NCBI RefSeq assembly: GCF_916619195.1
Contig: NZ_CAKAKL010000001.1
Coordinates: 1,302,001-1,366,000 of the forward strand
Direction of reading: 5' to 3'
DNA: 64,000 nucleotides
Source: Inquilinus sp. Marseille-Q2685
Lineage (GTDB): Bacteria; Pseudomonadota; Alphaproteobacteria; DSM-16000; Inquilinaceae
Positions 1-64,000 of the stretch are shown piece after piece. The notes beneath the pieces were generated by a model. The model saw only the letters and a program-made list of their open reading frames with translations, was not told the DNA's origin and ran no database searches. Both the position numbers and the translations under genes were made by a program. Every line of letters starts with the position of its first letter. Position 1 is the stretch's first letter.

Positions 1-252
1 GCCGTCTTGCAGCCGAAGAAGACGCCGTGTCGTCTACGAAGGATTTCGGCGATTCTATTGTCGGATTTACACCCTCGTTACGGAACCGGACGGTATCGGT
101 TCGGGCCCAGAGGAGTCCGGACACCGGGTTGGGCAGAAAGGAAATAACGTCTTAATTTTGCTATAAACCATATAACACAAACTAATTGGATTGATATTTC
201 CGTCTTTCCTCCGAATCTTTGTCCTATTGCCGCCCAGCCAGAGACCATCGCC
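1..252. other. Intergenic leader, no gene seen
   Basis: No convincing gene lies here. Positions 145–210 are clearly AT-richer than the rest of the window and probably hold the promoter of the ABC importer operon that starts at 253. I could not place a −35/−10 pair with proper spacing. The first 60 bases may belong to the tail or flank of a gene outside the window. Confidence 0.5.
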
Positions 253-1257
253 ATGCGTCCCCGCCTTTCCCTCCTCGTCGCCGCGGCGACGCTGCTCGCC
301 CTCGCCGAGCCGGCGCAGGCCGAGACGGCGACGCTGCGGATCGCGCAGCAATTCGGCATCTCCTACCTGCCGATGATCGTGGCCAAGCAGCAGAAGCTGA
401 TCGAGGCGGCGGTGACCGAAGCCGGGCTGCCGGCGCCGGAGATCGAATGGATCCAGGTCAGCGGCGGCGCGGCGATGAACGAGGCCCTCCTGTCCGGCAG
501 CCTGGACGTGGCCGCGGCCGGGGCGCCGCCGGCGATCACGCTGTGGGCCAAGACCCGCGGCTCGATCGACGTGAAGGGCATCGCCGCGCTCGGCTCGATG
601 CCGATCTACCTGACCACCACCAACCCGCAGGTGAAGTCGCTGGCCGACTTCACCGACAGGGACCGGATCGCGCTGCCGGCGGTGAAGGTCGGGTTCCAGG
701 CGGTGGTGCTGCAGATGGCGGCGGCCCAGGCCTTCGGCGAAGACGAGGCGACGAAGCTGGACGACCTGACCGTCAGCATGTCGCATCCGGACGCGACCGC
801 GGCCCTGCTGTCCGGCAGCTCCGAGGTCACCGCCAATTTCGGCGCCCCGCCGTTCCAGAACCAGCAGCTGCAGGACCCGAAGATCCACCGGGTGCTGAGC
901 AGCTATGACGTGCTGGGCGGCCCGCACACCTTCAACGTGATCTACGCGACCGGCGCCTTCTATGCCGAGAACCCGAAGACGGTGGCGGCGATCGTCACCG
1001 CGCTGGACCGCGCCGACCAGTTCATCCAGGCGCATCCGGCCGAGGCGGCGAAGCTGTACATCGCCGCCGAATCCTCGAAGCTGCCGGAGCCCTTCGTCGA
1101 GGCGCTGATCACCGCCCCGGACACGCGCTACACCGTGGCGCCCGAGAACATCCTGAAATTCGTCGACTTCCAGCACCGCATCGGCCAGATCGCGACCAGC
1201 ACCTCGGACTGGCGCGACCTGTTCTTCCCGCCGCTGCACGACCGGCAGGGCAGCTGA
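253..1257 (+). CDS. ABC importer substrate-binding protein, NitT/TauT (NMT1/SsuA-like) type
   Basis: Periplasmic binding protein of 334 residues. Residues 1–23 form a signal peptide ending in AQA, and the mature part has the NMT1/SsuA-like fold start (TLRIAQQFGISYLPM) typical of nitrate, sulfonate and taurine binders. It is the first gene of a four-gene unit: the ATPase follows after one base, then a permease and a TauD-type dioxygenase. That context suggests uptake of a small organic nutrient, perhaps a sulfonate or sulfate ester, whose C–S bond the dioxygenase cleaves. The exact ligand cannot be read from sequence. The ATG at 253 is chosen because it gives a complete signal peptide. Confidence 0.9.
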   Translation: MRPRLSLLVAAATLLALAEPAQAETATLRIAQQFGISYLPMIVAKQQKLIEAAVTEAGLPAPEIEWIQVSGGAAMNEALLSGSLDVAAAGAPPAITLWAKTRGSIDVKGIAALGSMPIYLTTTNPQVKSLADFTDRDRIALPAVKVGFQAVVLQMAAAQAFGEDEATKLDDLTVSMSHPDATAALLSGSSEVTANFGAPPFQNQQLQDPKIHRVLSSYDVLGGPHTFNVIYATGAFYAENPKTVAAIVTALDRADQFIQAHPAEAAKLYIAAESSKLPEPFVEALITAPDTRYTVAPENILKFVDFQHRIGQIATSTSDWRDLFFPPLHDRQGS

Positions 1258-1258
1258 G

Positions 1259-2078
<820 letters not shown>

Positions 2079-2086
<8 letters not shown>

Positions 2087-2927
2087 CTATCAGGGCCTGC
2101 TGCAGGCCGGGTCGCCGCTGCGCCCGGCCAGGGCCGAGGCGCCGGCGCGGCGCTGGATCGGCACCGGCGCCTGGCGCCGCCTGCTGATCCTGGCGGCGCT
2201 GGCCGCGGTGTGGGAGGCCGCGGCGCGGATCGTCGGCAGCCCGCTGCTGCTGCCGGGTTTCCTGACCACCCTCGCCGCCTTCGGCCAGGGCGTGGCCAGC
2301 GGCGAGCTGCCGCTGCGCACCCTGGCCTCGCTGCAGGTGCTGGTCGCGGGATACGCGATCGGCGTCGTCGCGGCGGCGATCCTGGCCGGGCTGGCCACGG
2401 CCAGCCGCCTGGGCGCCGAGCTGCTGTCGACGCTGACCGCGATGTTCAACCCGCTGCCGGCCATCGCGCTGCTGCCGATCGCCCTTCTATGGTTCGGCCT
2501 GGGCACGCCCAGCCTGCTGTTCGTCATCGTCCATTCGGTGCTGTGGCCGCTGGCCCTGGCCGCCCATTCCGGCTTCCGCGCCGTGCCGCGGCCGCTGGCG
2601 ATGGTCGGGCAGAATCTCGGCCTCGGCGGCATCGCCTATGTCGCCCGGATCCTGGTGCCGGCCGCCTTCCCGGCGATCCTGGCCGGGCTGAAGATCGGCT
2701 GGGCCTTCGCCTGGCGCACCCTGATCGCGGCCGAGCTGGTGTTCGGCGTCTCATCCCGCTCCGGCGGGCTCGGCTGGTTCATCTACGTCAACCGCAACCA
2801 GCTGGAGACGGCCAACGTCTTCGCCGGCCTGCTGGCCATCATCCTGATTGGCCTGCTGGTCGAAAGCCTCTTGTTCCGCACCCTGTCCCGGCTCACCGTC
2901 GAGCGCTGGGGCACGCAGAACCCCTGA
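2079..2927 (+). CDS. ABC importer permease, TauC/SsuC family
   Basis: Inner-membrane permease of 282 residues with about six hydrophobic segments and a cytoplasmic coupling loop (around QNLGLGGIAYVARILVPAAF) that contacts the ATPase. The N-terminal 35 residues are hydrophilic and Ala/Arg-rich. It overlaps the ATPase gene by 8 bases and is followed after 25 bases by the dioxygenase gene. The BPD_transp_1-like fold and its place between TauB-like and TauD-like genes support the call; substrate identity is inferred only from neighbours. Confidence 0.92.
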
Positions 2928-2952
2928 GATCGACGGAAACGGAAACGCCGCC

Positions 2953-3828
2953 ATGTCCTTCACCACCCGTCCCCTGTCCGAGCTGCTGGGCGTCGAGATC
3001 ACCGGGCTCGACCTCGCCACCCCGCCGGACGAGGCCACCTTCGCCCGGATCAGGTCGCTGTTCGAGGCGCATTCCCTGGTCGTGTTCCGCGACCAGCGCA
3101 TCACGCCGCAGCAGCACATCGACTTCAGCCGCCGCTTCGGCGAGCTGGAGATCCATGTGCAGCACCATTTCCACCTGGCCGGGCACCCGGAGATCCTGAT
3201 CGTCTCGAACGAGATGCGGGACGGCAAGCCGATCGGCCTGGCCGATGCCGGCCGCTACTGGCATTCCGACCTGTCCTACAAGGCGGAGCCGAGCCTGGGG
3301 TCGCTGCTGCACGCGCAGACGCTGCCGCCGGTCGAGGGCGACACGCTGTTCGTCAGCATGGCCGCGGCCTATGACGCGCTGGACGACGCCACCAAGGCGC
3401 AGATCGAGGGCCTCACGGCCGTGCACGACTACAGCGCCCGCAATGTGGCGCAGCAGGCCAAGAGTTCGCTGCGGCCGGGCCTGACCGCGGACCAGGCGAA
3501 GACGGTGCCGCCGGTGACCCATCCGGTGGTGCGGATCCACCCGGCGACCGGCCGCCGCGCGCTGTTCGTCAACGAGGGCTTCACCACCCATATCGTCGAG
3601 CTGCCGCGGCCGCAGAGCGACGCGCTGCTGCGCCGGCTGTTCGAGCACATGATCCAGCCGCAGTTCCAGTACCGGCACCGCTGGCAGGCGCACGACCTGG
3701 TGTTCTGGGACAACCGCGCCACCATCCACCTGGCCACCGGCTGCCCGCCGCATCTGGCCCGCACCCTGTACCGCACCACGGTGAAGGGCGACCGGCCGAT
3801 CGGCCCGCGGGACCGGGCGGCGGCCTGA
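2953..3828 (+). CDS. TauD/TfdA-family Fe(II)/2-oxoglutarate dioxygenase
   Basis: Cytoplasmic oxygenase of 291 residues. Family members use Fe(II), O2 and 2-oxoglutarate to hydroxylate compounds such as taurine, alkyl sulfates or phenoxy acids. The iron-binding HxD pair is visible as H104 and D106 in RYWHSDLSY, the distal histidine lies in RATIHLATG, and the 2-oxoglutarate-binding arginine is probably in HLARTLYRTTV. The ATG at 2953 was chosen because it opens directly into the conserved N-terminus (PLSELLGVEITGLDL). It is the last gene of the importer unit, before a strong terminator. True taurine dioxygenase is possible but not proven. Confidence 0.9.
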   Translation: MSFTTRPLSELLGVEITGLDLATPPDEATFARIRSLFEAHSLVVFRDQRITPQQHIDFSRRFGELEIHVQHHFHLAGHPEILIVSNEMRDGKPIGLADAGRYWHSDLSYKAEPSLGSLLHAQTLPPVEGDTLFVSMAAAYDALDDATKAQIEGLTAVHDYSARNVAQQAKSSLRPGLTADQAKTVPPVTHPVVRIHPATGRRALFVNEGFTTHIVELPRPQSDALLRRLFEHMIQPQFQYRHRWQAHDLVFWDNRATIHLATGCPPHLARTLYRTTVKGDRPIGPRDRAAA

Positions 3829-3836
3829 CGACGGCT

Positions 3837-3871
3837 GCGCCGTCCCCGCCGCGGCAGGGCGGGGACGGCGC
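3837..3871. terminator. Bidirectional terminator between convergent genes
   Basis: A perfect 14-bp stem (arms 3837–3850 and 3858–3871, loop of 7) sits in the 52-base gap between the dioxygenase and the convergent MFS gene. It lacks a strong T-run on either side, so it may work with Rho. Confidence 0.65.
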
Positions 3872-3880
3872 GCCGAGCGC

Positions 3881-5104
3881 TCACGCCGGCTGGAGCTGCC
3901 GGCTCTGCCGCGACGGCAGGGGCGGGAAGGCCAGCGCGATGGCGACGGCCGCGAGCCCGATGCCGAACGATCCGATGAACATCCAGCTGTAGACGCTGAA
4001 GGTGTCGAACACCCAGCCGCCGGCCCAGGGGCCCAGCGCCATGCCGATGCTGGAGGCCATGGTCGCGGCGCCGAACACGGTGCCCATGGCCGCCTGGCCG
4101 AAATAGTCGCGCGCCAGCACGGCATAGAGCGGCATCACCCCGCCATAGGCGGTGCCGAAGATCACGGCCAGCAGGTAGAACTCGCCGAGATTGGCGACGA
4201 AGAGGTAGGCGCCGATCACGACCGCCTGCACCAGCAGGCCCGCGACCAGCACGCGCTTGACGCCGAGCCGGTCTGCCAGGACGCCGAGCAGCAGCCGCCC
4301 GCCCAGCCCGGCCAGCCCCTCGACGCTGTAGATGGTGACGGCGGCCAGCGGCGCGACCCCGCAGGTGATGGCATAGCTGACCATATGGAAGATCGGCCCG
4401 GAATGGGCGGCGCAGCACAGGAAGAAGGTCCCCGCCAGGATCGCGAATTGCGGGGTGCGGAAGGCCCGGCCGGCGGACAGGTTGCCGATCTCGCCGGCCG
4501 GCGACGGAGCCCCGGCTTCGGCCGCGGCGGGCGGCCGGCGCACCAGCAGCCCGGCCGGCAGCAGCAGGACCCAGGCGGCGATGCCGATGACCATCATCGC
4601 CGTCCGCCAGTCATAGGCCGCCACCAGCCAGGCGGCGAAGGGCGAGACCGTCATCGGCGCCACGCCGATGCCCGCCGAGACCAGCGACACGGCCAGCGCG
4701 CGGTTGGTCTCGAACCAGCCGGTCGCCGCAGCCACCATCGGCGCGAAGAAGGCCCCGGCCGCCAGCCCGACCAGCGTGCCGTAGATCAGCTGGAACGCGG
4801 CGAGCGTGGTGGCGTGGCTGGCCAGGACCAGGGCTAGGCCCAGCAGCGCCGCGCCGCTGAGCACCACGATCCGGGCGCCGAGCCGGTCGCTGATCGCGCC
4901 CCAGGCGAAGCCGGCGGCGCCCATGACCAGGAAGTTGAGGGTCATGGCGCTGGAGATGCCGGCGCGGCTCCAGCCGGTGTCGGCCGACATCGGCTGCAGG
5001 AAGATCGCCAGCGAGAACATCGCGCCGATGCCGACGCAGGTCATGAGCGCGCCGACACCGATGATGACCCAGCGATAGGGATTTTCCGTCCGCGGTTGCG
5101 ACAT
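3881..5104 (-). CDS. MFS transporter, oxalate/formate antiporter (OFA)-like
   Basis: Inner-membrane carrier of 407 residues with about 12 hydrophobic segments. It opens with NPYRWVIIGVGALMTCVGIGAMFSL-type text and has GWSRAGISSAMTLN in helix 2, a pattern shared by OFA-family carriers of oxalate, formate and other monocarboxylates. The first cytoplasmic loop carries the MFS motif (GAISDRLGARIVV). The ATG at 5104 has an AGAGG ribosome site upstream; a longer reading to 5218 lacks one. Substrate unknown. Confidence 0.88.
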   Translation of the reverse strand: MSQPRTENPYRWVIIGVGALMTCVGIGAMFSLAIFLQPMSADTGWSRAGISSAMTLNFLVMGAAGFAWGAISDRLGARIVVLSGAALLGLALVLASHATTLAAFQLIYGTLVGLAAGAFFAPMVAAATGWFETNRALAVSLVSAGIGVAPMTVSPFAAWLVAAYDWRTAMMVIGIAAWVLLLPAGLLVRRPPAAAEAGAPSPAGEIGNLSAGRAFRTPQFAILAGTFFLCCAAHSGPIFHMVSYAITCGVAPLAAVTIYSVEGLAGLGGRLLLGVLADRLGVKRVLVAGLLVQAVVIGAYLFVANLGEFYLLAVIFGTAYGGVMPLYAVLARDYFGQAAMGTVFGAATMASSIGMALGPWAGGWVFDTFSVYSWMFIGSFGIGLAAVAIALAFPPLPSRQSRQLQPA

Positions 5105-5224
5105 AGGGGCCTCTTCCGCATGGCGCCGGCCACATCGCGGACGGGACCATCCCGCCCCGCAGCGCCGGCTCTCATGCTGAAGACGAACGGGCCGGCCGGG
5201 AATCGACATCCCGGCCAAAAAAAT

Positions 5225-5240
5225 TTTACCTCCCGGTAAA
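5225..5240. promoter_or_regulatory. Inverted repeat upstream of the OFA-type carrier, possible repressor operator
   Basis: TTTACC (5225–5230) and GGTAAA (5235–5240) form a perfect inverted repeat with a 4-base spacer, inside an AT-rich patch about 120 bases upstream of the MFS start codon. This spacing and composition resemble TetR/GntR-type operators. No regulator gene is adjacent. Confidence 0.4.
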
Positions 5241-5285
5241 CCATTCCGCGGAGCGTGTGCCCGCGGGATGTGTCACGCCCGGATT

Positions 5286-6779
5286 TCAGCCCTCCAGGCG
5301 TGCATAGGCCGCGGCGGTCGCCTTGGCGCCGTCGCGGTACAGGGCGTCGAGCGCACGGGTCACGGCAGCGCGGAACTGCTGCTGGCCCGGCAGGTCGTCG
5401 CCGAACACCGCCCGCATGCCGAGCAGCGCCGGCGCCAGCCGTTCCGCCACCGGCCCCGCCTCGCGCGCGATGGCGGCGAGATCGGCGGCCAGCGGGTCGC
5501 GCACATCGATCGGCTTGCCGGCCTCGTCAGTGCCGGCGACATAACGCATCCAGGCGGCGACGCCGAGGGCGTGACGGTCGACCGCCAGGCCGCGCGCCAG
5601 CCGGTCGCGCACGGTGCCGAGAAGCCGCTGCGGCAGCTTCTGCGACCCGTCCATGGCGATCTGCCAGGTGCGGTGCTTCAAAGCCTTGTTGCGGAAGCGG
5701 TCGATCAGCGAGCGCCTGTAGCCCGGGACATCGGCACCGGGCGGGAGGGTCAGGGTCGGGGTGGAATCTTCCATCAGCGCCTCGACGAAGGCGGCGATGC
5801 CCGGCTCCGCCATCGCCGCCGCCACCGTTTCGCAGCCGGAGAGGTAGCCGAGATAGGCGAGCGAGGAGTGGCTGCCGTTGAGCAGCCGCAGCTTCATCGT
5901 CTCATAGGGCGCGACTTCGGACACCAGCGTCGCCCCCGCCGCCTCCCAGGCCGGGCGGCCGGACAGGAAGCGGTCCTCGATCACCCATTGCAGGAAGGGC
6001 TCGGTGACGATCGGCCAGGCATCCTGGACCCCGAGCGCGGCGGCGATCCGGCCGCGATCCTCGTCGGTGGTGGCCGGCACGATGCGGTCGACCATGGTCT
6101 CGGGACAGGCGATCTCGCCCTGGACATAGGCGCCGAGATCGGGCGAGACCAGTGCTGCGAAGCGCGACAGGATGCGATGCAGGGTACGGCCGTTGGCCGG
6201 CAGGTTGTCGCAGCACAGCGGGGTGAAGGGCGCCAGCCCCTCCGCCCGGCGGCGGGCGATCGCCCGGGCCAGGATGCCGATGGCCGAGCGCGGCGCCTCG
6301 GGGTGGGCGAGGTCGTGGACGATGTCGGGGTGGCCCTCGTCCAGCCGGCCGGTGGCCGGGTCGTGGCAATAGCCCTTCTCGGTCACGGTCAGGCTGACGA
6401 TGGCGACCGAGGGCCGGCACAGCGCGTCGAGCAGCGCCGCCGGGCTCTCCGGCGCCACCAGCACGTCGCGGACGGCGCCGATCACGCGCAGCGCCTCGCC
6501 GTCGCTGTCGCGGACCGACAGGGTGTAGAGCCCGTCCTGCGGCACCAGCGCGTCGCGCGTGTCCGGGCTGCGCAGGCTGGCGCCGAGAATGCCCCAGCGC
6601 CGGTCGCCTGTCGCCAGCACATCGTCGGTGCAGACCGCCTGACGGGCGCGGTGGAAGGCCCCGATGCCGAGATGGACGATGCCGGTGGCGACCGCGTCGC
6701 GGTCATAGCCCGGCCGCGCCACAGATGCAGGCAGCCCGGCCAGGGCTGCCGTGCCGAGGCGCCGTGAGGATTTGGTCAT
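5286..6779 (-). CDS. Long-chain mannitol dehydrogenase family protein (mannitol 2-dehydrogenase or fructuronate reductase)
   Basis: Cytoplasmic NAD(P)-dependent oxidoreductase of 497 residues, the usual length for the polyol-specific long-chain dehydrogenases. It interconverts ketoses and sugar alcohols or fructuronate and mannonate. The N-terminal nucleotide-binding fold holds [14 protein letters not shown], and the catalytic region reads [16 protein letters not shown], matching the family K-x5-N-G-x-H pattern. The start at 6779 gives the normal length; a reading from 6875 adds an unrelated tail. Sequence alone does not separate mannitol, arabitol and fructuronate enzymes. Confidence 0.9.
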
Positions 6780-6942
6780 GCGCCGCGCCCCCGGCGACCG
6801 GAGTGATCCCAAAGCAGCATCGACGGCGCCCTCTCCCTCGTCTTCCCTGCGGGTGCGCCGATCGATGCCGGACACAACCTCTCGAATCCGCTGCGATCCT
6901 AGTATGGCAGCTTACGGCGCGGCAACCCGGACCCAAACGAAA

Positions 6943-6966
6943 ACGGGCAGCCCGAAGGCTGCCCGT
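6943..6966 (-). terminator. Rho-independent terminator after rpoD
   Basis: On the minus strand a 10-bp stem (6943–6952/6957–6966) with a stable TTCG tetraloop is followed by a TTTTCGTTT tract, 25 bases after the rpoD stop codon. Confidence 0.85.
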
Positions 6967-6990
6967 CCACCGCCGAAGCCTGGCGTTTGC

Positions 6991-8940
<1,950 letters not shown>

Positions 8941-9087
8941 CTGCACCCGTGCCCCTTCACCCGCCGCCGTCGGGAGTGACCCGAAGTTGGCTCTCATACC
9001 TAAGCTTCCGCGCGCAAGGAAGGGCCACGACTCGAATCATGCCTGCCCCGACCGCGCCGCGGCCTCGATTCCATTCCGGCCGCCGGG

Positions 9088-10926
9088 TCAGAACCCACCC
9101 GGCACCGCCTGCCGACGCTCGATCTCCTGCCGCAGCCCGCGCCAGCGCTCCAGCGCGGCTTCGCTGCCCTGCCGGGCCAAGTCGCGCGCCGCATCCGCGA
9201 ATTCGCGCCGGAGGGCGCGCAACTCGAGATGCCCCATGACCATGGCCCAGCCGGCACGCGCCTCCTCCAGAGGGGCCTCCGGCCGGGTGAAGGGCCATTT
9301 CCTGCGAATGCGGTCGACCAATGCCGGCGGCAATCCATCGGCTTCGGGAACAGTCAGGTAGGGCCGAGACCGCTGCGAATCAAGCCCGGCCGAGTCGGAG
9401 TCCGAGTCGGGGTCTTGCGAATCGCCGAGTCGCGCCAGCAGGGACTGGCGCAGCGAATCGAGGCCCGAATCGGGGATCTCGATCATGGCGAAGCCCTCGC
9501 CGACCTCCTCGCCGAGGGCGGGATGAGCGGCGAGAAGGCACAACAGGACGCAGATCGCCAGGCGGTCGTCCTGCTCGTCGCGGATCGATTGCGGCTTGGG
9601 CCCGGCCGGCGCCGGCGGCTTGCCGCCCGGCCGCCACTCCTGCCGCTTCGGCCTCCAGGGAAACGCTTCCTCGAACCGGGCCCGCAGCTCGGCCAGGTAC
9701 TGCCCCTGCACCGCCGGGTCGGCGATCCGCCGGGCCTGGGCCTCGACCCCGGCACGCAAGCCTGCCCGCCCCTCCGGCGTATCCAGCCGGTGCATCGTGG
9801 TCTGGCGGTCGAACAGCACCCGGGCCAGCGGCAGCGCCCCCTCCAGCACCGCCTGCATGGCCGCGCCGCCGCCGGAGCCGCGGATCAGGCTGTCCGGGTC
9901 CTCGCCTTGGGGCAGGAAGGCGATGCGGGCGGAATGGTCGGGCTTCAGCTGCGGCAGGATCCGGTCCATCGCCCGCCAGGCCGCCCGTCGCCCGGCCTCG
10001 TCGCCGTCGAAGCACAGCACCGGCACCGGCGCCATCTTCCACAGCTCGACGATCTGCTCCTCAGTCAAAGCGGTGCCGAGCGGCGCCACCGCCGCCTCGA
10101 AGCCGGCCCGGACCAGGGCGATCACGTCCATGTAGCCTTCGGCCACGATCACGGTCTGGCCCTGCGAGGCCGCCTGCCGGGCGCGGGACATGCCGTAGAG
10201 AAGGCTCCCCTTGTGGAACAGCGGATTGTCCGGGCTGTTGATGTATTTCGGCCCGTCCCCTTCCATGATCCGGCCGCCGAAGGCGACGATGCGGCCGCGC
10301 TTGTCGGCGACCGGGAAGATCACCCGGTTGCGGAAGAAGGAATAGAGGTCGCGACCGTCATCCGGCCGGCGGGCCAGCCCGACCTCCTCGATCATCGCGT
10401 CCTGGAAGCCCTGGCCGCGCAGATGCTTGATCAGCTTGCCGCCGTCGCCGGGGGCGAAGCCGAGGCGGAAGCGGGAGACCGTGTCGCCGTCCAGGCCGCG
10501 GCCCTTGAGGTATTCTCGCGCCGCCCGACCGGCGGCGCCGCGCAGCTCGGCCTCGAAGAAGGCGCAGGCCGCCTCGACCACGTCGTACAGCGTCTTCTGC
10601 CGCTCGAACCGGGCCCGATCCTCCGGCGCGGCCTTCGGCACCTCCAGCCCGGCCTGGGATGCCAGCGTCTCGATCGCCTCCATGAAGGACAGGCGGTCGT
10701 GCTGCATGACGAAGCTGATGACGTCGCCGGTGGCGCCGCAGCCGAAGCAGTAGAAGAAGCCCTTCTGGTCGTTGACCGTGAAGCTGGGCGTCTTCTCCTT
10801 GTGGAACGGGCAGCAGGCCTTGAACTCGCCCTTGGTGCTGCGCTGCAGCGGCACCCGCTTGCCGACCACATCGGACACCTGGAGGCGGGTGCGCAGCTCT
10901 TCGAGGAAACCGGGAGGAAGGGACAT
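9088..10926 (-). CDS. dnaG: DNA primase DnaG
   Basis: Primase of 612 residues that makes RNA primers at the replication fork. The N-terminal CHC2 zinc finger is clear (CCPFHKEKTPSF … YCFGCGATGD), followed by the TOPRIM core with VIVAEGYMDVIAL and CFDGDEAGRRAA, which carry the metal-binding acidic residues. The C-terminal DnaB-binding part is less conserved, as usual. It lies 147 bases upstream of rpoD on the same strand. No strong ribosome site precedes the chosen ATG, which gives the typical MSLPPGFLEELR start. Confidence 0.96.
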   Translation of the reverse strand: MSLPPGFLEELRTRLQVSDVVGKRVPLQRSTKGEFKACCPFHKEKTPSFTVNDQKGFFYCFGCGATGDVISFVMQHDRLSFMEAIETLASQAGLEVPKAAPEDRARFERQKTLYDVVEAACAFFEAELRGAAGRAAREYLKGRGLDGDTVSRFRLGFAPGDGGKLIKHLRGQGFQDAMIEEVGLARRPDDGRDLYSFFRNRVIFPVADKRGRIVAFGGRIMEGDGPKYINSPDNPLFHKGSLLYGMSRARQAASQGQTVIVAEGYMDVIALVRAGFEAAVAPLGTALTEEQIVELWKMAPVPVLCFDGDEAGRRAAWRAMDRILPQLKPDHSARIAFLPQGEDPDSLIRGSGGGAAMQAVLEGALPLARVLFDRQTTMHRLDTPEGRAGLRAGVEAQARRIADPAVQGQYLAELRARFEEAFPWRPKRQEWRPGGKPPAPAGPKPQSIRDEQDDRLAICVLLCLLAAHPALGEEVGEGFAMIEIPDSGLDSLRQSLLARLGDSQDPDSDSDSAGLDSQRSRPYLTVPEADGLPPALVDRIRRKWPFTRPEAPLEEARAGWAMVMGHLELRALRREFADAARDLARQGSEAALERWRGLRQEIERRQAVPGGF

Positions 10927-10982
10927 GCAACGGTTCTGGCGGGCGGGAAACAAATCAGCTTAGCGCGATTCCCGTCGTCGGC

Positions 10983-11246
10983 TCAGCGGTTCTGAGCACC
11001 GTGCCAGATGCGCAGGATTTCGACCTGTCCGGTCACCCGGTAGACGATCACGTAGGGCGCGACGACGAGCTCCCGCGTCGCAAGCTCCAGCCCCGGCCGT
11101 CCGCGTCGCGGCAGCCGTTCTAAGCTGTCCGCAGCCGCGATCAATTGCACGGCAAGGCGCGAAGCGGCCCAAGGGTTGGCCGCTTCGACATAGGTCACGA
11201 CCCGGTCGAGATCATCCAGCGCCTCGGGCGTCCAGGCTACTTGCAC
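10983..11246 (-). CDS. ParE/RelE-family toxin
   Basis: Small toxin of about 87 residues in the ParE/RelE superfamily; ParE toxins poison DNA gyrase and RelE toxins cut mRNA. The pattern is typical of ParE: WTPEALDDLDRVVTYV at the start, RGRPGLELATRELVVAPY in the middle and ILRIWHGAQN at the end. No ATG is available. A GTG at 11246 overlaps the antitoxin stop codon and begins exactly at the conserved domain, so I prefer it over a TTG at 11291. The cognate antitoxin is the overlapping upstream gene. Confidence 0.85.
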   Translation of the reverse strand: MQVAWTPEALDDLDRVVTYVEAANPWAASRLAVQLIAAADSLERLPRRGRPGLELATRELVVAPYVIVYRVTGQVEILRIWHGAQNR

Positions 11247-11416
11247 TCGGGCTTGGGCAACCGCTTGCCGGTTCCCCAGGAGAGCAGCCAACGCCGCACC
11301 TCCTCATGAGGGACCATCCGCCCCGCATCGGCGGAGGCTATGCCCTCCCGGATCGCGGCTCGTTTGGCGGCGGTCTCTGGATCATCGGGGATCTGGACGG
11401 GCGCTGTCTTTCTCAT
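11237..11416 (-). CDS. Antitoxin of the ParE-type toxin pair
   Basis: Small protein of about 59 residues (65 if the ATG at 11434 is used), upstream of and overlapping the toxin gene, the normal order for type II modules. The sequence is acidic in the middle (IPDDPETAAKRAAIREGIAS) and ends with a helix that would hold the toxin (VPHEEVRRWLLSWG). This resembles stand-alone ParD/CopG-like antitoxins. It presumably binds and neutralises the toxin and represses the pair. Neither start has a clear ribosome site. Confidence 0.78.
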   Translation of the reverse strand: MRKTAPVQIPDDPETAAKRAAIREGIASADAGRMVPHEEVRRWLLSWGTGKRLPKPECK

Positions 11417-11458
11417 AGACGCCAATATAGGCATCTTTGGGTCGACGGACCACCCGCC

Positions 11459-11914
11459 TCAGCTCAGCTGCGCCTTCACCGCCGCCGAGACCTTCGAGAA
11501 GTCCATCCGGCCGGCGTAGCGCGACTTCAGCTCGGCCATCACCTTGCCCATGTCCTTCATGCCGGCGGCGCCGAGATCCTGGATCACCGTGCCGATCGCC
11601 GCCGCAGTCTCGGCCTCGTCCATCGCCTTGGGCAGGAAGCGCTCGATCACCGCGATCTCGGCCTGCTCCTTGTCGACCAGATCCTGCCGGTTGCCCTGCT
11701 GGTAGAGGGCGATGCTCTCACGCCGCTGCTTCACCATGGTCTGCAGCATCGACAGGATCTCCTCCTCCGGGATGCCGTCGGCGTTGCCCTTGCCGCGGGC
11801 GTCGATGTCCTTGGTCTTGAGCGCGGCGATGATCATCCGCACGGTCGAGAGCGTGCGCTCGTCCTTGGCCTTCATCGCCTCTTTCAGCGTGTCGGTGAAC
11901 TGGGCGCGCAGCAT
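11459..11914 (-). CDS. GatB/YqeY-domain protein
   Basis: Cytoplasmic protein of 151 residues in the YqeY family, related to the C-terminal tRNA-binding domain of the amidotransferase GatB. The exact role is unknown, though a link to tRNA or translation is suspected. Typical text: KEAMKAKDERTLSTVRMII and a C-terminus GRMDFSKVSAAVKAQL. The ATG at 11914 has a near-perfect AGGAGGA ribosome site. In many alphaproteobacteria it sits next to dnaG and divergent to carA; here the toxin–antitoxin pair separates it from dnaG. Confidence 0.93.
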   Translation of the reverse strand: MLRAQFTDTLKEAMKAKDERTLSTVRMIIAALKTKDIDARGKGNADGIPEEEILSMLQTMVKQRRESIALYQQGNRQDLVDKEQAEIAVIERFLPKAMDEAETAAAIGTVIQDLGAAGMKDMGKVMAELKSRYAGRMDFSKVSAAVKAQLS

Positions 11915-12068
11915 GGTCGGATCCTCCTGACAGAAGCGGCGCGGACTGTCCGCCATCCGGCCGAGATAGGCAAGAGATGGAGGCCGCCATTCCGCCAGCG
12001 CGGGCAAGAGGGGCTGGAATCCGTCGGCCGTCCGTGCTTTATGCCTGGAAATTCATTCCGAGGTTGCC

Positions 12069-13228
<1,160 letters not shown>

Positions 13229-13229
<1 letters not shown>

Positions 13230-13813
13230 TGCCGCAGCGTGAGCCGCCGCGCCTGCTCGGCCCCAGGGTCTTCCTGACCCTGGCCGGGCCGGCCGATGGC
13301 GCGGACCTCGCTGTCTTCCACGACCGGGAATGGGATCATCTCGGTCCCTGGATGCCGCCGCGCAGCGCCGCCTGGCGCACCGAGGCCCATTGGCGCCGCT
13401 GGGGCGCCGAGGCGGAGGACCTGTTCCTCGAGGACCGGGGCGTGCGGCTGGTACTGCGCCGGGTCGACCGGCCGGAGGCCGGCATCGTCGGGCAGCTGAA
13501 CCTGAACATGCTGGCGCGCGGCGCCTTCCAGGCTGCGACGCTGGGCTATCACATGGCGGCGGCGCAGCAGGGTCAGGGGCTGATGCGCGAGGCGCTGGAG
13601 ATGGCGATCTCCTACGCCTTCGGCCCCCTGGGCCTGCACCGGCTGATGGCCAACCACCTGCCGGAGAACGCCCGCAGCGCGGCGCTGCTGCAGCGCCTGG
13701 GCTTCGTCCGCGAGGGCTATGCCAAGGACTATCTGTTCATCGGCGGTGCCTGGCGCGACCACGTGCTGACGGCGCTGACCAACCCCGATCCGGTCGACCC
13801 GCCGACGGCGTAG
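13229..13813 (+). CDS. GNAT N-acetyltransferase, RimJ/RimL-like
   Basis: Predicted acetyl-CoA-dependent N-acetyltransferase of 194 residues. It has the order of RimJ/RimL-type enzymes: GIVGQLNLNML (β-strand region), the acetyl-CoA loop AAAQQGQGLMREALEMAI, and the C-terminal [29 protein letters not shown]. RimJ acetylates ribosomal protein S5, but many relatives act on other proteins or small molecules, so the substrate is open. Its start codon overlaps the carA stop (TGATG), so the two are co-translated. Confidence 0.88.
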
Positions 13814-13878
13814 CCCGGAACCTGCCTCCCCTCCCCGCCGTTGCCTTTTCACCAGGCCCATCGCAGCGAGGAGGCGAC

Positions 13879-14034
13879 ATGCCGGAGGACAGCCCCCAGG
13901 GGCGCCCGCCCACGCTCAACAAGCCCGAGGCCCGCCAGGGCGAGACCAGCGGCCGCATGCGCTGGGTGCTTCACGCCTCGATGGGCCTCGTGGTCGTGGC
14001 CTTCGCCATCATCCTGCTCTGGTGGGTGTTCTGA
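13879..14034 (+). CDS. Small single-span membrane protein
   Basis: Protein of 51 residues: a hydrophilic N-terminal half (PEDSPQGRPPTLNKPEARQG) and one C-terminal hydrophobic segment (ASMGLVVVAFAIILLWWVF) that would anchor it in the inner membrane. A strong GAGGAGG ribosome site lies 5 bases before the ATG, and a terminator hairpin follows the stop, which support a real gene. No family recognised. Confidence 0.65.
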   Translation: MPEDSPQGRPPTLNKPEARQGETSGRMRWVLHASMGLVVVAFAIILLWWVF

Positions 14035-14047
14035 CGGACACAAAGAA

Positions 14048-14069
14048 GGGGCGGCCGCGGGGCCGCCCC
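14048..14069 (-). terminator. Terminator hairpin between convergent small genes
   Basis: A 9-bp G+C stem (14048–14056/14061–14069) with loop GCGG. On the minus strand it is followed by a T-rich TTCTTTG tract, so it best serves the PRC-barrel gene; it may also stop the plus-strand small gene. Confidence 0.6.
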
Positions 14070-14094
14070 GAGTCTTCCCAGCCTGATGTCGCCG

Positions 14095-14481
14095 CTACAG
14101 CCAATAGGGCGGCACGCGGTAGTAGTCGTGCACCTGCCGCGCCCATTGCCGGTCGTCCCAGTCGAAGCTGTCGCCGGCCTCATGCGCCGGGGCGCCGCGC
14201 AGCTGATCCTCGGTGATGTCCAGCTCATAGGCGTCGAGCGCCTCGTTGTAGGTCAGCATCGACCACGGCAGGGCGTAGTAGTCCTCGCCGATGCCGAGGA
14301 AGCCGCCGAAGGTCATTACCGCATAGCCGACGCGGCCGGTCCGCTTGTCGATCATCACCCGCTGGATGGTGCCGATCCGGTCGCCGTTCGGCCGCCGCAC
14401 CGGGGTGTTCTCGACCTTGTCGCTGGCGATCAGCCGCTCGGTCTCGCGCGCGCTGAGATCGCGGGCTGCCTGGGCCTGCAT
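14095..14481 (-). CDS. PRC-barrel domain protein
   Basis: Protein of 128 residues with a PRC-barrel fold (NGDRIGTIQRVMIDKRTGRV … GYAVMTFGGFLGIGEDYYALPW), which in other proteins binds RNA or proteins or mediates assembly. The N-terminal RETERLIASDKVENTPVRR also occurs in stress-induced PRC-barrel proteins of alphaproteobacteria, from memory. The ATG at 14481 has a GGGAGAG ribosome site. It is divergent from a small proline-rich gene. Confidence 0.85.
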   Translation of the reverse strand: MQAQAARDLSARETERLIASDKVENTPVRRPNGDRIGTIQRVMIDKRTGRVGYAVMTFGGFLGIGEDYYALPWSMLTYNEALDAYELDITEDQLRGAPAHEAGDSFDWDDRQWARQVHDYYRVPPYWL

Positions 14482-14609
14482 GTCGCTCTCCCACAATGGT
14501 GGTCTCATCCAGGAAATGGCCCGGACGGGCCGCGGGTTCCCCGGAACCGGAGGCGGCGGCGGGCAATTGACCAGGAGACTGCCGATCCCGCAGATGCGAG
14601 GCCGCGACG

Positions 14610-14771
14610 ATGAGCGATCCGAAGCCGCCCCCCGACGATCCCACCCGCCCGCCGATGCCCAATCCGCGGCCGGACACGCCGCCGAACGAGCCGGGCCAGC
14701 CGCCGCCCGAGGTACCGCCGGACGGCCCGGCCGAACCGCCCCTGCCGGATCCGGTCCGGTTCCGGGCATGA
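14610..14771 (+). CDS. Small proline-rich protein
   Basis: Possible protein of 53 residues, about one third proline (PKPPPDDPTRPPMPNPRP and similar runs), without signal or membrane segment and probably unstructured. A GCGAGG ribosome-like site precedes the ATG. It lies between two minus-strand genes and its frame is not a shadow of either. High GC favours chance proline codons, so it may not be a real gene. Confidence 0.4.
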   Translation: MSDPKPPPDDPTRPPMPNPRPDTPPNEPGQPPPEVPPDGPAEPPLPDPVRFRA

Positions 14772-14775
14772 AAAA

Positions 14776-14799
14776 GGCCGGCACCCGCGAGTGCCGGCC
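14776..14799 (-). terminator. Rho-independent terminator of the Arg/Trp-rich protein gene
   Basis: On the minus strand a perfect 9-bp stem (14776–14784/14791–14799, loop of 6) is followed by TTTTT (14771–14775). It lies 26 bases after the stop of the gene that ends at 14826. Confidence 0.85.
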
Positions 14800-14825
14800 T
14801 TCATCGTCCTCAGATCGTGGCGCGG

Positions 14826-15170
14826 TCAGTAGCGCCAGTCGTACCGGTAGGGGCGACGGCCGTCGCGCCAGCGCCAGTCGTCGCGGTACCAGTACCGGTG
14901 GTCGCGGCGCCAGCTGTCGCGGTACCAGTGCCGGCGGTCGTGGCGCCAGTCCCGTCGCCAGTCGCGATGATCGCGCCGCCAGTCGCGGCGGTCGCGCCAG
15001 TTGCGATGGTCACGCCAGTCCACCTTGGTGTTGAGAGTCGCGTCCCCGTGCCACACCGCCGGCGCGGCCACGGGCGCGGGCGCCCGGTCCTGGGCGATGG
15101 CGGCGCCGGAGGCGCCGAGCAGCAGAGCCGCCGAAGCGGCCACGAGAACACGCTTCATACGAGACAACAT
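14826..15170 (-). CDS. Secreted Arg/Asp/Trp/Tyr-rich repeat protein
   Basis: Protein of 114 residues. The first 28 or so form a signal peptide (KRVLVAASAALLLGASGAAIAQ), followed by a short Ala/Pro linker. The second half is built from degenerate repeats of W-R-D/R-D-x-R type (for example NWRDRRDWRRDHRDW). It would be periplasmic or exported and highly charged and aromatic. Similar tails occur in RcnB-like proteins, but the RcnB core is not visible here. GAGG precedes the ATG at 15170; an ATG at 15158 has no such site. Confidence 0.75.
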   Translation of the reverse strand: MLSRMKRVLVAASAALLLGASGAAIAQDRAPAPVAAPAVWHGDATLNTKVDWRDHRNWRDRRDWRRDHRDWRRDWRHDRRHWYRDSWRRDHRYWYRDDWRWRDGRRPYRYDWRY

Positions 15171-15494
15171 AGGGCTGATCCCTCTTCCATCAACCGGCGA
15201 TGCTCCCTGGGGAACAGCCGGCTCCCACACTTCACGCCCCACACTGAAGATTCCGTCGCCCTCCCGGACAGTCCCCGAAAGCCTGCATCAAAAACCCGAG
15301 CTGTCGAGCCGCAGAATTCCTTTTCGAACACGAAGAGATCACAATGAAGTCACAATCCGATCTTGTCTCCAATTGCAATTCCAATCCGGGACTCAATTAT
15401 CAATAGACGAATATGGACGAGCAGGCACCGGCGCGGAAACGAACCCGGCCGGCATGTTCACCGGAAAGGCACGGATGAGCCGGCCCCGGAGCGG
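15171..15494. promoter_or_regulatory. 324-base gap with promoter of the Arg/Trp-rich protein and a direct repeat
   Basis: No gene seen. The part from 15310 to 15415 is unusually AT-rich for this window. TCACAAT occurs at 15339–15345 and 15350–15356, a direct repeat with an 11-base period, the layout bound side by side by OmpR-type response regulators. It is placed to control the minus-strand gene at 15170. Confidence 0.4.
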
Positions 15495-16367
15495 TCAGAG
15501 GATGGCGAGCGGCATCTTCCGCCGTGGCGGCGGGAAAGCCTGGTCCAGCGCCGTCAGATCGGCCTCGTCGAGGACGACGTCCAACGCCTTGCGATGGTCG
15601 CGCAGCCGCTCGACCCGGCTGGATTTCGGGATGGCGACGATGCCCTGCCGGGTCAGGAGCCAAGCCAACGCCACCGTGGCCGGCGCCGCGCCGTGCCGGC
15701 GGGAGACGCTGCCGAGGGCGGCGTTGCCAAGCAGCCGGCCCTGGCCGAGCGGCGAATAGGCCATCACCGGCAGGCCCCGGCCCTGGCACCAGGGCAGCAG
15801 GTCCCATTCAATGCCGCGGGCGGACAGGCTGTAGCAGACCTGGTTCGTCGCCGTGCGCTCGCCATCCGCCTGGCCGGTCCAGGCCTGCATGTCGTCGAGG
15901 TCGAAGTTGCTGACGCCCCAGTCGACCACCTTGCCGTCCTGCCGCAGCCGCTCGAACGCCTCGATGGTCTCGGCATAGGGCGTGCGGCCCTGCCAGTGCA
16001 GCAGGTACAGGTCGACCCGGTCGGTGCCGAGCCGGCGCAGGCTGCGCTCGCAGGCCTCGATCGCCGCGGTGCGGCCGGCATTGTGCGGATAGACCTTGCT
16101 GACCAGGAACACGCCGTCGCGGCGGCCGCGGATGGCCTGGCCCACCACCTCCTCGGCCCCGCCCTCGCCATACATCTCGGCAGTGTCGATCAGGGTCAGG
16201 CCGAGATCGAGGCCAGCGGCCAGCGCCGCCGCCTCCTCCTTCGCCCGGCGCCGGTCCTCGCCCATGCCCCAGGTGCCCTGCCCCAGGATCGGCATGGCGG
16301 CGCCGGAGGGCAGCGCCACCGTGGTCTCGCCCGCCGGCCGGCGGCGCAGCCCGTCTGTGCCGGTCAT
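15495..16367 (-). CDS. Aldo/keto reductase
   Basis: NADPH-dependent oxidoreductase of 290 residues with the TIM-barrel aldo-keto reductase pattern. The catalytic tetrad is visible: Asp and Tyr in LIDTAEMYGEG, Lys in FLVSKVYP and His in LYLLHWQG. The cofactor-binding end carries IPKSSRVERLRDH. Reduces aldehydes or ketones; the natural substrate is unknown. It follows the adenylate cyclase gene by 10 bases on the same strand. Confidence 0.92.
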   Translation of the reverse strand: MTGTDGLRRRPAGETTVALPSGAAMPILGQGTWGMGEDRRRAKEEAAALAAGLDLGLTLIDTAEMYGEGGAEEVVGQAIRGRRDGVFLVSKVYPHNAGRTAAIEACERSLRRLGTDRVDLYLLHWQGRTPYAETIEAFERLRQDGKVVDWGVSNFDLDDMQAWTGQADGERTATNQVCYSLSARGIEWDLLPWCQGRGLPVMAYSPLGQGRLLGNAALGSVSRRHGAAPATVALAWLLTRQGIVAIPKSSRVERLRDHRKALDVVLDEADLTALDQAFPPPRRKMPLAIL

Positions 16368-16377
16368 TCCATGCCTC

Positions 16378-17757
16378 CTATTCCGCGATCGCCATCCGAT
16401 CCTGCGGCACCGCGCCGGCCAGCGTCCAGATCGCCAGCGCGCCCTGCCGCCCGCGGATCTCCGCCTCGCCGGCCGGGCCGAAGGCGTCCAGCACCTCCCG
16501 CGGGCAGCCCTCGCGGCCTGCCTGGGACACCGCGGCGTCGCTGGCGACCACCCGGGCGGCCAGGCGGCGGCTCAGCCGCTCCAGCCGGCTGGCAACGTTG
16601 ACGGTGTCGCCGACGACGCCGAATTCGAGGCGCCGCTCGTCGCCGATATTGCCCATCACCACCAGCCCGTAATGCAGGCCGATGCCGACCTCGACCGGCG
16701 CCGCACCGCGGGCCTGCCGCTTGGCGTTCCAGCGCTCCACCTCGGCGCACATCGCCCGGGCGCAGCTGAGCGCGTTGGAAGCGTCGCGCGGGCCGGGCTG
16801 CGGCGTGCCGAAGGTCGCCATGACGCAGTCGCCGATATACTTGTCGATCGTGCCCTCATGGGCGAAGACCTGCTCGGCCATGCGGCGGTGGAAGCTGCGC
16901 AGCAGCGCCACCACCCGCTCCGGCGCCAGCCCCTCGGCCTGGCCGGAGAACCCGACGATGTCGACGAACAGGATCACCGCCGGCTGGCGCTGGATCTCGC
17001 CGAGCGGCGTGGCCGAAGCGGCCAGCCGGCCGACCAGGTTGGGCGAGAAGTAGCGCGACAGCGACGCCTTGGCCGCCTCCATCCGCGCCGCCCGCCCGAC
17101 CAGCCGGCGCGACCGCCACACGGCCAGCGCCAGCACCAGCGTCATCAGCACCAGGACGACGGTCTGGATCATCCACAGCGTGCTGCTGACGGCGTGCGGG
17201 TCGAGCGACATGGCGATGCGCATGACGTCGGGGTTCGGACCGTCGACCACGTCGTTGGCGCTGGTGACGATGCTGTCGGGCCGCGTCGCCAGCCAGGCGA
17301 AGCCGAGCGACCAGGAGACCGTCAGCGCCCCGCCGACCAGCAGCACCAGCTTGGGCGAATAGCTCAGCGCCACGCCGCACAGGAACAGCAGCAGGAACAG
17401 GAAGTTCGGGATCCGCTGGGTGAACTGGACCGGCAGGTCGGAGCTGAACAGCGGGTTCGGCGCCACCATGACGAAGGTCAGCACCGCCGCGTCCAGCACC
17501 AGGAAGGCGCCGACACCCCAGACGCCGATGCTGCCACGTCGCTGCAGCAGATAGGGGATCAGGCCGAGCACGAGGAAGACGGCCATGAGCGCGATATAGG
17601 CCAACGACCGCTCGACCGGGATCCATATCGCGACATAGACGGCCAGCAGCGCCAGCACCAGGACGCGGCCGTAGAAGACGTAGGACAGGCCGTCCCGCTC
17701 CTCCCGCTCCATGGCCCCCCGGATGCCAACGGGCGCCGCCTGCGCCGGTTTCGCCAT
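16378..17757 (-). CDS. Membrane-bound class III adenylate/guanylate cyclase
   Basis: Protein of 459 residues. About six hydrophobic segments occupy residues 25–220, followed by a cytosolic class III cyclase domain that makes cAMP (or cGMP). The two metal-binding aspartates are visible in ILFVDIVGFSG and KYIGDCVMATFG, and LEFGVVGDTVNVASRLERL covers the dimer and transition-state region. The ATG at 17757 is preceded by GGAGGG; a GTG at 17769 is the alternative. Co-directional with the aldo/keto reductase. Confidence 0.92.
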   Translation of the reverse strand: MAKPAQAAPVGIRGAMEREERDGLSYVFYGRVLVLALLAVYVAIWIPVERSLAYIALMAVFLVLGLIPYLLQRRGSIGVWGVGAFLVLDAAVLTFVMVAPNPLFSSDLPVQFTQRIPNFLFLLLFLCGVALSYSPKLVLLVGGALTVSWSLGFAWLATRPDSIVTSANDVVDGPNPDVMRIAMSLDPHAVSSTLWMIQTVVLVLMTLVLALAVWRSRRLVGRAARMEAAKASLSRYFSPNLVGRLAASATPLGEIQRQPAVILFVDIVGFSGQAEGLAPERVVALLRSFHRRMAEQVFAHEGTIDKYIGDCVMATFGTPQPGPRDASNALSCARAMCAEVERWNAKRQARGAAPVEVGIGLHYGLVVMGNIGDERRLEFGVVGDTVNVASRLERLSRRLAARVVASDAAVSQAGREGCPREVLDAFGPAGEAEIRGRQGALAIWTLAGAVPQDRMAIAE

Positions 17758-17944
17758 GCCGCCCTCCACCCGATGATGCGCAGGAAATGGGGCCTCCCTG
17801 TGGATTTCGCCAGGGTCCGGATGACGACAGGTCGCCCCTGCCCTGCGCCATGCGGTCGCCCCGGGGCTTTCCCCGCGCGCGTTCCTTCCTTATAAGAGCG
17901 CGCTCCTTCGGGAGCGTGCCCCCCGTACCCAGCAGGCCGCCCCC

Positions 17945-21196
<3,252 letters not shown>

Positions 21197-21284
21197 CACC
21201 GGGGGCAGGGATACGAGCAGGTCTGGAGGCCGGCGTCCTTGACGCCGGGCGTACCGCTTTTTGGCTTTTTGGGACTGGAGCGCG

Positions 21285-21758
21285 ATGGAAAAGGTGCCGA
21301 TGACCGCGGCGGGATACAACCGGCTGCAGGAAGAGTTGAAGCATCTGAAGAGCGTGGCGCGGCCCGAGGTGATCAAGGCGATCGCGGAGGCGCGCGAGCA
21401 TGGTGACCTGTCCGAAAACGCGGAATACCACGCGGCGCGCGAGCGCCAGAGCTTCATCGAAGGCCGGGTGATGGAGTTGGAGGACCGGATCAGCCGGGCC
21501 GAGATCATCGACACCTCCAAGCTGTCGGGCGACACCGTCAAGTTCGGCGCCACCGTGACGCTGGCGGATGAGGACACCGACGAGGAGATCACCTATCAGA
21601 TCGTCGGACAGGACGAGTCCGACATCAAGGAAGGCCGCCTGTCGATCACCGCCCCGCTGGCGCGCTCGCTGATCGGTAAGGCCGAGGGCGACCAGGTCGA
21701 GGTCACCACCCCCGGCGGTTCCAAGAGCTACGAGATCGTCGCGGTCCAGTTCGTCTGA
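21285..21758 (+). CDS. greA: Transcription elongation factor GreA
   Basis: Protein of 157 residues that rescues backtracked RNA polymerase by stimulating transcript cleavage. The N-terminal coiled coil carries the acidic tip ([16 protein letters not shown]), and the C-terminal FKBP-like domain ends with [14 protein letters not shown]-like text. The ATG at 21285 has a GGAG site; a reading from 21261 would add a non-homologous octapeptide. Lies 88 bases after carB on the same strand, a common alphaproteobacterial pairing. Confidence 0.96.
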
Positions 21759-21783
21759 CCCCCGATTTTCTCCAGATTTCGCG

Positions 21784-21809
21784 ACGGCCCCGCCTCTCGG
21801 CGGGGCCGT
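21784..21809 (+). terminator. Terminator hairpin after greA
   Basis: Perfect 11-bp stem (21784–21794/21799–21809) with TCTC loop, 25 bases after the greA stop. The following T-tract is weak (TCGCCTTC). Confidence 0.7.
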
Positions 21810-21908
21810 TCGCCTTCACGCTGCGCCGATGCGGGCGACCCGCCATTCCCACCGGACGGGGCCTGTGCTATACGGCGCGCATGACCCACGCTCTGCGATA
21901 TCCATGCG

Positions 21909-21937
21909 AAAAATCCACCTTCTGATCGGAAGGGTGG
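21909..21937 (-). terminator. Rho-independent terminator, minus strand
   Basis: Stem 21915–21922 with 21929–21937 (one bulged base, loop TGATCG) followed on the minus strand by ATTTTTC. It would stop leftward transcription coming from the arsenic-side MFS gene, 390 bases upstream, or a minus-strand RNA within the gap. Confidence 0.6.
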
Positions 21938-22069
21938 CAGAGCGGTCGTGTGTCGGTTTTCCAAGCCGTAGTTAACATTCAGCCCCAGCGAGAATCCGAT
22001 GCCCTTTCCCTGTCCGGGAAGGGTGCGGCCGCCGGGCCGGCTCCGACTTCTCCGCCAGCCTTCCGCGGC

Positions 22070-22153
22070 CCACGGGCTCGCCCACCGGTGAAGGCAAGGC
22101 GCTGTAAACGCCCCGCTCGCGCTGTGGTGGTTCGACTCCATCCCCGTGGACCA
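22070..22153 (+). tRNA. tRNA-like sequence, possible tRNA-Tyr (anticodon GTA)
   Basis: An 84-base sequence that folds largely as a tRNA. It has a perfect 7-bp acceptor stem (CCACGGG/CCCGTGG), discriminator A and encoded CCA, a T-arm GGTGG-TTCGACT-CCATC, an anticodon loop CTGTAAA with four of five stem pairs, and a 12-base variable region. GTA plus a long variable arm fits tRNA-Tyr. Departures: three bases (CTC) instead of T8 plus one base between acceptor and D-stem, only three D-stem pairs, and C1:G72 where bacterial tRNA-Tyr normally has G1:C72. It may be a divergent tRNA, a pseudogene or a relic. Confidence 0.45.
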
Positions 22154-22161
22154 GACCTCCC

Positions 22162-22180
22162 GGATCCGCCTGGCGGATCC
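22162..22180. repeat. Palindrome just after the tRNA-like sequence
   Basis: GGATCCGCC and GGCGGATCC face each other around a single T. It could form a hairpin at the 3′ side of the tRNA-like sequence, but there is no T-run. Confidence 0.45.
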
Positions 22181-22329
22181 GACAGGACAGGATCGATGGC
22201 GAATTCCGGCGCGGCGACACCGTCGAGGGACGTCGCGCCGTCCCTTGTCGTCATCGGCGGTGCAGGCAGGCCGTAAGGGCGGCGCGCCGGAACCTTGACG
22301 CGCCGTTCGACCCGGCCGTCTGCACCGCA

Positions 22330-23607
22330 TCACCTGTGCCCCGCTTCGGCGGGGTCGGTTGCCTTGACGACAGCTGTGATGCGGCCAGTCGCGGTGCCCG
22401 TCCGCCGCAGGATCTCCAGAAACACCAGACCCGCCAGACTGCCGAGACCGGCCGTCAGCCAGAGGGCCGGCGCAGGCCCCAGCCGGCCCAGCAGCGCGGC
22501 GAACAGGAACGGCGCCAGGGCGGACACGATGTGGACGACGCTGGAGATCCAGCCGAGCCGCTCGGCGTAGCCGGCGCGCCCGAACAGCGCCAGCGGCACC
22601 GTGCCGCGGACGATGCTGTTCAGGCCGGATCCCAGGCCGAACAGGATTGCGAAACCGATCGCCGCCGCCAGGGCGGGCGCGCCGAGCAGCAGCAGCCCGA
22701 GCGCCAAGGACGGCAGACCGACGGCGACGGTAGCGAGGCCGACCGGGCTGGCGCGGCGGCCGGCCGTCATGGTCAGGAACCGGCTCAGCACCTGGGCCGG
22801 GCCGAACAGGCTGCCGACCAGAAGGCTGCCGGCGCCGAGGCCGAGCGCCCCGAGCAGCGGGACCATGTGTACCAGCACGGCCGAGGAGACGAAGCCGGCC
22901 AGGGAGAAGCCGATCGTGGCCAGCACCAGGAGGGCGCGGCGGTCCTGACGCCGATCTCCGGCGTCCTCGAGGGCCACGGCGGCGGCCGGATGCACCGTCG
23001 GAACGACCGTCCGGGCCAGGCTGCGGAGCCAGAGATGGATCGGCAGGCACAGCAGCAGATGCAGCGCGGCGAAGACCAGATAGACCTCGCGCCAGGTCAG
23101 GTGGTCCTGCAGCGCGGCGGTGGCCGGCCAGAACAGGGTCGAGGCGAAGCCGGCGATCAGGGTCAGATGGGTGATACTGCGCTGGGCGCCGAAGCCGACG
23201 ACCTGGACCAGTGCCGGGAAGGCAACCTCGTAGAGGACGAAGGACGCGGCCAGCTGGATCGCGACCAGCCCCAGGGCCAGGCCCAGCGGCCCGGGTGCCG
23301 CGGTGCAGGCGACGAGCGCGGCGGCCGCGGCGACCGAGCCCAGGGCCATGACCCGGCCGGCGCCGTGACGGTCGACCCAGCGGCCGCAGCGCGGGCCGAG
23401 CAACGCCCCCGCCAGGAGCGCCGCCGAGAAGGCGCCGTACACGGCGTCCTGCGACCAGCCGATATCGGCGGCCATCCCGGCGGCCAGGATGCTGAAGCTG
23501 TAGTAGAGCGTGCCGTAGCCGATGATCTGGGTCAGCCCGAGCCCGGCGATGACCCCGAGGAGGCACCGTCCGGAGACCGGACCGGCCGCGCCGGTCGCCT
23601 CAGCCAT
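22330..23607 (-). CDS. MFS exporter in the arsenic island
   Basis: Inner-membrane carrier of 425 residues with about 12 hydrophobic segments and the MFS loop motif (GPRCGRWVDRHGAGRVM). It is 20 bases downstream of the flavoprotein gene and presumably in the same transcript. MFS proteins in ars clusters (ArsK, ArsJ) are known to export arsenite, organoarsenicals or modified arsenate. This one could export a product of its flavoprotein or acetyltransferase neighbours. The sequence does not show which, and a non-arsenic role is possible. Confidence 0.87.
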   Translation of the reverse strand: MAEATGAAGPVSGRCLLGVIAGLGLTQIIGYGTLYYSFSILAAGMAADIGWSQDAVYGAFSAALLAGALLGPRCGRWVDRHGAGRVMALGSVAAAAALVACTAAPGPLGLALGLVAIQLAASFVLYEVAFPALVQVVGFGAQRSITHLTLIAGFASTLFWPATAALQDHLTWREVYLVFAALHLLLCLPIHLWLRSLARTVVPTVHPAAAVALEDAGDRRQDRRALLVLATIGFSLAGFVSSAVLVHMVPLLGALGLGAGSLLVGSLFGPAQVLSRFLTMTAGRRASPVGLATVAVGLPSLALGLLLLGAPALAAAIGFAILFGLGSGLNSIVRGTVPLALFGRAGYAERLGWISSVVHIVSALAPFLFAALLGRLGPAPALWLTAGLGSLAGLVFLEILRRTGTATGRITAVVKATDPAEAGHR

Positions 23608-23627
23608 GATGATGTCTTTCCCGTCGC

Positions 23628-25004
23628 TCAGCAGCAGGCGGAAGCCTCGGCGGAAACGGCCCGGGCGGCGGGATCGCAGCAGGATGTCGGCTGTGCCTCC
23701 CGGCGCCCCGGGCCGCTGCAGACGCCGGTTTCGGGCAGCACCAGCTCGACCCGCCGTGCCGCCTCGTGATCTCCGGCGAGATGGGCAGCGACCGACCGGG
23801 CCTGCTCATAGCCGGTGGCCAGCAGGAAGGTCGGGGCACGGCCATAGGCCTTCATGCCGATGATGAACAGCCCGGGCTCCGGCTGCGCCAGCTCGGCCGC
23901 GCCATGCGGGCGGACCGTGCCGCAGCTGTGCTCGTTGGGATCGATCAGCGGCGCCAGCGCCCGCGGGCAGTCGAGCGCCGGGTCGAGGTCGAGGCGCAGC
24001 TCGCCGAGGATCGACAGGTCCGGCCGCAGTCCGGTCGCCACGACCATCTCATCCACCTCGATGCCGCGCACGGCCCCGTCCTGGTCGCCGAGGACGCGCA
24101 GGCCGTTCCCGGCCGCCTCGATCGCATCGACCGCGAAGGGCGCGACGATCTCATAGGCCCCTGCCTCCGCGAGCGCCCGCAGGCGCAGGCCGAGGGCGCC
24201 GCGGCGCGGCAGCTGGTCGGCCTCGCCGCCGCCGAACAGCCTCGCCCGGTCGGTATTGCGGAAGGCCCAGACGATGCTCGTGCCCGGCGCCTCCCGGGCC
24301 AGATCGGCGAGGTCGAGCAGCGTGCCCGTGGCGGAATGGCCGCTGCCGAGGACGAGGATACGGCGGCCGGCATAACGGTAACGCTCGCGGCCCAGAACAT
24401 CGGGCATGCCGTAGCGGATGCGGGATGCGGCCGCGCGCTCGCCGACCGCCGGCAGGCCGCCGGCGCCGGCCGGATTCGGCGAGGACCAGGTGCCGGAGGC
24501 GTCGATCACTGCCCGTGCGAAGATCCGGCCTTCCCGCCCGCCGCCGTCAACATATCGGACCTCGAAGGGCCGGCCATCCCGCCCGGCGGTGCGGACCTTG
24601 CCGTGGCCGGCGCGGGCGATACCGGTGACACGGGTTCCGAGGCGAAGGCGGCCGGCGATCTCCGGCGTTGCCGCCAGCGGATCGAGATAGCGTTCGGCCA
24701 GGTCAAGACCGGTCGGATAGCCGGCCCCGTCCGGATGAATCCAGCCGTGCCGCTGCAGCAGCGCCACCGCCGTCCGGTCGGTGCTGTAGGCCCAGGGCGA
24801 GAACATCGGCACATGGCCCCAGTCGCGCACCGCGGCGCCGACCACTGCGCCAGCCTCCAGGATCACGGGCTCGATCCCGTAGCCGAGCAGATGGACTGCG
24901 GCGGCCAGGCCCACCGGTCCCGCGCCGATGATGGCGGCCGGCAGCTCCGACGGCGCGGCGGTCTCGAGCGCCATACGGTCCGACGAGACAAGGGGACGAT
25001 TCAT
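23628..25004 (-). CDS. FAD/NAD(P)-dependent oxidoreductase with Cys-rich tail, ArsO-like
   Basis: Flavoprotein of 458 residues. It has an N-terminal FAD-binding motif AAIIGAGPVGLAAAVHLLG and a second nucleotide motif ILVLGSGHSATGT, the two-dinucleotide-fold layout of flavin monooxygenases and thioredoxin-reductase-like enzymes. Flavoproteins of this kind are found in arsenic clusters as 'ArsO', with unclear function. The last 30 residues carry C429, C442–C443 and C457–C458, suited to bind a soft metalloid or act as a redox relay. AGAGGAG precedes the ATG. First gene of the flavoprotein–MFS pair, behind a candidate PadR operator. Confidence 0.87.
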   Translation of the reverse strand: MNRPLVSSDRMALETAAPSELPAAIIGAGPVGLAAAVHLLGYGIEPVILEAGAVVGAAVRDWGHVPMFSPWAYSTDRTAVALLQRHGWIHPDGAGYPTGLDLAERYLDPLAATPEIAGRLRLGTRVTGIARAGHGKVRTAGRDGRPFEVRYVDGGGREGRIFARAVIDASGTWSSPNPAGAGGLPAVGERAAASRIRYGMPDVLGRERYRYAGRRILVLGSGHSATGTLLDLADLAREAPGTSIVWAFRNTDRARLFGGGEADQLPRRGALGLRLRALAEAGAYEIVAPFAVDAIEAAGNGLRVLGDQDGAVRGIEVDEMVVATGLRPDLSILGELRLDLDPALDCPRALAPLIDPNEHSCGTVRPHGAAELAQPEPGLFIIGMKAYGRAPTFLLATGYEQARSVAAHLAGDHEAARRVELVLPETGVCSGPGRREAQPTSCCDPAARAVSAEASACC

Positions 25005-25030
25005 CTCGCATCTCCTCTAGCTTCTAGGCA

Positions 25031-25043
25031 TTGATGGTCGATG
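25031..25043. promoter_or_regulatory. Candidate PadR operator, copy 1
   Basis: TTGATGGTCGATG lies 27 bases upstream of the flavoprotein start codon, inside an imperfect palindrome CATTGA-TGG-TCGATG. The identical 13 bases occur in the promoter region shared by padR and the acetyltransferase gene. Confidence 0.55.
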
Positions 25044-25067
25044 CATTGGGGCAAAAAAGAGAGGCTG

Positions 25068-25487
25068 CTATCCGCAGCACTCTCCGCCGCTGCCCTGCCG
25101 CTCGATCACCTGGCCGGTCTCGGTCAGCACCTGCGTGACCTCGAGCCAGGCCTCGACGCCGACCCGGAAGGCTTCCCGTCCCTTGTCGGTCAGGGTGTAG
25201 GTCTTGCGCGGGCGGCCGGAGACGACGCTGCTCTCGACCGTGACGTAGCCGCCCTCCTCGAACTCGCGCAGCACCGGGTAGATCGTGCCCTCGGTCGGGG
25301 AGCAGCAGCCATTCGTCGTCAGCTCCACCGCGCGGGCGATGTCGTAGCCATGCATCGGCCGGTCGTGCAGCACGCGCAGGATGAAGAACTTGGACAGGCT
25401 CATCTTGATCGTGCCGGCCCAGTAGGAGCGGCTGGTGTAGTCGACCGCGGGTCGGGCGATGGCGGAGAGCTTGCGGGCTTCGGTCAT
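25068..25487 (-). CDS. PadR-family transcriptional regulator with Cys pairs
   Basis: Winged-helix regulator of 139 residues. The PadR core is seen in FFILRVLHDRPMHGYDIARAV, PTEGTIYPVLREFEEGGYV and SGRPRKTYTLTDKGREAF. Unusually, two cysteine pairs are present: C61–C62 just before the recognition region and C137–C138 at the C-terminus. In an arsenic island these are plausible As(III)/Sb(III) ligands. It is divergent from the acetyltransferase gene and upstream of the flavoprotein–MFS pair. It likely represses both, through the two TTGATGGTCGATG sites. Confidence 0.88.
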   Translation of the reverse strand: MTEARKLSAIARPAVDYTSRSYWAGTIKMSLSKFFILRVLHDRPMHGYDIARAVELTTNGCCSPTEGTIYPVLREFEEGGYVTVESSVVSGRPRKTYTLTDKGREAFRVGVEAWLEVTQVLTETGQVIERQGSGGECCG

Positions 25488-25504
25488 CGCCCGATCCTCA
25501 TACC

Positions 25505-25517
25505 TTGATGGTCGATG
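25505..25517. promoter_or_regulatory. Candidate PadR operator, copy 2
   Basis: TTGATGGTCGATG in the 74-base gap between divergent padR and the acetyltransferase gene. Here it is enclosed by an outer inverted repeat, CCTTGA (25503–25508) and TCAAGG. Identical to copy 1 at 25031–25043. Confidence 0.55.
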
Positions 25518-25561
25518 AGTCAAGGGATAATGTATCGACAGCCCAACTGCCGGAAGACCCG

Positions 25562-26098
25562 ATGATCCGCCTCGCCACGCCGGAGGACGCCCCAGCCCTC
25601 CAGGCCATCTACGCCCCGATCGTCGCCGGCACCGTGATCTCCTTCGAGCTGGCGCCGCCTACGGCGGCGGAGATGGCCGACCGGATCCGCAAGACCATTC
25701 CGGCTTATCCCTGGCTGGTGCTGGAGCGGGACGGCCGGATCCTGGGCTATGCTTATGCCGGCCCGCACCGGGCCCGGCCGGCCTATCGCTGGTCGGTCGA
25801 TGTCAGCGTCTATGTCGCCGAGGCCGGGCGGCGGCAGGGCATCGGCCGCGCGCTGTACGAGCGGCTGTTCGTGCTGCTGCTGCGGCAGGGTTACCACGCC
25901 GCCTTTGCCGGCATCGCCCTGCCGAACCCGGCCAGCGTCGCCTTGCACGAGGCGGTCGGGTTCGTGCCGCTCGGCGTGTACCGCGACGTCGGCTTCAAGC
26001 ATGGCGCCTGGCACGATGTCGGCTGGTGGCAGCGCCCGATCGGCGGCCGCCCGGACCACCCGGCCGAGCCGCGGCCGGTCACCGAGGTGTTCGATTGA
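25562..26098 (+). CDS. Phosphinothricin acetyltransferase-like GNAT protein, ArsN1 candidate
   Basis: N-acetyltransferase of 178 residues. It matches the phosphinothricin acetyltransferase (PAT) family: IRLATPEDAPALQAIYAPIV, PAYRWSVDVSVYVAEAGRRQ, GIGRALYERL (acetyl-CoA loop), GIALPNPASVALHEAVGF and KHGAWHDVGWWQ. Known relatives encoded in ars operons (ArsN1) acetylate the amino group of arsinothricin, an arsenical antibiotic that mimics glutamate. Its place between PadR and acr3 makes ArsN1 the leading idea; general PAT-like detoxification is the alternative. GGAAG precedes the ATG. Its stop abuts the convergent acr3 stop. Confidence 0.87.
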   Translation: MIRLATPEDAPALQAIYAPIVAGTVISFELAPPTAAEMADRIRKTIPAYPWLVLERDGRILGYAYAGPHRARPAYRWSVDVSVYVAEAGRRQGIGRALYERLFVLLLRQGYHAAFAGIALPNPASVALHEAVGFVPLGVYRDVGFKHGAWHDVGWWQRPIGGRPDHPAEPRPVTEVFD

Positions 26099-27175
26099 TC
26101 AGATCGGCCGGCGCTCGTACCAGCCGCGCGACGCCTTCACCAGGCGCACGACGGACAGCATGACCGGTACCTCCACCAGCACCCCGACCACGGTGGCCAG
26201 GGCGGCGCCGGAATCAAGGCCGAACAGGCTGATCGCGGCCGCCACCGCCAGCTCGAAGAAGTTCGAGGCGCCGATAAGCGCCGCCGGCGCCGCGACGCAC
26301 CAGACGACGCCGAGGCGCCGGGACAGCCAATAAGCGATGCCGGCGTTGAGATAGACCTGGATCAGGATCGGCACGGCCAGCAGCAGGATCACCAGCGGCT
26401 GGGCCAGGATGCGCTCGCCCTGGAAACCGAACAGCAATACTAGCGTCGCCAGCAGAGCGGTAAGGGAGAGCGGCTGCAGCACGGCTAGGGTCCGCCGCAG
26501 CGCCGGCTCGCCGCCCGCGGCCAGGAGCGACCGGCGCCACAGCTGCGCCGCCGCCACCGGCACGACGATGTACAGCACGACCGACAGCAGCAGCGTGTCC
26601 CAGGGCACGGTGATCGAGGCGACGCCGAGCAGCAGGCCGACCAGCGGCGCGAAGGCGAAGACCATGATCAGATCGTTCAGCGCCACCTGGCTCAGGGTGA
26701 AATGCGGCTCGCCCTCGCACAGGTTCGACCAGACGAACACCATGGCCGTGCAGGGCGCGGCGGCCAGCAGGATCAGCCCCGCGATATAGGACGGGACTTG
26801 GTCCGCTGCCAGCCAGGGCGCGAACAGCCAGCCGATGAAGACGCTGCCGAGCAGCGCCATCGAGAACGGCTTGACACCCCAGTTGACGAACAGGGTGACG
26901 CCGACGCCGCGCCAATGCGCCCTCACCTCGCCGAGCGCGGCGAAGTCGATTTTCAGCAGCATCGGCACGATCATCGCCCAGATCAGCACCGCCACCGGCA
27001 GGTTGACCTTCGCGACCTCCGCCGAGGCGACGAGCGCGAAGAAGCCCGGCGCCACCGCGCCGAGGCCGATGCCGGCGACGATGCAGAGCGCGACCCAGAG
27101 GCTGAGATAGCGTTCGAAGAGTCCCATGGCCGGGGCTGCCGGCGCGAGCCTGGCCACAGTGGTTTCGGCGGTCAT
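26099..27175 (-). CDS. acr3: Arsenite efflux permease, ACR3 family
   Basis: Inner-membrane arsenite exporter of 358 residues with ten or so hydrophobic segments. It has the conserved ACR3 cysteine region AAAPCTAMVFVWSNL, the helix motif PVAVLIWAMIVPMLLKIDF and GASNFFELAVAAAISLFG. It exports As(III), and often Sb(III), driven by the proton gradient, finishing the detoxification begun by ArsC. A GTG at 27178 precedes the ATG. Third gene of arsR–arsC–acr3, 28 bases after arsC. Confidence 0.95.
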   Translation of the reverse strand: MTAETTVARLAPAAPAMGLFERYLSLWVALCIVAGIGLGAVAPGFFALVASAEVAKVNLPVAVLIWAMIVPMLLKIDFAALGEVRAHWRGVGVTLFVNWGVKPFSMALLGSVFIGWLFAPWLAADQVPSYIAGLILLAAAPCTAMVFVWSNLCEGEPHFTLSQVALNDLIMVFAFAPLVGLLLGVASITVPWDTLLLSVVLYIVVPVAAAQLWRRSLLAAGGEPALRRTLAVLQPLSLTALLATLVLLFGFQGERILAQPLVILLLAVPILIQVYLNAGIAYWLSRRLGVVWCVAAPAALIGASNFFELAVAAAISLFGLDSGAALATVVGVLVEVPVMLSVVRLVKASRGWYERRPI

Positions 27176-27203
27176 CACGGATCCGATCGGTCGGAGGGGA
27201 GGA

Positions 27204-27626
27204 TCAGGCGCGCTTGCCCGAGGCGTCGACGACCAGTTCGCCGTCCTCCTTGCGGAACTCGCCGCGCTGCGGCGCCGGCAGAATATCCAGCACCGTCTCC
27301 GATGGGCGGGCCAGCGTCACGCCCCGCTCGGTGACGACGATCGGCCGGTTGATCAGGATCGGGTGCGCGATCATGGCGTCGAGCAGCTGGCCGTCGGTCA
27401 GGGCCGGGTCGTCCAGGCCGAGCTCGTGATAGGGCGTGCCCTTCTCGCGCAGCACCGCCCGCACCGGGACGCCCATGCGCCGGATCAGATCGGCCAGCTC
27501 GGCCCGGCTCGGCGGTGTCTTCAGGTATTCGATGACCGTCGGCTCAATGCCGGCGTTGCGGATCAGGCCGAGGACGTTGCGCGACGTGCCGCAGGCCGGG
27601 TTGTGGTAGATCGTGACCGCGCTCAT
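27204..27626 (-). CDS. arsC: Arsenate reductase, glutaredoxin-coupled ArsC
   Basis: Cytoplasmic reductase of 140 residues that converts arsenate to arsenite using glutathione and glutaredoxin. The catalytic C12 is seen in TIYHNPACGTSRN, and the arsenate-binding arginines lie around residues 60, 94 (INRPIVVTERG) and 107 (ARPSETVLDIL), as in the plasmid R773 type. The start overlaps the arsR stop (ATGA), so the two are coupled. Confidence 0.95.
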   Translation of the reverse strand: MSAVTIYHNPACGTSRNVLGLIRNAGIEPTVIEYLKTPPSRAELADLIRRMGVPVRAVLREKGTPYHELGLDDPALTDGQLLDAMIAHPILINRPIVVTERGVTLARPSETVLDILPAPQRGEFRKEDGELVVDASGKRA

Positions 27627-28003
27627 GAGGATGCCGGTTCTCCCTGGCTTCGGGCGGGTGGCTGGCAGCCGCAGCCCGCCTGTTCGATGATGTCCATCAG
27701 CGGCGCGCAGATCTCCGGCCGGCCGCTGCAGCAGTCCTGGACCAGGAAGGACAGCAGCGCCCGCACGCCGTCGAGATCGGCGGAGTAGAGGATCGACCGG
27801 CCGTCCCGCCGGGGCCGGATCAGGCCGGCGCGGCTGAGGATGCCGAGATGGGTCGACAGCGTGGTGGCGGGCACGCCGACCCGCTCCGCCACGGTTCCGG
27901 CCGGCACCCCGTCCGGCCCGGCCTGGACCAGCAGGCGGAACACCGTCAGCCGGGTCGACTGGGCAAGCGCTCCAAGACCTTCGATCGCTGTCATCTCATC
28001 CAT
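27623..28003 (-). CDS. arsR: Arsenite-responsive repressor ArsR
   Basis: Winged-helix repressor of 126 residues. The helix-turn-helix reads VAERVGVPATTLSTHLGILSRAGL. It lacks the classic ELCVCDL metal site of R773 ArsR. Instead cysteines cluster late: C91–C92, C99, C111 and C113 (VQDCCSGRPEIC … AGCGC). That is like the C-terminal As(III) sites of ArsR proteins in Acidithiobacillus or Corynebacterium, from memory. It probably represses its own operon through the palindrome over its start codon. Confidence 0.93.
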   Translation of the reverse strand: MDEMTAIEGLGALAQSTRLTVFRLLVQAGPDGVPAGTVAERVGVPATTLSTHLGILSRAGLIRPRRDGRSILYSADLDGVRALLSFLVQDCCSGRPEICAPLMDIIEQAGCGCQPPARSQGEPASS

Positions 28004-28027
28004 ATTTCTAGAATTGCAGAAATATGG
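28000..28027. promoter_or_regulatory. Perfect inverted repeat over the arsR start, likely ArsR operator
   Basis: CCATATTTCT (28000–28009) and AGAAATATGG (28018–28027) are perfect inverted 10-base arms with an 8-base spacer, AT-rich in a GC-rich setting. The site overlaps the arsR initiation codon and faces the ugp leader on the other side. Confidence 0.65.
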
Positions 28028-28230
28028 GATCGATACAAGGCTTCGGCTGGTACGGACCTATCGGATTTTCGTCTAATTCCTTGCGGTTGTCGCCGGAATC
28101 CACAGGCTGGAGGAGCAAATGTCATCCCGGCGATACCGATGTTAAACCGAACCGTCATCTTCCCCTTGTAGGGAACGATCCCGTCGCCGCCGCCGTGGGG
28201 CGTGCAGGGGCGGCCAAACGGGAGACACAC

Positions 28231-29574
28231 ATGACCGTCGTGACCAAGCTGTCGGCGGCCGCCTTCGCGCTGGCCGCCGCCGCGGCATTCGCACAGCCGG
28301 CCCAGGCCGAGCGCACCAAGTTCGAGTTCTGGTACGGGCTGACGGGCGACCTGGAGCAGCGGGTGCAGGACACCTGCAAGCGCTTCAACGACAGCCAGGC
28401 CGATTACGAGATCGTCTGCGTCGGCCAGGGCGGCTATCCGAACGCGGTGCAGAACGCCATCGCCGCCTACCGCGCCCAGAAGCAGCCGACCGTGGTGCAG
28501 GTGTTCGACGCCGGCACGCTGGATCTGATGCTGTCCGGCGCCTATGTCCCGGCCCGCAAGCTGATGGCCGACAACGGCTACGACATCAAGTGGGACGACT
28601 ATTTCGGCGGCATCGCGAACTACTACGCGACGTCGAAGGGCGAGCTGATGTCGTTCCCCTACAACTCCTCGACGGCGCTGTTCTACTGGAACAAGGATGC
28701 CTTCGCCAAGATCGGCCGCGACAAGGGCCCGGAGACTTGGGAAGACGTCGAGCAGATCGCCCGGCAGCTGAAGGCCGCCGGCTACGACTGCCCGCTGGCC
28801 TTCAACTTCGATCCCTGGCCGACGCTGGAGCAGTTCTCGGCCATCCACAACCAGCCGATCGCCAGCAAGAACAACGGCTATGACGGGCTCGACGCCGAGC
28901 TGGTCTTCAACAAGACCAAATTCGTCGACCATGTCGCCTTCATCAAGAAGATGTACGACGAAGGCCTGTTCGTGCTGAAGACCAAGGAAGGCGGCCAGGA
29001 TGTCGTCCCGGCCTTCGCCTCCGGCACCTGCCAGATGACGCAGTCCTCGGTCGCCGATCACGGTACCATCGGCAAGCTGGCCGCCCCGGACATGCACTGG
29101 GACGTGGTCAAGCTGCCGGTCTGGGCCGGTACCGAGCGCAAGAACTCGCTGGTCGGCGGCGCCTCGCTGTGGGTCCTCGCCGGCAAGTCCGGCGCCGAGT
29201 ACAAGGGCGCCGCGGCGTTCCTGAACTTCCTGGCTCAGCCCTCCTCGGTGGAGTGGTGGTCGACCGTCACCGGCTACATCCCGGTGACCAATTCCGGCTT
29301 CCAGGCGATGAAGGCCGAGGGCTTCTACGACAAGGCGCCCTACAAGGGCCGCGAGCTGGCGATCGAGAGCCTGACCTTCACCCCGACCACCCCGATCTCC
29401 CGCGGCATCCGCCTCGGCGGCTACATCCAGATCCGCAAGGAAGTCCAGGACGCGCTGCAGGCGATCATCAGCGGCAAGGTGTCGGTGCAGGACGGCCTCG
29501 ACCAGGCGGTGGAGCGCGGCAACGCGATCCTGCGCCGCTTCGAGAAGACCTACGCCGGCAAGCAGCTGCTCTGA
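28231..29574 (+). CDS. ugpB: sn-glycerol-3-phosphate ABC importer, binding protein UgpB
   Basis: Periplasmic binding protein of 447 residues with a 26-residue signal peptide ending in PAQA. Family text includes FEFWYGLTGDLEQRVQDTCKRFN and MSFPYNSSTALFYWNKDAF, typical of UgpB, which binds glycerol-3-phosphate or glycerophosphocholine. GGGAG precedes the ATG. First gene of ugpBAEC; a strong hairpin separates it from ugpA. The 227-base leader is shared with divergent arsR. Confidence 0.93.
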   Translation: MTVVTKLSAAAFALAAAAAFAQPAQAERTKFEFWYGLTGDLEQRVQDTCKRFNDSQADYEIVCVGQGGYPNAVQNAIAAYRAQKQPTVVQVFDAGTLDLMLSGAYVPARKLMADNGYDIKWDDYFGGIANYYATSKGELMSFPYNSSTALFYWNKDAFAKIGRDKGPETWEDVEQIARQLKAAGYDCPLAFNFDPWPTLEQFSAIHNQPIASKNNGYDGLDAELVFNKTKFVDHVAFIKKMYDEGLFVLKTKEGGQDVVPAFASGTCQMTQSSVADHGTIGKLAAPDMHWDVVKLPVWAGTERKNSLVGGASLWVLAGKSGAEYKGAAAFLNFLAQPSSVEWWSTVTGYIPVTNSGFQAMKAEGFYDKAPYKGRELAIESLTFTPTTPISRGIRLGGYIQIRKEVQDALQAIISGKVSVQDGLDQAVERGNAILRRFEKTYAGKQLL

Positions 29575-29584
29575 CCCGGCGCAG

Positions 29585-29619
29585 CCCCTCGCCCTCCCGG
29601 CCCACGGGAGGGCGAGGGG
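29585..29619 (+). terminator. Intercistronic hairpin between ugpB and ugpA
   Basis: A perfect 14-bp stem (29585–29598/29606–29619, loop GGCCCAC) 11 bases after the ugpB stop. It has no T-run. Such hairpins commonly protect the binding-protein mRNA and lower expression of the permease genes. Confidence 0.65.
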
Positions 29620-29653
29620 GTCCCGTCCTTCCTCACCAGCCGCCTCGGACCCG

Positions 29654-30538
29654 ATGGAAAAACGCGCCTTCTTCAAGAACCGGACGCTGGCCTGGCTCCT
29701 GATCACGCCGCAGCTGCTGCTGGTGTTCCTGTTCTTCTACTGGCCGGCCGGCGAGGCGCTGTACTGGGCCTTCACGCTGGAGCAGCCCTGGGGCGGCGGC
29801 AATGAATGGGTGGGGCTGGAGAACTTCCGGGCGCTCCTGGGCGACAGCGCCTATTGGGGCTCGGTCGGCGTCAGCTTCGCCTATGCCGTCCTGGCCACCG
29901 GCATCGCCATGGCCGGCGCCCTGGTCCTGGCCCTGTTCGTCGACCGGCAGCTGCGTGGCTTCCAGGCCTACCGCTCGATCTTCGTCTGGCCCTACGCCAT
30001 CGCGGCGCCCGCCGCGGCCATCGCCTTCCGCTTCATCTTCGCGCCCGAGAGCGGGATGATCGGCGCGCTGAACGCCCTGTGGCCCGGCCTGTGGGACCCG
30101 GTGCTGAACGCCACCCAGGCCCTGATCATGGTCGTGCTGTGCCACGCCTGGATCTGGATCGGCTACAACTTCATCTTCTTCCTGGCGGCGCTGCAGTCGA
30201 TCCCGAAGAGCCTGATCGAGGCCAGCGCCATGGACGGGTCGGGCGCCCTGCGCCGGATGCGCGACATCCAGCTGCCGCTGATCGCGCCGACCCTGTTCTT
30301 CCTGATGGTGATCAACCTCACCGGCAGCTTCACCGACAGCTTCGGCATCGTCGACATCATGACCGAGGGCGGCCCGGCCCGTGGCACCGAGGTCATGGTC
30401 TACAAGATCTATTTCGACGGCTTCAAAGGCCTCGACTACTCCGGCGCCGCCGCCCAGAGCATCGTGCTGATGCTGCTGGTCATGGTCCTCACCTTCGTCC
30501 AGTTCCGCTGGGTCGAACGCCGCGTCCACTACAGCTGA
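29654..30538 (+). CDS. ugpA: Glycerol-3-phosphate ABC importer permease UgpA
   Basis: Inner-membrane permease of 294 residues with six predicted helices, starting [23 protein letters not shown]. The coupling loop that contacts UgpC is visible in [27 protein letters not shown]. Forms the translocation pore together with UgpE. Second gene of the operon. Confidence 0.93.
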
Positions 30539-30549
30539 GGGAGGATGCG

Positions 30550-31437
30550 ATGATCGAACGCACCCCGATCCTGAACGCGCTGACGCATCTGATCCTGATC
30601 GTCGGGCTGGTCCTCGTGCTGCTGCCCTTCGCCATCGTGCTGGCCGCCGCGACCAAGGACATCCAGGGCGTCAACCAGGTGCCGATGAGCCTGATCCCCG
30701 GCGGCCACCTGATCGACAACCTCGCCGCCGCGTGGGACCAGGCGGAGTTCGGCCCGAAGCTGCTGAACAGCCTGATCGTCGCGGTCGGCGTCACCGTCGG
30801 CAAGATCGTGCTGGCGGCGCTGACCGCCTTCTCGATCGTGTTCTTCCGCTACCGCGCGCGGATGGTGGTGTTCTGGCTGATCTTCACCACGCTGATGCTG
30901 CCGCTGGAGGTCCGCATCGTGCCGACCTATTCGATCGCGGCCAACGCGCTGTCGCCGTTCCAGAGCATCGTTGCGGCCATCGGGCTGCAGGTCGACCTGC
31001 AGTGGAACCTGCTGAACTCCTACACCGGCCTGATCCTGCCGCTGATCGCCACGGCCACCGGCACCTTCCTCTACCGCCAGTTCTTCCTGACCGTGCCGGA
31101 CGAGCTGCTGGAGGCGTCGAAGATGGACGGCGCCGGCGCCATGCGGTTCTTCGCCGAGATCCTGATGCCGCTGTCGCGCACCAACATGCTGGCGCTGGCC
31201 GCGATCCTCTTCGTCTACAGCTGGAACCAGTATCTCTGGCCGCTGCTGGTCACCACCGACCAGTCCTTCAGCACCGCGGTGGTCGAGCTGAAGCGCCTGA
31301 TCCCGACCAACCAGGGCGGCCTGCCGGAATGGAACATCGCCATGGCCGGCACCCTGATCGTGATGATCCCCCCGCTGCTGGTCGTCGCGCTGATGCAGCG
31401 CTGGTTCGTGCGCGGCCTGATCGCCACCGACAAGTAA
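30550..31437 (+). CDS. ugpE: Glycerol-3-phosphate ABC importer permease UgpE
   Basis: Inner-membrane permease of 295 residues with six helices. The coupling loop reads [20 protein letters not shown], and [21 protein letters not shown] is typical of UgpE. The ATG at 30550 has a GGGAGG ribosome site 11 bases after the ugpA stop. Third gene of the operon. Confidence 0.93.
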
Positions 31438-31448
31438 GGAGAGACCCC

Positions 31449-32567
<1,119 letters not shown>

Positions 32568-32582
32568 GATCGAGAGACCATC

Positions 32583-33500
32583 ATGACCGAGATCATCACC
32601 GCCATCGGCTTCTCCACCGGCGTCAGCGGCAAGGGCGACCTGTCGCGGCTGGACGCCAGCCTGGGCCGCATCGCCGAGATCGGCGCCGACGCGGCCGAAC
32701 TGTCGCTGTACGGCGAGGACCTGATCGCCGGCGGGCGGCTGCTGCCCGAGCGGGTGCACAAGCTGGAGCAGATCGTCCGCCGCCACGACCTGCGCTACAC
32801 CGTGCACGGCCAGATCGTCTCCAACTTCATGGACGAGCAGAACCTGCATCTGCAGAAGGCGGTGGTGCGGGCGATGCTGGAGCTGTGCGACCAGGTCGGC
32901 GCCGGTGTGCTGGTGCACCACGCCGGCAAGGCCGCGATGACCGACCAGGCCGGCCGCGACCGGCTGGACGCGATGGAGCGCGAGGCGCTGGCCGAGCTGG
33001 CCGAGGCCGCCCGCGGCTACGGCGTCAAGCTGGCCTTCGAGAACATCTTCGCCATGGACGACAACGAGTACCGCCAGACCCCGGCCGAGGTCGCCGACAC
33101 GGTGCGGGCGGTGGGCCACCCGAACCTGTGCACGCTGATCGATTTCAGCCACGCCTATATCGAATGCACCCGCCGCGGCCTGGACTGGCGCGCCCAGATC
33201 CGCAGCATGGCCCCGGCCACCGGCCATCTGCACGTCCATGACAGCTTCGGCCGCCCCTACACCATGACCAGGTTCTACGAGCCGTCCGAGGCCGTGGCGC
33301 TGGGCATCGGCGACCTGCACCTGCCGCTGGGCTGGGGCGACATCCCCTGGGACGAGATCTTCACCGAGCTGCGCTTCCAGCCCGACACGGTGATGATCCT
33401 GGAGCTGAACGGCGACCGCTACGACGGCGAGCTGGCCGACAGCCTGGCCCGCGCCCGCCGCCTGGCCGATCTGGTCAACCAGCGCGCGCTCGCGGCCTGA
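32583..33500 (+). CDS. Sugar phosphate isomerase/epimerase family TIM-barrel protein
   Basis: Protein of 305 residues with the xylose-isomerase-like/AP-endonuclease-2 barrel. Candidate metal ligands occur in LAFENIFAMDD (Glu), CTLIDFSHAYIE (Asp, His), GHLHVHDSFG (His, Asp) and VMILELNGD (Glu). Lies 15 bases after ugpC with a ribosome-like AGAGACC, so it belongs to the same operon. It may act on a glycerol- or inositol-phosphate derived compound brought in by Ugp, but this is inference. Confidence 0.86.
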   Translation: MTEIITAIGFSTGVSGKGDLSRLDASLGRIAEIGADAAELSLYGEDLIAGGRLLPERVHKLEQIVRRHDLRYTVHGQIVSNFMDEQNLHLQKAVVRAMLELCDQVGAGVLVHHAGKAAMTDQAGRDRLDAMEREALAELAEAARGYGVKLAFENIFAMDDNEYRQTPAEVADTVRAVGHPNLCTLIDFSHAYIECTRRGLDWRAQIRSMAPATGHLHVHDSFGRPYTMTRFYEPSEAVALGIGDLHLPLGWGDIPWDEIFTELRFQPDTVMILELNGDRYDGELADSLARARRLADLVNQRALAA

Positions 33501-33508
33501 CCGGACCG

Positions 33509-34537
33509 ATGCGGGACATGATCACGCGGCGGGCCGGCGTGCTGCCGGCCCCCGACCCGATCCTGCTGGCCGACGCCGCCCTGGCGCCGGACGATGCGCA
33601 TGACCGCTTCGCCGCCCAGGTGCCGGCGCTCGGCGCGATCGAGCAGCGCCCGGCGCCGGTGCACCGGCCGGTCGGGGCCCGGCTGCGCGTCGCCGCCTGG
33701 AACGCCGAGCGGCTGAAGTACCATGCCCCCTCCGCCGCCCTGCTGCGGGACGCCGACGTCGTGCTGCTGACCGAGGCCGATATCGGCATGGCCCGGTCCG
33801 GCAACCGGCACACGGTGCGCGACCTGGCCGAGGCGCTGGGCATGGGCTGGGCCTATGGCGTCGAGTTCGTCGAGCTCGGCCTCGGCGACGCCCGCGAATC
33901 CGAGTGGCATGCCGACGAGGACAACCGCGTCGGGCTGCACGGCAACGCCATCCTCAGCCGCCACCCGCTGCTGGACCCGGTGGTCATCCCGCTGGACGCC
34001 GGCGGCACCTGGTTCGCCGGCCGCAGCGGCAACCAGCGCCGGCTGGGCGGGCGCATGGCGATCGCCGCCCGGCTCGACGCGCCGCGGCCGCTGTGGCTGG
34101 TCGCGGCCCATCTCGAGAGCCACAGCGACGCCGCCGACCGCTGCCGCCAGGGCGAGCGGCTTGTCGCCGCGGTCGACCGGCTGGTGCCGGCTGGCGCCGG
34201 GGTGGTGCTGGGCGGCGACTTCAACACCAAGGAGGCGTCGGGGTCCCTGGAGGCGCCGGAGGAGCCGCTGTTCGCCGTGCTGCGCGACGCCGGCTTCGAC
34301 TGGCGCCGCTGCAACGCGCCCGGCCCGACCCAACGCACCCGCCCGGACGGCACGCCGCTTCCGCCCTTCGCCAGGCTGGACTGGCTGTTCACCCGCCATG
34401 TCGCGGCCGAGGCGCCGGAGACCATCGCCGCGGTCGACGCTGCCGGCGCCGCGATCTCCGACCACGACGTGGTGGCGGCGACGGTGCTGACCGGCGCGGC
34501 GGCGGAGCGGGTGGTCGCGGCCGGGGCTGAGGCTTAG
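33509..34537 (+). CDS. Endonuclease/exonuclease/phosphatase (EEP) family phosphodiesterase
   Basis: Protein of 342 residues with the EEP metal-dependent fold. Motifs in order: VAAWNAERLKY (Asn), VLLTEADIGM (metal Glu), HLESHSDAADR (His), GGDFNTKE (Asp, Asn) and ISDHDVVAATV (catalytic Asp-His). The family cuts phosphodiester or phosphate bonds in DNA, phospholipids or inositol phosphates. It lies 8 bases after the isomerase gene in the ugp operon, so a small phosphodiester such as a glycerophosphodiester is a reasonable substrate. No signal peptide is evident. Confidence 0.85.
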   Translation: MRDMITRRAGVLPAPDPILLADAALAPDDAHDRFAAQVPALGAIEQRPAPVHRPVGARLRVAAWNAERLKYHAPSAALLRDADVVLLTEADIGMARSGNRHTVRDLAEALGMGWAYGVEFVELGLGDARESEWHADEDNRVGLHGNAILSRHPLLDPVVIPLDAGGTWFAGRSGNQRRLGGRMAIAARLDAPRPLWLVAAHLESHSDAADRCRQGERLVAAVDRLVPAGAGVVLGGDFNTKEASGSLEAPEEPLFAVLRDAGFDWRRCNAPGPTQRTRPDGTPLPPFARLDWLFTRHVAAEAPETIAAVDAAGAAISDHDVVAATVLTGAAAERVVAAGAEA

Positions 34538-34588
34538 CCTTCCGAAAGTCTGCTGGACGGAATTGGTGCCGCTGCGGGATGCTGAAGC

Positions 34589-34999
34589 ATGGCCCGGGTC
34601 GAACAGCTTTTCGAACATCGCTTCCCCAGCGGACTAGACTGGAGAGTGGCCCAGTTCGGCCTTCACGTGTCCGTGGTCGCCGAACATTTGGGCCTTGAGC
34701 TGCAAGTCTGGGAGGAGGATGGGCTCGGCGACGTCACGGGGCTGTTCCTGCGCCTGCCATCCGGACGCCTTCTGCTCCTGAGAGAGTTCCACCACTCTCT
34801 CCATGGGTTATATCCGCCGAGCTTCGAAGCTTGTGCCGACGGTCACGATGTCGCCATGCATGGAGCCCCGGAGATCGTCGAAGATATGTTGCCGGTCTGT
34901 GGCCTGAGTCGGGCGGAAATCACTTGGATCGGCGACGAGGAGTCGCGCCAGACTGCGATCGGGCTGCTCGATCGTTGGCGGTGCCGGTTATCCGAATAG
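34589..34999 (+). CDS. Hypothetical protein
   Basis: Protein of 136 residues, no family recognised. It has no signal peptide or membrane segment. It opens ARVEQLFEHRFPSGLDWRV and holds His-rich text (LLREFHHSLHGLYPP). Its third-codon GC is lower than that of its neighbours, which hints at a recent arrival or relaxed selection. It stands alone between the ugp operon and msrQ. Confidence 0.6.
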   Translation: MARVEQLFEHRFPSGLDWRVAQFGLHVSVVAEHLGLELQVWEEDGLGDVTGLFLRLPSGRLLLLREFHHSLHGLYPPSFEACADGHDVAMHGAPEIVEDMLPVCGLSRAEITWIGDEESRQTAIGLLDRWRCRLSE

Positions 35000-35124
35000 C
35001 ATCGGAACGACCAGCCCACATAAACCCGTTGTCATGAAACGTCCCGGCCATCCGCTCCGTATAGAGGGATGGCCGCGCTATTCTCTTCGTGGCCGCGACC
35101 CCGACCGCGTCCACCGAGGATCTG

Positions 35125-35979
35125 ATGCGTTCGCCTTTCACCGACCGTGCCGGCCGCTTCTCCTGGCTGAAGACCGTGGTCTTCGTCCTGCTGCTCCTGC
35201 CCGGCCTGTGGTATGGCGGGCGCCTCGTGGCCGGCGACCTGGGCGCCGACCCGGTGCAGACCTTCCAGCGCGCCATCGGCCTGTGGACGCTGTACTTCCT
35301 GGTCATCGGCCTGGCGATCACGCCGCTGAAGCGGGCGCTGCGCTGGCCGCAGCTGATCCAGGTGCGGCGCATGATCGGCGTCGCCACAGCCACCTATGTC
35401 CTGATCCACCTGACCGGCTACACCGCCACCCAGCATTTCGACCTGGGCTTCGTGGCGTCGGAGATCGTGAAGCGCCTGTACCTGACCATCGGCTTCCTGG
35501 CGCTGTTGGGGCTGATGCCGCTCCTGGCCACCTCGACCGACGCCATGGTCAAGCGCCTGGGCGGCAAGACCTGGCAGCGGCTGCACCGGCTGGTCTATCC
35601 GATCGTGGTGCTGGGGCTGATCCACGGTGTGATGCAGTCCAAGGTCGATGTCGCCATCCCGACCACGCTGGCCGGCTTCACCATCTGGCTGCTGGCCTGG
35701 CGGGTGCTGGACAGCCGCTTCGGCCGCGGCGACGGGCTGCCGCCGTGGTCGCTGGCCGTGCTATCGGTGACCGTCGCCCTGGTCACGGCCGGCGGCGAGG
35801 CGGCGATGTACGGGCTGTTCACCGGCGTCGACCCGATGCGGGTGCTGCGCGCCGATCTGAGCTTCGCCTTCGGCCCACGCCCGGCCTGGATCGTGCTGGG
35901 CGCCGGCCTGGCCGTCACCCTGCTGGCGACGCTACGCCGGCTGCAGAAGAGCAAGGCGCGCCGCCCCGCCCTGGCCTAG
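35125..35979 (+). CDS. msrQ: MsrQ, heme-binding membrane subunit of periplasmic methionine sulfoxide reductase
   Basis: Inner-membrane protein of 284 residues with about six or seven helices, of the ferric-reductase-like fold. Heme-ligating histidines are likely in TYVLIHLTGYT and WQRLHRLVYPIVVLGLIHG. MsrQ passes electrons from the quinone pool to MsrP, which repairs oxidised methionines in periplasmic proteins. The ATG at 35125 has GAGGA upstream; a GTG at 35089 is the alternative. Its partner msrP is here, but 13.6 kb away on the other strand. The stop overlaps the convergent DHA2 stop in a shared CTAG. Confidence 0.92.
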   Translation: MRSPFTDRAGRFSWLKTVVFVLLLLPGLWYGGRLVAGDLGADPVQTFQRAIGLWTLYFLVIGLAITPLKRALRWPQLIQVRRMIGVATATYVLIHLTGYTATQHFDLGFVASEIVKRLYLTIGFLALLGLMPLLATSTDAMVKRLGGKTWQRLHRLVYPIVVLGLIHGVMQSKVDVAIPTTLAGFTIWLLAWRVLDSRFGRGDGLPPWSLAVLSVTVALVTAGGEAAMYGLFTGVDPMRVLRADLSFAFGPRPAWIVLGAGLAVTLLATLRRLQKSKARRPALA

Positions 35980-37352
35980 GCGGGCTTCCGGACCCAGATC
36001 ACCGCGGCCAGCAGGGCGAGGATCAGCACGCCGCCGCCGAGCCCTATCGCCAGCCGCATGCCTTCGACCGACATCCCGCCGCCGCCGATCGCGCCGAGCA
36101 CGGCGACCCCGAGGGCGCCGCCGGTCTGGCGCAGCGAGTTGAGCACGCCCGAGGCGATGCCGGAGCGGGCGCGGTCGACCGTCGCCAGCAGCGCCGCGGT
36201 CATCGGCGGCACGGTCAGCGCCGTGCCGCAGCCGATCAGCAGCAGCGTCCACCAGAGGCCGCCGTAATCGGTCGACGGGGTCAGCGCCAGAGCCAGGGCG
36301 CCGAAGCCGGCGACGGCGATGCACAGCCCCGACACCATCGGCAGCCGCGCCCCATGGCGCGAGGCGATGCGGCCGGCGAAGACGTTGACGACGGCGATCA
36401 GCCCGGTCATCGGCACGAAGGCGAGGCCGGTGAGCAGCGGCGACAGACCGAGCGGCCCCTGGAAATAGAGGCTGAGCAGGAAGGTCGCGCCGTAATAGCC
36501 GGCGTTCAGCAGGAAGCCGATCAGCGAGATGGCCGAGAACACCGGGTGGCGGAACAGGCCGAGCGGCATCATCGGCGCCGGGCTGCGGGATTCGACCAGT
36601 AAGAAGCCGGCGCCGGCCAGCACGAACAGCGCCGCCCCGCCCAGCACCAGCGGGTGGGTCCAGCCCAGCGGCTCGCCCTCGATGATCGACCCGGTCAGCG
36701 CCACCAGCGCGACGATGGCCAGGAACTGGCCCGGCAGGTCGAGCGCGCGGTTGGGCCGGCCCTCGGTCTCGGTGGTGAAGCGCAGGGTCAGCCAGAGGCC
36801 GATCACGCCGATCGGCAGGTTGATCAGGAAGATGCTGCGCCAGCCGAGCAGCGCGATCAGCACGCCGCCGACCACCGGCCCGGCCACCATTGCCATGCCG
36901 CCGGCCCCGGCCCAGACGCCGATCGCCCGCATGCGTTCCGCCGGATCGTGATAGGCATGGGCGACCAGGGCCAGGGAGCAGGGCATCAGCAGCGCCCCGC
37001 CCAGCCCCTGGGCGACGCGCGCCGCGATCAGCACCGTGCCGGTCGGCGCCAGGCCGCAGGCCACCGACGCCAGGGTGAACAGGGCGAAGCCAGCCAGGTA
37101 CAGCCGCCGCGCGCCGAAGCGGTCGCCCAGCGCGCCGCCGGTCAGCAGCAGGCTGGCGAAGGCCAGGGTGTAGCCGTTCACCACCCATTGCAGCGCGGCG
37201 ACACCGCCCTGCATCAGGGCCTGGATCTGGTCGAGCGCGACATTGACGACGGTGACGTCGATCTGGACCACCACGACGCCGAGGCTGAGCGCGGCGAGGC
37301 GGGCGGCGCGCCGCGCCGGGGTGGCGCGGTCGGGGCAGGCATCGAAGGGCAT
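35976..37352 (-). CDS. DHA2-family MFS drug exporter (EmrB/QacA-like)
   Basis: Inner-membrane proton antiporter of 458 residues with about 14 hydrophobic segments. Family motifs are VQIDVTVVNVALDQI in helix 1, WVVNGYTLAFASLLLTGGALGDRFGARR (motif A), ARVAQGLGGALLMP (motif B) and MVAGPVVGGVL (motif C). It likely exports toxic compounds, range unknown. The ATG at 37352 has GCGAGG upstream. Convergent with msrQ. Confidence 0.92.
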   Translation of the reverse strand: MPFDACPDRATPARRAARLAALSLGVVVVQIDVTVVNVALDQIQALMQGGVAALQWVVNGYTLAFASLLLTGGALGDRFGARRLYLAGFALFTLASVACGLAPTGTVLIAARVAQGLGGALLMPCSLALVAHAYHDPAERMRAIGVWAGAGGMAMVAGPVVGGVLIALLGWRSIFLINLPIGVIGLWLTLRFTTETEGRPNRALDLPGQFLAIVALVALTGSIIEGEPLGWTHPLVLGGAALFVLAGAGFLLVESRSPAPMMPLGLFRHPVFSAISLIGFLLNAGYYGATFLLSLYFQGPLGLSPLLTGLAFVPMTGLIAVVNVFAGRIASRHGARLPMVSGLCIAVAGFGALALALTPSTDYGGLWWTLLLIGCGTALTVPPMTAALLATVDRARSGIASGVLNSLRQTGGALGVAVLGAIGGGGMSVEGMRLAIGLGGGVLILALLAAVIWVRKPA

Positions 37353-37503
37353 GGGGCCTCGCCAGGGCGGCGGGAAGCGTTCGGTTTCCGTTCCCCTAGC
37401 ACGAGTCGCGCCGCCCCGAGGCCGCCATCGGCGCATCGCTGTCCCGCGAGCCGGTCAATCCGGCGGCGGGCTAGACTGGACGGACACAGCGGAAGGGACG
37501 ATC

Positions 37504-38046
37504 GTGACCGCGGAGCTCTACCTGATCCGCCACTGCCGGGCCGCCGGCCAGGAGCCGGAGGCGCCGTTGACGGCGGAAGGCCGCGACCAGGCGCTGCGGT
37601 TGCGCGACCGGCTGGCCGGGCTGCCGATCGTACGCATCGTCTCCAGCCCCTTCCGCCGCGCCGGCGACAGCGTTGCCCCGCTGGCGGAGCGGCTGGGGCT
37701 GACGGTCCGGATCGACGACCGGCTGGCGGAGCGGGTGCTGGCGGGAGAACCGGCCGAGGACTGGCGGGACCGGTTGCGTCGCTCCTTCGCCGACCCGGCC
37801 CTGGCCTGGCCCGGCGGCGAATCCGGCGCTGCGGCGACCCGGCGCGGTCTGGCGGCGCTGGCCGATGCCGCGGCCGGCGCGGACGGGCCGGCGGCTGTCG
37901 TCAGCCACGGCAACCTGCTGGCCCTGCTGCTGCACAGCCTGGACGGCCGCGACGGCTTCGCCGCCTGGGCGGCCCTGAGCAACCCCGACGTGTTCCACAT
38001 CGACCCTGCCGGCACGGTCCGGCGCTGCTGGAAGGACGATGATTGA
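37504..38046 (+). CDS. Histidine phosphatase (phosphoglycerate mutase-like) family protein
   Basis: Cytoplasmic phosphatase of 180 residues. The catalytic histidine lies in LYLIRHCRAAG (usual RHG is RHC here), the second half in VVSHGNLLALLLHSL, and the arginine in SSPFRRAGDS. Starts with GTG at 37504 behind AAGGGACG. It overlaps the following acetyltransferase gene by 8 bases. Substrate unknown. Confidence 0.87.
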   Translation: MTAELYLIRHCRAAGQEPEAPLTAEGRDQALRLRDRLAGLPIVRIVSSPFRRAGDSVAPLAERLGLTVRIDDRLAERVLAGEPAEDWRDRLRRSFADPALAWPGGESGAAATRRGLAALADAAAGADGPAAVVSHGNLLALLLHSLDGRDGFAAWAALSNPDVFHIDPAGTVRRCWKDDD

Positions 38047-38512
38047 GATAGCCCTGACGATCGCCCGGGAGACGCCGGACCAGCCTGAGGTCCATGCCTT
38101 GCTGGAGCAGGCCGACCGCCGCTCGGCCGGCCTCTATCCGGCGGAGAGCCGGCACGGGCTAAGTGTCGTCGCGCTGCTGGCGGCGCGCGTGCATTTCCTG
38201 GTCGCCCGCCTCGACGGGCGCGCGGTCGGCTGCGGCGGCTATGCGCCGGAGGGCGACGGCACGGCCGAGCTGAAGCGGATCTTCGTCGCCGCCGAGGCCC
38301 GCGGCCTCGGCATCGGCCGCGCCCTGCTGGAAGCCCTCGAGGCGGACGCAGCCCGTGCCGGCATCCGGCTGCTGCGGCTGGAGACCGGGGTAAAGTCGGC
38401 CGAGGCGCTCGGCCTCTACCGCCGCTTCGGCTATCGCGAGATCGGTCCCTTCGGCGCCTACGGCCCCGACCCGCTGAGCGTGTTCATGGAGAAGGTGTTG
38501 CCGGGCGGGTGA
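38039..38512 (+). CDS. GNAT N-acetyltransferase
   Basis: Acetyltransferase of 157 residues with the acetyl-CoA loop VAAEARGLGIGRALLEALE and the C-terminal LRLETGVKSAEALGLYRRFGYREIG. Resembles the PhnO/YjdJ-like GNAT subgroup; substrate unknown. Overlaps the phosphatase gene by 8 bases, so it is translationally coupled. Confidence 0.86.
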   Translation: MIEIALTIARETPDQPEVHALLEQADRRSAGLYPAESRHGLSVVALLAARVHFLVARLDGRAVGCGGYAPEGDGTAELKRIFVAAEARGLGIGRALLEALEADAARAGIRLLRLETGVKSAEALGLYRRFGYREIGPFGAYGPDPLSVFMEKVLPGG

Positions 38513-38578
38513 GACCGTCATCATCCTGTCGCGATCCGGCTGCTACGCCCCGGCGCGGAATCATCTACGGAGAGTGAC

Positions 38579-39301
38579 TTGGACCGGACCGACCTGGCCT
38601 CGCGCCTGATCGCGCCCTCGGAAGGCGCGCCGAACCCGACGCTGGGCTACAAATTCGCGCGCGACGGGTCGCCCCTGCCCTTCCGCGGCAACACCATCAT
38701 CTGCCATATCCCGGCGACCGCGCCGGAGCTGCCGGCTTTGGCCGAGCTGGCGGGCCGGCTGCGCGACCTGCCCTGGGGCGGCCGTTTCGCCTATCTGCCG
38801 GCCTCCAGCTACCACATGACCGTGTTCGAGGGCGTGACCTATGCCGAGCGGTCGCCCGAGCGCTGGCCGGAGGGCGTCGCGCCCGACGCGCCGCTGGAGG
38901 AGATCACCCGCCGTTTCATCGACCGGCTGCGCGGCCTTTCGGTGCCGCAGCGCTTCGCCATGCGCCCGGTGGGGCTGGTGCCGATGGGAACCGGCGGCAC
39001 GGTGGTGGGGCTGGAGCCGGCCGACGAGGACGCCGCCCGCCAGATCCGCGGCCTGCGCGAAGCCTTCGCCCTGATCCTGGGCCTGCGCAAGCCGAACCAT
39101 GACGCCTACCGCTTCCACATCACGCTGAGCTACCTGCTGGAATGGCTGAGCGCGGCGGAGGCGGAGCAGCATCTGGCCGCACATCAGCGCCTCGGCGAGG
39201 CCTTCATCCAGGCCCATCCGGTGCTGGAGCTCGGCCCGCCGGAATTCTGCGTGTTCGAGACGCTGCACCGCTTCCTGCCGGTGCTGCGGTTCCGGGACTG
39301 A
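38579..39301 (+). CDS. DUF1868/2H-phosphoesterase-like protein
   Basis: Protein of 240 residues with two HxT motifs, SYHMTVFEG and RFHITLSYL, as in the 2H phosphoesterase fold. These enzymes cut 2′-5′ or cyclic phosphodiester bonds in RNA or nucleotides. The N-terminal LGYKFARDGSPLPFRGNTIICH suggests the DUF1868 group. TTG is the apparent start, with GGAGAG 7 bases upstream; no ATG fits as well. Function of the group is untested as far as I know. Confidence 0.82.
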   Translation: MDRTDLASRLIAPSEGAPNPTLGYKFARDGSPLPFRGNTIICHIPATAPELPALAELAGRLRDLPWGGRFAYLPASSYHMTVFEGVTYAERSPERWPEGVAPDAPLEEITRRFIDRLRGLSVPQRFAMRPVGLVPMGTGGTVVGLEPADEDAARQIRGLREAFALILGLRKPNHDAYRFHITLSYLLEWLSAAEAEQHLAAHQRLGEAFIQAHPVLELGPPEFCVFETLHRFLPVLRFRD

Positions 39302-39399
39302 GACGGATCGCAGGAACGCCATACGTCCTTTTCGTTGCCTCTCCCGCTTGCGAGGCGCGTTCGGAACCCTGCCGCTCCCTCGACTCTGCCCTTTGATCC

Positions 39400-39542
39400 G
39401 CCCCCTCCCCTTGCGGGTCTCTCTCGGCTCGATCCGACCTTGATCGTCGCAAGCCGTCGCGGATGGCGAGTTGTGCCCACGGCCACTCGCGCGGACGCGC
39501 GCAGACCTCTCCCCCTGCCCCCTCCCGCAAGGGGAGGGGGAG
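39400..39542. repeat. Intergenic repeat family A, copy 1
   Basis: About 143 bases. Its ends are inverted repeats based on CCCCTCCCCTTGCGGG and CCCGCAAGGGGAGGGGG. The middle includes GGCGAGTT and GCGGACGCGCGCAG, shared with copy 2 at 59310–59474. This copy has lost part of its left arm. No coding capacity is evident. Confidence 0.75.
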
Positions 39543-39572
39543 AATGGAAGGCTGCGGCGGTCGGTTTCGCAG

Positions 39573-39654
39573 GTTGGGTTCGCGGCACGCGAACCCAACA
39601 GGTTCGGGGCCGCGAGGGCGGCGGGATGTCGGGTTCGCCACGGGCGAACCCGAC
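39573..39654. repeat. Pair of REP-like hairpins
   Basis: Two perfect 12-bp stem-loops share a core: GTTGGGTTCGCG-GCA-(39573–39599) and GTCGGGTTCGCC-ACG-(39628–39654), each followed by its reverse complement. They are 28 bases apart, just beyond the stop of the minus-strand gene at 39663. The layout is that of REP/BIME elements. Confidence 0.65.
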
Positions 39655-39662
39655 CGACGCGG

Positions 39663-40286
39663 TCAGCCCGTGTCCGGCGGCTTGCGGCGGGCGGGGGCGG
39701 CCGAGCGGGGCTTGGGCGGGTCCGCGGCGTCCTCGCCGTCCTGTGGCGGCAGGAAGCCGAGCTCCTCCATCGCCTCGTCGGCCATCTCCAGCCACTGCTC
39801 CACCCGCACCGGATAGCCCCAGCGCCGGCACAGCGCCGCCACCGCCACCTCCGGACGGCTGGCCTCGATCAGCTCCACCACCTCCGGCCGCTCCAGCCGC
39901 TCATGCATCTCGGCTTCACGGCGGTCGGCCTCCTCGCCGTCCTCGGACACCTCATAGGCCGCCGCCATCATCGCCAGCTGCACCCGCAGCCCGTGCCAGT
40001 CCTCCTGCGCCGCCTCGCGCTGCGCCGCCGCCTTGCGCTTCTCCTCCGCCTGCCGCGACAGCTTGTCCTTCAGCAGCAGGGTCAGCCGCACGGCGCGGGC
40101 GGCGACGGCGAATCTCTGGCAGTAGTCGATGCCGGGCTGCGGCGCCTCGACCGCCTCGGTGCGGGTGGCTTCGGCGATCTCCATGCCCATCTCGACCAGC
40201 CGGTCGAGCACGCGCAGATCCGCCGTCCGCTCCCCTGCGGGAGCGGCCGCCGGGTCCAGGTCCTGGTCGGTCTGCGTCGCGTCCAT
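39663..40286 (-). CDS. Hypothetical protein, charged and helical
   Basis: Protein of 207 residues, family not recognised. It is rich in Ala, Glu and Arg, with a long predicted helix (RLTLLLKDKLSRQAEEKRKAAAQREAAQ) that could form a coiled coil, and ends in a basic Pro-rich tail (PPKPRSAAPARRKPPDTG). No signal or membrane segment. The ATG at 40286 gives MDATQTD; 40304 is an alternative. Lies alone between repeat elements and the katA terminator. Confidence 0.65.
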   Translation of the reverse strand: MDATQTDQDLDPAAAPAGERTADLRVLDRLVEMGMEIAEATRTEAVEAPQPGIDYCQRFAVAARAVRLTLLLKDKLSRQAEEKRKAAAQREAAQEDWHGLRVQLAMMAAAYEVSEDGEEADRREAEMHERLERPEVVELIEASRPEVAVAALCRRWGYPVRVEQWLEMADEAMEELGFLPPQDGEDAADPPKPRSAAPARRKPPDTG

Positions 40287-40359
40287 GGAACATAGCATGA
40301 ACACAGACGGCCGATAATACTACTGCGATCACGCGCGCGCCGGAGCCGACACGAAAAGA

Positions 40360-40383
40360 CCCGCCATCCCGGAGGATGGCGGG
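40360..40383 (-). terminator. Rho-independent terminator of katA
   Basis: On the minus strand a 10-bp stem (40360–40369/40374–40383, 4-base loop) is followed by TCTTTTC. It lies about 60 bases after the katA stop codon. Confidence 0.8.
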
Positions 40384-40444
40384 CCAGTCCGGACGGCGGC
40401 CCCACAGAGCAATGGCCGCCGCCCTTTCGGATCGGGTCGGACGC

Positions 40445-41893
40445 TTAGGCTGCGGCCGCGATGCTCAGACCCAGCCGCTCGGCGACGCCGGCGCCATAGG
40501 CCGGGTCGGCCTTGGCGAAATGCGCGATCTGGCGGCGCTGGATCGCTTCCGGCACCGAGCGCATCGAGCCGGCGATGTTGTCCATCAGCCGGGCGCGGGC
40601 GCCGTCATCCAGCAGCCGGAACAGGTCGCCGGCCTGGCTGTAGTCGTCGTTGCCGGCGCGGTGGTCGTAACGGTCGGCCGCGCCGCGCAGCGGCAGCGCC
40701 GGCTCGGCCGCCGCCGGGTCCTGCCGCGGCCCGCCGAAGCTGTTCGGCTCGTAGTTCACCGCACCCTTGCCGTTGTCGTCGAAGCGCATCGCCCCGTCGC
40801 GCTGGTAGTTGCTGGCCACGGCGGCGTGCGGCCGGTTGACCGGCAAGAGGCCGTGGTTGCCGCCCAGGCGGTAGCGATGCGCGTCGCCATAGGCGAAGAG
40901 CCGGCCCTGCAGCATCTTGTCCGGGCTGAAGGAGATGCCGGGCACCACATTGGCCGGGCTGAAGGCCGACTGCTCGACCTCGGCGAAGTAGTTCTGCGGG
41001 TTGCGGTTCAGCACCAGCTCGCCGATCTCGATCAGCGGGTGCGCCGCATGCGGCCAGACCTTGGTCAGGTCGAACGGGTCGATCGGGAAGGCCTCGGCCT
41101 CCGCCTCGGTCATGATCTGCACCGACACCGTCCAGGCCGGGAAATCGCCGTCCTCGATCGAAGCGAACAGGTCGCGGGTGGCATGGTCGGGATCGATGCC
41201 GGTCATCGCCTGCGCCTGCTCGGCGGTGAAGTTCTGGATCCCCTGCCTGGTCTTGAAATGATACTTCACCCACACCCGCTCGCCAGCGGCGTTGATCCAG
41301 CTGAAGGTGTGGCTGGAGAAGCCGTCCATGTGGCGGTAGCTGCGCGGCGTGCCGCGGGCGCTGAACAGGATGGTGAACTGGTGCCGCGTCTCCGGCGACA
41401 GGGACGCGAAGTCCCACACCGCCGTCGGGTCCTTCAGGTTGGGGGCCGGGTTGCGCTTCTGGGTGTGGATGAAGTCCGGGAACTTCAGCGGGTCGCGGAT
41501 GAAGAAGATCGGCGTGTTGTTGCCGACGATGTCGTAGTTGCCGTCCTCGGTGTACAGCTTCAGGGCGAAGCCGCGCGGGTCGCGCTCCGCATCGGCCGAG
41601 CCCTTCTCGCCGCCGACGGTGGAGAAGCGCAGGAACACCTCGGTCTCCTTGCCCACCTCGGACAGGAACCGCGCCTTGGTCCATTTCGTGACGTCGGCGG
41701 TGACGCGGAAGGTGCCGTAGGCGCCGGCGCCCTTGGCGTGCACCACCCGCTCCGGGATCCGCTCGCGGTTGAAATGCGCCAGCTTCTCGATCAGGTGGAA
41801 GTCCTGGATCAGCACCGGGCCGCGCGGGCCGGCGGTCAGGGAGTTCTGGTTGTCCGGAACCGGGGCGCCGAAGGTCGTCGTCAGGGTGGTCAT
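40445..41893 (-). CDS. katA: Monofunctional heme catalase KatA
   Basis: Catalase of 482 residues, small-subunit (clade 3) size, that splits hydrogen peroxide to water and oxygen. The active-site histidine is in [18 protein letters not shown], the asparagine in [15 protein letters not shown], and the heme-ligating tyrosine in [18 protein letters not shown]. No signal peptide, so cytoplasmic. Co-directional with and downstream of hemH, which makes its heme. A palindrome resembling an OxyR site lies 80–95 bases upstream, and oxyR is 2 kb away. Confidence 0.96.
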
Positions 41894-41971
41894 CGAGGGC
41901 TCCTGTCGGGGCGGGAATTCCGCCGTGGGGAGAGGGTCGCCGTTGCGCTTCGATCAGGGAAATCGATCGTT

Positions 41972-41988
41972 CTTATCGGCGCGATAAG
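41972..41988. promoter_or_regulatory. Palindrome upstream of katA, possible OxyR site
   Basis: CTTATCG-GCG-CGATAAG is a perfect inverted repeat. With an upstream ATCG (41962–41965) it gives ATCG-N7-TTAT-N7-ATAA at 11-base spacing, which partly matches the OxyR pattern ATAG-N7-CTAT-N7-ATAG-N7-CTAT. The fourth unit does not match. Confidence 0.45.
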
Positions 41989-42155
41989 TGAACGCCGCGT
42001 TCGACCAGGGGCAGCAGGTCGCGGCGATGCCGGTGCAGCCGCAGCAGCAGCTCCGGCGGCAGGTCGCCCTGCACGCCGACGCGGCCGTTCTCGAGGGTGA
42101 GGCTGGCGCCGTGGCGGGCGAGATCGGCGAGCAGCGCGTTCAGGGAAGGACGCAT
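41973..42155 (-). CDS. Small TubC-N-like docking-domain protein
   Basis: Protein of 60 residues. The pattern LNALLADLARHGASLTLENGRVGVQG … LPPELLLRLHRHRRDLLPLV matches, from memory, the TubC N-terminal docking domain found at the ends of nonribosomal peptide synthetase subunits and as stand-alone small proteins. No synthetase is nearby. Its ATG overlaps the hemH stop (ATGA), so it is co-translated with hemH. The C-terminal end overlaps the katA upstream palindrome. Role unknown. Confidence 0.6.
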   Translation of the reverse strand: MRPSLNALLADLARHGASLTLENGRVGVQGDLPPELLLRLHRHRRDLLPLVERGVHLSRR

Positions 42156-43156
42156 CAGGCCGCCCTCCGCATCGGCCCGGCGCCGAGGGCTTGCCGTACC
42201 TGGGCCGCCAAGCCGGCGACATAGGCCGGGTGCACGCCGACGGTCGGGACGCGGACGAAGGACGGCACGCCGGATGCTCCGGCCACGGCCCGGTATTCGC
42301 GATCAAGCTCGACCAGTGTCTCGGAATGCTCGGACACGAAGGCGATCGGCACCAGCACCAGGCCGACGCCGTCGCGCCCGGCCTGCTTCACCTCCTCCTC
42401 CGTGTCCGGCTTCAGCCATTCCTGCGGCGTCACCCGGCTCTGGAAGGCGATGCGCCAGTCGAGGCCGGGAATGCCGAGCGCCGCCACCACCGCCTCGGCC
42501 GAGGCGCGGACCTGGCCGGGATACGGGTCGCCGGCCTGGACGATCGGCAGCGGCAGGCCATGGGCGGTGAACAGCAGCCGGTGCAGCCCGCCAGCGGCCG
42601 GCCAGGCGCGCCGGATCAGGTCGGCCTGGGCGGCGATGAAGCCGGGCTCCGCCGGCGCCGCCTCGACCGCCCAGGTCGGGGCGGACAGGCCGGCGGCGCG
42701 GGCGGCCGCGGCCCAGTCGGTCAGGGCCGACCGGGTGGTGGTGGTCGAATATTGCGGATACAGCGGCAGCAGCACGATCTCGTCCGGCCGCCACGCCCGC
42801 AGCTGCGCCGCCGTCTCGGCCGCGAAGGGGTGCCAATAGCGCATCGCCACGAAGGACCGGACCTCGCCGAGGTCCCCGAGGCGCGCCGCCACCGCCCGGC
42901 CCTGCGCCCGGGTCTGGGCCAGGATCGGCGAGGCGCCGCCGAGCTGTCGGTAGATTTCGGTCGCGACCGGCGTGCGGCGCCGGGCAATCAGCCGCGCCAC
43001 CACCGCCCGCGGCAGGCGCGGCAGGCGGATGATCTCGGGGTCGGAGAAGAAGTTGCGCAGGAACGGGCCGACGGCCTCGAGCCGGTCCGGGCCGCCGATC
43101 TGCAGCAGCACCAGGGCGATCCGGCGGCGGGCGACGAGGACGGGCAAAGGCGGCAT
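42155..43156 (-). CDS. hemH: Ferrochelatase
   Basis: Ferrochelatase of 333 residues, which inserts ferrous iron into protoporphyrin IX, the last step of heme synthesis. Family signatures include VLLQIGGPDRLEAVGPFLRNFF, VLLPLYPQYSTTTT, the catalytic histidine in LLFTAHGLP, and VPIAFVSEHSETLVELD with the conserved acidic/His face. Membrane-associated in most bacteria. It is upstream of the TubC-N-like gene and katA on the same strand, and has overlapping ICE and OxyR-like boxes in its promoter. Confidence 0.95.
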   Translation of the reverse strand: MPPLPVLVARRRIALVLLQIGGPDRLEAVGPFLRNFFSDPEIIRLPRLPRAVVARLIARRRTPVATEIYRQLGGASPILAQTRAQGRAVAARLGDLGEVRSFVAMRYWHPFAAETAAQLRAWRPDEIVLLPLYPQYSTTTTRSALTDWAAAARAAGLSAPTWAVEAAPAEPGFIAAQADLIRRAWPAAGGLHRLLFTAHGLPLPIVQAGDPYPGQVRASAEAVVAALGIPGLDWRIAFQSRVTPQEWLKPDTEEEVKQAGRDGVGLVLVPIAFVSEHSETLVELDREYRAVAGASGVPSFVRVPTVGVHPAYVAGLAAQVRQALGAGPMRRAA

Positions 43157-43208
43157 GGCTGGCTCCTGTGGCTGGCCCGAGCCTCTCGCACCGCTTCGAT
43201 AAGATCCA

Positions 43209-43245
43209 ATCGATTAGAACTATTCTAAAGATAGAGAAATCTTAT
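43209..43245. promoter_or_regulatory. Irr iron-control (ICE) box overlapping an OxyR-like box, upstream of hemH
   Basis: TTAGAA-CTA-TTCTAA (43214–43228) is a perfect inverted repeat matching the ICE motif bound by Irr, the heme/iron regulator of alphaproteobacteria. Overlapping it, ATCG (43209), CTAT (43220), ATAG (43231) and TTAT (43242) stand at exact 11-base steps, agreeing with the OxyR consensus ATAG-N7-CTAT-N7-ATAG-N7-CTAT at 14 of 16 positions. CGATAAGAT (43197–43205) and ATCTTATCG (43239–43247) flank the region as an inverted repeat. The site is 53–90 bases upstream of hemH. Confidence 0.68.
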
Positions 43246-43332
43246 CGCGCCTCGCGGCAGCAGCCGCTTTTCGTCTCCGGCCGCCCGGCGCCGCGATGAT
43301 ACGATCGAGCTCTGCCGATGGAGCGAGCTTCG

Positions 43333-43833
43333 ATGCCGCTGAGCTACCCGTACAAGCCGAGAATAGGGCTAATGGTGCTCGCCACCCTGTTCTTTGCGGT
43401 CTGTGCCGCGGTTCTCGGGAGCAAGGCCGCCACCGCCGACCACGGAGTTGTGCTGAACGGCTTGGTGGAGCTCTCGGCGGGCGGGGCCCGGACCTTCTAT
43501 TGGGTCCTTGCCGGGCTCTCTGCCGCGTTCGTGGCGGCGGGCCTGTTCAGCATCGCCGTGGGGTTGTTCAGCCAACGGTCGCTGCAGGTGTCCGACTCCG
43601 AGCTGTCGGCGCCGAGCTATCTCTGGGCCAGCGCGCCGATCGTCGTTTCGATCTCCGACATCAGCGAGATCCGACTGCGGACGATTTCCGGGCAGCGCAT
43701 GCTGCTGGTCCGGCACCGTGGCGGTGCGCTCAACATCATGGAGAAGATGCTCCCCGACCGGGCCAGCTTCGAGGCCGTGCACGCCGCGATCGCCGAACGC
43801 GCCGGACAAGCCGGCAAGCTTGGCGGACGATAA
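43333..43833 (+). CDS. Membrane protein with PH-like C-terminal domain, unknown function
   Basis: Protein of about 166 residues. Two hydrophobic segments are predicted (LMVLATLFFAVCAAVLG and FYWVLAGLSAAFVAAGLFSIAVG), followed by a soluble C-terminal part of about 85 residues that looks like a small β-rich (PH-like) domain: LQVSDSELSAPSYLW, ISDISEIRLRTISGQRMLLVRHRGG. The ATG at 43333 has GGAG upstream; 43318 is an alternative. Divergent from hemH and upstream of oxyR; family not identified. Confidence 0.7.
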   Translation: MPLSYPYKPRIGLMVLATLFFAVCAAVLGSKAATADHGVVLNGLVELSAGGARTFYWVLAGLSAAFVAAGLFSIAVGLFSQRSLQVSDSELSAPSYLWASAPIVVSISDISEIRLRTISGQRMLLVRHRGGALNIMEKMLPDRASFEAVHAAIAERAGQAGKLGGR

Positions 43834-43889
43834 ACATCACTGATTGATCCTCGCTGGGAAATACACAGGCCTTATCCTATCTTTTCGGC

Positions 43890-44840
43890 ATGACCCTCTC
43901 CGGCCTCTCCCTCCGCGATCTCGAATATCTCGTCGCCGTGGCCGAGCTGCGCCATTTCGGCCAGGCGGCGGAGCGCTGCGGCGTCAGCCAGCCGGCGCTG
44001 AGCATGCAGATCCGCAAGCTGGAGGAGACTCTGGGGCTGGCGGTGTTCGAGCGCGGGCCGAAGACGGTGCTGGTGACGGCCAAGGGCGAGGTCATCCTCG
44101 CGCAGGCCCGCCGCGTGCTGCTGGAGGCGCGGCGGCTGATGGCGCTGGCCCAGGAGCTGGATGCGCCGCTGTCCGGCCCGCTGGCGGTGGGCGCGATCGA
44201 GACGCTGGGCCCCTACCTGTTCCCGCACATGCTGCGGCCGCTGCGCCGGGCCTTCCCGAAGCTGGAGCTGGTGCTGCACGAGGGCCGCACCTACCAGCTG
44301 GTCGAGGCGCTGCGGCACGGCGCGCTGGACCTGGTGTTCCTGTCGCTGCCGGTGGCCGACCCGCAGATCGCGACGGCGCCGCTGTTCTTCGAGCCCTTCG
44401 TGCTGGCCCAGCCGGCCGACCGGCCGGTGGCGGCCGACGGCGCCGCACGGGTCGCCGAGCTGCCGCGCGACGGTCTGCTGCTGCTGGAGGACGGGCACTG
44501 CCTGCGCGACCAGGCGCTGGAGGTCTGCGGCACGCTGGGCGCCGGCGGCAAGCGCCACAGCACCAGCCTGGAGACCTTGCGCCAGATGATCGCGGCCGGC
44601 GCCGGCTACAGCCTGTTCCCGCGGCTGGCGACGCTGGGTGAGGCCAGCGTCGGCGGCCTGGTCAGCTATGCCGGCTTCGACGGCACGGCGCCGGGCCGCA
44701 TGGTCGGCCTGGCCTGGCGCCAGAGCGACCCGCGGGCCGAGCAGTTCGAGTCGCTGCGCCGCGTCCTGCTCGACCACCCGCCGCCCGGCACAAGGGTGGC
44801 GGCGGAGGGTGGGCCCATGAAAAACGGGGGCACGGCGTGA
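43890..44840 (+). CDS. oxyR: Hydrogen peroxide-sensing LysR-type regulator OxyR
   Basis: Regulator of 316 residues. The N-terminal LysR helix-turn-helix reads FGQAAERCGVSQPALSMQIRKLEETLG. The peroxide-sensing pair is C204 (LEDGHCLRDQ) and C213 (ALEVCGTLG), with the same spacing as C199/C208 in E. coli OxyR, which form a disulfide on oxidation and switch on catalase and related genes. Candidate sites lie before hemH and katA, 0.7 and 1.9 kb away. Confidence 0.95.
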   Translation: MTLSGLSLRDLEYLVAVAELRHFGQAAERCGVSQPALSMQIRKLEETLGLAVFERGPKTVLVTAKGEVILAQARRVLLEARRLMALAQELDAPLSGPLAVGAIETLGPYLFPHMLRPLRRAFPKLELVLHEGRTYQLVEALRHGALDLVFLSLPVADPQIATAPLFFEPFVLAQPADRPVAADGAARVAELPRDGLLLLEDGHCLRDQALEVCGTLGAGGKRHSTSLETLRQMIAAGAGYSLFPRLATLGEASVGGLVSYAGFDGTAPGRMVGLAWRQSDPRAEQFESLRRVLLDHPPPGTRVAAEGGPMKNGGTA

Positions 44841-44854
44841 GGCCGGCCCCCGTT
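44823..44854 (+). terminator. Hairpin overlapping the oxyR stop
   Basis: AACGGGGGC (44823–44831) pairs with GCCCCCGTT (44846–44854) around a 14-base loop that contains the stop codon. The following GGAACTTTC is only weakly T-rich. Confidence 0.5.
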
Positions 44855-44887
44855 GGAACTTTCAATGCGCAGCTGACCGGATGGGTC

Positions 44888-45013
44888 GGAGCCGCCCCCT
44901 CACCCGAAATCGCTGTCGCGATTTCGACCTCTCCCCGAGGAGAGGTGAAAATCCCCTCTCCTCGGGGAGAGGGAGAGGGCCGACGCCGAAGGCGGCGGGA
45001 GGGTGAGGGGGGA
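44888..45013. repeat. Intergenic repeat family B, copy 1
   Basis: About 126 bases between oxyR and the convergent Lrp gene. It contains CCCTCACCCGAAATCGCTG, CCTCTCCCCGAGGAGAGG and GCGGGAGGGTGAGGGGG, all shared in the same order with copy 2 at 61289–61411 in reverse orientation. The outer ends are inverted repeats (CCCCCTCACCC / GGGTGAGGGGG). Confidence 0.75.
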
Positions 45014-45029
45014 GCGGCGGCGCCGCGGA

Positions 45030-45542
45030 TCACTCCTCGCGATGATGGTCCTTGGCGTCGACGTCGATCGGCACGCCCGGCAGGTGCTTGGCGGTGCGTA
45101 TCGCGAGCGCCGACTTGACGTGGTTGACGTTCGGCGCCGAGGTCAGCTGGGTGGTAAGGAAGCGCTGGTAGCTGTCCCAGTCCTCGGCCACGATCTTCAG
45201 GAGGAAGTCGGTCTCGCCGGCCAGCATGTGGCATTCGCGGACCAGCGGCCAGCTGCCGACCAGATCCTCGAATTTGCGCAGATCGGCCTCGGCCTGGCTG
45301 GTCAGACCGACCTGGGCGAAGACGGTGACGCCGAAGCCCAGCGCCTCGGGGTTGATGTCGGCGTGGTAACCGCGGATGTAATGTGCCTCCTCCAGCGCCC
45401 GGACGCGGCGAAGGCAGGGCGGGGCGGAGATGCCGGCACGGCGCGCCAGCTCGACATTCGTCATCCGACCGTCGTCCTGGAGGTCGCGGAGGATACGGCG
45501 GTCGATGCGGTCGAGCTTCACACGGCGCATGGGTTCTCTCAT
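45030..45542 (-). CDS. Lrp/AsnC-family transcriptional regulator
   Basis: Regulator of 170 residues. The N-terminal helix-turn-helix is DRRILRDLQDDGRMTNVELARRAGIS and the C-terminal RAM (amino-acid sensing) domain contains VRECHMLAGETDFLLKIVAEDWDSY. Such proteins respond to amino acids and control their metabolism or transport. The ATG at 45542 is used; 45530 is possible. Divergent from the ELM1-family gene; this neighbourhood with trxB recurs in alphaproteobacteria. Confidence 0.93.
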   Translation of the reverse strand: MREPMRRVKLDRIDRRILRDLQDDGRMTNVELARRAGISAPPCLRRVRALEEAHYIRGYHADINPEALGFGVTVFAQVGLTSQAEADLRKFEDLVGSWPLVRECHMLAGETDFLLKIVAEDWDSYQRFLTTQLTSAPNVNHVKSALAIRTAKHLPGVPIDVDAKDHHREE

Positions 45543-45631
45543 GAAAGGGCTTCCGTGATTACGCGCAAGGATATTGCCGGACTTTCGCCGGGCGCAAGCG
45601 CAATCCTGTTTCGCGGGGAGGGTTTGGCAGG

Positions 45632-46600
45632 ATGAGCGCGACGGCGCGCGCGGGGACGAGCGGCATCGGCTCCCTGCGGGTGTGGGTGGTGTCGGACGGC
45701 CGTCCGGCGAACGAGAACCAATGCCTGGGCCTGGCGGAAGCGCTCGGCATCGTCCCGGAGGTGGTCCGACTCGGCGCACGGCAAGGCTGGCATCGGCTTC
45801 TCGATCCCGTTCGGCCCGCCGCCGGCTTCGGCCTGGACGGGCCGCCCTGGCCCGACCTGCTGATCGCAGCCGGCCGGCAGAGCGTGTATCCCGCCCTTGC
45901 GGTGAAGCGGGCCAGCGGTCATCGGACGCGCCTTGTGCAAATATTTCGTCCCGGCGTCAACCCGCGGCGTTTCGATCTGATCGTCACGCCCCGGCATGAC
46001 GGCCTGAAAGGATCCAACGTCTGCGCCACCAGCGGCGCCTTGAACCTCGTCACCCCGGCCCGCCTCGCCGCCGCGGCGGCGGAGTGGGAGCCGGTGCTGG
46101 GCGGCCTGCCGCGACCACGCGCCGCGGTGCTGATCGGCGGCAGCAGCAAGTCGGTGGCGGTGCCGGAAGGCGCGGTCGCCCGACTCGCCGGCCAGTTGGC
46201 CGATCTGGCGCGCGGCGGGACGGGGCTGATGGTCACCACCAGCCGGCGCACGCCGGAGGGCGAGGCGGCGGCGCTGCGCCGGGCGCTGGAGGGGCTGCCG
46301 GCCTGGATCTGGGACGGCGCCGGCCCGAACCCCTATTTCGGCTTCCTGGCCCTGGCCGACGCCGTGATCGTCACCCATGACAGCATCAACATGACCTCGG
46401 AGGCGGCGACCACCGGCAAGCCGGTGCATGTCGTCGAATGGGCGCAGCTGGCGCCGAAACACCGCCGCTTCCACGACGCGCTGGCGGCCGCGGGCATCAC
46501 CCGCCCCTTCGCCGGCCGGCTGGAGCAGTGGTCCTACGCGCCGCTGGACGACACCGCCCGGGCGGCGGAGCGGGTGCGGGCTTTGTTCGCCACGGGCTGA
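45632..46600 (+). CDS. Mitochondrial fission ELM1 family protein (DUF1022)
   Basis: Protein of 322 residues. The text LRVWVVSDGRPANENQCLGLAEAL, WPDLLIAAGRQSVYPALAVKR and VIVTHDSINMTSEAATTGKPVHV marks the ELM1/DUF1022 family, which has a glycosyltransferase-B-like fold. The plant relative ELM1 recruits dynamin to mitochondria; the bacterial role is unknown. Co-directional with trxB, 95 bases upstream. Confidence 0.85.
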   Translation: MSATARAGTSGIGSLRVWVVSDGRPANENQCLGLAEALGIVPEVVRLGARQGWHRLLDPVRPAAGFGLDGPPWPDLLIAAGRQSVYPALAVKRASGHRTRLVQIFRPGVNPRRFDLIVTPRHDGLKGSNVCATSGALNLVTPARLAAAAAEWEPVLGGLPRPRAAVLIGGSSKSVAVPEGAVARLAGQLADLARGGTGLMVTTSRRTPEGEAAALRRALEGLPAWIWDGAGPNPYFGFLALADAVIVTHDSINMTSEAATTGKPVHVVEWAQLAPKHRRFHDALAAAGITRPFAGRLEQWSYAPLDDTARAAERVRALFATG

Positions 46601-46695
46601 CGCCTCGCCTGCAGCCCTGGTCCGCGTCGCCTTGCCCCGGCCGCCGGCGGTGGCTATCTATCGATGACACTTCCCCTCGAGCGGATTGTCGCCCC

Positions 46696-47712
46696 ATGCC
46701 GGCCACCCATCGCACCAAGGTCCTGATCATCGGTTCCGGCCCGGCCGGCTACACCGCCGCGATCTATGCCGCGCGCGCCAATCTGGAGCCGATCCTGGTG
46801 CAGGGGCTGCAGCCCGGCGGGCAGCTGACCATCACCACCGATGTCGAGAACTATCCCGGTTTCGCCGACGTGATCCAGGGCCCCTGGCTGATGGAGCAGA
46901 TGGAGGCCCAGGCCCGGCACTGCGGCACGCGCCTCGAGTTCGACCTGATCACCCAGGTCGACTTCTCGCGCCGGCCCTTCGTCTGCACCGCCGATTCCGG
47001 CACGGTCTACGAGGCCGATTCGGTGATCATCGCCACCGGCGCCCAGGCGCGCTGGCTGGGCCTGCCCAGCGAGCAGCAGTTCCAGGGCCGCGGCGTCTCC
47101 GCCTGCGCCACCTGCGACGGCTTCTTCTTCCGCGGCAAGGAGGTGGCGGTGATCGGCGGCGGCAACTCCGCGGTCGAGGAGGCGCTGTACCTGACCAACC
47201 ACGCCACCAAGGTGACGCTGGTGCACCGCCGCGACCAGCTGCGCGCCGAGCGCATCCTGCAGGACCGGCTGTTCGCCCATCCCAAGATCGAGGTGGTGTG
47301 GAACCACACGGTCGAGGAGATCGTCGGAGGCGGCACGCCCGAGGCCGTGACCGGCGCCCGGCTGCGGGACACGAAGACCGGGGCCGAGCGCGTGCTGCCG
47401 GTCGACGGCGTCTTCGTCGCCATCGGCCATGACCCGGCGACCGCGGTGTTCAAGGGCCATGTCCGCATGGATGCCGACGGCTACATCCTGACCGCGCCGG
47501 ATTCGACCGCGACCGACGTGCCCGGCGTGTTCGCCGCCGGCGACGTCAAGGACCGGGTGTACCGCCAGGCGGTGACCGCGGCCGGCATGGGCTGCATGGC
47601 GGCGCTGGAGGCCGAGCGCTTCCTGTCCGAGCACGCCGGCACCGGCCATCTGGCCCGGATCGCCGACCGCGACACCCGCCCGGTCGCCGAGCCCGCCGCA
47701 GCCGCGGGCTGA
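46696..47712 (+). CDS. trxB: Thioredoxin reductase
   Basis: Flavoenzyme of 338 residues that reduces thioredoxin with NADPH. FAD-binding LIIGSGPAGYTAAIYAARANL, the redox-active C137-A-T-C140 in VSACATCDGFFF, NADPH-binding VAVIGGGNSAVEEALYL and the C-terminal FAD motif VPGVFAAGDVKDRVYRQAVTAAG are all present. The ATG at 46696 begins the conserved fold. A hairpin follows the stop, then a LysR gene on the same strand. Confidence 0.96.
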   Translation: MPATHRTKVLIIGSGPAGYTAAIYAARANLEPILVQGLQPGGQLTITTDVENYPGFADVIQGPWLMEQMEAQARHCGTRLEFDLITQVDFSRRPFVCTADSGTVYEADSVIIATGAQARWLGLPSEQQFQGRGVSACATCDGFFFRGKEVAVIGGGNSAVEEALYLTNHATKVTLVHRRDQLRAERILQDRLFAHPKIEVVWNHTVEEIVGGGTPEAVTGARLRDTKTGAERVLPVDGVFVAIGHDPATAVFKGHVRMDADGYILTAPDSTATDVPGVFAAGDVKDRVYRQAVTAAGMGCMAALEAERFLSEHAGTGHLARIADRDTRPVAEPAAAAG

Positions 47713-47761
47713 GCCCGCCCGTGCGGGCGAGGCACCGGCATCCCTTTCATAAGGACGATGA

Positions 47762-47787
47762 CGATAGGGGGGCCGTCCCCCCTATCG
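47762..47787 (+). terminator. Hairpin after trxB
   Basis: Perfect 11-bp stem CGATAGGGGGG (47762–47772) with its reverse complement (47777–47787), loop CCGT, 50 bases after trxB. No T-run, so termination may be Rho-aided. Confidence 0.55.
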
Positions 47788-47956
47788 GTGAAATCCGGAT
47801 GAAATATTGTTCCCGGCCGGCCCAAGCTTTGCTTGCGTTGGATCGGGGGTGCCCCTCATAGTGTATATAGTGTGATTCGCAGGCGCGACGCCGAGCGCTG
47901 GTATATCGACCATCCCGCCCTTGTCGCCCGCGCAAGAAACGAACGGGTGCCGGAGA

Positions 47957-48847
47957 ATGGACTGGGACAAGCTGCGCGTTTTCCACGCCGTCGCTGACGC
48001 GGGCAGCTTTACCCATGCGGGCGAGAAGCTGAACCTCAGCCAGTCGGCGGTCAGCCGCCAGATCAGCGCGCTGGAGGAGAGCCTCAAGGTCCCGCTGTTC
48101 CACCGCCATGCCCGCGGCCTGATCCTGACCGAGCAGGGCGAGCTGCTGTTCCGCACCGCGCGCGAGGTCTTCGCCAAGCTGTCGATGACCGAGGCGCAGC
48201 TGAGCGAGAGCAAGGACCACGCTCGCGGCCCGCTGAAGATCACCACCACCGTCGCCTTCGGCTCGACCTGGCTGACGCCGCGGGTGCGCGAGTTCCTGAC
48301 CGCCTATCCGGACATAGATCTGACCGTCCTGATCGACGACGAGGAGCTGGACCTGGGCATGCGCGAGGCCGATGTGGCGATCCGCATGACGCCGCCGCGC
48401 CAGCCGGACCTGATCCAGCGCCACCTGATGACGGTGAAGATCCACATCTTCGGGTCGGTCGACTACCTGAAGCGCAACGGCATCCCGCAGACGCTGGACG
48501 ACCTGAACAAGCATTCGATCATCATCTACGGCGAGGATGCGCGCGGGCCGATCGCCGACATCAACTGGCTGGCCCATGTCGGCAGCCCGCCGCCGGGCGG
48601 CCGCAAGATCGCGCTCCGGGTCAACAACCAGTACGCCATCTACCGCGCGGTGCGCAGCGGCCTCGGCCTCGCCGCCCTGCCCGACTTCATGGTCGACCCG
48701 ACCCTGAACGTGGTGCGGGTGCTGCCCGAGGTGACCGGCCCGACCACGGAGGCCTATTTCGTCTATGCCGAGGAGCTGCGCCATTCCAAGCGCATCTCGG
48801 TGTTCCGCGACTTCCTCGTGCGCAAGGTGGCCGAGAGCAAGTTCTGA
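47957..48847 (+). CDS. LysR-family transcriptional regulator downstream of trxB
   Basis: Regulator of 296 residues. The start MDWDKLRVFHAVADAGSFTHAG and helix-turn-helix LNLSQSAVSRQISALEESLKV are typical; the substrate-binding domain follows. An orthologous-looking LysR gene commonly follows trxB in alphaproteobacteria, so a redox-linked role is plausible. The ATG at 47957 has GGAG very close (2 bases), so an upstream alternative start cannot be ruled out. Confidence 0.9.
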   Translation: MDWDKLRVFHAVADAGSFTHAGEKLNLSQSAVSRQISALEESLKVPLFHRHARGLILTEQGELLFRTAREVFAKLSMTEAQLSESKDHARGPLKITTTVAFGSTWLTPRVREFLTAYPDIDLTVLIDDEELDLGMREADVAIRMTPPRQPDLIQRHLMTVKIHIFGSVDYLKRNGIPQTLDDLNKHSIIIYGEDARGPIADINWLAHVGSPPPGGRKIALRVNNQYAIYRAVRSGLGLAALPDFMVDPTLNVVRVLPEVTGPTTEAYFVYAEELRHSKRISVFRDFLVRKVAESKF

Positions 48848-48990
48848 GAGACCGTTTGTAAATGCACCTGGTGCGGCCGTCTGACGGCGGGCTCGAGCGC
48901 TTCCGGTGCTCACGCACCAATGTGCGCTGCGCTCCGGTTCTCGAAACCACCGCCAGCCGACTCACGCCAGCGCATTTCCAAAACGGTCTC
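48848..48990. repeat. 143-base element with terminal inverted repeats
   Basis: GAGACCGTTTGTAAATGC (48848–48865) starts right after the LysR stop. A near-perfect inverted copy, GCATTTCCAAAACGGTCTC, closes it at 48972–48990. The inside is GC-rich with smaller stems (GGTGCTCACGCACC). This could be a MITE-like element or one large terminator structure. Confidence 0.6.
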
Positions 48991-49313
48991 TGACACTCTG
49001 TGGCCATCCAGGGCCGCTCGCACCGGCCCCTGGACGGCCTCCTCTGAACGCAAAGAGCGGCTTCGCCTCCTGCCATGACGGCTTGAGAAGGCGCGATTGG
49101 GGTCTGCGGGCTTGCCGGAAAATGGCACTGCGAGGAGCGCGCGGGCTGCCTTTAGGGCTCCCCACCCGCATTTCCAGGCCTTGAAACCGCGAAAAAGACG
49201 GCAAATGTCCGAAATCTGTGCAAAACCCCACGGAAAAATGGCGGATTTCCTGGGGGTTGCATGCGCCACAGCGAGCTATGCAATGCGCGCATAAAAGCAA
49301 TGGCAGAAACTGG

Positions 49314-49342
49314 TTACCAATCGCTCACAGAATGCCTATCTT
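49314..49342 (+). promoter_or_regulatory. Sigma-70-type promoter of the putative small RNA
   Basis: TTACCA (49314–49319), a 17-base spacer, and TATCTT (49337–49342). The expected start is near 49350, at the 5′ end of the structured RNA. The surroundings (49190–49340) are AT-rich and show no coding sequence. Confidence 0.5.
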
Positions 49343-49349
49343 AAGAGCG

Positions 49350-49462
49350 TTCGTGCTGCAGCGCAGCAGAACAAGGGTCCGGCACTGCCGGCTCCTTGCG
49401 TCTCCCAGACGTGAAGCCTCCCTGTTTGACTCGGGCCGGAACGCGTTTCCGGCCCTTTTTTT
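49350..49462 (+). ncRNA. Putative small regulatory RNA with CU-rich (anti-Shine-Dalgarno) loops
   Basis: About 113 bases, with a promoter in front and a strong terminator at the end, but no ORF. It folds into GCTGCAGCGCAGC, then CAAGG-CCGGCA/TGCCGG-CCTTG, then CGTCT-CCC-AGACG with a CCC loop, followed by an unpaired stretch GCCTCCCTGTTTGACTC and the terminator. Exposed CUCCC/CCUCCC motifs that could pair with ribosome sites are known in alphaproteobacterial sRNAs such as the MmgR/αr8 (suhB) and αr14 families. MmgR-like identity is a guess from memory; being an sRNA is better supported. Confidence 0.6.
49433..49462 (+). terminator. Rho-independent terminator of the putative small RNA
   Basis: GGGCCGGA (49433–49440) pairs with TCCGGCCC (49448–49455), followed by seven T (49456–49462). 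It is the best canonical terminator in the window, and no protein gene ends before it. Confidence 0.9.
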
Positions 49463-49571
49463 GTGCAGAATCCGGGGCGCGGCCGCGGGACCATGGTCCG
49501 GCTGCGGCCGGTGCCATGATCCCATCGCATAAAGGGGGTGGCGTCCCCCCTGCCGGGAACGCCCGCGCCGG

Positions 49572-50543
<972 letters not shown>

Positions 50544-50684
50544 CGGCCTGTCCTCCTTGACCCGAACCATCCGACCGCGAGGCGGTCTCACCTGTAGTTC
50601 GCGGCGGGACAGGCCGACGTTACGGCGGCCCTTCGGCAGCGGCCAGCGGCGCCGGGACGCACCCGGCGCCGCTTCTCGCTCAAC

Positions 50685-53817
<3,133 letters not shown>

Positions 53818-53895
53818 GGGAGCAGCCTATCGATACGGGCGCGGGACCGCGCGGTCCGGGACGGCCGGGCCGCGCGTCCCGCGCCGGGGATCACG

Positions 53896-55161
53896 TTACT
53901 TGGCGGCCGGCTTGTACCAGGAGTCGAGCCCCTTCTGGATGCTCTCCGCCGCCTGCTGCGCGGTCATGGTGCCGTTCAGCACCTGGGCCGAGACGTTCCA
54001 CAGCTCGTTCTCCAGGTTCGGCGTGCCGCGCGACAGGATCTGGTACGAGTTGCGGATGGTCGACTCGCAGCTCTTGCGCCAGGCCGCGAACTCCGCCGCC
54101 ACCGGGTCCTTGATCGTGACCGGGTGGTTCGACAGCGAGTAGAAGCCCGGCAGGGCGTTCGAGTAGATGTCCGCGAATTCCGGCGTCGCCAGCCATTCCA
54201 GGAAGGCCTTGGCGGCCTCCGGGTTCTTCGTCTTGGCGTTCATGCCGAGGGCGATGTCGGTGTGGTCGCTGATGTAGCACTTGTCGCCGGCCTTCTCGAC
54301 CGGCGGCGGGAAGGCGCCCATCTTGAAATCGGCCTGCTGGTTGAACACCGCGATGTCCCAGGACCCGGCTGGGTAGATCGCCGCGCGGCCGAGGGTGAAC
54401 AGGTTCTGACTGTCCGGATAGGCCTGGGCCTCATAGCCGTCCGGCAGATACGGCTTCCACTTCGCCAGCTCCTCGAACGCCTCGACATAGGGCTTGTCGG
54501 TGAACTTCTGCGTGCCGGCGATCAGCGCCTTGCGGCCCTCCTCGCCCTTCCACAGGTTCGGACCGATGTTCTGGAAGCCCATCGTCGCGGCCTCCCACTG
54601 GTCCTTGGTGCCGATGTCGAGCGGCGCCACCTCGCCCTTCTCCTTGATCTTGTCGAGCAGGGCGAAGAACTCGGCCTCAGTCTTCGGCGGGGTCAGCCCT
54701 TCGGCGTCGAAGATGTCCTTGTTGTAGAGGAAGCCGTGGATCACCGAGGCCATCGGCACGCAGAACAGCGTCTTGCCGTCATCGGTGATCCAGGCGCTCT
54801 TGGCGACCTCGGAGAAGGTGTCCATGCCCTTCAGGTCGGTGACCGGGGTGAGGTAGCCCTTCTGGAACAGCGCCAGCGAGGCGTCGAACGGCCGGCAGCT
54901 GATCAGGTCGCCCGCGGTGCCGCCTTCGAGCTTGGCGTTGAGGGCCGCGTTGTACTCGGTCGGCGTCGACGGCGAGAACACGACCTTGATCCCCGGATGG
55001 CTCTTCTCGAAGGCCGGGATGATGGTGTCCTGCCACACCTTCAGGTCGTCGTTGCGCCAGCTCTCGATGGTCAGGGTCACATCGGCGGCGGCCGCCTGGC
55101 CCGCCAGGGCGAAGAGCGCCGCCCCGGCCAGGAACGCGCCGCGCAGGAACGAATGGGACAT
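53896..55161 (-). CDS. Carbohydrate ABC importer binding protein, likely amino-sugar specific
   Basis: Periplasmic binding protein of 421 residues (family 1, COG1653 type) with a 25-residue signal peptide ending QAAAA. Typical text: LTIESWRNDDLKVWQDTIIPAFEKSHPGIKV and AAIYPAGSWDIAVF. AGGAGG precedes the ATG at 55161. Co-transcribed with murQ behind a DasR/NagR-like operator, which points to N-acetylglucosamine, chitobiose or muropeptide sugars as ligand; that is inference from context. Confidence 0.9.
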   Translation of the reverse strand: MSHSFLRGAFLAGAALFALAGQAAAADVTLTIESWRNDDLKVWQDTIIPAFEKSHPGIKVVFSPSTPTEYNAALNAKLEGGTAGDLISCRPFDASLALFQKGYLTPVTDLKGMDTFSEVAKSAWITDDGKTLFCVPMASVIHGFLYNKDIFDAEGLTPPKTEAEFFALLDKIKEKGEVAPLDIGTKDQWEAATMGFQNIGPNLWKGEEGRKALIAGTQKFTDKPYVEAFEELAKWKPYLPDGYEAQAYPDSQNLFTLGRAAIYPAGSWDIAVFNQQADFKMGAFPPPVEKAGDKCYISDHTDIALGMNAKTKNPEAAKAFLEWLATPEFADIYSNALPGFYSLSNHPVTIKDPVAAEFAAWRKSCESTIRNSYQILSRGTPNLENELWNVSAQVLNGTMTAQQAAESIQKGLDSWYKPAAK

Positions 55162-55227
55162 GTGCAATGGCCTCCTCTGTTCGGCGTTTCGCCGTTGCCC
55201 GCGGGCGGCAGCCCGCCCGCTGTCTCT

Positions 55228-56115
55228 CTAGGAACCCTGCTTCGCCGCCAGGGCGCGGCGGAGATCGCCGCCGACGGCGGCCAGGCGCCGGCGCCCGTCC
55301 TCGGCGCTGTCGCCCAGCGCCACCAGGGCGGCCAGCTTGACGTTCTGCCCCGACGCGTCCAGCGCCGCCCGCGCCGCCGCCTCGTCGACCGGCACGATGG
55401 CGCGCAGCATGCGCACCGAGCGGTCGTTCAGCTTGGCGTTGGTCGGCTGCATGTCGACCATCAGCCCGTCATAGACATGGCCGAGCCGGGTCATCACCAG
55501 GGTCGAGAACAGGTTGAGCGCCACCTTCTGCGCCGTGCCGGCCTTCAGCCGGGTGGAGCCGGCGATCGGCTCCTCCCCCGTCGCCAGCAGCACGGCATGG
55601 GCGGCGTCGCCGAAGATCGGCGCGCCGGGGTTGGAGGCGACGGCGATGGTCAGCGCGCCGGCGCGGGCGGCCTCCTGCAGCACGGCGCGGGTGTAGGGGG
55701 TGCCGCCGCTGGCGGCGATGCCGATCACCACGTCGTCGGGGCCGAGCCGGAGGGCCGCGGCCTCGGACCGGCCGGCGTCGGCGTCGTCCTCGGCGTTCTC
55801 CACCGGCCGGCTCAGCGCCGTGGCGCCGCCGGCGATCAGATAGGCCAGCTTGTCCTGCGGGTGGCCGAAGGTCGGGAACAGCTCCGACCCGTCCTGGGCC
55901 GCGACCCGGCCGGAGGTGCCGGCGCCGGCATAGACCAGGCGGCCGCCGCGGCGCAGCCGCGGCGCCGCATCGGCGGCGGCGGCGGCCAGGGCCGGCAGGG
56001 CCGGCCGCACCGAGGCGACGGCGGCGAGCTGGGATTCGAGCAGCGCGTCGAGGATCTCCGCATCCTCCCAGGCGTCGATGCCCCTGAAGCGGCGTGATGC
56101 GGTCTCGGTTCCCAT
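55228..56115 (-). CDS. murQ: N-acetylmuramic acid 6-phosphate etherase MurQ
   Basis: Cytoplasmic lyase of 295 residues that removes lactate from N-acetylmuramate 6-phosphate, giving GlcNAc 6-phosphate for wall recycling. The SIS fold is seen in GGRLVYAGAGTSGRVAAQDGSEL and DVVIGIAASGGTPYTRAVL, and the conserved GEEPIAGSTRLKAGTAQKVALN and MVDMQPTNAKLNDRSVRML are family signatures. First gene of the amino-sugar importer unit, directly behind a perfect palindromic operator. Confidence 0.95.
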   Translation of the reverse strand: MGTETASRRFRGIDAWEDAEILDALLESQLAAVASVRPALPALAAAAADAAPRLRRGGRLVYAGAGTSGRVAAQDGSELFPTFGHPQDKLAYLIAGGATALSRPVENAEDDADAGRSEAAALRLGPDDVVIGIAASGGTPYTRAVLQEAARAGALTIAVASNPGAPIFGDAAHAVLLATGEEPIAGSTRLKAGTAQKVALNLFSTLVMTRLGHVYDGLMVDMQPTNAKLNDRSVRMLRAIVPVDEAAARAALDASGQNVKLAALVALGDSAEDGRRRLAAVGGDLRRALAAKQGS

Positions 56116-56138
56116 GCGTCTCGATCGCTGGCCTGGAT

Positions 56139-56156
56139 GAGTGGTCTAGACCACTC
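56139..56156. promoter_or_regulatory. Perfect palindrome, DasR/NagR-type GntR operator
   Basis: GAGTGGTCTAGACCACTC is a perfect 18-base palindrome 24 bases upstream of murQ. Its core TGGTCTAGACCA matches the dre site bound by DasR/NagR (GntR/HutC family), which sense glucosamine-6-phosphate or GlcNAc-6-phosphate. No such regulator gene is in the window. Confidence 0.72.
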
Positions 56157-56247
56157 TCTCAGAGTTGCCCGCGCAGCGCAAGATGATCCTGTCCGGCCCG
56201 CCGGAAGGACGGTTCGAGGCAACCGGCGCCGCGGCCGGGACCGGCCG

Positions 56248-57138
56248 CTACCAGCTGAAGGAGAAGCCGGCGGTGAACTTGACGCCCGGCTGGTCGGTGC
56301 CGAGGTCGACCAGCGAGGCGCTGGCCTTGAGCGGACCGAGCAGCGTCTGCTCGGCGCCGACGCTGCCGGTCAGGTGCCGGTCGGTGCTGGTGAACTGGCT
56401 GCCGACCAGCAGGGCGGTGGTGTGCCAGGGCAGCTCCAGCCGGGCGTTGCGGTCGATCTCCCAGCTGGTCACCGGCGCCTCGGGGCCGAGCAGCCCGCCG
56501 CGGGTCACGGCGTAGCGGTCCTCCGACGATCCCGACAGGCCGAGGAAGGACCAGGCGCGCGACAGCACCGCCGCCAGCTGCCCGGTGCCTTCGCCCGATT
56601 GCGGCTCGAAGCTGGCCTCGATCCGGGCCGACTGCCAGAACGGCACGAACCAGGGCAGCTCGGTCAGGCCGATGCTGGCCTGCGCCTTGCCGGTGGCGGT
56701 GCGCCGCGCCATCTCCAGCCGGTCCCAGCGCTGGGCGAAGCCGGGATAGGGGTCAGCCGGGATGTCGAAGGTGACGCCGGTCTTGACGATGAAGCCGGGG
56801 GCCTGGGACTGCAGCGTCGCGCCGACCGAGCCGGCGCCGGTCACGTCGCGCTGCCCGGTGACCGTGGAGACGCCGGGATCGAGGCCGACATAGGCGGTCG
56901 ACACCCGCGACGAGCCGCGCCCCGTGCCCGGTCGGTCCCGGCGCGGAACCGGGAGGGCATCGGCGGGGATGTCGAAGGTCACGCCGGCGCCGGAGACGAA
57001 GCCCGGCATCGGCGATTGCGGCACCGCGGCCGCGCCGAAATCCTCGTCCGGCCGGGCCTGGGCGGCCGGCATCGCCGTCGGGATCAGCGCGACGGCGGCT
57101 GCGGCACGCAGCAAAAAGGGGTGGCAGGTCCGCGGCAT
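56248..57138 (-). CDS. Exported outer-membrane-type protein with repeated GVTFDIPAD motif
   Basis: Protein of 296 residues, family not recognised. Residues 1–28 look like a signal peptide (LLRAAAAVALIPTAMPAAQA). Two internal repeats share GF(x4)GVTFDIPAD: PGFVSGAGVTFDIPADALP and PGFIVKTGVTFDIPADPYP. The second half is rich in alternating β-strand pattern, and the protein ends in FSFSW, an aromatic C-terminus typical of outer-membrane β-barrels. It sits alone between murQ and the dehydrogenase gene. Confidence 0.72.
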   Translation of the reverse strand: MPRTCHPFLLRAAAAVALIPTAMPAAQARPDEDFGAAAVPQSPMPGFVSGAGVTFDIPADALPVPRRDRPGTGRGSSRVSTAYVGLDPGVSTVTGQRDVTGAGSVGATLQSQAPGFIVKTGVTFDIPADPYPGFAQRWDRLEMARRTATGKAQASIGLTELPWFVPFWQSARIEASFEPQSGEGTGQLAAVLSRAWSFLGLSGSSEDRYAVTRGGLLGPEAPVTSWEIDRNARLELPWHTTALLVGSQFTSTDRHLTGSVGAEQTLLGPLKASASLVDLGTDQPGVKFTAGFSFSW

Positions 57139-57251
57139 CGGCGGGCTGTCTCTCCCTGGGGGGATGGGGGCTTCCCCCCCAGAGGAGGGATCCGGCTGTG
57201 TCTGCCAACCCCTTGAATTGTGACAATTTCCGCCTGGGCGCGGCCGGCCGC

Positions 57252-58262
57252 TCAGAACGCCAGCACCACCTTGCCGAAATGCCGGCCTGATTCCAGATGT
57301 CGCAGGGCCTCGCGCGCCTCGGTCCAGGGGAAGCTGCGGTCGATCACCGGCCGCAGCCCGGTGGCGGCGACGGCCCGGTTCATCGCCTCGAAGCTGTCGC
57401 GCGAGCCGACCGGGATGCCGCGGATGCGGGCGCGGCGGAACATGATCTCGACCGGGTTGATCTCCGCCGACTTGCCGCCGAGATAGCCGATCACATTGAT
57501 CTGGCCGCCGATGCGGATCGCCGCCAGCGAGCGGGCGAAGGTGCCGGGGCCGCCGACCTCGATCACATGGTCGACGCCGCGGCCGCCGGTCAGGTCGCGC
57601 ACCGCCGCATCCCAGCCCGGAGTCGTCCGGTAGTTCACCGTGCCGGCGGCGCCGAGCGCCCGCGCCCGCTGCAGCTTCTCGTCGCTGGAGGAGGTGACGA
57701 TCGCCCGGGCGCCCGCGGCGACGGCGAATTGCAGGGCGAACACCGCGACACCGCCGGTGCCCTGGACCAGCACGGTGTCGCCGGGCTTGATCCCGCCTTC
57801 AGTCACGAGAGAGGTCCAGGCGGTCAGGGCGGCGCAGGGCAGCGTCGCCGCCTCCTCGTCGGTCAGGTGCGCCGGCACCGGGACCACGCCCTCGGCGTCG
57901 AGCCCGGCATATTCCGCCAGCATGCCGGGACCGGGTCCGCCGAGCGGCACCGCCCGCTCGATGCCCTCGAAATCGCCGGCGATCCAGCCCTGCCAGAAGG
58001 TCGAGGCCACCCGGTCGCCGGGCTTGACGCGGGTGACGCCCTCGCCCACCGCCGCGACCTCGCCGACGCCGTCGGACAGCGGCACCATCGGCAGCTCGAA
58101 GCCGGCATGGTAGTTGCCGCGCACGATCTCCAGGTCTCGGTAGTTCAGCGAGGCCGCGCGCATCCGCAGCAGCACCTCGCCCCGCCGCGGTTCCGGCACC
58201 GGCCGCTCCACCGGGCGCAGCCGGTCGATGCCCTCGCCCTCTTCGATCACGAATGCCTTCAT
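57252..58262 (-). CDS. Zinc-independent medium-chain dehydrogenase, quinone oxidoreductase-like
   Basis: NAD(P)H-dependent oxidoreductase of 336 residues. It has the MDR start (VLLRMRAASLNYRDLEIVRG) and the Rossmann motif DTVLVQGTGGVAVFALQFA. The catalytic zinc cysteine and the four-cysteine structural-zinc lobe of true alcohol dehydrogenases are absent, so it likely reduces quinones, enones or similar. Divergent from a LysR gene that probably controls it. Confidence 0.9.
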   Translation of the reverse strand: MKAFVIEEGEGIDRLRPVERPVPEPRRGEVLLRMRAASLNYRDLEIVRGNYHAGFELPMVPLSDGVGEVAAVGEGVTRVKPGDRVASTFWQGWIAGDFEGIERAVPLGGPGPGMLAEYAGLDAEGVVPVPAHLTDEEAATLPCAALTAWTSLVTEGGIKPGDTVLVQGTGGVAVFALQFAVAAGARAIVTSSSDEKLQRARALGAAGTVNYRTTPGWDAAVRDLTGGRGVDHVIEVGGPGTFARSLAAIRIGGQINVIGYLGGKSAEINPVEIMFRRARIRGIPVGSRDSFEAMNRAVAATGLRPVIDRSFPWTEAREALRHLESGRHFGKVVLAF

Positions 58263-58353
58263 CGCTTCGCTCCAGGATGTTGCGCTGGAGAGATCGCCCG
58301 GCCTTCGCTAATCTTCAAATTCATTGTTTTCAGAAACTTCATGACGGAGCGGC

Positions 58354-59268
58354 ATGATGTTGGACGAGATGCGTGCCTTCGTGCTGCTGGCCGAGACCGG
58401 CTCGATCCAGCGGGTGGCGGAGCGGCTGCCCCTGACCCAGCCGGCGGTGACCCGGCAGATTCAGCGGCTGGAGCAGCATCTCGGCACCACCCTGCTGGAC
58501 CGGCGGGTGAAGCCGCCGCGGCTGACCCCGGCCGGCCTGGCGGCTCTGGAGCGCTGCCGCGCCATCCTGGCGGCGGTGCAGGAGCTCAAGGACAGCGCCG
58601 GCGAGGCGGCCGAGCCGGAGGGGGATCTGCGGCTCGGCGTCGGCGTGCTGCACGCCTTCGCCGAGGCGGATTTCACGGCGCTGCTGCGCGGCCTGCGCCA
58701 GCGCTGGCCGCGCCTGTCGCTGCGCCTGACCGGCGGGCTGGCGCACACCCTGCTGGCCGATCTCGACCGCGGCCGGCTGGACGCCGCGGTGGTGCTGCTG
58801 CAGGAGAGTGCCGCCCCCTATCCCGGCCGGGTGGTGGGTCAGGAGAAGCTGGTGGTGGTCGGCGCCCGCGGCCTGGCCCTGCCGCGCCGGCCGTCGCTGG
58901 CCGACCTGGCCGCCTGCGACTGGGTGGTCAGCCCGCGCGAATCCTGCGACGTGCGGCCGGCGCTGGAGGCGCTGTTCGCGCGGGAGGGGCTGGAGCTGCG
59001 GATCTCGGCCGAGGTGCACGACCTGGCGATCCAGCAGTCGCTGATCCGCTCCGGCTTCGGCCTCGGCGTGCTGCCGGCGCGGCGCAGCGCCCCCTTCACC
59101 GCGCGGGACGAGTTGCGCCGCATCGACCTGCCCGGCTTCCGCTTCGACTTCGCCATCAGCGTGGTGCGGGCGCCGCATCTCGGCCGGCTGGACCGCGCGG
59201 TCGATCATCTGGAGGACGAACTGCGGCAGCGGCTGGCGCCGGAGGTGGTGCCGATGGCGGCGGGGTGA
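58354..59268 (+). CDS. LysR-family transcriptional regulator
   Basis: Regulator of 304 residues. Helix-turn-helix: SIQRVAERLPLTQPAVTRQIQRLEQHLG; effector domain follows with DLRLGVGVLHAFAEADFTALL. GGAG precedes the ATG. Divergent from the quinone-oxidoreductase-like gene across a 91-base AT-rich gap (58300–58345), the classic LysR arrangement. Confidence 0.92.
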   Translation: MMLDEMRAFVLLAETGSIQRVAERLPLTQPAVTRQIQRLEQHLGTTLLDRRVKPPRLTPAGLAALERCRAILAAVQELKDSAGEAAEPEGDLRLGVGVLHAFAEADFTALLRGLRQRWPRLSLRLTGGLAHTLLADLDRGRLDAAVVLLQESAAPYPGRVVGQEKLVVVGARGLALPRRPSLADLAACDWVVSPRESCDVRPALEALFAREGLELRISAEVHDLAIQQSLIRSGFGLGVLPARRSAPFTARDELRRIDLPGFRFDFAISVVRAPHLGRLDRAVDHLEDELRQRLAPEVVPMAAG

Positions 59269-59309
59269 CGGCCGATACTTCCTCAGCTTGCCACACCGCA
59301 ACATATCAC

Positions 59310-59474
59310 TCTCCCCCTCCCCTTGCGGGAGGGGCTAGGGGGAGGGGGTTCTCTCGGCTGGAGCGGGCACAGACTGTCTCAAACCGGCACGGACGGCGAG
59401 TTCGGCGCCCTGCCCATTCGCGCGCGGACGCGCGCAGCCCCTCCCCCTGCCCCCTCCCGCAAGGGGAGGGGGAG
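59310..59474. repeat. Intergenic repeat family A, copy 2
   Basis: About 165 bases between convergent lysR and gntK genes. Terminal inverted repeats run CTCCCCCTCCCCTTGCGGGA (left) and the reverse complement (right). The inside carries TTCTCTCGGCT, GGCGAGTT and GCGGACGCGCGCAG, as in copy 1 (39400–39542), in the same orientation. Confidence 0.75.
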
Positions 59475-59527
59475 GATTAAAGATGTGGGCTCGCACGTTT
59501 TCGAAGAGGCCGCATTCGGCAAAGAGA

Positions 59528-60115
59528 TCACGCCCCGTCGGCCAAGCGGGAAACCTGCGCCCCCAGCCCCAGCCTGCGGGCGGCGATGTCGACGATGCGG
59601 CGCGGCGGGTGGCGGATGTCGACCGTGACCACCCGCTCGCCGTCGCCCGGCGGCTCCAGCGTCTCGAACTGGCTGCGCAGCAGCGAGGGCGGCATGAAAT
59701 GGCCCTTGCGGTTGGCCAGGCGCGTGGCGATCACCGCCTCCGACCCCGAGAGGTAGAGGAAGGCGACGCCCGGGCGGCCGGCCACCAGCCGGTCGCGATA
59801 GACCCGCTTGAGGGCGGAGCAGGCCAGCGCCGCCGGCTGGCCATCCGCCAGCCACTGCCCGATCTGCGCCGCCATGGCGTCGAGCCAGGGCCAGCGGTCG
59901 TCATCGGTCAGCGGGTGGCCGGCCTTCATCTTCTCGATGTTGGCCGGCGGGTGGAAGCTGTCGGCATCGGCGAAGACCCCGCCCATGCGCCGGGCCAGCT
60001 GCTTGCCGATCGTGGTCTTGCCCGAGCCGGAGACGCCCATGACGATGACCACGCCGGGCGGGCCGCCGCGGCCGGAGTCCGAAATTTGGGTCGCGTCCGC
60101 GGCCGGCATGGGCAT
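59528..60115 (-). CDS. gntK: Gluconokinase
   Basis: Kinase of 195 residues that phosphorylates gluconate to 6-phosphogluconate. Walker A is IVMGVSGSGKTT, followed by GGVFADADSFHPPANIEKMKAGHPLTDDDRWPWL and CSALKRVYRDRL, all hallmarks of GntK. It starts 4 bases after the stop of the Gfo/Idh gene, so the two form an operon, which suggests the dehydrogenase feeds a gluconate-type pathway. Confidence 0.93.
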   Translation of the reverse strand: MPMPAADATQISDSGRGGPPGVVIVMGVSGSGKTTIGKQLARRMGGVFADADSFHPPANIEKMKAGHPLTDDDRWPWLDAMAAQIGQWLADGQPAALACSALKRVYRDRLVAGRPGVAFLYLSGSEAVIATRLANRKGHFMPPSLLRSQFETLEPPGDGERVVTVDIRHPPRRIVDIAARRLGLGAQVSRLADGA

Positions 60116-60119
60116 GTCC

Positions 60120-61208
60120 TCAGCTGAGCTTCACGACTTCGCCGGTACGGAAGCTTTCATCCGCCGCCAGCACGATGCGCAGGCTGTCGATCGCCGCCTG
60201 CATGGAGTCGGTCAGGTCCAGGTCCTCGCGGATCGCACGCAGGAAGAATTCCTGCTCGCGGTCGCACAGCTCCTGGTGGCCGGGCTCGTCGGCCATGGTG
60301 ATCCAGCGGTCCTTGTCGACGAAGTGGTTGTCAGCGTCGATCGCGGCGGAGTGCAGCTTCAGCGCGTTGGTCTTGGTGTGCCGGTCGATGTCGGCGGAAT
60401 CGGAGATGGCGTCGGTTCTGGCCTCGCCCTGCCCGTCCTGCGGCACCACGATCGAGACGCAGCCCTTCGGCCCGACCACGTCCTTCACGAAATAGGCCAC
60501 CTCGCTCATCATCGGGCCCCAGCCGGCCTCGTACCAGCCGACCGAGCCGTCGTCGAAGACGACGTGCAGATGGCCGTAATTGTGGATCGCCACCTCGCTG
60601 GACAGGCGGGCGCCGATGCCGTGCACCCGCACAGGCTTGGCCCCGGTCATCTGGCACATCACGTCGACATAGTGGACGCCGCAATCGACCACCGGCGACA
60701 GCGACTGCAGCAGGTTCTTGTGCCAGGTCCAGGAGGGGCCGGAGCTCTGCTGGTTCAGGTTCATCCGCATCACCAGCGGCTTGCCGAGCGTCTTCGCCAC
60801 CTCGATGAACTTCATCCAGGACGGGTGCACGCGCAGGATGTAGCCGACCACCAGCTTGCGGCCGGTCTCCTTCGCCCGGGCGACGACGCGCTCGGCATCC
60901 TCGACCGTAGTGGCGATCGGCTTCTCCATGAACACATGGGCGCCGGCATCCAACGCCTGCAGCGCGAAGGCGGCATGGGTGTCGGACCAGGTGTTGATCG
61001 ACACGGCGTCCGGCCGGGTCTCGGCCAGGGCCGCGCCGTAATCGGCGAAGCGCGGATAGTCCGCCAGCTCGGCCGGCAGGTCGGCCTTGGCGATCGAGCG
61101 GGCGACGAGGCCGACGATCTCGAACCCCTCCAGCCGGTGATAGGCCAGGGCGTGCGACAGGCCCATATGGCCGATTCCGACGACGAGGACGCGCACCGGT
61201 TCGGTCAT
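60120..61208 (-). CDS. Gfo/Idh/MocA-family oxidoreductase
   Basis: NAD(P)-dependent sugar or polyol dehydrogenase of 362 residues. The Rossmann start is VRVLVVGIGHMGLSHALAYH, the conserved catalytic lysine motif is VFMEKPIATTVEDA, and the substrate domain holds LSPVVDCGVHYVDVM (Asp/His). The ATG at 61208 has CAGGGAG upstream. Directly upstream of gntK, so oxidation of a sugar toward gluconate is likely; exact substrate unknown. Confidence 0.91.
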   Translation of the reverse strand: MTEPVRVLVVGIGHMGLSHALAYHRLEGFEIVGLVARSIAKADLPAELADYPRFADYGAALAETRPDAVSINTWSDTHAAFALQALDAGAHVFMEKPIATTVEDAERVVARAKETGRKLVVGYILRVHPSWMKFIEVAKTLGKPLVMRMNLNQQSSGPSWTWHKNLLQSLSPVVDCGVHYVDVMCQMTGAKPVRVHGIGARLSSEVAIHNYGHLHVVFDDGSVGWYEAGWGPMMSEVAYFVKDVVGPKGCVSIVVPQDGQGEARTDAISDSADIDRHTKTNALKLHSAAIDADNHFVDKDRWITMADEPGHQELCDREQEFFLRAIREDLDLTDSMQAAIDSLRIVLAADESFRTGEVVKLS

Positions 61209-61288
61209 GGCGGGACTCCCTGGGTCATGGTGGAGAGAAGACTGTCGACACCGTCTGCCCGGCCTGGTCAAGTCCCCTGGGCCGGTTC

Positions 61289-61411
61289 TCCCCCTCACCC
61301 TCCCGCTGCTTCGCATCGGGCCCCTCCCTCTCCCCGAGGAGAGGGGTGGTTCACCTCTCCCTCGGCGAGAGGTCGAAATCACGCAGCGATTTCGGGTGAG
61401 GGGGCGGCTCC
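61289..61411. repeat. Intergenic repeat family B, copy 2
   Basis: About 123 bases in the gap between the Gfo/Idh start and the fghA stop (4 bases before it). It is the reverse complement of copy 1 (44888–45013), with CCTCACCCTCCCGCTGC, CTCCCCGAGGAGAGG and CAGCGATTTCGGGTGAGGG conserved. Confidence 0.75.
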
Positions 61412-61414
61412 GGC

Positions 61415-62263
61415 CTACCCGTTCAGCACCCCGGCGTGGTGGCGGATGTGGTCGGCGATGAAGGTGGAGATGAAGTAGTAGCCGTGGTCATAGCCGGGGT
61501 GGCGGCGCAGGGTCAGCGGCTGGCCGGCCTTGCGGCAGGCGGCCTCCAGGAGATGCGGGGGCAGCTCGCGCTCCAGGAACTGGTCCGCCTCGCCCTGGTC
61601 GATCAGCAGGTCCGGACAGCGCGCCCCGCCCTCCACCAGCGCCGTCGCGTCCCATTGCGCCCATGTGGACTGGTCCGGGCCGAGATAGCGCGAGAACGCC
61701 TTCTGCCCCCAGGGACACTGCGACGGCGCCGCGATCGGCGCGAAGGCCGAGACGGAGCGATAGAGCCCCGGATTGCGCAAGGCCGCCACCAGCGCCCCGT
61801 GCCCGCCCATCGAATGCCCGAAGATCCCCATCGCGCTGCGCCGCGCCGGGAAGTGCTTGCCGATCACCTCCGGCAGCTCCCGCGTCACATAGGCATGCAT
61901 CCGGTAGCCGTCGCGCCAGGGCGCCTCGGTCGCGTCGAGGTAGAACCCGGCCCCGAGCCCGAAATCCCAGCTCTCGTCGTCGCCCGGGTGCCGCCGGTCG
62001 CGCGGGCTGGTGTCCGGCGCCACCAGCATCAGCCCGAACTCCGCCGCATGCTGCAGCGCGCCCGCCTTGATGATGAAGGTCTCCTCGGTGCAGGTCAGCC
62101 CGGCGAGGTAGACCAGCACCGGCACCGGACGCTCCTGCGCCTGCGGCGGCACGTAGACCGCGAAGCGCATCTCGCCGCCGATCTCGGCCGAGGCGTGGCT
62201 GTAGAACCCGACCTCGCCCGCGAAGGCCCGGTGCCTGCTCCGGGTGGTGATCTCGCCCGACAT
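61415..62263 (-). CDS. fghA: S-formylglutathione hydrolase
   Basis: Serine esterase of 282 residues that hydrolyses S-formylglutathione to formate and glutathione, the second step of formaldehyde detoxification. The nucleophile is in GIFGHSMGGHGAL, the acid probably in LLIDQGEADQFL, the histidine in PGYDHGYYFISTF. Its start codon overlaps the stop of adhC, so the two pathway genes are coupled. Confidence 0.95.
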   Translation of the reverse strand: MSGEITTRSRHRAFAGEVGFYSHASAEIGGEMRFAVYVPPQAQERPVPVLVYLAGLTCTEETFIIKAGALQHAAEFGLMLVAPDTSPRDRRHPGDDESWDFGLGAGFYLDATEAPWRDGYRMHAYVTRELPEVIGKHFPARRSAMGIFGHSMGGHGALVAALRNPGLYRSVSAFAPIAAPSQCPWGQKAFSRYLGPDQSTWAQWDATALVEGGARCPDLLIDQGEADQFLERELPPHLLEAACRKAGQPLTLRRHPGYDHGYYFISTFIADHIRHHAGVLNG

Positions 62264-63390
62264 CAGAACTCCACCACCGTGCGGATCGACTTGCCCTCAT
62301 GCATCAGGTCGAAGCCCTCGTTGATCCGCTCCAGCGGCAGCTTGTGCGTGATCATCGGGTCGATCTCGATCTTCCCCGACATGTACCAGTCGACGATCTT
62401 CGGCACGTCGGTCCGGCCGCGGGCGCCGCCGAAGGCCGTGCCCTTCCACACCCGCCCGGTGACCAGCTGGAACGGACGGGTCGAGATCTCCTGCCCCGCC
62501 CCCGCCACGCCGATCACGATGCTCTGGCCCCAGCCGCGATGCGCGCTCTCCAAGGCCGCCCGCATCACCTTGACGTTGCCGGTGCAGTCGAAGGTGTAGT
62601 CCGCACCCCCGATCTGGTCCGCCCCCCGCTTGGTCAGGTTCACCAGATAGGGCACCAGGTCGCCCTCGACCTCGCTGGGGTTGACGAAATGGGTCATGCC
62701 GAAGCGCTCGCCCCACTCCTTCTTCGCATTGTTCAGGTCGACGCCGATGATCATGTCGGCCCCGGCCAGCCGCAGTCCCTGGATCACGTTCAGCCCGATG
62801 CCGCCGAGCCCGAACACGATCGCGGTCGCGCCCTCCTCCACCTTCGCCGTGTTGATCACGGCGCCGATGCCGGTGGTCACGCCGCAGCCGATGTAGCAGA
62901 TCTTGTCGAACGGCGCGTCCGGGTTGACCTTGGCCAGCGCGATCTCCGGCAGCACCGTGAAGTTCGAGAAGGTCGAGCAGCCCATGTAGTGGAAGATCCG
63001 CTCGCCGCCGACCGAGAACCGGCTGGTGCCGTCCGGCATCAGCCCCTGACCCTGGGTCGACCGGATCGCCGTGCACAGATTGGTCTTGCGCGACAGGCAG
63101 GACGGGCACTGCCGGCATTCCGGCGTGTACAGCGGGATCACATGGTCGCCCTTCGAGAGGCTGGTCACCCCCAGCCCGACATCGACCACCACCCCCGCGC
63201 CCTCATGCCCCAGGATCGACGGGAACAGACCTTCCGGATCCGCCCCCGACAGCGTGAACTCGTCCGTGTGGCAGATCCCCGTCGCCTTGATCTCGACCAG
63301 AACCTCACCGAACTTCGGGCCCTCCAGGTCCACCTCCATGATCTCCAGAGGCTTCCCCGCGGCGACGGCTACGGCGGCACGCGTCTTCAT
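62263..63390 (-). CDS. adhC: S-(hydroxymethyl)glutathione dehydrogenase / class III alcohol dehydrogenase
   Basis: Zinc dehydrogenase of 375 residues that oxidises the glutathione–formaldehyde adduct with NAD. Catalytic zinc ligands are in [14 protein letters not shown] and [10 protein letters not shown], and the structural zinc site in [15 protein letters not shown]. Rossmann motif: [16 protein letters not shown]. The ATG at 63390 ([21 protein letters not shown]) has GAGGAG upstream. First gene of adhC–fghA. Confidence 0.96.
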
Positions 63391-63668
63391 CTTCCCGGCT
63401 CCTCGCGAATCGTCCGGCGAAACCCTAGCGGACAGGTCGCCCCAGTCCCAGGCCCGACATGCCGCGGCTTCGCCCGATAACCTGAAGTTCAGGCCTCCGT
63501 CGCTTTCGTGCCTTGTCAGGAGCGACGGGGGCCTGCCCAAATCGCGACCGGCGGGGCGGAACGTTCCCGCGCACGCATGAGGCAGGAAGGCACACAAGCA
63601 TCGGGCCGGCCAAGCCGGGACCGTCAAAGCTGCCTCGGCGGAGGGGGATCACGGATCTGGGGGATCGC

Positions 63669-64000
63669 ATGAGCTTTCTGAACAAATCGGCCATGGCCCT
63701 GGCCCTGTGCCTGGCGGTGTCCGGGGTGGGCGCGCTGGCCGGCCCGGCGGCGGCGGAGACGGTGCTGAACCGCGGCTTCGGCAGCGCGCCCTCCACCCTC
63801 GACCCGCAGCTGAACACCGGCGCGCGCGAGAACTACATCGTCGCCGACCTGTTCGAGGCGCTGCTGGTGCTGGACCCGCAGGGCAACCCGCAGCCGGGCG
63901 CGGCCGAGAAATGGGAGACCAGCGCCGACGGCCTGACCTGGACCTTCCATCTGCGGCCCGGCCTCAAATGGTCGAACGGCGACCCGATGGTGGCGGCCGA
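63669..64000 (+). CDS. Oligopeptide ABC importer binding protein (OppA-like), partial at window end
   Basis: The first 110 residues of a periplasmic binding protein, cut off by the window edge. Signal peptide of about 29 residues ends PAAAE, followed by VLNRGFGSAPSTLDPQLNTG and LFEALLVLDPQGNPQPGAAEKWE, typical of SBP family 5 (oligopeptide, dipeptide or nickel binders). GGGGGA precedes the ATG. Divergent from adhC across 278 bases in which I see no gene. Confidence 0.88.
   Translation, partial: MSFLNKSAMALALCLAVSGVGALAGPAAAETVLNRGFGSAPSTLDPQLNTGARENYIVADLFEALLVLDPQGNPQPGAAEKWETSADGLTWTFHLRPGLKWSNGDPMVAA

Follow-up and report, generated by a model that had tools for sequence, protein, structure and literature searches.

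A candidate Irr box within the conserved OxyR-type operator of a ferrochelatase-catalase operon in Inquilinus

Related systems and the hemH2-katA locus

In Rhodobacter sphaeroides, the Irr box TTAGAAATATTCTAGA was bound by Irr in EMSA (PMC6956336), and Irr boxes are also present at the peroxide-related genes mbfA and ccpA (PMC3413700). The Irr regulon of this bacterium, which lies outside Rhizobiales, is very small; Irr and OxyR bind to separate isc-suf promoters (P3 and P5, respectively), and Irr does not bind katE (PMC3413700, PMC6956336). In Escherichia coli, hemH is induced by OxyR, which sustains heme synthesis (PMC8115020, citing Mancini and Imlay 2015). In the divergent oxyR-peroxidase promoters of proteobacteria, the OxyR site lies between oxyR and the target operon. 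E. coli is not known to have Irr.

We analyzed a stretch of 64,000 nucleotides (the window; G000:C1:1302001-1366000) of the 7.29-Mb genome of Inquilinus sp. Marseille-Q2685, and the closest relatives compared were other Inquilinus species. On the minus strand, hemH2, encoding an accessory ferrochelatase of 333 aa (42155-43156; Pfam PF00762, TIGR00109), is followed by a 60-aa ORF that overlaps the hemH2 stop codon (41973-42155) and by the co-directional katA, encoding a heme catalase of 482 aa (40445-41893; Pfam PF00199). The 60-aa ORF is conserved and has a weak likeness to the TubC N-terminal docking domain (TubC_N; E 1.2e-4, 22.5 bits, below the cut-off of 26). The palindrome CTTATCG-GCG-CGATAAG (41972-41988), 5' of katA, overlaps the 3' end of this ORF, and its minus-strand sequence CTTATCGCGCCGATAA is found in all six Inquilinus loci. 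On the plus strand lies oxyR (43890-44840; 316 aa; LysR, Pfam PF00126 and PF03466). Its product has OxyR as the best NCBIfam model, at 260.3 bits and under the curated cut-off of 329, and contains the OxyR redox cysteine pair, nine residues apart, in CLRDQALEVC; a plasmid search returned mainly matches of LysR similarity. Between the operator described below and oxyR, the window species has a 171-aa membrane-protein-like ORF (43318-43833, plus strand), which has no Pfam match and, in NCBIfam, a weak STM3941-family match below the cut-off; it was not found at the locus in the five other Inquilinus species. The first-pass annotation had placed oxyR and katA at one locus; both are indeed there, and the hemH2-katA order together with oxyR is retained in all six species.

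The same annotation had named the target gene hemH. It does encode a ferrochelatase, but it is an accessory copy linked to katA: the genome carries two ferrochelatases (53% identical), and the main heme-pathway gene is the hemE-linked hemH at G000:C5, which directly follows a reading frame resembling hemE when read by eye. Both this hemH and the hemH2-katA gap are devoid of an Irr-type ICE (7-8 mismatches) and of an OxyR site (6-10 mismatches). The idea that the hemH2-katA-oxyR cluster is widespread was rejected, since among 80 hemH loci fetched only two records, both from Inquilinus, have katA adjoining hemH, and none of the 78 others does. One record titled Mycobacterium sp. KBS0706 (L095) has a hemH2-katA-oxyR locus that is clearly that of Inquilinus, and thus this entry probably carries the wrong name or is of mixed content. 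By analogy, a sensible reading of the role of hemH2 is heme supply for catalase under peroxide stress. This resembles E. coli, in which ferrochelatase is under the peroxide-sensing OxyR and heme supply continues in H2O2 stress (PMC8115020). Unlike in E. coli, the gene in Inquilinus is that of a second ferrochelatase, linked to katA and beside oxyR, and the hemE-linked hemH is separate, presumably for housekeeping.

The OxyR-type operator and its conservation

The intergenic region contains a 51-bp AT-rich island at 43197-43247 (CGATAAGATCCAATCGATTAGAACTATTCTAAAGATAGAGAAATCTTATCG). When the window was scanned for the OxyR pattern, consisting of four tetranucleotides with an 11-bp period (ATAG-N7-CTAT-N7-ATAG-N7-CTAT), the best match (14/16) was at 43209-43245 on the minus strand, with ATAA-N7-CTAT-N7-ATAG-N7-CGAT in the hemH orientation, and the second best match reached 11/16. 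This reproduces the score and the period that had been annotated. In the same orientation, the full operator reads ATAA-GATTTCT-CTAT-CTTTAGA-ATAG-TTCTAAT-CGAT. The island also has an outer inverted repeat (CGATAAGAT/ATCTTATCG), which the first-pass annotation had overlooked, as it had the second hemH and the non-conservation of the ICE in relatives. The first arm (43197-43205) reads ATCTTATCG on the minus strand and would be the -10 region of hemH2; the second arm (43239-43247) has ATCTTATCG on the plus strand and would be an ancestral -10 region of the divergent oxyR. A sigma-70 promoter scan at the island gave no consensus match, and thus the suggestion that CTTATCG on both sides may represent divergent -10 elements is a guess only.

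In all six Inquilinus species, the OxyR tetranucleotides match at 13-14 of the 16 positions and the flanks are fixed. The block common to the six is, in the hemH orientation, CGATAAG-N6-CTATCT ... ATCGATTGGA.CTTATCG, and the CTTATCG core of both outer arms is invariant. A genus-wide search with the OxyR pattern found the hemH2 site in every one of the six genomes, versus no match for the reversed control; at one mismatch, the same search found the divergent promoter between ahpC-ahpD and a second oxyR, again in 6/6 genomes. This second oxyR paralogue, divergent from ahpC-ahpD (L185, 534-2804, and orthologues), has an OxyR-type operator conserved in the six species, and two OxyR systems are present in Inquilinus. 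At the hemH2 locus, oxyR starts about 15 bp beyond the conserved block in two species (G001 and G004), directly abutting the site, and a repeat element of about 140 bp lies between the block and oxyR in three others (G002, G003 and G005). The repeat is palindromic (TGTCATGCCCGGG...CCCGGCAATGACA) and has the same oxyR-proximal position in the three species (the oxyR-hemH gaps of L009, L011 and L033).

Since the element is kept in all six species, is located between oxyR and hemH2-katA, and has a pattern that recurs at ahpC, there is good evidence, separate from the arguments of the first-pass annotation, that it is an OxyR operator, and this assignment is strongly supported. The arrangement is like that of the divergent oxyR-peroxidase promoters of proteobacteria, except that the window species has the 171-aa ORF before oxyR and the ICE within the operator. 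Activation of hemH2-katA by OxyR under H2O2 is, in our judgment, highly probable. The 51-bp island would serve as promoter and operator for hemH2-(60-aa ORF)-katA, a peroxide-defence operon that H2O2-oxidised OxyR would activate; catalase would then be produced along with the ferrochelatase that would load it with heme. In the ancestral layout, OxyR would also control its own divergent gene.

The Irr palindrome and Irr-type sites in other genomes

Within the operator lies the Irr/ICE-like palindrome TTAGAA-CTA-TTCTAA (43214-43228). It had been described as a perfect ICE, which is correct for the 6-bp arms (6-3-6 inverted repeat); against the full 7-3-7 consensus TTTAGAA-N3-TTCTAAA (TTTAGAANNNTTCTAAA), however, ATTAGAACTATTCTAAA at 43213-43229 matches at 13 of 14 positions, with one mismatch. 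The observation of two overlapping sites, this palindrome and the OxyR pattern, is confirmed in the sequence. The ICE is nearly identical to TTAGAAATATTCTAGA of R. sphaeroides. Its arms occupy the second and third OxyR spacers, and the third OxyR tetranucleotide forms its centre. Because 11 of the 12 arm bases fall within the N7 spacers, the ICE could be gained without any change to the OxyR tetranucleotides. The possibility that the ICE is a by-product of the OxyR dyad symmetry was rejected, since the centres differ (43221 versus 43227). The centres of the ICE arms are 4-7 bp from those of the tetranucleotides, roughly half a helical turn, which could allow the two regulators to reach the DNA on different faces of the helix. 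Steric competition between Irr and OxyR would be likely, and co-occupancy is also compatible with the sequence.

The palindrome is present at the hemH2 operator of only one of the six Inquilinus species, the window species. In the five others, the ICE has 8-11 mismatches in the same register and, at best, 5-7 in any register. Conservation at orthologous promoters supports, rather than defines, an Irr box. In a nucleotide tree of katG and irr, the window species groups with G001 (support 0.97) within the genus, and in a protein tree the node joining the two is poorly resolved; G001 is the probable sister. As the palindrome occurs in the window species alone, which is nested with the ICE-lacking G001 inside the genus, it is most simply read as a recent gain in the lineage of the window species.

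The dual-regulator reading of the first-pass annotation depended on the genome having irr, and the gene is present: its product scores 207.6 bits with the NCBIfam IrrA equivalog model (cut-off 150) and 182.4 bits with the Irr model (cut-off 170), and contains the HHH motif. An irr gene was found in all six Inquilinus species; in the window genome, irr itself has no ICE (7 mismatches). The Fur-family genes of this genome number four, namely, irr and three others, including a Fur/Mur homologue (C9) and a divergent member (C2). A further ICE box, TTTAGAATRATTCAAAA / TTTAGAACGACTCAAAA, is located 25-41 bp upstream of the katG start (G000:C6:73647-73663; L006 1500-1516) and is kept in 6/6 Inquilinus species (L053-L057). 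Its conservation predicts control of the catalase-peroxidase by Irr. No OxyR site was found at katG (6-9 mismatches).

In four further irr-bearing genera, ICEs with at most one mismatch precede genes for rubrerythrin (G006, G007 and G008), a Dps-like ferritin (G015; L193, around 1501) and a peroxiredoxin (G006; L195, around 1501). In G006-G009, an ICE lies directly downstream of irr (around 1501 in L189-L191 and around 201 in L192); in L189-L191 it precedes the rubrerythrin gene, and in G009 (L192) the contig ends at this site. A near-ICE, ACTAGAACCATTCTAAA, was also seen at katG of G015. The one other ICE match, in G016, is not near a gene of this kind, and the best irr match of that genome is weak and Fur-like (E 1.3e-8). 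Among the ten ICE sites in irr-bearing genomes that are at least 90% complete, nine are before peroxide or iron-detoxification genes; the remaining one, in G009, is the counterpart of the G008 site. These sites resemble the TTAGAA-N3-TTCTA-type boxes at peroxide and iron genes (mbfA, ccpA and isc-suf P3) of R. sphaeroides (PMC3413700, PMC6956336). In contrast to R. sphaeroides, both predicted boxes coincide at one promoter in the window species, and a second Irr-type box is at katG. Since the sole additional ICE of the genome is that of katG, and the ICEs of the sister genera are at peroxide-defence genes, the Irr half of the dual-regulator reading is credible, and binding of Irr at the new hemH2 box is somewhat more probable than its absence. 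Thus, of the reading first proposed, the OxyR half has held up well, and the Irr half is plausible for a palindrome seen in a single species.

Alternative explanations and a possible gating of peroxide defence by iron

Under a first-order Markov model, 64 kb of sequence is expected to contain about 2e-5 ICEs with at most one mismatch and about 1.4e-4 OxyR patterns of at least 14/16. In the whole genome, two ICEs with at most one mismatch were found (hemH2 operator and katG), versus none for the reversed control. At three mismatches, the genome-wide count (17) falls below that of the reversed control (41); thus, only near-perfect matches are meaningful. For the entire genome, the Markov model predicts about 0.002 ICE sites at the stringency of at most one mismatch, but it under-predicts AT-rich patterns roughly 14-fold (for the reversed control at three mismatches, 41 were found versus 3 predicted), and therefore about 0.03 sites per genome is the fairer expectation. 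Because the genome has only these two sites and the one at katG is kept throughout the genus, the ICE at hemH2 is unlikely to be noise. One could still suppose that OxyR alone matters and that the palindrome resembles an Irr box by chance, having arisen through neutral drift in the N7 spacers of the AT-rich operator, where no constraint acts. Its occurrence in one of six species, against a background of nearly invariant OxyR tetranucleotides and flanks, would fit such drift, as would the placement of nearly all arm bases in spacers at no cost to OxyR. However, both patterns are improbable even within the AT-rich island: in 100,000 rounds of dinucleotide shuffling of its 51 bp, an ICE with at most one mismatch arose 27 times and an OxyR pattern of at least 14/16 arose 14 times. 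Furthermore, the two ICE sites found, against an expectation of about 0.002-0.03, are both at heme-catalase genes. We regard this explanation as rather unlikely.

The palindrome could also be read by another Fur-family protein (C9 or C2) instead of Irr, because the katG box also parses as a Fur/PerR-like 7-1-7 repeat and the genome has the additional family members. This is improbable: the Irr candidate is above both the IrrA and Irr cut-offs whereas no protein reaches the PerR cut-off, the same ICE adjoins irr in G006-G009, and the sequence matches the EMSA-proven Irr box of R. sphaeroides (PMC6956336). Still less credence, and very little in absolute terms, is given to the view that the element is mainly a divergent promoter pair, in which CGATAAG/CTTATCG would serve as back-to-back -10 elements and the boxes for the regulators would be incidental. 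Although CGATAAG...CTTATCG is invariant in the six species, the inner CTATCT and ATCGATTGGA are just as invariant, and at ahpC the OxyR pattern is found with no outer repeat.

The reading that we favor, and consider reasonably probable, is an OxyR-activated hemH2-katA operon with a newly acquired Irr box interleaved in its operator. In the window species only, iron shortage would let Irr accumulate and bind the new box, which overlies the promoter/OxyR region. Irr would then hold down hemH2-katA, and probably katG likewise, and synthesis of heme catalases would be avoided when iron is lacking; repression by Irr under iron limitation is proposed by analogy. Since an Irr-type site has arisen within the OxyR operator, iron status could gate peroxide defence.

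For the family as a whole, we tentatively suggest, with a little less than even confidence, that Irr has come to gate peroxide defence (rubrerythrin, Dps-like ferritin, peroxiredoxin and katG) according to iron status, and that the window species extends this regulon via an Irr box of recent origin within a conserved OxyR operator, which would put a catalase-plus-ferrochelatase operon under joint control by iron and peroxide. What is new here is the apparent gain of an Irr box within a conserved OxyR operator. The locus also draws attention to a second ferrochelatase that, from its position, appears dedicated to catalase. If the suggestion is true, the locus would be a case of natural regulatory rewiring, in which the sister species keep the ancestral OxyR-only operator and the window species has OxyR plus Irr, and the gain of iron control over the catalase operon would be testable with natural alleles. 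Furthermore, it would suggest that Irr outside Rhizobiales follows a simple rule, with a small number of sites that are all located at genes for peroxide defence.
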